From assembly GCF_000474745.1 (NCBI RefSeq), contig NZ_ASJR01000019.1:1-38800 (forward strand): a stretch of 38,800 nucleotides of DNA. Direction: 5' to 3'. A program made the translations under genes and the position numbers. Shown piece by piece: positions 1 to 38,800 of the stretch; the stretch's first letter is position 1; each line of letters begins with the position of its first letter. The DNA comes from Chitinivibrio alkaliphilus ACht1. Its GTDB lineage: Bacteria; Fibrobacterota; Chitinivibrionia; Chitinivibrionales; Chitinivibrionaceae. The notes under the pieces were generated by a model. That model was not told the origin of the DNA, did no database searches, and saw nothing but the letters and a program-made list of their open reading frames with translations.

Positions 1-256
1 TATACACCATATACCAGAGAGATCCAAGCCAGAGGATCGTGCCTGAAAGTGAACCTTTGTTACTCCGGCGCCGGGATATATACATGAGGGGTATGGCCAG
101 GGTAAGGGTTATGATGTCATTGCCCCGCCAGATATGTCGTATAAATTCAGTATCCTGATACAGACCATCCAAAAACAGCCCTCCGAGGGAGGCAATGCCT
201 GCAAGGATCATGATATGGGTGGTAAGGCGGTATGCCCTGGTGTGAAAGCGGTTCAT
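1..256 (-). CDS. Membrane protein of unknown function, 3' end cut by window edge
   Basis: The visible 85 residues begin with MNRFHTRAYR at an ATG (254-256) preceded by an AAGGAAG-type ribosome binding site. Three hydrophobic stretches are visible: around residues 15-30, 45-58 and 70-85. Between them sit polar motifs (GLYQD, RGNDIITL, RRRSNKGS). From memory, this layout recalls a small family of uncharacterised multi-spanning inner-membrane proteins; no function is known to me. The gene lies 51 bases downstream of purE on the same strand, so it may be the last gene of the purK-purE transcript. The reading frame runs off the left edge without a stop. Confidence 0.6.
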   Translation of the reverse strand, partial: MNRFHTRAYRLTTHIMILAGIASLGGLFLDGLYQDTEFIRHIWRGNDIITLTLAIPLMYISRRRSNKGSLSGTILWLGSLWYMVY

Positions 257-307
257 GGAAGGCTTCCTTGTTTTTTTGTATACACACGGAGATCTAACTG
301 TCCGTGC

Positions 308-799
308 CTATTTTTTGAGGTTTTCAGCCTTTTTTTCCACGGTCTCCTGCAATTGTTTCTTATAGGCAATCAGGGATTCCTGAACGGAGCTGTTTCCCAC
401 GGAGATAATCTGTGCGGCAAGGATACCCGCATTTTTTGCTCCGTTGAGGGCAACCGTGGCAACGGGAATGCCAGCGGGCATCTGGAGTATGGAAAGAAGG
501 GAGTCCCACCCGTCAATGGAATTTCGTGATTTAATGGGAACACCGATTACGGGCAGGGGAGATATAGCCGCCACCATTCCCGGCAGATGGGCCGCGCCAC
601 CTGCGCCGGCGATAATGGCCCCAACACCGCGGGTATGTGCTGCTGCGGCAAAATCGTAGAGTTTTTGAGGGGTGCGGTGGGCAGATACAATGTCCACTTC
701 CCAGGCCACACCCAGTTCATCAAGAATGTCTCCGGCTTCCTGCATTACGGGCAGATCCGAATCTGACCCCATGACGATACTGACTATTTTTTCTTCCAT
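308..799 (-). CDS. purE: N5-carboxyaminoimidazole ribonucleotide mutase PurE
   Basis: PurE moves the carboxyl group of N5-CAIR to C4, giving CAIR, in cytoplasmic de novo purine synthesis. The 163-residue length is normal for class I PurE. The N-terminal GSDSDLP substrate loop is at residues 11-17. SAHRTP (about 39-44) and the GAGGAAHLPGM loop (about 65-75) are intact. The start ATG (797-799) follows AAGGTGA. The first 16 bases overlap the end of purK, so the two genes are translationally coupled. A PurK partner means this is the two-step bacterial route, not the direct AIR carboxylase of animals. Confidence 0.95.
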   Translation of the reverse strand: MEEKIVSIVMGSDSDLPVMQEAGDILDELGVAWEVDIVSAHRTPQKLYDFAAAAHTRGVGAIIAGAGGAAHLPGMVAAISPLPVIGVPIKSRNSIDGWDSLLSILQMPAGIPVATVALNGAKNAGILAAQIISVGNSSVQESLIAYKKQLQETVEKKAENLKK

Positions 800-1950
800 G
801 ATGTCACCTTTATTAATTGTTGTACCCGTTTTGCCTTTTTTCGTGCTTCGTCCAGTGTGGTGGCGAGGATGGTTGCATGGCCCATTTTTCGTGCGGGCCG
901 GGTGATTTTCTTGCCGTATAAATGTATCTTTACCCCCGCCATGGCAAGGGCCTCAGAAAGCCCTGTGTAGCGTACGGGGCCTTCAAAACCGGGCTCTCCG
1001 AGAATATTTACCATCACGGCGGGGCGTTTTAATTCAGTACTTCCCAGGGGCAGATTCAGGACGGCCCGCAGGTGCTGTTCAAACTGCGACGTCATAACGC
1101 TCTCAATGGTGTGATGGCCGCTGTTATGCGTACGGGGGGCCACTTCATTTACCAGAACATCCCCCGTGGAGTCAATAAATAATTCCACTGCCAAAAGCCC
1201 CTCCATATTCAGGAGGGAGACGATTTTTTCTGCGGCCTCGCGGGCCTTTGTGCCCTGTTGCTCCGTCACTGAAGCGGGACAAAAAAGGGTGTCCACCAGA
1301 TTTTCCTGTGGGTCAAACTCCATCTCCACAAGGGGATAGGTGGCTGTCTCACCGGCTTTGTTGCGGGCCACAATAAGGGATATCTCCTTTTCTATGGCCA
1401 CCTTTTCCTCAATCACCGAGGGGCCGTCCAGAAGTTTCTCAAGATCCTTTGTGTGGGTGATCACGGCAACACCACGGCCATCGTAGCCACCTGTGCGCAG
1501 TTTTTGCACAAAGGGAACCGTGATATGCCCTGCATCAAGGGCGTGGAGGATTTGCTCCTTTGATTCGTAGAGATGAAAAGGGGCGGTGGGGATATCGTTG
1601 CGAGTATAAAAGGTCTTTTGTTTTCCCTTATCCTGTATCAATTCAAGAACGTCCGGATCGGGGGCGATGCGTACTCCCTCGGATTTCAGTTTTTTAAGGG
1701 CGCCCATGTGAACATTTTCAATCTCAAAGGTGAGAAGATCCACCTCTTTGCCAAAGCGGTAGACCGCATCAAAATCGAGGTTGCTCCCTTCTATATGGCG
1801 GGTGGCGATCTGTGCGGCGGGACAATCCTTGTCGGGATCAAGGACATAGGTGGTCATATCCCACTTGCTTGCTTCCTGAATAAGCATTTTTCCCAGCTGT
1901 CCGCCGGAGATGATGCCAATTATCAAATCTGATGTTACAAATTCTTCCAT
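784..1950 (-). CDS. purK: N5-carboxyaminoimidazole ribonucleotide synthase PurK
   Basis: PurK is an ATP-grasp enzyme that makes N5-CAIR from AIR, bicarbonate and ATP, just before PurE. The 388-residue protein has the N-terminal nucleotide-binding GIISGGQLGKML (about residues 12-23). It also has ATP-grasp elements KLRTGGYDGRGV (about 151-162) and the C-terminal metal-binding stretch VNEVAPRTHNSGH (about 269-281). The chosen ATG (1948-1950) has only a weak upstream GAAAG. The nearest in-frame alternatives would cut into the first strand. The stop overlaps purE. A leader of roughly 60 bases carries a small hairpin, annotated separately. Confidence 0.94.
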   Translation of the reverse strand: MEEFVTSDLIIGIISGGQLGKMLIQEASKWDMTTYVLDPDKDCPAAQIATRHIEGSNLDFDAVYRFGKEVDLLTFEIENVHMGALKKLKSEGVRIAPDPDVLELIQDKGKQKTFYTRNDIPTAPFHLYESKEQILHALDAGHITVPFVQKLRTGGYDGRGVAVITHTKDLEKLLDGPSVIEEKVAIEKEISLIVARNKAGETATYPLVEMEFDPQENLVDTLFCPASVTEQQGTKAREAAEKIVSLLNMEGLLAVELFIDSTGDVLVNEVAPRTHNSGHHTIESVMTSQFEQHLRAVLNLPLGSTELKRPAVMVNILGEPGFEGPVRYTGLSEALAMAGVKIHLYGKKITRPARKMGHATILATTLDEARKKAKRVQQLIKVTSWKKK

Positions 1951-2335
1951 ATGCTGTCTTTCAAAAGGGCGGTTTCTTTTGTACCTTGCGGGGAGGCAGG
2001 ATCTTCACCCTGCCGGCTGAGATAATATACAAAAAAAACAGCTTCGGGAGTGAATAAATCCCCTGCATTTTGGGGAGAGTGTGAGGAGTATGTAATAGGG
2101 TAGTATTGGAAAGAGAAACCTTGCGTCAGACAAAAGTATGTATCTTTCGTAAGGGAATATGTCTATTGGAAACCGTGATTGGCAGAGGCGGCCACAAGTT
2201 TTCATGATTTTGCGGGGATGGTTTTTATGTATACTGTGATACTAAATACGCCCTTTTGTTGAAGGATATGGAAATCTCAGTTGGGGCAATACCACATGGG
2301 AGAATTTCCGTGAATACTGCCGCAATCTCCATTTG
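1951..2335. other. Intergenic region between purK and the broken K+ channel gene
   Basis: About 385 bases without a convincing gene. The part nearest purK holds its leader: a TATATTAT-like -10 candidate (minus strand, near 2022-2030) and a 6-bp hairpin at 1995-2014. The rest shows no signal I can name. A 66-codon minus-strand frame at 2005-2205 has a composition unlike a protein and no good ribosome binding site. Confidence 0.5.
1995..2014 (-). promoter_or_regulatory. Small hairpin in the purK leader
   Basis: GGCAGG and CCTGCC pair perfectly around an 8-base loop, about 45 bases ahead of the purK start. No T-run follows, so it is not a terminator by itself. It could shape the leader RNA or be a PurR-type or other operator. 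No known purine riboswitch core is visible. Confidence 0.3.
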
Positions 2336-3198
2336 TCAGCTCCCGGTGTGGGATGTTTTGCCATAACCGCACCGGGGACAGCCCATGTCGTTGTGGTTTT
2401 TTCGGGAAATTTATTCGGAGAACCCCGATGCCAGAATACCCGCGGGGAGGGCAAATATACCGATGCCAATGATCGCAATGATTGCACCCAGTATTTGTCC
2501 CTGGGGAGTGATGGGATAGATGTCTCCATATCCAACGGTGGTAAGGGCGGCTACTCCCCACCATATTGTTTGGGGAATACTTGAAAAGACTTCCGGTTGC
2601 GCAGGGTTTTCAATATGGTACATGAGTGTTGCCGTTAGTACCAGAAGGAGAAATGTAAAGAAAAGGGCTGTAAAAAGCTCTTCCTTTTTATCCCTGAACA
2701 CAGAGGTTATATGAGATAGGGCTGTGGAGTAGCGGGCTATTTTAAAGAGTCGAAGCAGTCGATGTATTCTGAATACCCTGAGTAAGCGTAGATCTACTCC
2801 GAGAAAGGGGAGGTAAAAGGGTAGGATCGCCAATAAATCTATAATGAGGAGTGGGGTTGCAGCAAATTTCAGGTTGCCCCACAGGGGTTTCTTATATGCC
2901 GGGTGTATGTTGGCGGTCCATATGCGCACAAGATATTCAATGGTAAACACCGTTACGGAGAATACCTCAAAGATGGAAAAAAATGATTCGTATTGTAGAT
3001 ATACCGATTCAACTGACTCCAGAATAATTGCCGTTACATTTAAAAAATGATGATGATAATAGAGAGATCAATGTACCATCCTGCATCTTTGGTTTTTCCT
3101 AAAGGGGTTAGGAGGGTATACAGGGATTGTTTTAATGAGTACCGTCCTTTCGTTGTATCATGGGAGTGATATCCTACTCTTTTTTTATTTTTTGACAC
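2336..3198 (-). pseudogene. Voltage-gated potassium channel (Ion_trans family), frameshift plus nonsense codon
   Basis: The restored product would be about 285 residues of a six-helix K+ channel. The helix S4 region has basic residues at regular intervals (RLLRVFRIHRLLRLFKIARYS region). The pore filter TTVGYGD is intact. Two lesions are visible. First, the opening part, from GTG 3196-3198 with GGAGG five bases upstream, reads to TLLTPLGKTKDAGWYIDLS and then stops at a TAA. The continuation (LNVTAIILESV...) lies one base back, at a T6 run (complement of 3042-3047). Second, the pore-side part ends ASGFSE then TAA. The same frame then continues ISRKNHNDMGCPRCGYGKTSHTGS to a TGA at 2336-2338, a typical Zn-ribbon-like tail. 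The gene lies 18 bases after the amidohydrolase, apparently in one operon. The longest uninterrupted part, 2411-2950, lacks S1. Confidence 0.8.
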
Positions 3199-3216
3199 CG
3201 TTACCTCCATCTGATT

Positions 3217-4422
3217 TTATTTTTCATATGCAACGATTCCTTCATGCAGCACCAAAAATATTTTTTCTAAATGCGTAATGTCCTGCAGGGGATTTCCTGA
3301 AACAACCATAATATCAGCAATTTTTCCAGCTTCCAATGTACCAAGCTCTTCTTCTATACCGCATACAAAGGAGGCATTTTTTGTTCCCGCTACAATAATA
3401 GCCATATTTGACATCCCTGCTTTTTTCATAAGTTGTATTTCAGTACGGGGAAAACCGCGATCAAAGTCGCCCATAAACCCTTCAAAATCAGTTCCAAGTG
3501 CTATCTTTCCCCCTACCTGGTAAAATTTTTTGAGATTTTCCATGGCTACATCACGATAGTCAAGGCTAAATTGCGAACTTACAATATCCCATAATTCCAG
3601 GGTTGGAATCCAGTAAATTCCCGCATCAATAATTTGCTGAATTGTAGTATCATCAACAGGATCCACAACCATATGAGCAATATCATCAACTCCGGCATCA
3701 ATTGCCCATTGTAAATGTTCTGCAAGATTAATATGTGCCGATGTTTTTATTCCCCGTGATCGTGCTGTTTCTGTTATGGCCTGAATCTGTTCAAATGTTG
3801 GCAGTTCCCACGGTCGCCCCTGTTCAAAATCTGTAATTGCAAATTTGATAACATCAACATTGTCATCAATATAGCTGTTTACCAGTTCCTGAGCCTCTTT
3901 TACAGAGGAGAATCTGCTTCCATAGCCATATCCGCCGGGAACGCCCATAATAGATGTGGCGGATAGTATTCTGGTAAGGTCTGTGCGTTGATTCAGGGTA
4001 TCCCGTTTACGTATATAGGTCAGGTTCCCTCCTGTGGAGCCGGGCATTCTGCTTTCTCCGGGACATAGGTCACGCACGGTTGTTATTCCCGCTCTAAGCC
4101 ATTTTTTGAGATTTCGTTCATCATAGGCATAGTGTACATGGGTATTAATGAAACCCGGTAATATGGTTTTTCCCTCCAGATTTTTTTTCACAGCTTTCTG
4201 TGGAATCTTTATTTCTTCCCGTGATCCAACAGCTGTAATTCGCTCTCCCTGTATTACCACTACGCCGTTTTCTATGGGAGGTGTGCCAGTTCCATCGATA
4301 ATCAGGCCGTTGTACAGTACGATGGTTTTTTTGTTGGAATCCTCTTCGGGGGTTTTTTCGGCTGACATTACGACACTCAACGTGGCGAATACAATAACGA
4401 AGGTTGTCTGCATTATGTTCAT
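3217..4422 (-). CDS. Secreted or periplasmic metal-dependent amidohydrolase (imidazolonepropionase/prolidase-like)
   Basis: The 401-residue protein starts with a signal-peptide-like stretch (MNIMQTTFVIVFATLSVVMSA), suggesting export. The amidohydrolase-superfamily metal set is complete: H95 and H97 in THVH, K193 (likely carboxylated, VIKFA), H230, H250 and D312 in LGTDFEG. The C-terminal strand motif GTLEAGKIADIMVVSG is typical of this group. Close relatives cleave cyclic amides or X-Pro dipeptides; the substrate here cannot be read from the sequence. The start lies 4 bases after the TetR stop, and the channel gene follows within 20 bases, so the three look co-transcribed. It is the only intact gene of this AT-rich block. 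Confidence 0.85.
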   Translation of the reverse strand: MNIMQTTFVIVFATLSVVMSAEKTPEEDSNKKTIVLYNGLIIDGTGTPPIENGVVVIQGERITAVGSREEIKIPQKAVKKNLEGKTILPGFINTHVHYAYDERNLKKWLRAGITTVRDLCPGESRMPGSTGGNLTYIRKRDTLNQRTDLTRILSATSIMGVPGGYGYGSRFSSVKEAQELVNSYIDDNVDVIKFAITDFEQGRPWELPTFEQIQAITETARSRGIKTSAHINLAEHLQWAIDAGVDDIAHMVVDPVDDTTIQQIIDAGIYWIPTLELWDIVSSQFSLDYRDVAMENLKKFYQVGGKIALGTDFEGFMGDFDRGFPRTEIQLMKKAGMSNMAIIVAGTKNASFVCGIEEELGTLEAGKIADIMVVSGNPLQDITHLEKIFLVLHEGIVAYEK

Positions 4423-4426
4423 TATA

Positions 4427-5118
4427 CTACACCCATTTGTTAAAATGAAAAAAGGTATCTATATCGGATATTGTTTCTGTGATGTAAGTCTGAACCATCT
4501 CTTCGACATACTTTAGTTGAAAGGCGTTGAGATTGAATATGATAATTGGATAGGCATATTCTGTTAAGGGTTGAGTACGATTCTGTTGAAGCCATTCCAT
4601 TACCACACTGTAGAGGGAGCCATTACATAACAATGCTGCTGTTTTTGTATCCTGTATATGTACGTGACCGTGTTTGCACAGGTTTTTAAATATGTGTTCA
4701 ACACGCTCGTTGGATTTGTGAAATGTGTGTGCCCTTTTTTTCTCAAAGAGGGGGTCAAATCCCGGAGCTTCAATTAGCATTGTCTTTGCAATTTCCTGCA
4801 ACTGCTGGAAGGTCCATAATTCTGCCGCTTTGTATCTGCAAAAGCCCTCTATTACACCGAGGTCGCTTTTTTTGAGGGCAAAATCAGATATTATCTGCAG
4901 TTTTTTTGCGAATTCGTCATATAAGTGCTGAAAGAGTTCACCCTTGTTATTGAAATAGAAATAGAATGTGCCAACCGATATGCCTGCTCTGGTGGTAATA
5001 TCCTTAATTGTGGTTTGGGTATATCCCTGTTTGCCGAAAAGATACTCCGCTGTGTGAATGATATGTTTTTTTTCTTATCTTTTCTTTGTTGTGTTTTTTT
5101 TGATGTTCTGTATGGCAT
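4427..5118 (-). pseudogene. TetR-family transcriptional regulator, frameshifted near its start
   Basis: The N-terminus MPYRTSKKTQQRKDKKK begins at ATG 5116-5118. The DNA-binding part (HTAEYLFGKQGYTQTTIKD, then TRAGISVGTFYFYFNNKGEL, a textbook TetR helix-turn-helix) follows in the -1 frame. The break is at an A8 run (complement of 5066-5073); one extra A would join the parts as KKKKHIIHTAEY. After that the frame is open to TAG at 4427, giving a normal TetR length of about 230 residues. The gene lies directly ahead of the amidohydrolase, so it probably controlled this operon through the dyad at 5125-5155. The run is A-AAA-AAC in phase, a classical slippery sequence, so expression by -1 slippage cannot be excluded. 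Confidence 0.8.
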
Positions 5119-5124
5119 AGGTGA

Positions 5125-5155
5125 CTCAAGCATAGAATATTGTTCTATACTTGAG
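5125..5155. promoter_or_regulatory. 31-bp near-perfect palindrome, probable TetR operator
   Basis: Outer arms CTCAAG and CTTGAG (5125-5130 and 5150-5155) and inner arms ATAGAA and TTCTAT (5132-5137 and 5143-5148) are symmetric around base 5140. Only a few centre and joint bases differ. It ends 6 bases before the regulator's start codon, the usual place for an autoregulatory TetR operator. Binding would cover the start region and so shut off regulator, amidohydrolase and channel together. Confidence 0.6.
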
Positions 5156-5259
5156 TATATATTTATTTTACCCAATAATGCAAACTTTTTTGGTGCTTTT
5201 CTTTAAGCAAAGGGGGCGGTGATATTGTGTTGGTAGCATCACCGGTATTTGGTGTGGAG

Positions 5260-5513
5260 TTAGGCCCCTGTTTTCTCCGCCAGTCGCCGGATATTGTCGT
5301 TAATCTTGAAAAGAACAATCATGAGCTCGCTGTAAATACGTGCAAACAGGGCTGTTGCCACCATAGTGATAAGACCGGCAATAATGCCCATAATACCCCC
5401 GTTGCTAATCATACAATCCCCCCTGCAACAATAGAACCCAACAGGCCAAGCCAGTAGATAAGGGTGATAATTTTGGGAACGATCATGGTGTCGAAAAAGA
5501 GAAATTCTTTCAT
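5260..5513 (-). pseudogene. DUF4282 family small membrane protein, split by a frameshift
   Basis: The first half (5409-5513) reads MKEFLFFDTMIVPKIITLIY then WLGLLGSIVAGGIV and stops at TGA. The second half (5260-5412) begins at an ATG overlapping that stop (ATGA) and reads MISNGGIMGIIAGLITMVAT, then ALFARIYSELMIVLFKINDN. Joined, they give the usual two-helix DUF4282 protein of about 84 residues with its RIYSELMIVLFKIN signature. One base is missing between them, at or just after a G6 run (complement of 5418-5423). The ATGA overlap would allow reinitiation, so two half-proteins might still be made. The family's function is unknown to me. Confidence 0.75.
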
Positions 5514-5690
5514 GCTGGTACTTCTGTAAAAATGAAACTACAGTTAAAATGTACACACAGTGTAGCTTGACAAACATACTTTCGCAAGATCTTTTTAATA
5601 CTCTCTGTTGTGTAGAGGCGTATTGCGTGGAAAAACACTCTTGTACAGGCAGGTCTTCGTGGGTAAAACGCATAAAAGACGATCTTTCTT

Positions 5691-5719
5691 TTGACACCGC
5701 AGGGGGCCTGTTCTATATT
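5691..5719 (+). promoter_or_regulatory. Sigma70-type promoter of aroC
   Basis: TTGACA (5691-5696) and TATATT (5714-5719) are separated by exactly 17 bases, near-consensus for the housekeeping sigma factor. Transcription would start near 5726, about 56 bases before the aroC start codon. Confidence 0.7.
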
Positions 5720-5781
5720 TTTGTACAGGAAATGATAATACACGGGCCTTTTTGGCTCAGCCAGCACGCTGAGGAGGTGGT

Positions 5782-6837
5782 ATGTCCGGCAGCACTTTCG
5801 GAACTCTTTTTCGCATTAGTACCTTCGGAGAAAGCCACGGTGGCGCCGTAGGCTGTGTCCTTGACGGTGCTCCTCCGGGGCTTGCCCTCTCCGAAGAGGA
5901 TATTCAAAAACAGCTCGATCGAAGAAAACCGGGTCAGTCCTCCGTAACCACTCCCCGTAAGGAGCCGGACAAGGTACATCTTTTGTCCGGTATTTTTGAG
6001 GGGCAAACAACGGGAACACCCATTTTGATGATTCTCTATAATAAGGATGCCCAGCCCAGCGCCTATAACGATATAAAAGAGATGTTTCGTCCCGGTCATG
6101 CAGACTATACCTATCTCAAAAAATACGGTATCCGGGATTATCGGGGGAGCGGTCGGGCCTCAGGACGTGAAACGGCAGCGCGGGTTGCCGCCGGTGCCGT
6201 GGCACAAAAACTTCTCAGTCAGCGCGGGGTCTCCATTACGGCCTACACCTCCCGCACGGCAGGTATCAGCTGCACCACCTATAATCCTGCAGAGATAGAA
6301 AACAACCCCATGCGGGCCTGTGACCCCGTTGCTGCGGAACAGATGGTCTCACGTATTGAAGCCCTGGCTCAGGAAGGAGACAGTGTGGGCGGCATTGTGG
6401 AGTGCCGTATTACGGGCGTCAGGGAGGGACTTGGTGAACCGGTGTTTGATAAGATTGAGGCTGATCTTGCCAAGGCGATGCTTTCCCTGGGGGCGGTGAA
6501 GGGCTTTGAGATTGGTCGGGGCTTTGCCGCGGCAGATCTTCAGGGCAGTGAACATAACGATGCCATGGATGCCCATGGGTTTAAAACAAATAATGCCGGT
6601 GGAGTCATTGGCGGGATTACCACGGGGGAGGAGATCTATTTTCGCATTGCCGTAAAACCGACATCCTCCATATCAAAAGAACAGGACACCGTTGATCTTG
6701 ACGGAAATGAGCGGGTTATCCGCACGGAAGGACGACATGATCCCTGCATTTGTCCCCGCATTGTGCCCGTGGTGGAGGCCATGGCGGGATTGGTCCTTGA
6801 GGATCATTACAAGCGCTTTGAAAGCCAGAATCTGTAA
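5782..6837 (+). CDS. aroC: Chorismate synthase
   Basis: AroC catalyses the last shikimate step, 5-enolpyruvylshikimate-3-phosphate to chorismate, with reduced FMN. The 351-residue protein carries the N-terminal GTLFRISTFGESHG signature (residues 6-19). It also has the phosphate/FMN region YRGSGRASGRETAARVAAGA (about 119-138), the NNAGGVIGGITTG loop and a closing RHDPCICPR (about 318-326). GAGGAGG sits 5-6 bases before the ATG. The gene is monocistronic: strong promoter upstream, terminator right behind. It is the only aromatic-pathway gene in the window. Confidence 0.96.
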   Translation: MSGSTFGTLFRISTFGESHGGAVGCVLDGAPPGLALSEEDIQKQLDRRKPGQSSVTTPRKEPDKVHLLSGIFEGQTTGTPILMILYNKDAQPSAYNDIKEMFRPGHADYTYLKKYGIRDYRGSGRASGRETAARVAAGAVAQKLLSQRGVSITAYTSRTAGISCTTYNPAEIENNPMRACDPVAAEQMVSRIEALAQEGDSVGGIVECRITGVREGLGEPVFDKIEADLAKAMLSLGAVKGFEIGRGFAAADLQGSEHNDAMDAHGFKTNNAGGVIGGITTGEEIYFRIAVKPTSSISKEQDTVDLDGNERVIRTEGRHDPCICPRIVPVVEAMAGLVLEDHYKRFESQNL

Positions 6838-6841
6838 CAGT

Positions 6842-6866
6842 AAAGCACCTTCGGGTGCTTTTTTTA
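6842..6866 (+). terminator. Rho-independent terminator after aroC
   Basis: AAAGCACC pairs with GGTGCTTT around a stable TTCG tetraloop, followed by an unbroken T-run to 6866. It lies 4 bases after the aroC stop codon. Confidence 0.9.
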
Positions 6867-6877
6867 TCCCCTGAAAC

Positions 6878-6911
6878 GGGAGGTGATATGATGAATGTGA
6901 AAAAAAGATGA
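6878..6911 (+). promoter_or_regulatory. Ribosome binding site and mini-ORF at the acnA start
   Basis: GGGAGGTGAT (6878-6887) is the only good Shine-Dalgarno. It is correctly spaced for ATG 6891, not for ATG 6908. From 6891 the frame reads MNVKKR and stops at TGA 6909-6911, which overlaps the aconitase ATG (ATGA). Either this is a six-codon leader coupled to acnA, or the A7 run (6900-6906) has lost one base and the true start is MNVKKK joined to MTVG. Confidence 0.6.
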
Positions 6912-9535
6912 CCGTGGGAACTGAGGAGTATACCATTTACTCACTCCATGCAACCGGAGTGGACGGGGTGGATCGCCTCCCTGTGTCCCTGAAAATATTG
7001 TTGGAAAATCTTCTACGTAATGCCGAAAGCCCCTTTGTGGAAGAAGGCCATATTGCTGCCTTTGAGCAGTGGCTTGAAAAGGGATACTCCTCTCAGGATA
7101 TTGCCTATCACCCCGTGCGTGTGGTGATGCAGGATTTCACGGGGGTTCCCGCCGTGGTTGACCTTGCGGCCATGCGTGACGCCCTGGCCCGTCTTGGGGG
7201 AAATCCCGGGGATATCTCTCCGCAGATTCCCGTGGATCTGGTGGTTGACCATTCAGTCACGGTGGATTATTATGGTACGGAGGATGCCTTTGAAAAAAAT
7301 GTTGCCGCAGAATATGCCCGCAACGGTGAACGATACGGCTTTTTGAAATGGGGGCAGGAGGCCTTTGATAATTTTCGTGTGGTGCCGCCGGGAACGGGTA
7401 TTGTGCATCAGGTAAACCTCGAATATCTCGCAAAGGTGGTGTGGATACGGGTAGAGGGGGGTGAGAAAACTGCCTGTCCCGATACCTGTGTGGGAACAGA
7501 CTCACACACCACCATGATAAACGGTCTCTCTGTCCTTGGCTGGGGAGTTGGCGGGATTGAGGCTGAGGCGGCCATGCTGAATCAGCCCGTGACGATGCAG
7601 ATTCCCGAGGTTGTGGGCTATGAGCTGCGGGGTGAACTGCGTGAGGGGGTGACGGCTACAGATCTTGTCCTTACAGTGGTAGAGCATCTTCGTACTCACG
7701 GAGTTGTGGGGAAATTTGTGGAGTTTTACGGTGCGGGACTGGCGCATCTTTCCATTGCCGATCGTGCAACCATAGCCAATATGGCCCCTGAATACGGTGC
7801 CACCTGCGGGTTTTTCCCCGTGGATGATGAGACCCTTGCCTATCTTCGTTTTACGGGACGTACATCCCATGAGGTTGATTTGGTGCGTGCCTATGCCCAG
7901 GAACAGGGGTTGTGGAATGATCCATCCCACAGGCCGGCCCGCTTTACGGAAATCCTCAGCCTCGATCTTTCTCAGGTGGAGCCCTCCATTGCAGGGCCAA
8001 AACGCCCACAGGACAGAATCCCCCTTGCCCGTGCACCGCATATTCTGGCGGGAAAAGAGGGGAGAGATACCACAGGAAAGATCTCCGTACCTCTGAAAGA
8101 TACGGGGGGAAGTCTGAGTCACGGAGATGTGGTTATTGCCGCCATTACCTCCTGTACCAATACCTCAAACCCGGCGGTACTTGTTGCCGCAGGGCTTTTG
8201 GCAAAAAAGGCGTATGAAAAGGGGTTGTCCGTATCTCCCAGGGTAAAAACATCCTTTGCACCGGGGTCGCAGGTGGTAACGGAGTATCTTTCCCGGGCAG
8301 ATCTTACCCCCTATCTCAATCGTCTCGGCTTTACCCTTGCCGGATATGGCTGCACCACCTGTATTGGAAATTCCGGCCCCCTGAACAGAGATATCTCACA
8401 GGCCATTGCCGATCACGGACTTAATGTAGCGGCGGTCCTTTCGGGAAATCGAAATTTTGAGGGACGTATCTCCCCGGATGTGAAAGACAGCTATCTAACC
8501 TCACCGCCCCTTGTGGTGGCCTATGCCCTGGCGGGGAGTATGCATGTCAACCTGCAGGAAGATCCCCTGGGACGGGATGCGGCGGGCACACCGGTCTATC
8601 TGCGTGATATCTGGCCCTCCGAAGGGGAGATTCAGGAATATATCCGAAAAAATCTCTCTCCTAAGATGTTTTCTCAGCGCTATGCGAGCGTTTTTGCGGG
8701 GGATGATCGATGGAATGAGATGGCAGTTCCCCGGGGGAATACCTATGCGTGGAATAAAGACTCCACCTATATTCAGGCCCCGCCCTTTTTTGATGATATC
8801 ACCAGCCCCCCCCGCGATGAATTTGTCCTGAAGCAGGGGCGTATCCTGGCACTGCTCGGTGATACGGTCACCACGGATCATATCTCCCCGGCCGGGGCAA
8901 TCCCTGCAGATTCTCCTGCGGGAAAATGGCTGCAGGAGCAGGGGGTATCCCCCGCGGAGTTTAATTCATACGGCTCCCGGCGGGGAAACCATGAGGTGAT
9001 GATGCGGGGTACCTTTGCCAATATTCGTATCCGCAATGAAATGCTTGCGGACGTGGAAGGGGGCTATACCATCCATATTCCATCGGGACGCACCCTGCCC
9101 ATCTACGATGCAGCCATGGCCTACGGGCGTGAAAATACGCCCCTTGTGGTTATTGCCGGGGCTGAATACGGTACCGGCTCCAGCCGAGACTGGGCTGCCA
9201 AGGGTACCCGCCTTCTTGGCGTGGGGGCTGTGGTGGCCGAAAGCTTTGAACGAATACATCGTTCCAATCTCATCGGTATGGGGGTGCTTCCCCTGCAGTT
9301 TCAAAAAAATGATGGGCGAAAACAACTTCAATTAACCGGACGTGAAGAAATCTCCCTGCGTCTGAAATATCCTGAACCCGCCGCCGGTATGACCGTGTAT
9401 ATGGATATTGCCTATGAAAATGGACAGAGCCGTTGCTGTGAGCTCACCGCCCGCATAGATACGGCGGGGGAGCTCCACTATTTTCGCCATGGCGGGATAC
9501 TTCATGCGGTACTGCGCAACATGGCGGGGCAGTAA
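6908..9535 (+). CDS. acnA: Aconitate hydratase (AcnA/IRP type)
   Basis: The enzyme interconverts citrate and isocitrate using a [4Fe-4S] cluster in the cytoplasm. The 875 residues show the IRP/AcnA layout. DSHTTMINGLSVLGWGVGGI is near residue 200. The cluster cysteines are in TSCTNTSNP (about 415) and GYGCTTCIGNSGP (about 480-483). The swivel domain holds GAEYGTGSSRDWAAKG (about 755). The opening is a few residues shorter than usual relatives, which fits the start problem described at 6878-6911. The sigma54 activator begins one base after the stop, so both are one transcript. The product feeds 2-oxoglutarate and hence the downstream glutamine synthetase. Confidence 0.95.
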   Translation: MTVGTEEYTIYSLHATGVDGVDRLPVSLKILLENLLRNAESPFVEEGHIAAFEQWLEKGYSSQDIAYHPVRVVMQDFTGVPAVVDLAAMRDALARLGGNPGDISPQIPVDLVVDHSVTVDYYGTEDAFEKNVAAEYARNGERYGFLKWGQEAFDNFRVVPPGTGIVHQVNLEYLAKVVWIRVEGGEKTACPDTCVGTDSHTTMINGLSVLGWGVGGIEAEAAMLNQPVTMQIPEVVGYELRGELREGVTATDLVLTVVEHLRTHGVVGKFVEFYGAGLAHLSIADRATIANMAPEYGATCGFFPVDDETLAYLRFTGRTSHEVDLVRAYAQEQGLWNDPSHRPARFTEILSLDLSQVEPSIAGPKRPQDRIPLARAPHILAGKEGRDTTGKISVPLKDTGGSLSHGDVVIAAITSCTNTSNPAVLVAAGLLAKKAYEKGLSVSPRVKTSFAPGSQVVTEYLSRADLTPYLNRLGFTLAGYGCTTCIGNSGPLNRDISQAIADHGLNVAAVLSGNRNFEGRISPDVKDSYLTSPPLVVAYALAGSMHVNLQEDPLGRDAAGTPVYLRDIWPSEGEIQEYIRKNLSPKMFSQRYASVFAGDDRWNEMAVPRGNTYAWNKDSTYIQAPPFFDDITSPPRDEFVLKQGRILALLGDTVTTDHISPAGAIPADSPAGKWLQEQGVSPAEFNSYGSRRGNHEVMMRGTFANIRIRNEMLADVEGGYTIHIPSGRTLPIYDAAMAYGRENTPLVVIAGAEYGTGSSRDWAAKGTRLLGVGAVVAESFERIHRSNLIGMGVLPLQFQKNDGRKQLQLTGREEISLRLKYPEPAAGMTVYMDIAYENGQSRCCELTARIDTAGELHYFRHGGILHAVLRNMAGQ

Positions 9536-9536
9536 G

Positions 9537-11102
9537 ATGGATGGACGGGATTTTTCACTGCGGCAGCTGCAAATCCTCTTTTCCATATCCCGGGAGCTGA
9601 GCTCCGGGAATGCCCTTTCTGTTATGCTGGATGGTGTTATTGCCATTCTTGAGCAGGAGGCGGGCTTTGAACGGGGCACCATTGCCATCCTGAAGGCATC
9701 GGGACGGGAGCTGGCCATTGATATCAGCCGCGGCCTTTCCCCCCGGGAGATAGAAAAGGGATGGTACAGCATTGGCGAAGGGGTGCTGGGCAGAGTGGCG
9801 GAGACGGGAACCCCCGCCCTGATTCCCCGTATTGCCGAAGATCCCTCCTTCCTTGATAAAACGGGGGCGCGCCGCGAGGTGTCCCTGGAAAATCTCTCGT
9901 TCCTCTGTGTTCCCATCACCTCCCGGGGAAAAAATATCGGTACCCTCTCCTGTGACAGGCCTGCCTCCGATGATGAGAGCCTTTTGAATAAGGACCTTCT
10001 TTTTTTGCAGGCCGTGGCCGATCTTATTGGCCGGGTGGTGCAGGCGCGACGAAAACAAAAGGCGGAGCTTGAGGCCCTGGAACGGGAAAACCGCCAGCTC
10101 AAAAAGCATCTCTCCGAACGTGCAGATGCAGGACGATCAGATCGCATTATTGGAAACAGCAGTGCCATGGCAGCACTCTACACGCAGATAGCCCAGGTAG
10201 CTCCCCTTGATACGCTGGTGCTTATTCGCGGTGAGACCGGTACGGGTAAGGAGTTGGTGGCCCGTACGCTCCATGAGAAAAGTGCGCGCCAGGACAAGCC
10301 CTTTGTGGCGGTAAACTGCGCCGCCATTCCTGAAACTCTTTTGGAAAGCGAACTCTTTGGACATACTAAGGGGGCCTTTACGGGGGCAGCGGGGTCGCGG
10401 CGTGGTTTTTTTGAAGAGGCAGAGGGGGGCACTCTTTTCCTGGATGAGATTGGAGATATGAGCAGCAGTGCCCAGAGCCGCCTTTTGCGGGTGATACAGG
10501 AAAAGGAGATGTATACCGTGGGCTCTTCCCGACCGAGAAAAATTGATGTACGCCTGATCTGTGCCACCAATAAAAATCTTGAAGAGGCTGTTCAGGCGGG
10601 AAATTTTCGCGAAGATCTCTACTACCGTATTAATGTGATGTCCCTCTTTATTCCCCCCCTGCGAGATCGTGGGGCGGATATTCTTCTCCTTGCCGATTAT
10701 TTTATCGAAACATATGCACGCCGCCATGAAAAGAAAATTACCCGTTTAAGTACCCCTGCCATTGAAATGCTGTCGGCATATCACTGGCCGGGAAATGTGC
10801 GGGAGCTGGAAAATGTTATTGAGCGGGCCGTTATTGTTTCCTTTTCCTCCGTCATTGATGCCCATGATCTTCCCCCCAGCCTGCAGATGAAGGAAAAATT
10901 ATCTGCGGAAGCACCGGGGCAGCCGGGCCTTGCGGAAAAGATAGCGGTCTATGAAAAGGAATTGATAATCGATGCCCTCAAGGATGCACGGGGCAATCAG
11001 GCGGAGGCTGCCCGCCTGCTCCATACCACAAAGCGGGTTATTCAGTATAAAATCACAAAATATGGGATCGCCTATAAAAAATTCCGCACCGGGGGAGCTT
11101 GA
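9537..11102 (+). CDS. Sigma54-dependent activator, NifA-like (GAF - AAA+ - Fis HTH)
   Basis: This bacterial enhancer-binding protein opens sigma54 promoters using ATP. From the ATG at 9537 it has 521 residues. A GAF sensory domain covers about 10-170, followed by a short coiled linker (AELEALERENRQLKKHL). The AAA+ domain has Walker A GETGTGKE (232-239), the sigma54-contacting GAFTGA (279-284) and Walker B FLDEIGD. A Fis-type helix-turn-helix (NQAEAARLLHTTKRVIQYKI) closes it. An upstream in-frame ATG at 9489 would overlap acnA by 47 bases and add a non-conserved tail, so I prefer 9537. No response-regulator receiver is present, so control must come through GAF ligand or partner binding. The likely target is glnN, which has a sigma54 promoter directly downstream. 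Confidence 0.92.
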   Translation: MDGRDFSLRQLQILFSISRELSSGNALSVMLDGVIAILEQEAGFERGTIAILKASGRELAIDISRGLSPREIEKGWYSIGEGVLGRVAETGTPALIPRIAEDPSFLDKTGARREVSLENLSFLCVPITSRGKNIGTLSCDRPASDDESLLNKDLLFLQAVADLIGRVVQARRKQKAELEALERENRQLKKHLSERADAGRSDRIIGNSSAMAALYTQIAQVAPLDTLVLIRGETGTGKELVARTLHEKSARQDKPFVAVNCAAIPETLLESELFGHTKGAFTGAAGSRRGFFEEAEGGTLFLDEIGDMSSSAQSRLLRVIQEKEMYTVGSSRPRKIDVRLICATNKNLEEAVQAGNFREDLYYRINVMSLFIPPLRDRGADILLLADYFIETYARRHEKKITRLSTPAIEMLSAYHWPGNVRELENVIERAVIVSFSSVIDAHDLPPSLQMKEKLSAEAPGQPGLAEKIAVYEKELIIDALKDARGNQAEAARLLHTTKRVIQYKITKYGIAYKKFRTGGA

Positions 11103-11116
11103 TACAATATTGTATC
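11101..11116. promoter_or_regulatory. Distal enhancer-like dyad upstream of glnN
   Basis: GATACAATATTGTATC is a perfect 16-bp palindrome overlapping the stop codon of the activator gene. Its core TACAA-N2-TTGTA recurs at 11132-11143, 29 bases (about three helical turns) downstream. It lies about 105 bases ahead of the predicted glnN transcription start, a normal place for an activator's upstream site. Confidence 0.65.
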
Positions 11117-11131
11117 GCGCGACAATAAAAA

Positions 11132-11143
11132 TACAATTTTGTA
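11132..11143. promoter_or_regulatory. Proximal enhancer-like dyad upstream of glnN
   Basis: TACAATTTTGTA is a perfect palindrome with the same TACAA/TTGTA arms as the distal site, on the same face of the helix. It is about 50 bases upstream of the -24 element. It differs from the classical NifA site TGT-N10-ACA, so it would be a distinct recognition sequence. Confidence 0.6.
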
Positions 11144-11185
11144 CCACTCGTTTTTGCAAAGGTCTCCACAGAGGCTGGGTTCCCT

Positions 11186-11202
11186 TTGGCACGTCCTTTG
11201 CT
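11186..11202 (+). promoter_or_regulatory. Sigma54 (-24/-12) promoter of glnN
   Basis: TTGGCACGTCCTTTGCT matches the sigma54 consensus (YTGGCACG, four bases, TTGCW) at essentially every position. GG is at 11188-11189 and GC at 11200-11201. Transcription would start near 11213, about 34 bases before the glnN ATG. Confidence 0.88.
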
Positions 11203-11246
11203 TTTATGGGTCATAGCAACTGATTGAACCTGTAAAAGGAGTAACT

Positions 11247-13388
11247 ATGACAACACGAAGCGAAGCGGTGCGAGCCATTTCCGCAGAAAAACCGGGAGAT
11301 ACGTGCGTATCCTCCGGAGGGTTTTCCCTTACCGATGAGTATGGAACCGATGTGTTCAACCTCAGAACCATGAAAAAGGTACTATCCAAAGAGGTGGTAC
11401 GCTCTTTGACCCGAACCATTCGCGAAGGAGCTCCCCTTGATCCTGCTATTACCGATGAGGTGGCCACGGCTATGAAAAACTGGGCTGTCGGACGGGGTGC
11501 CACCCATTTTACGCATTGGTTTCAGCCGCTCACCGGTGCAACGGCGGAGAAACATGACTCCTTTATCGAGCCCGATGATACGGGGGGAGTGCTCATGAAT
11601 TTTTCCGGAAAGAACCTTGTACAGGGTGAGCCCGATGCTTCCAGTTTTCCCTCCGGCGGTATTCGGGAAACCTTTGAAGCACGGGGATACACTGCCTGGG
11701 ATCCCTCCAGCCCTGCCTTTATCAGACGTGATACCCATGGGGCAACCCTCTGTATTCCCACAGCCTTTTGCTCCTACACGGGCGAGGCCCTGGATAAAAA
11801 GACCCCCCTTCTGCGTTCCATGGAGGCTGTTTCTGAAAAGGCCAAGCGGGTACTATCCTTTTTCCGGGAGGTTTCAGCCGATGATGTGGTACGTACAACC
11901 CTTGGGGCGGAGCAGGAGTATTTCCTCGTAGATAAGCGGTTTTACTATGCCCGGGAGGATCTTGTCCAAACAGGACGTACCCTCTTTGGAAAGCTTTCGG
12001 CTAAAAATCAGCAGATGGATGACCATTATTTTGGATCCATAAAAAGCCGGGTTATTGATTTTATGTCTGAGCTTGATCGTGAGCTCTGGCGTCTGGGGAT
12101 ACCCGCCAAGACCCGTCATAATGAAGTTGCCCCGGCGCAGTTTGAACTGGCGGCACAGTTTGAAGAGACCAATATTGCCGTGGATCATAATATGCTGGTT
12201 ATGGAGACCCTGCGCTCGGTGAGTGATCGCCACGGTTTTGTCTGTCTTCTCAATGAAAAGCCCTTTGCCGGGGTGAATGGTTCGGGAAAACATAATAATT
12301 GGTCCCTGTCCTATAAGGGGGAAAATCTCCTTGAGCCGGGAGAGGATGCCCATAAAAACGTTCAGTTTCTCACCTTTCTCTGTGCTATTATTGCAGCGGT
12401 GGATAAACACGCCGATCTTCTTCGTATTGCTGTGGGTTCGGCGGGAAATGATCATCGCCTCGGAGCAAACGAAGCGCCGCCTGCCATTATTTCCATGTTT
12501 TTGGGGTCGCAGCTTACAGATGTTATAGAACAGCTAGAGCGTGAAGACCTTTCCTCAACCAAACAGGGGGGCGTAATGAATATCGGCGCCGAGATTCTGC
12601 CCCGTCTTCCCATGGATGCTACAGACAGAAACCGTACTTCCCCCTTTGCCTTTACGGGGAATAAATTTGAATTCCGTGCCGTGGGCTCTTCCCACTCCTG
12701 TGCCGGTGCCAATATCGTGCTGAACACTATTGTGGCAGAATCCCTTGATGAACTGGCCACACGGATGGAATCCATCGACCGGGATAATTTTGAAGCGGGG
12801 CTCCAGAAGGTGCTTGCCGATACCATAAAATACCATAAACGGATTATCTTTAATGGGGATAATTATTCCGATGCATGGGTGAAAGAGGCTGAGAAACGGG
12901 GACTTCTCAATCTCAAAACAACCCCCGAAGCCTTGCCCCATCTTCTTTCAGAGAAAAATCGCGCCCTCTTCAGCATGTACAATGTGATGAACGAGCGCGA
13001 GCTGGAATCTCGCCATGAGGTATTTACAGAGGAGTATACCCATACTATTGATATTGAGGGAAAAGTGGCCCTTGATATTTCCCGGACAAAAATCTTGCCT
13101 GCGGCAATAGAGCAGATGGGAGTCTATGCTTCCACCTTGAAAGCCGTAGCTGCCCTGAGTCGCGTGGGAAGTAAGGCCATACAGAAAGAGCTTGATGAGC
13201 TGGGAACTTGTGTAGATGAGCTCTCCACTGCCAATGAAGCTCTGGAGGCGGCCGTGGAAAAGGGTGGTGCAAAAGAAATTATAGCCGCCATGGAGGCGGT
13301 CAGAACCAGTGTAGACACCCTTGAAGAGTGTGTGGATGATCGTATCTGGCCCCTGCCAAAATATCGGGAAATGCTCTTTATTATGTAG
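11247..13388 (+). CDS. glnN: Glutamine synthetase, type III (GlnN)
   Basis: The enzyme makes glutamine from glutamate, ammonia and ATP, the main ammonium assimilation step. The 713 residues fit GSIII, well above the roughly 450-470 of GSI. Visible GSIII blocks are GRGATHFTHWFQPLTGATAEKHDSF region (about 78-102), LGAEQEYFLVD (about 218-228), KTRHNEVAPAQFE and NEKPFAGVNGSGKHNNWSLS (about 337-356). AAAAGGAG precedes the ATG. Expression should depend on sigma54 and on the adjacent activator through the two dyads. The closing 130 residues are helical and Glu/Ala-rich, as usual in this class. A hairpin follows the stop. Confidence 0.95.
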   Translation: MTTRSEAVRAISAEKPGDTCVSSGGFSLTDEYGTDVFNLRTMKKVLSKEVVRSLTRTIREGAPLDPAITDEVATAMKNWAVGRGATHFTHWFQPLTGATAEKHDSFIEPDDTGGVLMNFSGKNLVQGEPDASSFPSGGIRETFEARGYTAWDPSSPAFIRRDTHGATLCIPTAFCSYTGEALDKKTPLLRSMEAVSEKAKRVLSFFREVSADDVVRTTLGAEQEYFLVDKRFYYAREDLVQTGRTLFGKLSAKNQQMDDHYFGSIKSRVIDFMSELDRELWRLGIPAKTRHNEVAPAQFELAAQFEETNIAVDHNMLVMETLRSVSDRHGFVCLLNEKPFAGVNGSGKHNNWSLSYKGENLLEPGEDAHKNVQFLTFLCAIIAAVDKHADLLRIAVGSAGNDHRLGANEAPPAIISMFLGSQLTDVIEQLEREDLSSTKQGGVMNIGAEILPRLPMDATDRNRTSPFAFTGNKFEFRAVGSSHSCAGANIVLNTIVAESLDELATRMESIDRDNFEAGLQKVLADTIKYHKRIIFNGDNYSDAWVKEAEKRGLLNLKTTPEALPHLLSEKNRALFSMYNVMNERELESRHEVFTEEYTHTIDIEGKVALDISRTKILPAAIEQMGVYASTLKAVAALSRVGSKAIQKELDELGTCVDELSTANEALEAAVEKGGAKEIIAAMEAVRTSVDTLEECVDDRIWPLPKYREMLFIM

Positions 13389-13393
13389 AATAT

Positions 13394-13419
13394 CCCCCTC
13401 TTCCCGCAGGGAAGGGGGG
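13394..13419 (+). terminator. GC-rich hairpin after glnN
   Basis: CCCCCTCTTCCC can pair with GGGAAGGGGGG around GCA, 6 bases after the stop codon. Only three T residues follow, so it may be a partly Rho-independent terminator or a 3' stabilising structure. Confidence 0.55.
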
Positions 13420-13420
13420 T

Positions 13421-13449
13421 TTGACCTTCACCGAAGCGTAATATATTTA
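13421..13449 (+). promoter_or_regulatory. Candidate promoter for the glycerophosphodiesterase gene
   Basis: TTGACC (13421-13426) lies 15 bases before TATATT (13442-13447) or 17 before TATTTA (13444-13449). Neither pairing is ideal. The position, 30-60 bases before the start codon, is reasonable. Confidence 0.3.
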
Positions 13450-13478
13450 CGTATAACTGTTTCGGGAGGTCTTTTTTT

Positions 13479-15287
13479 ATGAGTTTGGTTCGTTCCCTCT
13501 ACACGGTCATTTCGCGAGCGTTTCGGCGGCATGGCCGTGCCTATCTTCTCTTTCATATCTACTATTCCATACTTACGGTAGTGCTTCTTGCTCCGTTTTC
13601 TGGGTGGGCCCTTGCGGGGTTACTTCGTGTAACAGGGCATACCATGGTGGGAAATATGGACCTTCTCTCTTTTTTTATTACCCCCGCAGGAGTTTTTTGG
13701 GCCATTGCCTCACTCACGGCCGCATCGGTACTGAGTTTTCTGCAACACGCTGGTATGATGCTTATTACATTGTATGGTGCTGTAGATCAACCGCGAGGTA
13801 CCTTGGGAGTAATGTGGCGCCTGCTTCGTCGTCTCCCGCGTTTGCTTTCCCTTGCCCTCGTGCAAGTAAGTGCCCATGTGGTCCTATCTCTGCCGGGGGT
13901 ATTACTCATACACGCGCTCTATCATGCCTATCTCGGGGATTTTGACATCTATTTTGTGGTTAATGAACATCCTCGGGAGGTATGGCATTTTGGTGTGGCA
14001 GCAGTAGCTCCTCTTTGTAGCACCCTATTTTTGAACGGTTGGCTCTATTTACGCTGGTTCTTAGCCCTTCCTATTATGATCCTTGAAAATCGCTCATCCT
14101 TTGCAGCCCTGCGTGGCAGTGTAGAACGCACCCGAGGAATACGTACCATTCTTGCCGGTGCCGTGCTCACCATGGCAATCATTGTATCGGCTGTACCGGC
14201 CATGATAACCTTCTTTGCTGAACAGGCAGGGGGAATGCTTCTTGCCATGGTGCCAGAGGTTTATCCTATGCAAATCTCTCTTATGGCAACCCTTGTTGTG
14301 GTATCCCTGCTTCTTACAACCCTGCTCTCCTTTGGAGCCGTATCCCTCAACAGTCTTCTCACCATTGCGGTTTACCGACGCCGAAGCCCCCATGCGTCTA
14401 TCCCGCCGCCAGTACCGCACGCCCCGCCCCAAGCCGGGGCCTTTGCCTGGGGTGTGGAAGCTGTTATTGTAATGGGGGCACTCCTGCAATTTTCCTGGGC
14501 GATGTTCATGGTAGATGTACATGAATATCCTGCTGTCACAGCGCATCGGGGCAGTTCTGCCGAGGCACCGGAAAACAGTCGTTCTGCCATCGACCTTGCC
14601 CTTGCACAGGGGGCAGATTATGTGGAACTTGATATTCGCAGTACCGCCGATGGGGTTCCCATACTCCTGCATGACCGTGATCTTCTCCGTATTGCCGGTG
14701 ATCCTCGCCCGGTATGGGAGGTCTCCATGGATGAAATTGCCGCTATGGATGGGGGAAGCTGGTTTTCTCCCGCCTTTGCCAAGGAGCCCATACTTACCCT
14801 GAATGAAGCCTTGGAACGCATCTGTGGCCGGGCACGTCCCTATCTTGAGATAAAGCCGGGACCGAATAAAGGCGCCTTGATCCGCGCGGTAGACTCTCTT
14901 CTCAGAAAGTACTCCTGTCACGAAGAAACTATTATTGCCGCACTCACCCCGGAGACCTTGGCGAAGGTCAACCAAAAAATGCCTGAGGTACGTACCAGCT
15001 TATTTGTTCACTCCTCCATTGGGAGCATGGATAATCTTGATGCGGATATACTTGCCTTTCGTGATGCACTTATCACACCCGCCTTGGTGCGACGAAAAAA
15101 GGAACGGGGCTACGAGGTACATGTGTGGACCGTAAATGATCCCCGGGCCATGTCTCGCTTTATTGATCACGGTGTGGATAATATTATCACGGACTATCCG
15201 GCACGGCTGGTTGCACTTCGTCAAGAGAAAGAAGGTCTTTCAGAGGGGGAACGGCTCCTGCTGCGTATGCGAAATTGGATTTGGTAG
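13479..15287 (+). CDS. Membrane-anchored glycerophosphodiester phosphodiesterase
   Basis: The enzyme hydrolyses glycerophosphodiesters to glycerol-3-phosphate and an alcohol. Residues 1-345 form a polytopic membrane domain with about seven hydrophobic segments (the GPDPase membrane-domain type). Residues 350-590 form the GDPD TIM-barrel. Catalytic and metal residues are intact: H356-R357 in TAHRGSS, E383 and D385 in VELDIR, and H398 in LLHDRD. ENSRSAID and the closing VWTVNDPRAM / IITDYP motifs are also family signatures. The catalytic domain probably faces outside and salvages phospholipid head groups. NAD(P)HX repair follows after 55 bases, possibly in one transcript, with no functional link evident. 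Confidence 0.92.
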   Translation: MSLVRSLYTVISRAFRRHGRAYLLFHIYYSILTVVLLAPFSGWALAGLLRVTGHTMVGNMDLLSFFITPAGVFWAIASLTAASVLSFLQHAGMMLITLYGAVDQPRGTLGVMWRLLRRLPRLLSLALVQVSAHVVLSLPGVLLIHALYHAYLGDFDIYFVVNEHPREVWHFGVAAVAPLCSTLFLNGWLYLRWFLALPIMILENRSSFAALRGSVERTRGIRTILAGAVLTMAIIVSAVPAMITFFAEQAGGMLLAMVPEVYPMQISLMATLVVVSLLLTTLLSFGAVSLNSLLTIAVYRRRSPHASIPPPVPHAPPQAGAFAWGVEAVIVMGALLQFSWAMFMVDVHEYPAVTAHRGSSAEAPENSRSAIDLALAQGADYVELDIRSTADGVPILLHDRDLLRIAGDPRPVWEVSMDEIAAMDGGSWFSPAFAKEPILTLNEALERICGRARPYLEIKPGPNKGALIRAVDSLLRKYSCHEETIIAALTPETLAKVNQKMPEVRTSLFVHSSIGSMDNLDADILAFRDALITPALVRRKKERGYEVHVWTVNDPRAMSRFIDHGVDNIITDYPARLVALRQEKEGLSEGERLLLRMRNWIW

Positions 15288-15342
15288 GGTGTGCCTCTTT
15301 ATGTATTGACGAACCTATTCACCGATGTATCAAGGAGTGGGT

Positions 15343-16890
15343 ATGACTTTTATTGTAACGCCATCTCAAATGCGGGCGATTGACCAAGACACAATTCAAA
15401 ACGATGTTGATCGTGGCTTTTACTACATGGGATGTGCAGCAAAGGCTCTCTTTGAAGAGGTACACCACCTCTGCGGGATTCACGGGTGGCGACATATCAC
15501 CATCTTTTGCGGAACCGGAAATAACGGAGGAGATGGGGTGTATCTGGCCTGGCTGCTGCGCCGTGCCGGATATGCAGTTCTTCCTCTCTGCCTTGGGACG
15601 GTACGCACCGCAGAGGGAGCTGCTGCGGTACGGCTCTATGAAAAAACCTACGGAAAAATAGACATCCTTTCCCATACGGAAGATCTCTCTCAACTTCCCC
15701 CCACGGATGTATACATTGAAGCGCTATTGGGCACCGGAGCTGTAGGGCCCGTGCGTGGCCGTGTTGCGCCCTGTGTTGCCCATATGAATCGCTCAAACCG
15801 TCCCGTGATTGCCGTTGATTCCCCCGCTGGAGTAGATGCCGCCACGGCTGAGGTATATCCCGGAGCTTTACAGGCGTCGTGGACCCTGAGCCTTGGATTT
15901 CCTCGGGTTGGACATTACTTCACTGATACATCGGTTCTCGGTCGGTGTATCTGTCGCGTTCTGCCCTACCCAAAGGAGATAGTACAGCGCCATGGAGACT
16001 CGGTATATCTCTTGGATGAAAACCGTGTTACTGCGGCTATTCCACGACGTCAAGACCGAGGTTCCAAATACGACCACGGCGTTCTCTTTTCATTTACGGG
16101 AAGCCCGGGAATGACCGGCGCGGCAGTACTAAGTGCGCGTGCCGCCTTTCGTTCGGGGTGCGGCATGGTCTACGCGGCGCTTCCTGAAGACTCTTTTTCT
16201 GCCATGACCTTCGGCTGTATGGAAACAGTCTGCATTCCCCGTGTCCTCCCGGTAACAACATGGAAGAATGAAGAGCCCCTGGCCACGGCCCTGCGTCGTT
16301 CTACGGCACGTCTTGTGGGGTGTGGGCTCTCACGAGATCCCCGTATAGCAGAAGAGATACGCACCTTTTGTTCTCTGTACCCTACTCAATTGGTGCTTGA
16401 TGCCGATGGACTCACGGCCTTTGCCGGTCATGATGAACTTTTACGGCAGCTTGACACCCCCATTCTCACCCCTCACGCAGGGGAGTGGCAACGGCTTTTC
16501 GGCCCACTTCCGCCCTACGGCACCGAATGGATCAGTCGTGTTTCCCACGTGGCACAATCCTATGGGTGCGTCCTTGTTTTAAAGGGAATGCCAACTCTAA
16601 TTGGCGCTCCCACGGGGGAGGTCTTCCTTTCAACGTATGGAAATAGTGCCCTTGCTACGGCAGGAACAGGGGATGTCCTTGCGGGGTGTATCGCAGCATT
16701 TCGAGCACAGGGATGCAACAGCCTTAATGCCGCCCTTGCCGGCGTTGCTCTCCATGGGCGGGGGGCAGAGTTGTTTGCTGATGAGCAGGGTGAACACGCC
16801 TTACGAGCCTCAGACCTGCCAAGCTATATTGGTCGTGCCATACATCACACTCTTAGTGGTACATCGGACCCTGCTTCACCGCTTCCATGA
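15343..16890 (+). CDS. nnr: Bifunctional NAD(P)HX epimerase / ADP-dependent NAD(P)HX dehydratase
   Basis: This fused enzyme repairs hydrated NADH and NADPH. The N-terminal epimerase (YjeF_N, about residues 1-215) shows FCGTGNNGGDGVYLAWLLRR (about 55-74). The C-terminal carbohydrate-kinase-like dehydratase (about 225-505) has LDADGL, TPHAGE, LKGMPTLI and the catalytic TAGTGDVLAG (about 438-447). The ATG at 15343 is chosen because AAGGAG sits 7 bases before it. An earlier in-frame ATG at 15325 has no such site and overlaps that signal. The last 15 bases overlap convergently with trkH, leaving no room for a terminator. Confidence 0.93.
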   Translation: MTFIVTPSQMRAIDQDTIQNDVDRGFYYMGCAAKALFEEVHHLCGIHGWRHITIFCGTGNNGGDGVYLAWLLRRAGYAVLPLCLGTVRTAEGAAAVRLYEKTYGKIDILSHTEDLSQLPPTDVYIEALLGTGAVGPVRGRVAPCVAHMNRSNRPVIAVDSPAGVDAATAEVYPGALQASWTLSLGFPRVGHYFTDTSVLGRCICRVLPYPKEIVQRHGDSVYLLDENRVTAAIPRRQDRGSKYDHGVLFSFTGSPGMTGAAVLSARAAFRSGCGMVYAALPEDSFSAMTFGCMETVCIPRVLPVTTWKNEEPLATALRRSTARLVGCGLSRDPRIAEEIRTFCSLYPTQLVLDADGLTAFAGHDELLRQLDTPILTPHAGEWQRLFGPLPPYGTEWISRVSHVAQSYGCVLVLKGMPTLIGAPTGEVFLSTYGNSALATAGTGDVLAGCIAAFRAQGCNSLNAALAGVALHGRGAELFADEQGEHALRASDLPSYIGRAIHHTLSGTSDPASPLP

Positions 16891-18477
16891 GAGAAACGAG
16901 AGTGCGACAAATACCGTGTAGAGTTCCAACCGTCCCAAAAGCATTGCCACGGAGAGGATCCACTTTCCCGGAAGGGGGATCCAGCTAAAATTCTCCGTTG
17001 CTCCCACCCCGGCAAGGCCCGGTCCAATATTTGACAAACAGGCTGTCACCGCTGTTACAAGGGTAGTAAAATCTTCTAAGAAAAAACTCATGAGAAAGGT
17101 TATGGTAATGTACGAAAGCATAAACAAGAGAAAGAAGCCGATAATATTTGCCACCTGTTTTTCTTCTATGGCCACATTACCCACTTTCACTGACTTTATA
17201 ATTTTGGGATGCATAATTCGCTGAATTTCGCGAAGGACCGCTTTACTGATCACTTGAATACGGATCATTTTTATTCCCCCAGCCGTAGAACCTGCACACC
17301 CACCGAAAAACATAAGAATCACCAGAAGCACCCGCACCGCATTGGGCCATACATCAAAGTCGGCAGTTCCGTACCCCGTAGTGGTAATAAGGGAAATAAC
17401 CTGAAAACTACTGACCCGTACGGCCCCCGGAAGAGTGGCAATTCACTCCTGCTCAGTATCTATTTTCTGATGAATCTCTTCGGAGGAAAGCGGGGCTGAT
17501 CGATAGGACGAGCTGATCGTGCGTTCATCCTGCACCCCCTGCGTACGCAATACCACCGTGGAAAAAAGAATGGCTCCGGCAACAAGAATTGCGTAAAAAC
17601 GAAACTCGCGATTGGTGGTAACCACCGCCAGAGAACGCTGAAAGATAAGGGCATAATGCAACATAAAGTTCATGCCCGCCAAAAACATAAAGATGGTGAT
17701 CACCGTATCAATATTGACAGAATCGTAGTAGCCGATACTCGCATTTTTTGTAGAAAACCCACCTGTTGCCATGGTGCCGAAGGAGTGACAAAGTGCATCA
17801 AAAAGAGTCATGCCTCCCAGGGTCAACAGAAGGGTCTCCGCCAGGGTTAAAAGGATGTACACCCCCCAAAGCACCTTTGTAGTATGTCCCAGTTGCGGGC
17901 CTATTTTTTCTGCCGTTGGCCCGGGAACTTCACCACGGAACATCTGATATGCTGTTATCCCCGATGCTGGAAAGATAGCTAAAACCAAGGTAACAATACC
18001 CATTCCGCCCAACCAGTGGGTCATGCTCCGCCAAAAAAGAAGCGACTTAGGAAGAGCCTCGATATCGCGTAATATGGTTGAGCCCGTAGTGGTAAACCCG
18101 CTCATACTTTCGAAAAACGCATCGGTAAACTGGTGAAACCAAAGGGACGAAGTGCCAGAGCTCTCCATAAAGTACACCCAAAGAGGAATGGCGCTAAAGA
18201 GACTCAGGAAAATCCAACCAAAGGTAACAATGGCAAAGCCTTCACGAATACCGTTCCCCACGAGGGTGGGGGGTTTTTGTATCTTGAAAAGCGTACCGAC
18301 ACACACCGTTACCAAACAGGAAATAAAAAATCCCGATGCCGGGGCAGTACTCAAGATGGTCTGAAGAGATTCTCCAGAGGGAGTTTCTAACACGGCAATT
18401 CCCAGGGGGATGAGAAGTATTACCCCCAGAAGCTGGAGCAGTGAACCAATGGTATGGATGACAAAACCGTTATTCAT
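16876..18477 (-). pseudogene. trkH: Trk potassium transporter membrane subunit TrkH, interrupted by an in-frame TGA
   Basis: TrkH is the K+-translocating subunit. The frame is continuous over 533 codons except for a single TGA at 17443-17445. Upstream the protein reads MNNGFVIHTIGSLLQLLGVI through KIDTEQE (344 residues). Directly downstream, in the same frame, come IATLPGAVRVSSFQVISLIT, TTGYGTADFDVWPNAVR and on to the usual C-terminus. The four pore loops are recognisable: SGFTTTGST, GTMATGGFST, LITTTGYGTA and LSNIGPGLAG. The last two lie after the stop, so an unsuppressed product cannot form the pore. TGG (Trp) to TGA would explain it with one base. Start ATG overlaps the trkA stop by 4 bases (ATGA). 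The 3' end overlaps nnr convergently. Confidence 0.85.
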
Positions 18478-19824
18478 ACATTCTTCTCAAAGAATCGGTT
18501 TACTGCTTTTTCATTATTTGCCGTAAAAAAGACCATAATTGTATCTCCGGGAGCAAACACCGTATCGCCGCGGACAACATGAAACGTTTCATCCCGTACC
18601 AAACAAGCGATAATGAAGTCTACCTTTGCCTTTGCCTTTGCCCGCACTGAAACAACAGATTCACCCGCAAGCTTACTATTCTCCCCAAGGGAAAAACGAT
18701 TCATTCCTGCATCATTCTTTCTGCTTTTAAATATGCTTTTCCGCGAAATACCCGTTATGTCTGAAAACAGACGATGTATGGTAAGGCTCGTGGGCTGAAT
18801 TAACAGATCGATGCCGAGGGTATGAAAAAGTTGTGCGTGTTTTTGATTATTTGTCACGGCAAGCACACGCTGTGCTCCCTCTGCTTTGGCAAGAAGACTG
18901 GTCATCACATTTTCTTCGCCGTTTTTTCCAAGAGATACAAATATTTCTGCACTATGAACGCCCGCTTCAATAAGGGTCTCTTCATTTCCCGGATCTCCGT
19001 GAAACACATCTGTGCCGTGTAAATTTTCAGCACAGATATGACAGAAGGACGCATCCTCAGAGATAAGGGTAACCTTCTTGCCCTGTTTCTCTAACTGCGC
19101 AGCAAGCGCCACTGCCATGGGTGTATCTCCACAGAGGGTTACCTTCTGTATACGCTCTTCGGAGGCGATACAGATTTTTTGGAAATTAGGGAGTTTATGA
19201 TGTGGCATTATGGTTACGATTTCATCGTGCGGGAGAATCTCCGTATCTCCGCGTGGAATCAAGGCTTCTTGATTGCGGTAGATCATAAGAAACAGTATGT
19301 GATCCATTCCTTCCATGGCACTTATTTCAGAGGCGGTCTTATGCACAATAGGGCTGGAGGGATGCACAGCAAAGTTCCTCAGAGCAATTCGGGCTTTGTG
19401 AAAATCAACCAGCTCTGATACGGAGGGCGTTCGAATATATTCGAGAATATACTCCATGGTTTCGGTTTCAGGTTGGATGATATCGGTAACACCGAGTTTC
19501 TCCAGCTCAAAAATCTCCTGCGTATATTTGGGGCTTATAAGTCGAGCCACCCGCGTTGGAACTTGATATTTTGCCGCAAGATGACAGGTAAGTATATTCA
19601 GCTCATCCTTTGCGGTAACCGCTATCAGAATGTCCGTATCACCGATATTTGCTTCGATTAACTTTTGCGGATCAGCCCCTTCACCGTGAATAACCCGTAT
19701 ATCCATTTTTCCAGAGGTTAAGGATTGGTAGGTTTCAAAATTACTCTCGATAATGGTTATGTCAGGTTTTGTGTGCTCTTTCTCAAGCTGTTTTGTAAGG
19801 GAAATACCCACAAATAATCTTCAC
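18474..19824 (-). pseudogene. trkA: Trk potassium regulator TrkA (two RCK/NAD-binding units), 5' end damaged
   Basis: TrkA is the cytoplasmic nucleotide-binding gate regulator of TrkH. The long open part (18474-19811, from a GTG with no ribosome site) starts VGISLTKQLEKEH, so it lacks the first strand and the GxGxxG loop. A start with a proper site does exist: GGGAGCG then GTG 19822-19824 gives MKIIC, the normal TrkA opening, but it is out of frame with the rest. About five or six residues (IxGAGxx) and the frame appear lost between MKII and VGISLT. The rest shows two RCK_N/RCK_C repeats (ADPQKLIEANI, AVTAKDELNILTCHLAAK; GDPGNEETLIEAGV, SLGKNGEENVMTSLLAK). Length otherwise fits the roughly 450 residues of TrkA. 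Confidence 0.75.
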
Positions 19825-20053
19825 GTGACGCTCCCGGTTAAAGTATATCCCATGGTCTTTCTACTACCGTATTTCTGAGAAAAGAGGACATGCTCTGGAA
19901 AAGGCGTTACCGGAAAGAATACTTCCTTCCACAGAACCCTATCCAACCGCCGTATTCTGCAGGGGTGGAAGTGGTGCCGTAAACGATATGCTCCCGTGAT
20001 ATATATTTGAGATTGATTGATAGTTGTGTTACCTTTTCACGAAAGCAGCTGCC

Positions 20054-21238
20054 ATGTCCCCTATGCACGGCACTTCACTGAGATCCTCCCTTTCTCTTAT
20101 CCTGCTTCTGATCATGGGTGGTTTTGGAGTGATGGGGGGAAGTTTACTTGCGCCGGTGCTCCCTGCCTTGGCAGACCCCTTTCATGTTTCTTCGGAGAAG
20201 GTCGGCCTGGTTTTAGGAGTCTATACTGCAGCTGCGGCCCTGGGGCTTCCCTGTATTGGGTTTTATATCGATCAGGGCTATACAAGAGCTGTGGGGGGTG
20301 TTTGTCTCTTTCTGATTGGTTTTTTTGGCGTGCTCTGCCCCATTGCTCCCTCTTTTCCAGTCCTCCTGCTGTTTCGTTTTATCCAAGGATTTGGAATTGC
20401 TGGACTCATCCCCCTTTCCATGACCTATATCGGAAATTGGTATGGCGGAGAAGCTCGTTTGGCCCACATGGGGTATTTAAGTGGAACTATCGCCCTTTTT
20501 GGTGTCGTTAGCCCTCTTGTGGGTGGCCTTGCAGCAGATTTTCATTGGCGGGCCCCCTTCTTTGTGTATCTGCTTCCGCTTCTCCATGCACCCTTATTTT
20601 TATTGTTTGTGTCCCATGGAGATTCTTCTGATAAAAAGGAAAAAAACGATACCTCATTTCTTTTATACGGACGCTCCTTTCTCAAAAGCAGCATTCTTCC
20701 AGGAGTTCCATCTGTACTCTTTTTTTCCTTTTTAACATTTTTTCTGCTCTATGCCTTTGTTGTTTTCGTCCCCTTGTATGTTGTGCAAGTCTATGACGAA
20801 GGCGCCCGTTTTTCCGGCCTTCTTTTGGGAGTAAACGGTGTGTGCGCAGCTCTTGTCTCAACTCGGGCGGTATTCTTCTCACACCGCTTGGGAACCTCAC
20901 GAACACTCCTCTGCGGATATATCTTGGTTGCCCTTGCTCTCTTTGGCTTTGTAAACGCCCCATCTACAGGGGGAGTAGTCCTTTTTTCCCTGCTTTTTGG
21001 CTGTGGTTTTGGCCTTATTCAACCTCTCATTTTTTCCCGGGCTGTGTCTGTTGCCACTCCGGTTTCACAGGGGAGTGTGGTTGCCCTTTTCAATATTTGC
21101 AAATACACCGGCATGACCTTTGCCCCCTTATTCCTTGGAAGCATACAGCGTATCGTTTCTCTGCATGCCAGCTTTTTTACTGCCGCCATGGTCGCCCTTA
21201 TTGGTGCCGGGGCAAGCCTTTGGTTTCGCCGTGGGTGA
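20054..21238 (+). CDS. Major facilitator superfamily transporter
   Basis: About 394 residues with twelve hydrophobic segments in two six-helix halves. The drug:H+ antiporter style motif A region (GVYTAAAALGLPCIGFYIDQ, then GYTRAVGG) falls between helices 2 and 3. The RFIQGFGIAGLIPLSMTYIG stretch marks helices 4-5. The loop around residues 195-215 (GDSSDKKEKNDTS) is the central cytoplasmic linker. I prefer the ATG at 20054 (MSPMHGTSLR) over in-frame 20024, because the extra residues are not typical. Neither has a strong ribosome site. The gene is divergent from trkA and convergent with a small ORF. Substrate cannot be inferred; homologues export drugs or sugars. Confidence 0.85.
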   Translation: MSPMHGTSLRSSLSLILLLIMGGFGVMGGSLLAPVLPALADPFHVSSEKVGLVLGVYTAAAALGLPCIGFYIDQGYTRAVGGVCLFLIGFFGVLCPIAPSFPVLLLFRFIQGFGIAGLIPLSMTYIGNWYGGEARLAHMGYLSGTIALFGVVSPLVGGLAADFHWRAPFFVYLLPLLHAPLFLLFVSHGDSSDKKEKNDTSFLLYGRSFLKSSILPGVPSVLFFSFLTFFLLYAFVVFVPLYVVQVYDEGARFSGLLLGVNGVCAALVSTRAVFFSHRLGTSRTLLCGYILVALALFGFVNAPSTGGVVLFSLLFGCGFGLIQPLIFSRAVSVATPVSQGSVVALFNICKYTGMTFAPLFLGSIQRIVSLHASFFTAAMVALIGAGASLWFRRG

Positions 21239-21339
21239 TGGAGTATCGCACAAACGCATACTGCGCGCGCAATCAATCGGAATGTAATGAAAGCTCACTT
21301 CCAGGCATTTCTCTTGTTTGTAACTCATAGCTGCCATTC

Positions 21340-21507
21340 CTAATAATAAAACAGGTTTTCAGTTCTCTTACATTTTTCCTTCACCGCCTTTTTCTCTCTT
21401 GCAGTAAGTTCACTCCACTCCTTTTCTTCTCCCGTGACATCCACAATAGCCATTTTTTCAAAACGCTTACGATTTTGTTTCCGTTCATGTCTATTCGGTG
21501 GTATCAT
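21340..21507 (-). CDS. Small highly charged protein, unknown function
   Basis: The 55-residue frame starts at ATG 21505-21507 with a very good AGGAG five bases upstream, the main reason to call it. The sequence is rich in Lys, Arg and Glu (MIPPNRHERKQNRKRFEKMA ... TAREKKAVKEKCKRTENLFYY) and has no hydrophobic helix. It is likely soluble, possibly nucleic-acid-binding. I do not recognise the family. Upstream dyads (21559-21573 and 21604-21619) may control it. An upstream in-frame extension to 21564 lacks a ribosome site. Confidence 0.55.
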   Translation of the reverse strand: MIPPNRHERKQNRKRFEKMAIVDVTGEEKEWSELTAREKKAVKEKCKRTENLFYY

Positions 21508-21558
21508 AAAATCTCCTAAACTGTTTGTGGGCTGTATAGATATAATACACCCAACATG

Positions 21559-21579
21559 TGTCATTTCGTGACATTGTCA
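21559..21579. promoter_or_regulatory. Overlapping TGTCA/TGACA half-sites
   Basis: Three half-sites form two overlapping dyads, TGTCA-TTTCG-TGACA and TGACA-T-TGTCA, centred about 60-66 bases ahead of the small protein start. The minus strand also reads TTGACA here, a possible -35. A regulator binding here could govern the minus-strand gene. Confidence 0.4.
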
Positions 21580-21603
21580 ACACTCTTTCTCTACTGAGTG
21601 TAC

Positions 21604-21619
21604 CATATTTTCAAATATG
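21604..21619. promoter_or_regulatory. Perfect AT-rich palindrome
   Basis: CATATTT and AAATATG are perfect 7-base arms around TC. It is not followed by a T-run and is too AT-rich for a good RNA hairpin, so it is more likely a protein-binding site. The binder is unknown. Confidence 0.35.
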
Positions 21620-21797
21620 ATGCCTACACATCACCGCAATTTCTTTATATGCACCAAGAGCAAAACCGCTGGCAATCCTTATTTTAGCATCCATAAATGC
21701 GAGGATAGTATAGTACAAATAAAATTTCCCTTGCATTGTTCTTCAAATCAGTTATACCAAAGAATCATACATGCATAAAAACAAAATCCATCAACAT

Positions 21798-21813
21798 TGT
21801 AACATATGTTACA
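21798..21813. promoter_or_regulatory. CRP/FNR-family (HcpR-like) operator of the cupin-hcp operon
   Basis: TGTAACATATGTTACA is a perfect 16-bp palindrome. GTAAC-N4-GTTAC is, from memory, the motif type assigned to HcpR-like CRP/FNR regulators that control hcp in several anaerobes. Its centre (21805.5) is 29.5 bases before TATCTT (21835-21840), the spacing of class II activation. It also overlaps where a -35 would lie for the better -10, TATAAT (21825-21830), which would mean repression. Confidence 0.7.
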
Positions 21814-21824
21814 GCCTCGTTTTT

Positions 21825-21840
21825 TATAATGGTGTATCTT
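21825..21840 (+). promoter_or_regulatory. -10 elements of the cupin-hcp operon
   Basis: A perfect TATAAT occurs at 21825-21830 and a second candidate TATCTT at 21835-21840. Only the second has the activator spacing to the palindrome at 21798-21813. No good -35 is present for either, which fits activator dependence. Confidence 0.5.
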
Positions 21841-21872
21841 GGATAAATGTAACACGTATAAAAGGAAGCCCT

Positions 21873-22196
21873 ATGAAGTACTGCTACTTTCAAGACACGG
21901 AAAAAACGCACCCCGTTCACAATGTCAGGGTGGCAAATATTTACAGCAAAAAAGATGCGCAGGTGATGCATATCACCCTCCAGCCGGGGGAGGAGCTGGT
22001 TCCGCACAAAACACCTGTGGATGTGTTTTTCTATGTTCTGGAAGGATCTGTCACCGTATATGTGGGTGATGAAAGTAATGAGTATGGCCGGGATATGTGT
22101 ATTGAAAGCCCTGCTCATATTCGTCATTTCCTTGGAAATAATCGTGACGAAAGAGCACGTGTTCTTGTTGTAAAAACCCCAAACCCATCTACATAA
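21873..22196 (+). CDS. Small cupin-domain protein
   Basis: A 107-residue single-domain cupin starting at ATG 21873 with AAAAGGAAG upstream. Cupin motif 1 is visible as [20 protein letters not shown] followed by G; it has H-x-T where H-x-H is usual, so metal binding may be altered. Motif 2 is [12 protein letters not shown]. The gene is first in an operon with hcp (16 bases downstream) and a ferredoxin, behind the HcpR-like palindrome. That context suggests a role in nitric oxide or hydroxylamine stress, such as sensing or redox chemistry, but this is inference only. An upstream in-frame ATG at 21771 would cover the operator and is rejected. Confidence 0.85.
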
Positions 22197-22212
22197 CCTA
22201 TTGGAGGTCTCT

Positions 22213-23853
22213 ATGTATTGTTATCAATGTCAGGAAGCAGCAGGCGGCGTTGCCTGTAAATCACAAAAGGGCGTCTGCGGGAAACCGGCAGATGTGGCCG
22301 ATCTTCAGGATCTGCTTATCTATGCTCTCAAGGGGATTGCCCAGGCCGTAGAGCGTGGTGCCACCCGTGATGAAGAGGTTGACACCTTTGTTATTACGGG
22401 CATATTTAAAACAATTACCAATGCCAATTTCGATGGCGCCGTCTTTGAAAAAGATATTGCCCAGGCACTGGAAATCCGTGACTCCCTCATACAATCCGCC
22501 GGAATTTCTGCCGATACGGATGCCCTCTCTTTTCATCTGAAGGGCAACCTTCTGGACGCGGTATTACGAAAAAACAAAATGGTGGAAAAGGCCTCTGAAG
22601 TGGGTGTCCTTGCCACGGAAAATGAAGATGTACGCTCCCTGCGTGAGCTTCTTACGTACGGAGTAAAGGGTATCGCGGCGTATTATGAGCATGCGGCGAA
22701 TTTGGGCAAAAAAGATACGGAGATTACCGATTTTATCTATAAAGCCCTGGCTGCCACCCTTGATGATACTCTTTCCGCGGATGATCTGACCAACCTCGTC
22801 CTTGAGTGCGGAAAATTTGGTGTGAATGTTATGGCCCTTCTTGATGCTGCAAATACAGAGGCCTACGGTAATCCTGAAATTACCGAGGTAAATATTGGTG
22901 TGCGCAATAACCCTGCTATCCTTATTTCCGGTCACGACCTTAAAGACATGGAGCGTCTTCTTGAGCAGACAAAGGGAACGGGTGTTGATGTGTATACCCA
23001 TTCGGAGATGCTTCCGGCCAACTATTATCCCACCTTTAAAAAATATGACCATTTTGTGGGAAATTATGGAAATGCATGGTGGAAACAAAATGAAGAGTTT
23101 AAGAGCTTTAACGGCCCTGTTCTTTTTACCACAAACTGCATAACTCCCCCTGCAAAAGAGTATAAAGACAGAATTTACACAACAGGCGCCGCCGGTTTTG
23201 ATGGATGTACCCATATTGCGGCTGATGCTGCGGGAAACAAGGACTTTTCCGCCCTTATTGCCCATGCAAAGGAGTGTGAGCCTCCAAAGGAAATCGAGAA
23301 GGGCACTATTACGGGTGGCTTTGCTCACAATCAGGTCCTTGCCCTGGCAGACAAAGTGGTTGATGCCGTCAAGGGAGGTGCAATTAAAAAGTTTGTTGTC
23401 ATGGCCGGCTGTGACGGTCGTATGAAATCCCGCGATTACTATACTGATTTTGCCAAAGCCCTTCCGCAGGATACGGTGATTCTCACAGCGGGATGTGCCA
23501 AGTATCGGTATAATAAGCTGGACCTTGGAGATATTGGCGGTATTCCGCGCGTCCTTGACGCGGGACAGTGTAATGACTCCTATTCCCTTGCGGTAATTGC
23601 CATGAAGCTTCAGGAGGTCTTCGGCCTTGAGGATATCAACGATCTTCCCATTGTGTACAATATTGCCTGGTATGAACAAAAGGCGGTGATTGTTCTTCTT
23701 GCCCTGCTTTCCCTCGGGGTGAAAAACATTCATCTTGGTCCCACCCTGCCGGCTTTTCTTTCTCCCAATGTTGCCAATATCCTTGTGGAAACCTTCGGTA
23801 TTGGAGGAGTAGGAGAGGTGGAGCAGGATATAAAAGAGATGATTACTGCATAG
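22213..23853 (+). CDS. hcp: Hybrid-cluster protein (hydroxylamine reductase)
   Basis: Hcp reduces NO and/or hydroxylamine and acts in nitrosative stress defence. From ATG 22213 (GGAGG 7 bases upstream) it has 546 residues. The N-terminal iron-sulphur cysteines are C3, C6, C15 and C22. The hybrid-cluster ligands are in [20 protein letters not shown] (His, about 240), YTHSEMLP (Glu, about 264), [11 protein letters not shown] (Cys, about 309), GFDGCTHI (Cys), [10 protein letters not shown] (Cys, about 428) and [11 protein letters not shown] (Cys and Glu region). Everything needed appears intact. The ferredoxin 8 bases downstream is its likely electron donor. Confidence 0.96.
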
Positions 23854-23861
23854 GAGGAAGT

Positions 23862-24086
23862 ATGGCAGATGCACGCAATAAAAATGAAAACAATGTTGCC
23901 GGAGCATGGTTTGTGGATGCCTCCTGCATCGGTTGTGAACTCTGTGTGGGGAGTGCTCCCCACACCTTTACCCTGGATGATGACGGGTTGGCCTATGTAC
24001 ATACACAGCCCTCAGACGATGATGAGCGGGCCGCCTGTGAGGATGCCCGGGAAAATTGTCCCGTTGATGCTATCGGCAAGGACTAA
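23862..24086 (+). CDS. Small [4Fe-4S] ferredoxin
   Basis: This 74-residue ferredoxin has one cluster motif: CIGCELC near residues 22-28 and the fourth ligand in ENCPVDAIG near residue 66. The second cluster set of bacterial 2[4Fe-4S] ferredoxins is missing; the acidic middle (DDDGLAYVHTQPSDDDER) matches the monocluster type. AGGAGG precedes the ATG. The gene lies 8 bases after hcp and before a terminator, so it probably carries electrons to Hcp. Confidence 0.9.
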   Translation: MADARNKNENNVAGAWFVDASCIGCELCVGSAPHTFTLDDDGLAYVHTQPSDDDERAACEDARENCPVDAIGKD

Positions 24087-24094
24087 CAATAGTA

Positions 24095-24123
24095 GGGGAG
24101 GCAGGGCCTCCTCTTCTTCTTTT
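24095..24123 (+). terminator. Rho-independent terminator of the cupin-hcp-ferredoxin operon
   Basis: GGGGAGGC pairs with GCCTCCTC (one G-T pair) around an AGG loop, followed by TTCTTCTTTT. It begins 8 bases after the ferredoxin stop. Confidence 0.8.
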
Positions 24124-24167
24124 CATAACATATATTACACACTGATAATTGTCGCGACAGGAGGCAG

Positions 24168-24608
24168 ATGAAACGGGGAAAGTCCGTGGCCGTTGAAACT
24201 GAGTGTTACGGTCTATTTGCGAAGTGGAGTAACCAATGTCGTGAACTCCCTCGATTCCTCAAATTTACCAAAACCATACCCGCTCGGGTAGAATCTGAAT
24301 TTGGCTATCTTCTCTATATCCGCGGGGGGAAGGGCACAGCCCTTGACTATCGAATTATCCACCCTCCCTTTTTAAATAGTAGCGGAGATATCACACCAGA
24401 TTTTGTCGGATCAATCCCAATACGAAGCAACGCTTTTCAGGCATACGTGGGCGACACCCTCTGGGAGCCCCTTGATGACAAGTGTGGCCCCTGGCGTATT
24501 ATCTCTCAGATTAAGGGTCGTGTTGTTGCAGATACGACCTTCACCGTTGTTTCTGAACCCACATTGTACGACGACCTTATCACACGTCATGCACGGGAAC
24601 ATCTGTAA
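24168..24608 (+). CDS. DUF3859-type protein of unknown function
   Basis: The 146-residue product has no signal peptide or membrane helix. The composition suggests a beta-sandwich: FGYLLYIRGGKGTALDYRII, IHPPFLNSSG, GDTLWEPLDDKCGPWRI and GRVVADTTFTVV. This order (ECYGLF, long beta middle, GPW, closing F-V-V) resembles the DUF3859 family, whose function I do not know. AGGAGG ends 3 bases before the ATG. A perfect 10-bp palindrome TGTCGCGACA (24150-24159) abuts the ribosome site and may be an operator. The gene is independent of the hcp operon because of the terminator. Confidence 0.7.
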   Translation: MKRGKSVAVETECYGLFAKWSNQCRELPRFLKFTKTIPARVESEFGYLLYIRGGKGTALDYRIIHPPFLNSSGDITPDFVGSIPIRSNAFQAYVGDTLWEPLDDKCGPWRIISQIKGRVVADTTFTVVSEPTLYDDLITRHAREHL

Positions 24609-24628
24609 CTCCAACTGAGCGATTCCCA

Positions 24629-24644
24629 TGTTTCACGTGAAACA
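24629..24644. promoter_or_regulatory. parS: parS centromere site 1
   Basis: TGTTTCACGTGAAACA is an exact match to the 16-bp parS consensus bound by ParB. It sits 56 bases ahead of mnmG and just upstream of its likely promoter. Confidence 0.95.
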
Positions 24645-24652
24645 CTTTATTT

Positions 24653-24680
24653 TTTACACGGAAATGATGTATTTTATAGC
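24653..24680 (+). promoter_or_regulatory. Candidate promoter of the mnmG-parB operon
   Basis: TTTACA (24653-24658) and TATAGC (24675-24680) are 16 bases apart. parS site 1 ends 8 bases before the -35, so ParB loading could affect this promoter. Confidence 0.4.
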
Positions 24681-24699
24681 AAATTAATGAATGAGGCTT

Positions 24700-26547
24700 A
24701 TGGAATACGATGTCGTAGTTATTGGTGGCGGCCATGCAGGTGTTGAGGCAAGTATCGCCTCGGCCCGAATGGGCTGTGCTACTCTCCTTATTACGGGCAA
24801 TGTAGACTATCTTGGAGAAATGTCCTGTAACCCCTCTGTGGGAGGGGTGGCAAAAGGCACTATTGTTCGGGAAATTGACGCCCTTGGTGGTGTCATGGGC
24901 CGTATTGCCGATGCAGCAGGTATTCAATTTCGCGTCCTCAACAAAAGCAAGGGCATTGCAGTACACGGCCTCCGCGCACAGGTCGACCGGTTTCGCTACC
25001 GCGACCTTGTTCGTGAAGCTGTTCTTGCATGCGATGGGCTCTCCCTTTTACAGGACATGGTTGTTGATCTTGCGCCAGAAGGCTCCTCGTGGCGTCTTTC
25101 CACGGAGTGCGGCACCACCGTGGTCGCAAAGCGCTGTGTGTTTACAGTGGGAACGTTTCTTGAAGGCTGTGCGCACATCGGTGCGCAAACAGTGTCGTGT
25201 GGACGCATGGGAGAGCGAGCCTCCACAGGACTAGCCCATCGTCTGGAACAGCTCGGCCTTCGCGCGGGCCGCCTAAAAACAGGAACCCCCGCGCGAGTAC
25301 ACCGCGATAGCATTGACTATTCTGCCTTGACCCCACAAAGGGGGGATACGACCCCGGTACCATTTAGCTATGCTACGAATAAACCACTCACCAATGACGC
25401 TCTCTGCTGGGAGCTCCGAACAAACTCAAAAACACACGAAATTATTCGAAACAACCTGCACCGCTCGCCCGTATATGGATTGCAGTCGGTACAGGGGGTT
25501 GGGCCGCGATATTGTCCATCTATTGAGGACAAGCTGGTTCGCTTTGGAGATCGTTCTGGCCACGGTTTGTTTTTAGAACCCGAAGGGAATGGTCGTCCTG
25601 AAATGTATGTGAGCGGCTTTTCCACGGGGCTTCCTGTTGCTGTGCAGGAGCAGATGCTGCGCAGCCTTTCGGGGTTTTCACAGGCCCGCATGATAAAGCC
25701 CGCCTATGCCATCGAGTATGTCTATTTTTGTCCCAACCAACTAAATCGAACCCTTGAATCCCGAGTACTTCCTGGAGTCTATTTTGCAGGGCAAATCAAT
25801 GGAACTTCCGGGTATGAAGAAGCGGCTGGACAAGGCTTGCTTGCAGGAATCAACGCTGCACAGGCTGTTCGTGGCAAAGAGCCACTTGTTCTCCGACGAG
25901 ACGAAGCATACCTTGGAGTTCTTGTGGACGACCTCGTGGTAAAAGGAACAGAAGAGCCCTATCGCATGTTTACCTCTCGCGCAGAATACCGACTTCTTCT
26001 GCGCTACGACACGTGTGATGAACGACTCATGCCCCTAGGGGTTGCCGTAGGCCTTGTATCTTCTGAGGTATATGCGTCTCGGCAGGCTGTGTGGGCGGAA
26101 AAGGAAAAGCTACGTACGCTCCTCGACTCTACCACAGTTGGAGCAGATGCAGCTGCATCGCACACCGGTGTGTCAATCACTCAAGGCGTGCGGGCCAGCG
26201 TGTTTCTTCGACGGCCCGAGGTGTCGTTGCTACCGGTTCTCGCGGCGTGCGGGCTATGCTCTTCTCAATATAGTTCTGAAGTGCGTGCCGGGGTAGAGGC
26301 AGATATAAAATATGCCGGGTTTGTTAAGAAACATCTTGAGGAAATTGCAAGAAATCAACGCATGGAGACCATGTGTATTCCTGCGGATATTTCCTATGCT
26401 GACATAACAGGACTTTTAACCGAGAGTCGCGAAAAATTGTCGCAGGTACAGCCGCAAACAATAGGGCAGGCCTCACGAGTGCCCGGAGTAACTCCTGCAG
26501 ATGTATCGGTTCTAATTATGTATATAACACAGTTGAATAAACAATAG
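24700..26547 (+). CDS. mnmG: tRNA U34 carboxymethylaminomethyl-modifying enzyme MnmG (GidA)
   Basis: MnmG, with MnmE, installs cmnm5U at the wobble base of several tRNAs using FAD. From ATG 24700 the protein has 615 residues. It shows the FAD-binding VVVIGGGHAGVEAS at the start, CNPSVGGVAKG (about 46-56), and GTFLEGCAHIG. LKTGTPARV (about 198-206), GQINGTSGYEEAAGQGLLAGI (about 364-384) and the C-terminal MnmE-contact region follow. An ATG nine bases upstream lacks a ribosome site. It opens the typical origin cluster with rsmG, parA and parB. Its stop codon abuts the second parS. Confidence 0.96.
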   Translation: MEYDVVVIGGGHAGVEASIASARMGCATLLITGNVDYLGEMSCNPSVGGVAKGTIVREIDALGGVMGRIADAAGIQFRVLNKSKGIAVHGLRAQVDRFRYRDLVREAVLACDGLSLLQDMVVDLAPEGSSWRLSTECGTTVVAKRCVFTVGTFLEGCAHIGAQTVSCGRMGERASTGLAHRLEQLGLRAGRLKTGTPARVHRDSIDYSALTPQRGDTTPVPFSYATNKPLTNDALCWELRTNSKTHEIIRNNLHRSPVYGLQSVQGVGPRYCPSIEDKLVRFGDRSGHGLFLEPEGNGRPEMYVSGFSTGLPVAVQEQMLRSLSGFSQARMIKPAYAIEYVYFCPNQLNRTLESRVLPGVYFAGQINGTSGYEEAAGQGLLAGINAAQAVRGKEPLVLRRDEAYLGVLVDDLVVKGTEEPYRMFTSRAEYRLLLRYDTCDERLMPLGVAVGLVSSEVYASRQAVWAEKEKLRTLLDSTTVGADAAASHTGVSITQGVRASVFLRRPEVSLLPVLAACGLCSSQYSSEVRAGVEADIKYAGFVKKHLEEIARNQRMETMCIPADISYADITGLLTESREKLSQVQPQTIGQASRVPGVTPADVSVLIMYITQLNKQ

Positions 26548-26563
26548 TGTTTCACGTGAAACA
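26548..26563. promoter_or_regulatory. parS: parS centromere site 2
   Basis: TGTTTCACGTGAAACA, identical to site 1, begins at the base after the mnmG stop and ends 12 bases before the rsmG ATG. The two sites are 1.9 kb apart. Confidence 0.95.
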
Positions 26564-26575
26564 TGGGGTGCAATT

Positions 26576-27241
26576 ATGGTAAAAGACTTAGAGCAGTATG
26601 TGAGCAGTGTGAAGGACGATTTTAAGCAAAAGGAGCTTGACTATCTCGGGTTGACCCCGGATGACAAGCAACATGATCAGATACTTACCTTTTTCTGTAA
26701 GCTCTATGAAGGAATTGAGCACGGACGTCTTACCGTGGGCGGCGACCGGGGGGACATATTCATAAAGCATTTTTGTGATTCCCTGCAACCACTCCTTCTT
26801 TTTGGGTTTGGAAAGGAATCACGCATGCTCGATCTCGATTGTGAAGCGGGGTTTCCCACAATTCCGACAGCAATATTTCGCCCAGACATGCAAATTGTCT
26901 CCTTGGCTGAGGCTGAGCAGGGGCAATTTCTTCGGGAAGTTATTGAAGCGTGTGAGTTGACCAACGTAACCGTAGTAGATAAGGTGCCCGGAAAAAAGAA
27001 ATTTGACTATGTTGTGCAACGCTCAAATAAGACCCTTCAGGATCTTACCCGGCGGGCCCGGGGAGTTGTTCGTGCTGAGGGACGAATCTATAGCTTTATG
27101 ACAGACAACTTTCATGAGGAATTAAGCGAAATTACCATGAATAAAGAGGAAGAGGGCGTTTCTGTTGTTGAAATAATTGATTATGATATTGCTGATAAGG
27201 TGCAGGACCTCAATCTTGTTGCCTTTGAACTGTATCGGTAA
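26576..27241 (+). CDS. rsmG: RsmG-like (GidB) 16S rRNA methyltransferase, degenerate SAM site
   Basis: Position (after mnmG, before parA), length (221 residues) and the fold blocks identify RsmG, which normally makes m7G527 in 16S rRNA. The SAM loop, however, reads LDLDCEAGFPTIPTAI (about residues 83-98) where relatives have LDVGSGAGFPGIPLAI-like, so two of three glycines are replaced. The usual SRAF/A motif appears as QRSNK (about 148-152). The frame is fully open and starts with GGGGTG ahead of the ATG, so it is expressed but may be weak or inactive as a methyltransferase. Confidence 0.8.
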   Translation: MVKDLEQYVSSVKDDFKQKELDYLGLTPDDKQHDQILTFFCKLYEGIEHGRLTVGGDRGDIFIKHFCDSLQPLLLFGFGKESRMLDLDCEAGFPTIPTAIFRPDMQIVSLAEAEQGQFLREVIEACELTNVTVVDKVPGKKKFDYVVQRSNKTLQDLTRRARGVVRAEGRIYSFMTDNFHEELSEITMNKEEEGVSVVEIIDYDIADKVQDLNLVAFELYR

Positions 27242-27262
27242 TAATTCTTCCGGGGGTATGGA

Positions 27263-28048
27263 GTGAAGGTTCTAGCAGTATCAAATCAGAAAGGTGGCGT
27301 GGGAAAAACAACCACAGCTATCAATCTTGCGGCCTGTCTTGGCGCATGTGAAAAAAAGACGCTTTTAATAGACATGGATTCTCAATGTAACAGCACAACC
27401 GGAATCGGCCTCGATAAAGAAGGGGACGGTTTCTCTTCCTATGAAGTACTAATGGGAACCTGCTCTGTGGAAGATGCGATCCAGCCTTCACCGGGCATTT
27501 CTTATTTAGATGTACTGCCCAGCAGTGTGAACCTTGCGGGGGTAGAGCTGGAGTTGGTGAGCGCCTTCTCCCGTGAGCGAAAGCTTGCAGGGGTTATCGA
27601 ACACGTATCCGATACATACGAATACATCATCGTCGATTCACCGCCCTCCCTTGGCCTTATCACCGTAAATATTCTCACTGCAGTGGATGCTGTTCTTATT
27701 CCAATTCAGTGTGAGTACTATGCCCTGGAGGGCTTAGCGGAACTCCTCAATACAATCCGTCTTGTGCAGAAAAAACTGAACCCCTCTCTCACCATTGAAG
27801 GGGTGCTTCTGACCATGTACGACGGACGACTCAACCTTTCTCGTCAAGTGGTGCAGGATGTGCGGAGCTATTTTAGCGGAAATGTCTTTGATACAATAAT
27901 ACCCCGTAATGTAAAACTCTCTGAGTCTCCCTCTTTTGGGAAGTCTATTATTGAATATGACGTAATGTCCCGCGGCGCCGTGGCCTATCGTGACTTAGCC
28001 AATGAAGTAATCAACAACACAACCCCTGTGCGGAAGGGGGAGCAGTGA
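27263..28048 (+). CDS. parA: Chromosome partition ATPase ParA (Soj)
   Basis: ParA forms DNA-bound ATP dimers that move ParB-parS complexes. The 261-residue protein begins at GTG 27263 (GGGGG upstream) with MKVLAVSNQKGGVGKTTTAI. The deviant Walker A KGGVGKTT is at residues 10-17, and IDMDSQCN and IVDSPPSLG are the Walker A' and B segments. It is of the short chromosomal type without an N-terminal regulatory domain. parB overlaps its stop by four bases (GTGA). Confidence 0.96.
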   Translation: MKVLAVSNQKGGVGKTTTAINLAACLGACEKKTLLIDMDSQCNSTTGIGLDKEGDGFSSYEVLMGTCSVEDAIQPSPGISYLDVLPSSVNLAGVELELVSAFSRERKLAGVIEHVSDTYEYIIVDSPPSLGLITVNILTAVDAVLIPIQCEYYALEGLAELLNTIRLVQKKLNPSLTIEGVLLTMYDGRLNLSRQVVQDVRSYFSGNVFDTIIPRNVKLSESPSFGKSIIEYDVMSRGAVAYRDLANEVINNTTPVRKGEQ

Positions 28049-28941
28049 GTACAAAAAAGCGAAAAGCCTTAGGACGTGGATTGGAGGACCTGTTTTCCGC
28101 CACGGGTTCCGATGTGCCGGAAGATACAACAGGAATTCACGGGCAGGAGGAAGAGATTCCTGTCTCAAAGATCGTAGTAAACCCTTTTCAACCACGTACC
28201 GACTTTGACGATACCGCCATTGTAGAGTTGGCCGAAAGCATTCGGCATCAAGGGCTCATTCAACCCATTGTGGTGCGTCGATCGGGAGAGGTGTACCAGA
28301 TTGTATCAGGAGAGCGACGATTTCGTGCCATGGGGCGGCTTGGGTGGGAACGGATTCCTGCCATTATTCGCACCTCCATTAGCGACCAAAAAATGCTTGA
28401 GATTGCCATCGTTGAGAATGTACAACGTGTTGATCTTAATGATATCGAAAAGGGAATCTCCTATAAACGGCTCCTTGAAGAGTGCGGGTTGTCACATAAA
28501 GAGCTTTCCGAACGAATCGGAAAAAGCCGCAGTGCCATAACAAACTGTATGCGCCTGCTAAAACTCCCCGCCTTTGTTCAGGATCTGGTGCGAAAATCAG
28601 AGATCTCCATGGGACATGCACGTGCCTTACTTTCCTTAGAACACGCAGAAGAACAAGTTGCCCTTGCCAAAGAAATTGTAGAAAAAGGGCTCTCAGTTCG
28701 GGCGGTTGAAGAGCGCGTTGCTGCAAACAAACAGAAACCCACCCCTGCAAAACGTTCTGCCTCAGCCCTGACAGAAACAGCGACTCACTGTGTAGAACAG
28801 TGGAAAGAGGCCTTCGGCTCATCCGTGTCTTTAAAAGAGCTCTCACAAGGGCGCGTGGCAGTGCAAGTAGTTTTTTCATCACAGGAAGAGTTTGCCCGTT
28901 CATCCCAGCAGATTACCAAGGCGTCCTCTCATGAAAAATAA
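28045..28941 (+). CDS. parB: Chromosome partition protein ParB (Spo0J)
   Basis: ParB is a CTP-dependent clamp that loads at parS. The 298 residues start at GTG 28045, overlapping parA. The N-terminal KKRKALGRGLEDLF is the ParA-contacting motif. The CTP-binding domain has PFQPRTDF, IRHQGLIQPIVVR and GERRFRAMGRLGW (about 90-102). The central helix-turn-helix ELSERIGKSRSAITNCMRLL (about 153-172) recognises parS. The C-terminal dimer domain covers about 245-295. Two perfect parS sites lie within 3.5 kb upstream. The 3' end overlaps the peptidase gene by 11 bases. Confidence 0.96.
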   Translation: MSTKKRKALGRGLEDLFSATGSDVPEDTTGIHGQEEEIPVSKIVVNPFQPRTDFDDTAIVELAESIRHQGLIQPIVVRRSGEVYQIVSGERRFRAMGRLGWERIPAIIRTSISDQKMLEIAIVENVQRVDLNDIEKGISYKRLLEECGLSHKELSERIGKSRSAITNCMRLLKLPAFVQDLVRKSEISMGHARALLSLEHAEEQVALAKEIVEKGLSVRAVEERVAANKQKPTPAKRSASALTETATHCVEQWKEAFGSSVSLKELSQGRVAVQVVFSSQEEFARSSQQITKASSHEK

Positions 28942-29683
28942 GACATATCACATACTCGTCTATGGAGACTCGGGGGAGCAACTCCGTTCCTATACCGTAA
29001 CAAAAGGACGGCTTCTTTTTGCCAAAACCGCCTTGGTACTCTACGGAGTGTTCCTCGCAACGCTGCTGCTGTATGTGTTTCTCCATGCAACAGACTTGCG
29101 ACATTATCGTGCTCATCGCTCCTACTATGACTCCTTAGCCTATGTTGATACTCGTATCGACTCCTTGGTTGGTCAGCTTATTGAAATAAATCGCTACTCA
29201 CAATATATTCGCATGGCAGCCCTTACTACGGGCGACTCCTTAATGCCAACCCTTGAAGAGTATTTTTCTGACGAAGAATTGATAAAAGAACTTTCCGCGG
29301 CCGGGATGGATACCGATTTTGAATATGTCCCCAGCTTGCGCCCCGTCATGGGCGCAGTAAGTCAGCATTTCTCTGAGGAACATCCTGCCATCGACATTTC
29401 AGCATCCCAAGGAGCCATGATACGAGCAACCGCATCAGGGGTGGTTGCTCGAAAATATTTTCATGAATATCTTGGAAATGTGATCGAAATAGATCATTCA
29501 AACGGTTACGTATCACTCTATGCACATTGCGAAAGCATTTTGGTTAATTTACGCAGCCGTGTAACCAAGGGAGACCCCATCGCCTTGGTGGGAAATACGG
29601 GAAAAGGCTCCCGCGGACCGCATTTGCATTTTGCCATTGAAAAAGACGGAACCCCCGTAGACCCAAAAAAGATGGTATTTTAA
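28931..29683 (+). CDS. Membrane-anchored M23 (LytM-type) peptidase
   Basis: The 250-residue protein begins at ATG 28931 inside the end of parB. One transmembrane helix covers about residues 29-51 (TALVLYGVFLATLLLYVFL), followed by a helical stalk (about 60-110) and a C-terminal M23 domain. Metal ligands are H and D in EEHPAIDIS and the H-x-H of GPHLHFAIEK; YAHCES supplies the catalytic histidine. Such enzymes cut peptidoglycan cross-links or act as activators. Neighbouring M23 and bactofilin genes are a known pair for curved or spiral cell shape, so a shape role is a reasonable inference. Confidence 0.88.
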   Translation: MKNKTYHILVYGDSGEQLRSYTVTKGRLLFAKTALVLYGVFLATLLLYVFLHATDLRHYRAHRSYYDSLAYVDTRIDSLVGQLIEINRYSQYIRMAALTTGDSLMPTLEEYFSDEELIKELSAAGMDTDFEYVPSLRPVMGAVSQHFSEEHPAIDISASQGAMIRATASGVVARKYFHEYLGNVIEIDHSNGYVSLYAHCESILVNLRSRVTKGDPIALVGNTGKGSRGPHLHFAIEKDGTPVDPKKMVF

Positions 29684-29710
29684 ATCCCCATAGACAAAAG
29701 AGAGGTTGAG

Positions 29711-30139
29711 GTGAGCAAAAAAATTGATTTTACAGTTGTTGGAAATGGAGCATCAATTACAGGTGAACTTGATGTTCCCCATGATGTCCGTATTGACGGT
29801 GTATTTAACGGCACTGTTCGCTGTGGAAGCACCATTACCGTTGGGACAGACGGTGTTGTTTCGGGAGAGATTTCTGCCATCAACGGAGAGATTGCGGGAA
29901 AAGTAGAAGGAAATGTCTCGTGCAGCAAAGCCTTAGAACTCAACGAAGGCGCCTCCATCGTCGGGGATGTCTCTGCAAAGGCACTCATTATCAATAAAGG
30001 CGGTGTTCTTCATGGGCGAAGCTCCATGCTCGATGAGAAAAATCAAAAGGGACAGAAAGAGCGCAGCAAGAATCGACCTGCAAAGAACGACGACGGACAG
30101 GCAAAACGAAAAGAGAACAGTGTAGAAATAGATTTATAA
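29711..30139 (+). CDS. Bactofilin
   Basis: The 142-residue protein has a central beta-helix (about 10-108) made of repeating short strands: GELDVPHDVRIDGVFNGTVR, STITVGTDGVVSGEISA, GEIAGKVEGNVSCS, NEGASIVGDVSA. This is the DUF583/bactofilin pattern. The C-terminal tail (about 108-142) is Lys/Asn/Gln-rich and disordered. The start is GTG 29711 with GAGAGG upstream. Bactofilins form nucleotide-free filaments that scaffold wall enzymes and, in myxobacteria, position ParABS components. Its place 28 bases after the M23 gene and 1.6 kb after parA is therefore meaningful. Confidence 0.92.
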   Translation: MSKKIDFTVVGNGASITGELDVPHDVRIDGVFNGTVRCGSTITVGTDGVVSGEISAINGEIAGKVEGNVSCSKALELNEGASIVGDVSAKALIINKGGVLHGRSSMLDEKNQKGQKERSKNRPAKNDDGQAKRKENSVEIDL

Positions 30140-30148
30140 GGAGATCTC

Positions 30149-31450
30149 ATGGATAGTATAAATATTGCAGTATTGGGAGCAGGCACAGTGGGCGGTGGCA
30201 CCATTAAGCTTTTGAATAAACAACTCTCTTTTTTCCAAAAGAAATTAGGCTTACCCCTTCGTTTAGCCTATGTTGCCGAAAAAAACACCTTTGCCCTTGA
30301 AGAGATCTCCCTGCCTGCAGATACAACCGTGGTGGAAGATGCAGAGATCGCCCTACGCGCAAAGGATGTTCACATTGTGGTTGAATTGATTGGCGGCACG
30401 GGAATTGCCCGAGAGTTAGTGCGTACAGCCCTCGAAGAGAAGAAGCACGTAGTTACGGCAAACAAGGCTCTTATTGCTCATCATGGTCCGGAATTGTTCA
30501 GCTTGGCTGAAAAGCAAGGCGTGTCTCTCTATTTTGAAGCATCTGTTGGCGGAGGAATGCCCACCATAAAAACAATTCGTGAAGCCTTAGTGGGAAATGA
30601 GATTCTTTCGGTTACCTCTATCATAAACGGCACTTGTAACTACATCCTTTCGGAGATGACTGAAAAAGGGGCCGATTTTAATAATACCCTTCGCGAAGCC
30701 CAACGCCTGGGATATGCGGAGGCAGACCCGACCCTCGATATTGAAGGAGGGGATACGGGACATAAAAACGCCATAATGGCATCCCTCCTTTTGGGAAAAT
30801 ATGTTTCCTACGACGATATGAAAATTGAAGGAATAAAGGGACTAACGGCAGAAGACATCGCCTTTGCCGGGCGTCTTGGATATGTTATCAAATTAGTAGG
30901 AATCATTAAAAAGCGTGCCGGAGAAAAATGCATTGATGCGCGAGTCCACCCGGTTATGCTGAGTAACGATCACATCTTAGCAAATGTATCGGACGTGCTC
31001 AATGCAGTACTTTTTGAAGGAGATGCGGTTGGTCCTGTCATGGTATATGGCCCCGGAGCAGGAGAAATGCCCACCGCCTCAGCAGTGGTGAGCGATATTG
31101 TTGATGTGGCACGAAACATTATGGCACAAGATGAAAAACGGATCCCCATGGGGTACTATACCGAGGCAAACAAAGCAACCATTACGGACGATGCAGAGAT
31201 AGAATCTCGATACTATCTCCGTTTTACCGTAAACAATAAACCCGGGGTCCTTGGGAAAATTGCAGACACCTTGGCGACACATGGTATTTCCATTGCGTCA
31301 GTAATGCAGGAAGAAAACGAGGTGAGCATTGTGTCAATTGTAATATTGACCTTCACCGCAACTGAAAAAAATGTTAAGGACGCTCTTCAAGAAATAGAGG
31401 CTTCGGAAGAAGTTGAAGCATATACACAACTTATTCGTATTGAGGATTAA
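30149..31450 (+). CDS. hom: Homoserine dehydrogenase
   Basis: The enzyme reduces aspartate semialdehyde to homoserine with NAD(P)H. The 433 residues show the N-terminal NAD-binding INIAVLGAGTVGGGTIKLL, the catalytic core (TANKALIAHHG, YFEASVGGGMPTIKTIRE, NGTCNYILSEM) and a C-terminal ACT domain (about 352-428, KPGVLGKIADTLATHGISIA). The ACT domain probably gives threonine feedback. AAGGAG precedes the ATG. thrC follows after 5 bases, so the two form a threonine operon; no homoserine kinase is next to them. Confidence 0.96.
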   Translation: MDSINIAVLGAGTVGGGTIKLLNKQLSFFQKKLGLPLRLAYVAEKNTFALEEISLPADTTVVEDAEIALRAKDVHIVVELIGGTGIARELVRTALEEKKHVVTANKALIAHHGPELFSLAEKQGVSLYFEASVGGGMPTIKTIREALVGNEILSVTSIINGTCNYILSEMTEKGADFNNTLREAQRLGYAEADPTLDIEGGDTGHKNAIMASLLLGKYVSYDDMKIEGIKGLTAEDIAFAGRLGYVIKLVGIIKKRAGEKCIDARVHPVMLSNDHILANVSDVLNAVLFEGDAVGPVMVYGPGAGEMPTASAVVSDIVDVARNIMAQDEKRIPMGYYTEANKATITDDAEIESRYYLRFTVNNKPGVLGKIADTLATHGISIASVMQEENEVSIVSIVILTFTATEKNVKDALQEIEASEEVEAYTQLIRIED

Positions 31451-31455
31451 TAGAT

Positions 31456-32790
31456 ATGGTGTATCTACAGGAGTTTGAAGGACAGGAACAAAAGCGCTAT
31501 TCCATAGATGAAATACGGTATCGAAGCGATTCCGGCAGGGTTCTTGAATGTGTCAATGAGCTCTCTCCTCTGACGGAGCAAAAAATTGCAGATCTTAAAA
31601 AGATCTGGGACACGCGGGCAGGTTCGTGGGATCCCCTCGACCGAAGCGGCGTGTGGCGGTATCGGGAATTTCTTCCCGCCCTGGCCCCCTTCGATTCAGT
31701 TGTGACGATGCCCGAGGGCAATACGCCAGTATACTCCATGCAACGCTGTGCCGCCTATACCGGTATGGAAACCTTACACGCTAAACATCAGGGAATGAAC
31801 CCAACGGGCTCTTTTAAAGATAATGGCATGACCTGTGCCGTATCCATGGCAAAGAAGCTGGGAGCCTCCATGGTAGCGTGTGCATCAACGGGAAACACCT
31901 CTGCTTCCATGGCAGCCTATGCCACCCGAGCTGGTATGAAGTCCGTTATATTTATTCCCGATGGACAAATTGCCTACGGCAAACTCTCTCAAGCCCTCGA
32001 TTTCGGTGGACACACCATTCAAATATCCGGTGATTTTGACATGGCCATGAAAATTGTGGAAGAAGTATGTATTCGTGAAAATATCTACCTCCTAAACTCT
32101 ATTAACCCCTTTCGCATAGAGGGGCAAAAAACAATAATGATCGAGTTGCTCCATCAGCTCAACTGGGAAATCCCCGACTGGGTTGTGGTTCCCGGGGGGA
32201 ATCTGGGAAACAACAGTGCCTTTGGAAAAGCCTTTGAAGAGCTGAAACGGGTCGGTCTTATTTCAAAAGTACCCCGTATCGCGGTTATACAGGCAGAGGG
32301 GGCAAACCCCTTGTATCAGTCATGGAAAAAAGAGGAGCAAGTGCTGACTCCCGTAGAAGCCCAGACTAGAGCAACAGCCATTAAAATAGGAAACCCCGTA
32401 AGTTTTGATAAGTCATGGTTTGCCTTACGTTCAACCAATGGCGTGGCAGAAGAAGTTTCTGAGGCAGAAATAGCCCAGGCAAAAGTGCATATTGGATACG
32501 ACGGAGTTGGCTCCGAGCCTGCCTCTGCAACTACCGTGGCAGGTGTTAAGAAGCTCGTGCAAAAGGGAGTTATTACACCTCAGGAGCGCGTCGTATGCAT
32601 TCTCACGGGCCATCTCTTAAAAGACCCAGACTATACCATCGAGTACCATCAGGATGAGCTCTATGCAGATCCACAGCGAACCACCGCTGTGACCGGCCAT
32701 GAAAAAATTGAAACGGGGCCATATCGAAATATGCCCGTTCAGCTCCCTGCTGATAGCGATGTAATTATACAACATCTGCAAAACCTGTAA
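31456..32790 (+). CDS. thrC: Threonine synthase
   Basis: ThrC converts O-phosphohomoserine to threonine with PLP. The 444-residue protein has the PLP lysine K121 in NPTGSFKDNGM. ACASTGNTSASMAAYATRAG binds the cofactor phosphate region, and VPGGNLGNNSAFGKAF is the second glycine-rich loop. The size and the long N-terminal part match the bacterial class without a fused domain. It is translationally close to hom. A weak hairpin follows the stop. Confidence 0.95.
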   Translation: MVYLQEFEGQEQKRYSIDEIRYRSDSGRVLECVNELSPLTEQKIADLKKIWDTRAGSWDPLDRSGVWRYREFLPALAPFDSVVTMPEGNTPVYSMQRCAAYTGMETLHAKHQGMNPTGSFKDNGMTCAVSMAKKLGASMVACASTGNTSASMAAYATRAGMKSVIFIPDGQIAYGKLSQALDFGGHTIQISGDFDMAMKIVEEVCIRENIYLLNSINPFRIEGQKTIMIELLHQLNWEIPDWVVVPGGNLGNNSAFGKAFEELKRVGLISKVPRIAVIQAEGANPLYQSWKKEEQVLTPVEAQTRATAIKIGNPVSFDKSWFALRSTNGVAEEVSEAEIAQAKVHIGYDGVGSEPASATTVAGVKKLVQKGVITPQERVVCILTGHLLKDPDYTIEYHQDELYADPQRTTAVTGHEKIETGPYRNMPVQLPADSDVIIQHLQNL

Positions 32791-32806
32791 AAAAAGTGCT
32801 CGAGAA

Positions 32807-32835
32807 ATGGTGTAAAAAGCGCCGTTTTTTACCAT
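32807..32835 (+). terminator. Weak hairpin after thrC
   Basis: ATGGT pairs with ACCAT, and after a two-base bulge AAAAA pairs with TTTTT around GCGCCGT. There is no T-run after the stem, so this could be a poor terminator or an attenuator between thrC and the aminotransferase. Confidence 0.3.
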
Positions 32836-32921
32836 AGCAATGCAAAGACATCGATACAGGGCCACATGTTCTATACAGGGATATTTGGCCCCTTCTAAGA
32901 AAGTGATACAGGAGAAGCTTT

Positions 32922-34214
32922 ATGAATGACCAAGCAGCACAGTTAAACACGACCATACGCCAGGAGAGGGAGAGTGTGTATACCCTTCTATCGGAACGAG
33001 GGCGTAACAGTTTTTTTCCCACCGGGGGCATTCTTGCGCAAGGGGCAGAAGCCGCATCATGCGAACTCAATGCAACCATTGGGGTTGCCTTGGAAGATAG
33101 CATGGAAGCAGCATCCCTTGCTCCCCTGCGGGAGATGATATCTCTTCCGCCCGATCAGGCGTTTAAATATGCCTCCAGTTATGGAATTCCCGCCTTACGG
33201 GAGCAGTGGAAACAGATGCTGTATGAAAAAAACCCAACCCTTGTTGAAAAAGCCACATCGACACCTGTAGTCACCAGTGCTCTTACCCATGGAATAAGTA
33301 CGGCTACAAACCTCTTTCTAAATTCACAAGACCGCCTTATCTGTCCACACTACTATTGGGGCAACTACAATCTGGTGTTACAAAATGGGAGCGGCGCATC
33401 TCTTGATCTCTACGATACATTTCATGAGGGTGGATATAACATATCCGGCCTTCGCGAGAAACTGTGTGCAGAACCACCGGGGAAAAAGGCGCTCATCCTC
33501 AATTTTCCCAATAACCCCACAGGGTATACGGTTACGCAAGAAGAAGCCTATGCTCTTCGCGACATGCTTGTTGAAATGGCCGAAGCGGGAAACACTCTGG
33601 TTGTATTTATTGATGATGCCTATTTCGGCCTTGTTTTCAAAGACGGCGTATATGAAGAATCACTCTTTGCGCTTCTTGCAGATGCCCATGAAAATATTCT
33701 TGCCGTGAAGATAGACGGCCCAACAAAAGAGGATTATGTCTGGGGTTTTCGCATTGGCTTTATAACCTATGGTACACGGGGCGGAACCCCCCAGCTCTAC
33801 GAAGCCCTTGAGTCTAAAACGGCCGGATTCATCCGCGGAACCATCTCAAATGCCTCTGGGGTAAGTCAACACCTGTTGCTATCGTGCTATCGTTCAGAAC
33901 AATACCGCGCAGAAAAGGCGAAGAAATTTGCACTTCTCAAAGAACGGTTTGACACCGTGCGAAAGATTCTGGAAACACATCCAGAATATGCTGAAGAATT
34001 TACGGCCTTACCGTATAACTCAGGATACTTTATGTGTGTTGCCCTTCGTGCAGGGTGCAGTGCAGAAACGGTTCGGCGCCATCTTGTTACCAAATACAGC
34101 GTCGGTCTTATTGCCACCGGAGGAATCTTACGGGTTGCCTTCTCATCCACACCGAAAGACCGTTTACCCGATCTCTTCGCGGCACTCTACAAGGCCTGTA
34201 AAGAGGTCAAATGA
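32922..34214 (+). CDS. Class I/II PLP-dependent aminotransferase
   Basis: The 430-residue protein belongs to fold type I. Key segments are SYGIPALREQWKQML (about 85-99) and LILNFPNNPTGYTVTQEEAY (Asn of the NNPTG loop, about 197). VVFIDDAYFGLVF (Asp and Tyr pairing with the PLP ring, about 227-239) and DGPTKEDYVWGFRIGF follow, where K269 is the likely Schiff-base lysine. The substrate is uncertain; relatives act on aspartate or aromatic amino acids. GGAGAAG precedes the ATG. It overlaps the next gene by four bases (ATGA), so the pair is co-translated. Confidence 0.9.
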   Translation: MNDQAAQLNTTIRQERESVYTLLSERGRNSFFPTGGILAQGAEAASCELNATIGVALEDSMEAASLAPLREMISLPPDQAFKYASSYGIPALREQWKQMLYEKNPTLVEKATSTPVVTSALTHGISTATNLFLNSQDRLICPHYYWGNYNLVLQNGSGASLDLYDTFHEGGYNISGLREKLCAEPPGKKALILNFPNNPTGYTVTQEEAYALRDMLVEMAEAGNTLVVFIDDAYFGLVFKDGVYEESLFALLADAHENILAVKIDGPTKEDYVWGFRIGFITYGTRGGTPQLYEALESKTAGFIRGTISNASGVSQHLLLSCYRSEQYRAEKAKKFALLKERFDTVRKILETHPEYAEEFTALPYNSGYFMCVALRAGCSAETVRRHLVTKYSVGLIATGGILRVAFSSTPKDRLPDLFAALYKACKEVK

Positions 34215-34849
34215 CATCGGTACAAGCAGTTATCTTTGATTTCGACGGCACTCTCTACGCAATGAAGGGAGTGTATAAGCTGATCTTTGCAGCATTTTGT
34301 TTTCCCCGGGTTGCCTATCTTCCACGGTATATGCGCATTCGACAGCAGTTTATTGGAGATGATTTTGGCTCACGGGAAGCCATGGAAGCTGCTTTCTGTG
34401 AAGCCTTTTTAAAGCAATACGGCGTTGAAGATGCTTCCTACTGGATAAAGAACAGTTTCTCCACATCCTTTATTCGGACACTTCGCTTTATGCGAAACCG
34501 TCCCGAATATGAAACAATCCTGCCAGCACTGCGGAAAAAGGGGATTAGAACAGTTCTTTTTTCAGATTTTGGACTTATTGAGTCGCGGCTTCGTGCCCTT
34601 GGACTTCAACCGGAACTCTTTGATCATATACTATCTGCTGAAGACTTAGGTGCCTTAAAACCAGCACCGCGCGCCTTTCAAACTATCCGTAAACGTCTTC
34701 AGCTCCCCGCCAAAAACATTCTTGTGGTGGGTGATCGTCTTGACACAGACGGGGCAGCAGCACAACAGGAGGGCATGCCCTTTCTGCAGGTGCGGGGCAA
34801 AGACAACCGAAACTGGGATGCCCTTGCAAGGAGGTTGGCAGCGCTGTAA
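34211..34849 (+). CDS. HAD-superfamily hydrolase (phosphatase type)
   Basis: The 212 residues show all HAD motifs: FDFDGTLYA (nucleophile D10 and D12), TVLFSDFG (motif II), ALKPAPRAF (motif III Lys) and VVGDRLDTDGAAAQ (motif IV). A helical cap (about 20-95) places it with subclass I phosphoglycolate-phosphatase-like enzymes. Substrate is unknown. The start ATG overlaps the aminotransferase stop, suggesting a shared pathway or simply shared expression. Confidence 0.9.
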   Translation: MTSVQAVIFDFDGTLYAMKGVYKLIFAAFCFPRVAYLPRYMRIRQQFIGDDFGSREAMEAAFCEAFLKQYGVEDASYWIKNSFSTSFIRTLRFMRNRPEYETILPALRKKGIRTVLFSDFGLIESRLRALGLQPELFDHILSAEDLGALKPAPRAFQTIRKRLQLPAKNILVVGDRLDTDGAAAQQEGMPFLQVRGKDNRNWDALARRLAAL

Positions 34850-34871
34850 CACACAACGAAGGGAGTACGTG

Positions 34872-36422
34872 GTGTTTCTCATCGCTTTTTATATTGTGGT
34901 GTTCCTTGGTACGGCCGAGGCACAGCTTCGTATTACGGAACTAGAACGAAACCCCGTGGGGAGGGCCGACGCACTTCCCGGAGGACGGTCGAATAAGTAT
35001 ATTGCCTGTATCCATATGGGTAGTGATACGATCTGGACAAGGGACCTGCGCCTCTCAACCAACCGTGAAGATGCTGGGGTGATTCCTCTTTCCTGTGATC
35101 CTCGTCTTCCTAACACGAGTGTATGTGATCGTCCCTTTCTTCTGCCCGGTGATCAGGCGCTCATTCTAGATCCTAATTACCTTTCACCGGAAAACAGCCT
35201 TCCCTATGAGATTCCCGAAGGCACCATTCTTCTTACCACGGAGCGAAGGGGGGTATTTACCGATTTGACTCAGCGGGCGGGGTGTGCTCTCATTCATAGA
35301 GATACTCTTGTTGATGTGGTAGCAGATCGGCCCATGATCGAGTACGACACCTTGGAACGCTTTACCTACGAATCACCCTACGGCGGGGAGAACGATCATG
35401 AGGCGCTTGTACGCATACACCTCTTTGGCCCACGGAAATATCGCCCCATGGAGCGTCGCCTGGGACAGCCTGATCACTATGACGGAAAGATACTCCGAGA
35501 ATACCACTATGCAAAAAAGAATGAAGAAGAGATCCTCCTACACATGTACATGCATAATTTTAAAAACCGCCCCATTGATCTCCAATATACATCCGAAAGG
35601 GGGCGCTCCACGGAGATTACCCTCGCACCGCAGAAGCACAAGGAAGTCTCCCTTTCTCTCACTACCACAGAAGCCACGCGGACCGTCCATGGGCCGGGAT
35701 GGGTTGACACCCTGGATATCTCCTCCTGCTGGATACCCCCAAAATCTGTCTACATAAGTGAGGTTTCTCCCCGACAAGACCCCAACTGGATAGAAATACA
35801 CAATCGGGGAAGCACCCCCGTACGGTATGATACGTGGCGCCTCCAAGGAAGACGAGACACGCTCTTGTTTCCCCCCGGAATACTTCCCGCTAAGGCATTC
35901 CTCCTTATCAGCAAGGATGAACTCCCACTCTCTTTGGAGCATGTAGAAGAGGGAATTCTCTATAATTTAGGCCATTACAGTGATACTCTCATTCTTGATA
36001 TGGGAGAGGCCGGCCGCGACACGATTTCCTGGAGTCATGAAAATCTGCCGGGGTGGACACGGGAAAGTGTGCATCGGATACACCCGGACAGTGGAGTGGT
36101 ACTTGGCCCACCAACACCGGGTGGGCAAGTACGCCCGCAAGAAGATACGGGATTTCATGTATACCCGTCGGTGTTTACACCAAAAAAAGAAACGGCACGG
36201 CGCCTGAATATTTCTTTAGAAGGGGCGTCTCACCACACGGGGACAGGGGATATTTATCGCCTTGACGGCACACGGGTATACTCCTTTTCCCTCAGAGGGG
36301 GCGATCGCCTTGAATGGGATGGTCGTGATCTAAGCGGACGATCAGTACCGGCAGGTCCCCTTATTATTATTTTTAAAACGGAGGATGCGCAATGGCGGCG
36401 GGAAGCAGTTCTCTGGCGATAG
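34872..36422 (+). CDS. Secreted lamin-tail-domain protein with FlgD-like C-terminal domain
   Basis: About 516 residues from GTG 34872 (AGGGAG upstream; GTG 34869 is an equal alternative). A signal peptide VFLIAFYIVVFLGTAEA ends before QLRITELE. The first part (about 18-140) looks like a lamin-tail fold. A clear lamin-tail domain follows at about 293-380: YISEVSPRQDPNWIEIHNRG, then RYDTWRLQG. The last 70 residues (LNISLEGASHHTGTGDIYRL, then LEWDGRDLSGRSVPAGPL) form a FlgD-type immunoglobulin-like domain, common on sorted surface proteins. I infer a surface or extracellular location. The barrel gene overlaps its end by 31 bases. Confidence 0.82.
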   Translation: MFLIAFYIVVFLGTAEAQLRITELERNPVGRADALPGGRSNKYIACIHMGSDTIWTRDLRLSTNREDAGVIPLSCDPRLPNTSVCDRPFLLPGDQALILDPNYLSPENSLPYEIPEGTILLTTERRGVFTDLTQRAGCALIHRDTLVDVVADRPMIEYDTLERFTYESPYGGENDHEALVRIHLFGPRKYRPMERRLGQPDHYDGKILREYHYAKKNEEEILLHMYMHNFKNRPIDLQYTSERGRSTEITLAPQKHKEVSLSLTTTEATRTVHGPGWVDTLDISSCWIPPKSVYISEVSPRQDPNWIEIHNRGSTPVRYDTWRLQGRRDTLLFPPGILPAKAFLLISKDELPLSLEHVEEGILYNLGHYSDTLILDMGEAGRDTISWSHENLPGWTRESVHRIHPDSGVVLGPPTPGGQVRPQEDTGFHVYPSVFTPKKETARRLNISLEGASHHTGTGDIYRLDGTRVYSFSLRGGDRLEWDGRDLSGRSVPAGPLIIIFKTEDAQWRREAVLWR

Positions 36423-37198
36423 GGATCTTCTTTAGCCTGGTTATACAGGCCATGGCCCATGCACCGGTTCGTCCAGGCTTTGACGGGTTTTCCGGAGGAG
36501 CAGGCTCCCTGGTTCCCTCTGCCTTTGCCCACCCTGCAACCATATCGGCAAAGGGGCATCTCTTTGAAATACACACCCTTTCTCTGTATGAGTATACCTT
36601 GGGAAGTGAAACATCTCTGGGAGTCCATGGAGTGGGGTATTTCCACGGAGGAACCTTCTGGACTGGTGGGGTGGGAGGCACCGTTCTACACGCCTTTAGT
36701 CTCTATCGAAACACCGTGATAGAACTATCCGGAGGAATTCGGGCGGGAAATAACCATCTCTCCCTTCGCATGAGTCACTCCTTTGCTGATGTAGAGTTTG
36801 ATCAAACCTATGACATGCACCTTTCGGGGCTCTATGCACGCCATGGAGAGCACCACATCCTCTTTGCAGGAGGTACGGTTGAACAGGTACTGGAAACGCG
36901 CAATCATCGTGCATATACACTGCAGGGAGGAGCAACCATACGGGAGGGGCCCGTGGGAACACAAAGTGCAGTGCTGACATATCAAGAATTACGGAACCAT
37001 CTGATGGTAGATCTATACCAAGTATTCCCGTTCAACAGCCATGTGCACCTGCTCTGTGGGGTGCGTTCCGATCCGGCCATGGTTTTTCTTGGAATTGTGG
37101 TACAAGCCTCTTCGCACTCCGCAGGAATACTGCAGTTTTTTCATGGTGATTTGGGGTGGTCCCGATCAGCCGCATATCAATATCATCGTCGGGAATAG
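36392..37198 (+). CDS. Outer-membrane beta-barrel protein (PorV/PorQ-like), C-terminus possibly frameshifted
   Basis: The 268-residue protein starts at ATG 36392 with GGAGG 7 bases upstream, inside the end of the lamin-tail gene. A signal peptide (IFFSLVIQAMA) is followed by GFDGFSGGAGSLVPSAFAHP, a PorV/FadL-like opening, and many alternating strands (HTLSLYEYTLGS, TVIELSGGIRAG, HHILFAGGTVEQV). As written the end is charged (AAYQYHRRE). Shifting one base near 37155-37165 instead gives HINIIVGNRILGITIGFHFF to a stop at 37256, two convincing barrel strands. The real gene may therefore end at 37256. The context suggests it works with the lamin-tail protein at the surface. Confidence 0.65.
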   Translation: MAAGSSSLAIGIFFSLVIQAMAHAPVRPGFDGFSGGAGSLVPSAFAHPATISAKGHLFEIHTLSLYEYTLGSETSLGVHGVGYFHGGTFWTGGVGGTVLHAFSLYRNTVIELSGGIRAGNNHLSLRMSHSFADVEFDQTYDMHLSGLYARHGEHHILFAGGTVEQVLETRNHRAYTLQGGATIREGPVGTQSAVLTYQELRNHLMVDLYQVFPFNSHVHLLCGVRSDPAMVFLGIVVQASSHSAGILQFFHGDLGWSRSAAYQYHRRE

Positions 37199-37490
37199 AA
37201 TCTTGGGCATCACAATCGGCTTCCACTTTTTCTACAAAGCGTACGAGCACAACTAACATTGCGAAGGAACCTTGATATGGCCAAATGATACATATGCACA
37301 GAGAAAATAGAAGAATTGTATCTCTTTGCTGATGGTATGAAAACGATCATACTCTTACCACACTGTGGGATATAAACACCCATAGGTATAGTTTGGAGGA
37401 TTTCTACAGTATCAATTGTCGGTAGGTAATTTATCATTTACAGTTGACATTATTGAGATGATATGATAGAGTGAAAAACAATTTAAAAGG
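37199..37490. other. AT-rich intergenic region
   Basis: About 290 bases. The first 58 may be coding if the barrel gene is frameshifted. The rest has no credible gene. A TTGACA (37444-37449) precedes the next gene, with only a weak -10 (TAGAGT) at 17-base spacing or TATGAT at 12. Confidence 0.4.
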
Positions 37491-38231
37491 ATGTATTCGC
37501 ACATGTCTCTACAGAGTATTTTTTCAGCTGTTATACTTATGGTTCATGTGTTTACCGTGCATGCATGGGGAGTATCATACACCCGGGAAGAATCGCGTTT
37601 TATTGATACGGTTGGCACTGTTTATTTATGTGTCGATCCGTATTGGGAGCCCTATGAACTATTACATGAGGATGGCTCCTTTACGGGTATCGCCGCTGAT
37701 CTGATAGACCGTATTTCCCAGAGAACAGGGATAGAATTTGAGATTGTTCCAACAGAAAATTGGAGTGAGTCCCTGGAATATATGCGTAATGGTAAATGCG
37801 ATGTCCTCGCCTTTCTCAATTACACAGAAGAACGTGCACAATGGATGAATTTTACTGAGTCGTATTATACCACTCAGAACGTCTTCGTAACCCGTTCTGA
37901 GCACCCTGATATTCACGATCTGAATGATTTCACCTCAATACGGGCAGTGCTTCCTGAGGGCACGAGTATAGAGGAACGGTTTCGACGGGAATACCCCCAT
38001 GTTGAGATTATACTGGTGGAAACGGAGGTAGAAACCTTCGAAGCCGTACACGCAGGCAAAGCCGATTTCACCTTTCGTTCACTTCCCGTTGCAGCCTTTC
38101 TTATACGTAATGAGGGCTGGTTTTCTCTGAAGGTAGCAGGAACATTAGAGGGGTATGATAATAACTTTCGTATGGGGTGTGCACCGGATCTTCCCCTATT
38201 GCCTATGATACTTAATAAGGGTATAGTCTAA
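37491..38231 (+). CDS. Periplasmic solute-binding-like (SBP_bac_3) domain protein, apparently truncated
   Basis: The 246-residue product has a signal-like N-terminus (SIFSAVILMVHVFTVHAWG) and one family-3 solute-binding domain. Its landmarks are VYLCVDPYWEPYELLHEDGS, FTGIAADLIDRISQRTG, GKCDVLAFLNYTEERAQWMN and NNFRMGCAPDLPLLPMILNK. Domains of this sort usually sit at the front of membrane sensor kinases or cyclase proteins and continue after LNK with another helix, a membrane span and an output domain. Here the frame stops after LNKGIV, so the output part is missing. A free short binding protein is possible, but with the IS end 440 bases away I favour a remnant. ATG 37503 is an alternative start. 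Confidence 0.7.
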   Translation: MYSHMSLQSIFSAVILMVHVFTVHAWGVSYTREESRFIDTVGTVYLCVDPYWEPYELLHEDGSFTGIAADLIDRISQRTGIEFEIVPTENWSESLEYMRNGKCDVLAFLNYTEERAQWMNFTESYYTTQNVFVTRSEHPDIHDLNDFTSIRAVLPEGTSIEERFRREYPHVEIILVETEVETFEAVHAGKADFTFRSLPVAAFLIRNEGWFSLKVAGTLEGYDNNFRMGCAPDLPLLPMILNKGIV

Positions 38232-38289
38232 AGATTCTTATATTCTGAAATGTGAAACCAATAAAAACAGACTCGTTATTGCAATATAA

Positions 38290-38661
38290 CTATAAGTTAT
38301 TAAATTTCCTTAACATTGATTCATATTCATCCTTAAACCTCACACTGCGAAAACTCCAAACAACGTTAGAATTACCGTGCCATCGAAGATTAATTCTAAA
38401 ATCATCACAATCTTTTAGTTTGTTTATGAGCCAAGTTGGATGTTTTACATACAATTCTTTACTACCTGTCTCTTGAATGAGTGTTAAAACCTCCTTTACG
38501 CCATCTATATAGACATTGGCTTTTATAACACCATATCCACCTCTTTTAAGATCTTTCCCAACAATATTTGGACTTTCACTAAAATTAATATAGGCCCATG
38601 TACTATTTTCTCCTTTCACTACAACAATAGAGGCCTCCGTTCCGGTATAAGGAAAATCCAT
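38290..38661 (-). CDS. Hypothetical protein, likely 5'-truncated by an insertion sequence
   Basis: The open frame gives 123 residues from ATG 38659-38661 (MDFPYTGTEASIVVVKGENS ... FKDEYESMLRKFNNL). It looks beta-rich with a closing helix and is clearly AT-richer than the genes to its left. The frame stays open into the terminal sequence of the IS at 38669, and no ribosome site precedes the ATG. The visible part is therefore probably the C-terminal piece of a longer, possibly exported protein. I do not recognise the family with any certainty. Confidence 0.5.
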   Translation of the reverse strand: MDFPYTGTEASIVVVKGENSTWAYINFSESPNIVGKDLKRGGYGVIKANVYIDGVKEVLTLIQETGSKELYVKHPTWLINKLKDCDDFRINLRWHGNSNVVWSFRSVRFKDEYESMLRKFNNL

Positions 38662-38668
38662 TGATTCT

Positions 38669-38800
38669 GGACCTGCCCGGAAAAAGTATATAGAGAGTTA
38701 AGCCATACATTCTGGTTTTCCACTAAAATATATCTGTTCCATTTGATCCGGCGTCTTCCATCCATTCGCTGAATGTTTTCTAACCCGATTATAGTAATGT
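38669..38800 (-). mobile_element. End of an IS3-family insertion sequence with the transposase C-terminus
   Basis: On the minus strand from the window edge the frame reads HYYNRVRKHSANGWKTPDQM, then EQIYFSGKPECMAN. This is the standard end of the IS3-family rve transposase (YN-x-x-R-x-H-S-x-x-G-x-x-TP). The element end is probably TGGACCTGCCCGG at 38669 onward; IS3-family termini begin with TG, and IS2-like ends look similar. The transposase frame would run past this end to a TAG at 38619-38621 if no stop precedes it. The other end and the catalytic domain lie beyond the window. Confidence 0.75.

Follow-up and report, generated by a model that had tools for sequence, protein, structure and literature searches.

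The DNA analysed here, referred to as the window, is the entire contig C19 (38,800 bases) of the draft genome of Chitinivibrio alkaliphilus ACht1, a soda-lake chitin degrader in pure culture (PMC4704652). The draft was found to comprise 2,591,328 bases in 99 contigs with a completeness of 96.65%, the published figures being 2.6 Mb, 46.2% GC and 99 contigs (PMC4704652, Table 1), and the stretches sampled from it showed a GC content of 45-46%. The window contains the trkA and trkH genes of a Trk-type potassium uptake system, a gene for a voltage-gated potassium channel and a TetR-family gene unrelated to potassium, and in each of them the reading frame is interrupted (table below). The first-pass annotation had reported four lesions in the potassium genes, namely a TGA in trkH, the loss of the first NAD-binding loop and the frame of trkA, and a frameshift and a nonsense codon in the channel; all four are present, and its coordinates were good. 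Farther along the contig, mnmG, rsmG, parA and parB are consecutive at 24691-28941. This neighbourhood often adjoins the replication origin.

Table. Broken genes of the window and their lesions
Feature	Position	Strand	Basis or remark
Voltage-gated K+ channel, Kv/KCNQ-like, TVGYGD filter	~2336..3210	-	PF00520 and PF07885; KCNQ-type solved relatives
TAA directly after S6 of the channel (ASGFSE-stop)	2411..2413	-	short CxxC-containing tail in frame beyond
A6/T6 run, channel frame change within S1	3042..3047		frame lost at the run
TetR-family gene, non-K+, frame broken	4429..~5110	-	A8 run 5066-5073
trkH, K+ channel-like Trk subunit	16876..18477	-	533 codons, one in-frame stop; TrkH PF02386
TGA nonsense, trkH codon 345	17443..17445	-	~20 codons upstream of pore loop 3 TTTGYGTADF
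trkA, two-RCK regulatory subunit	18474..19824	-	GTG start kept, N-terminal loop lost; TrkA_N and TrkA_C
17-nt deletion junction at GxGxxG loop, frame lost	19811..19816	-	DNA alignment with G001 and G003, three-frame translation

The trk operon

PF02386 matched trkH in two pieces (5-250 and 344-491), and only when the TGA was read through were the full-length profile of the TrkH/TrkG family (5-491 of 502, with one TGA inside) and its four pore loops recovered; the uninterrupted frame of that family is lacking. The position of the stop ahead of the third pore loop was confirmed. Read through the TGA, the protein shares 62% and 58% identity with those of two family relatives, and at the site of the stop the relatives have mostly Lys or Arg, not Trp. 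Since 40 of the 187 long genes in the ACht1 genome end in TGA, this codon is a working stop in the organism, and this usage together with the residues of the relatives ruled out its reassignment as Trp.

The alignment of trkA with its counterparts in the family relatives G001 and G003 showed a 17-nt gap, clean against both and placed exactly at the GxGxxG loop, in agreement with the earlier statement that the gene has lost its first NAD-binding loop and its frame. After the gap the sequence is open for 445 codons and homologous, with two TrkA_N and two TrkA_C domains as in two-RCK proteins, and it can be aligned over 15-430 with TrkA of PDB 4j9u; its closest relatives show 47% identity. The trkA stop overlaps the ATG start of trkH (ATGA), as read directly from the sequence. 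Set beside the solved TrkH-TrkA structures (PDB 4j9u, 6v4j), TrkH with its four pore loops and TrkA with its two RCK domains can each be recognised along their length, but in the window trkH carries a stop before pore loop 3, and trkA is without the nucleotide-binding loop of the first RCK domain and without its frame.

A comparison of the orthologous loci in relatives, which had been proposed as a check, sets these lesions against intact homologues, as is expected of pseudogenes: in the 41 related genomes searched every other copy of TrkH was uninterrupted and the TrkA matches had no internal stop. The relatives found by sequence included, in the TrkH alignment, MAGs labelled Chitinivibrionales and Fibrobacterota. 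No genome of the same genus was among those searched, the TrkA protein query returning no relatives and the TrkH alignment family-level and more distant MAGs only.

The constraint on the two genes was gauged by counts of invariant residues and by branch lengths; at protein identities of about 47-62% silent sites would be saturated for dN/dS. TrkA departs at 8 of the aligned residues that are invariant in 15 relatives, no relative departing at more than 3, and a further 3 residues are lost in the gap. The terminal branch length was 0.66 for TrkA versus 0.39 for TrkH, and the conserved sites departed amounted to 33.6% in trkA versus 23-25% in G001 and G003, part of the divergence of trkA being common to its family relatives. 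The trkH gene departs at 3 of 95 invariant sites, as its relatives do, and its codon usage is normal on either side of the TGA. Because trkH shows no excess loss of conserved residues, its stop would be either recent or a sequence error, and the unequal loss of such residues in the two genes suggests that trkA was affected first and trkH later.

Expression of the genes despite their lesions, by read-through of the stop, recoding of the TGA or an internal restart of trkA, appears highly improbable. Both open frames are long, codon usage in trkH is continuous across the TGA, and an in-frame GTG stands at 19811; however, the use of TGA as a terminator and the residues of the relatives at the site argue against recoding, a TrkA restarted at that GTG would have a first RCK domain without its glycine loop, and an Rfam search of the window gave no match. 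We know of no recoding element at the trkH TGA site.

The channel and the background of broken frames

The frameshift and the nonsense codon ascribed to the channel are both present, but the TAA directly follows S6, so that S2-S6, the selectivity filter and the voltage sensor are intact and the short tail alone is lost. The CxxC tail beyond the TAA is similar to the channel tail of G013. The large metabolic genes around these lesions are clean, as the first-pass annotation stated, but the TetR gene is not. The channel (A6) and the TetR gene (A8) both shift frame at a long run of one base, like the homopolymer frameshifts of 454-type sequencing; neither the two trk lesions nor the channel TAA resemble these. 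A solute-binding gene at 37491-38231 was also suspected of being broken, its Pfam match stopping at 98 of 132, but the frame ends plausibly and nothing fits beyond it, and the gene was left uncounted. The GC content at 2000-5800 of the window, a region that holds the channel, an amidohydrolase and the TetR gene, is about 42%, below that of the rest of the contig. Coding scores of the channel and the TetR gene are weak, and this low-GC region was possibly acquired.

The frequency of broken frames in the draft was estimated on about 798 kb of stretches from the ACht1 genome outside the window, with a three-periodic Markov model trained on long genes; frames were decoded along the stretches and the candidate junctions were sorted by eye. 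In all, 13 frameshifts were accepted as probable, along with 2 nonsense codons, which corresponds to about one comparable break per 53 kb and one probable frameshift per 60 kb; these figures are approximate and probably low because the detector overlooks breaks close to a gene start and those of atypical genes, and the candidates were sorted by eye. In the window the detector missed trkA, the channel and the TetR gene and picked up a single break, that of trkH, where about 0.7 would be expected. The same procedure applied to 400 kb of the related genome G002, which is of similar size, gave about one candidate break.

Clear background cases were a solute-binding domain that changes frame at profile position 97/98 and a Wzz/GNVR protein spread across two frames; further breaks, judged by the translated text alone or with a partial Pfam match, include those in AsmA-like, GH8, RecD-like, uracil-DNA-glycosylase-like and translation-factor-like GTPase genes. 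The two nonsense codons lie in a NucS-like gene and a Band_7 gene. The annotation of the ACht1 assembly probably contains many split genes. Runs of at least 6 were found within 25 nt of 6 of the 13 frameshifts versus 10.6% of random windows, and runs of 7 or more at 5 of the 13 versus 3.4% of windows (p about 5e-5). This excess suggests consensus errors of the 454 kind, which it resembles, and real slippage would give it too. ACht6-1, a relative that is also from a soda lake, was sequenced by 454 GS FLX (PMC4814513), a method that may not be that used for ACht1.

The statement that random sequencing error fits poorly could not be upheld against this background: genes with no connection to potassium are often broken in the draft as well, with an excess at homopolymers, and the channel frameshift at its A6/T6 run belongs with these breaks, its more likely origin being slippage or an error in the sequence. 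That the draft is wrong at all four sites, through errors of the 454 type or of assembly, and that the operon and the channel are intact in the cell, deserves consideration but is rather unlikely. The number of probable frameshifts in the sample and their excess at long homopolymers, the near absence of breaks in G002, the sequencing method of the same-habitat relative and the otherwise good conservation of trkH speak for it, but neither a nonsense substitution nor a 17-nt deletion is an error of the homopolymer type, two of these lesions lie in one operon, and trkA is without several invariant residues. Non-homopolymer breaks number about 6 per 798 kb, and independent errors would place two of them within a single 3-kb operon with a probability of roughly 2-3 in 10,000 (a Poisson estimate); a single genuine loss, after which decay went unchecked, is therefore the better fit. 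Nonsense codons being rare in the sample (2 in 798 kb) and a 17-nt gap being another kind of lesion, both trk lesions stand out from the background as probably biological.

Other potassium loci of the genome

In the search for other uptake systems in the rest of the genome, which the first-pass annotation had also recommended, an uninterrupted pair of the KtrB/KtrA type was found on contig C15, consisting of a TrkH-family membrane protein (TIGR00933 over 1-391) and an adjacent frame for a single-RCK protein, with one TrkA_N and one TrkA_C domain, the arrangement of KtrAB systems. The KtrB-type gene (L002:1401-3713, minus strand) has a long frame upstream of its TrkH domain, 771 aa from stop to stop, and the frame of its counterpart in G003 measures 691 aa. 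The pair is like KtrAB in its composition and is a candidate replacement for Trk; it lies outside the window and differs from the known type in the long N-terminal extension of its KtrB. Kup and Kdp (KdpA), searched for in the ACht1 genome as further replacements, were not detectable. Likewise uninterrupted are a second voltage-gated channel on C26 and, on C1, an RCK channel with two helices. Since three potassium loci are uninterrupted, the damage does not extend to all potassium genes of the organism, and the assertion that these genes are disabled as a class, which came from the view of a single contig of a noisy draft, is not supported; to judge from the genome sequence, the loss concerns one TrkH-type uptake system out of two.

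Relaxed selection on potassium flux, negative selection on it and replacement by another system had been offered in explanation. Relaxation and replacement are supported for Trk by the uninterrupted KtrAB-type pair and by the invariant residues departed from or lost in trkA, but negative selection on K+ flux is without evidence. A selection against potassium flux as such, in which a joint loss of Trk and the channel adapted the organism to the soda lake, is very unlikely. It could draw on the breaks in 2 of 5 potassium loci and on the growth of a haloalkaliphile at a salinity of 0.6-3.5 (M Na+) (PMC4814513). Against it stand the three uninterrupted loci, one of them another voltage-gated channel, and the nature of the channel lesions, the frameshift being of the background type and the TAA sparing S2-S6; moreover, at a chance of about 5% for a break per locus, 2 of 5 is only mildly unusual (about 0.02, an estimate made after the fact).

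A candidate pseudo-operon and its meaning

The explanation preferred here, to which a probability of roughly 0.6 is assigned, is that trkA-trkH is in this strain a real and fairly young pseudo-operon, dispensable through the intact KtrAB-type system, and that noise of the draft probably accounts for the channel frameshift, with no event specific to potassium. The presence of a second uptake system would have made Trk dispensable; the 17-nt deletion would then have taken the nucleotide-binding loop and the frame of trkA, and trkH, joined to trkA by the overlap of start and stop, would have lost its use and gained a nonsense codon. The lesions, the intact paralogues, the background of breaks and the conserved residues missing from trkA are observed; from these we infer that the trk lesions are biological, that they arose in this order and that the work is done by KtrAB. 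The case is like the bacterial pseudogenes that arise from redundancy, in that an operon decays while a paralogous system is intact, and it is known from the sequence of one strain. The conservation and codon usage of trkH count against the pseudo-operon, as an error would explain them just as well as a mutation of very recent date. Literature on trk pseudogenes offered nothing for this organism. The overall picture looks like ordinary gene loss together with draft noise, and where broken genes cluster in an old draft, function should be read from them only after a genome-wide count of the background.

In G002 and G004, which belong to the same family but to another genus and are both 97% complete, neither TrkH/KtrB, TrkA, Kup, KdpA nor an Ion_trans_2 channel was found; with TrkH and TrkA missing in both, Trk is absent elsewhere in the family. 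KtrAB systems in other bacteria are sodium-dependent, and such a system would suit an organism of molar sodium. It is tempting to speculate, although we consider it doubtful, that the Chitinivibrionaceae are losing Trk in favour of other potassium routes suited to a sodium-rich alkaline brine: ACht1 would be in the middle of this loss with KtrAB left, and the sister genus, already without Trk, Ktr, Kup, Kdp and potassium channels, would import the ion by an unrecognised route. If the loss of trk in ACht1 is real, this haloalkaliphile would lean on a single detectable potassium importer, KtrAB.
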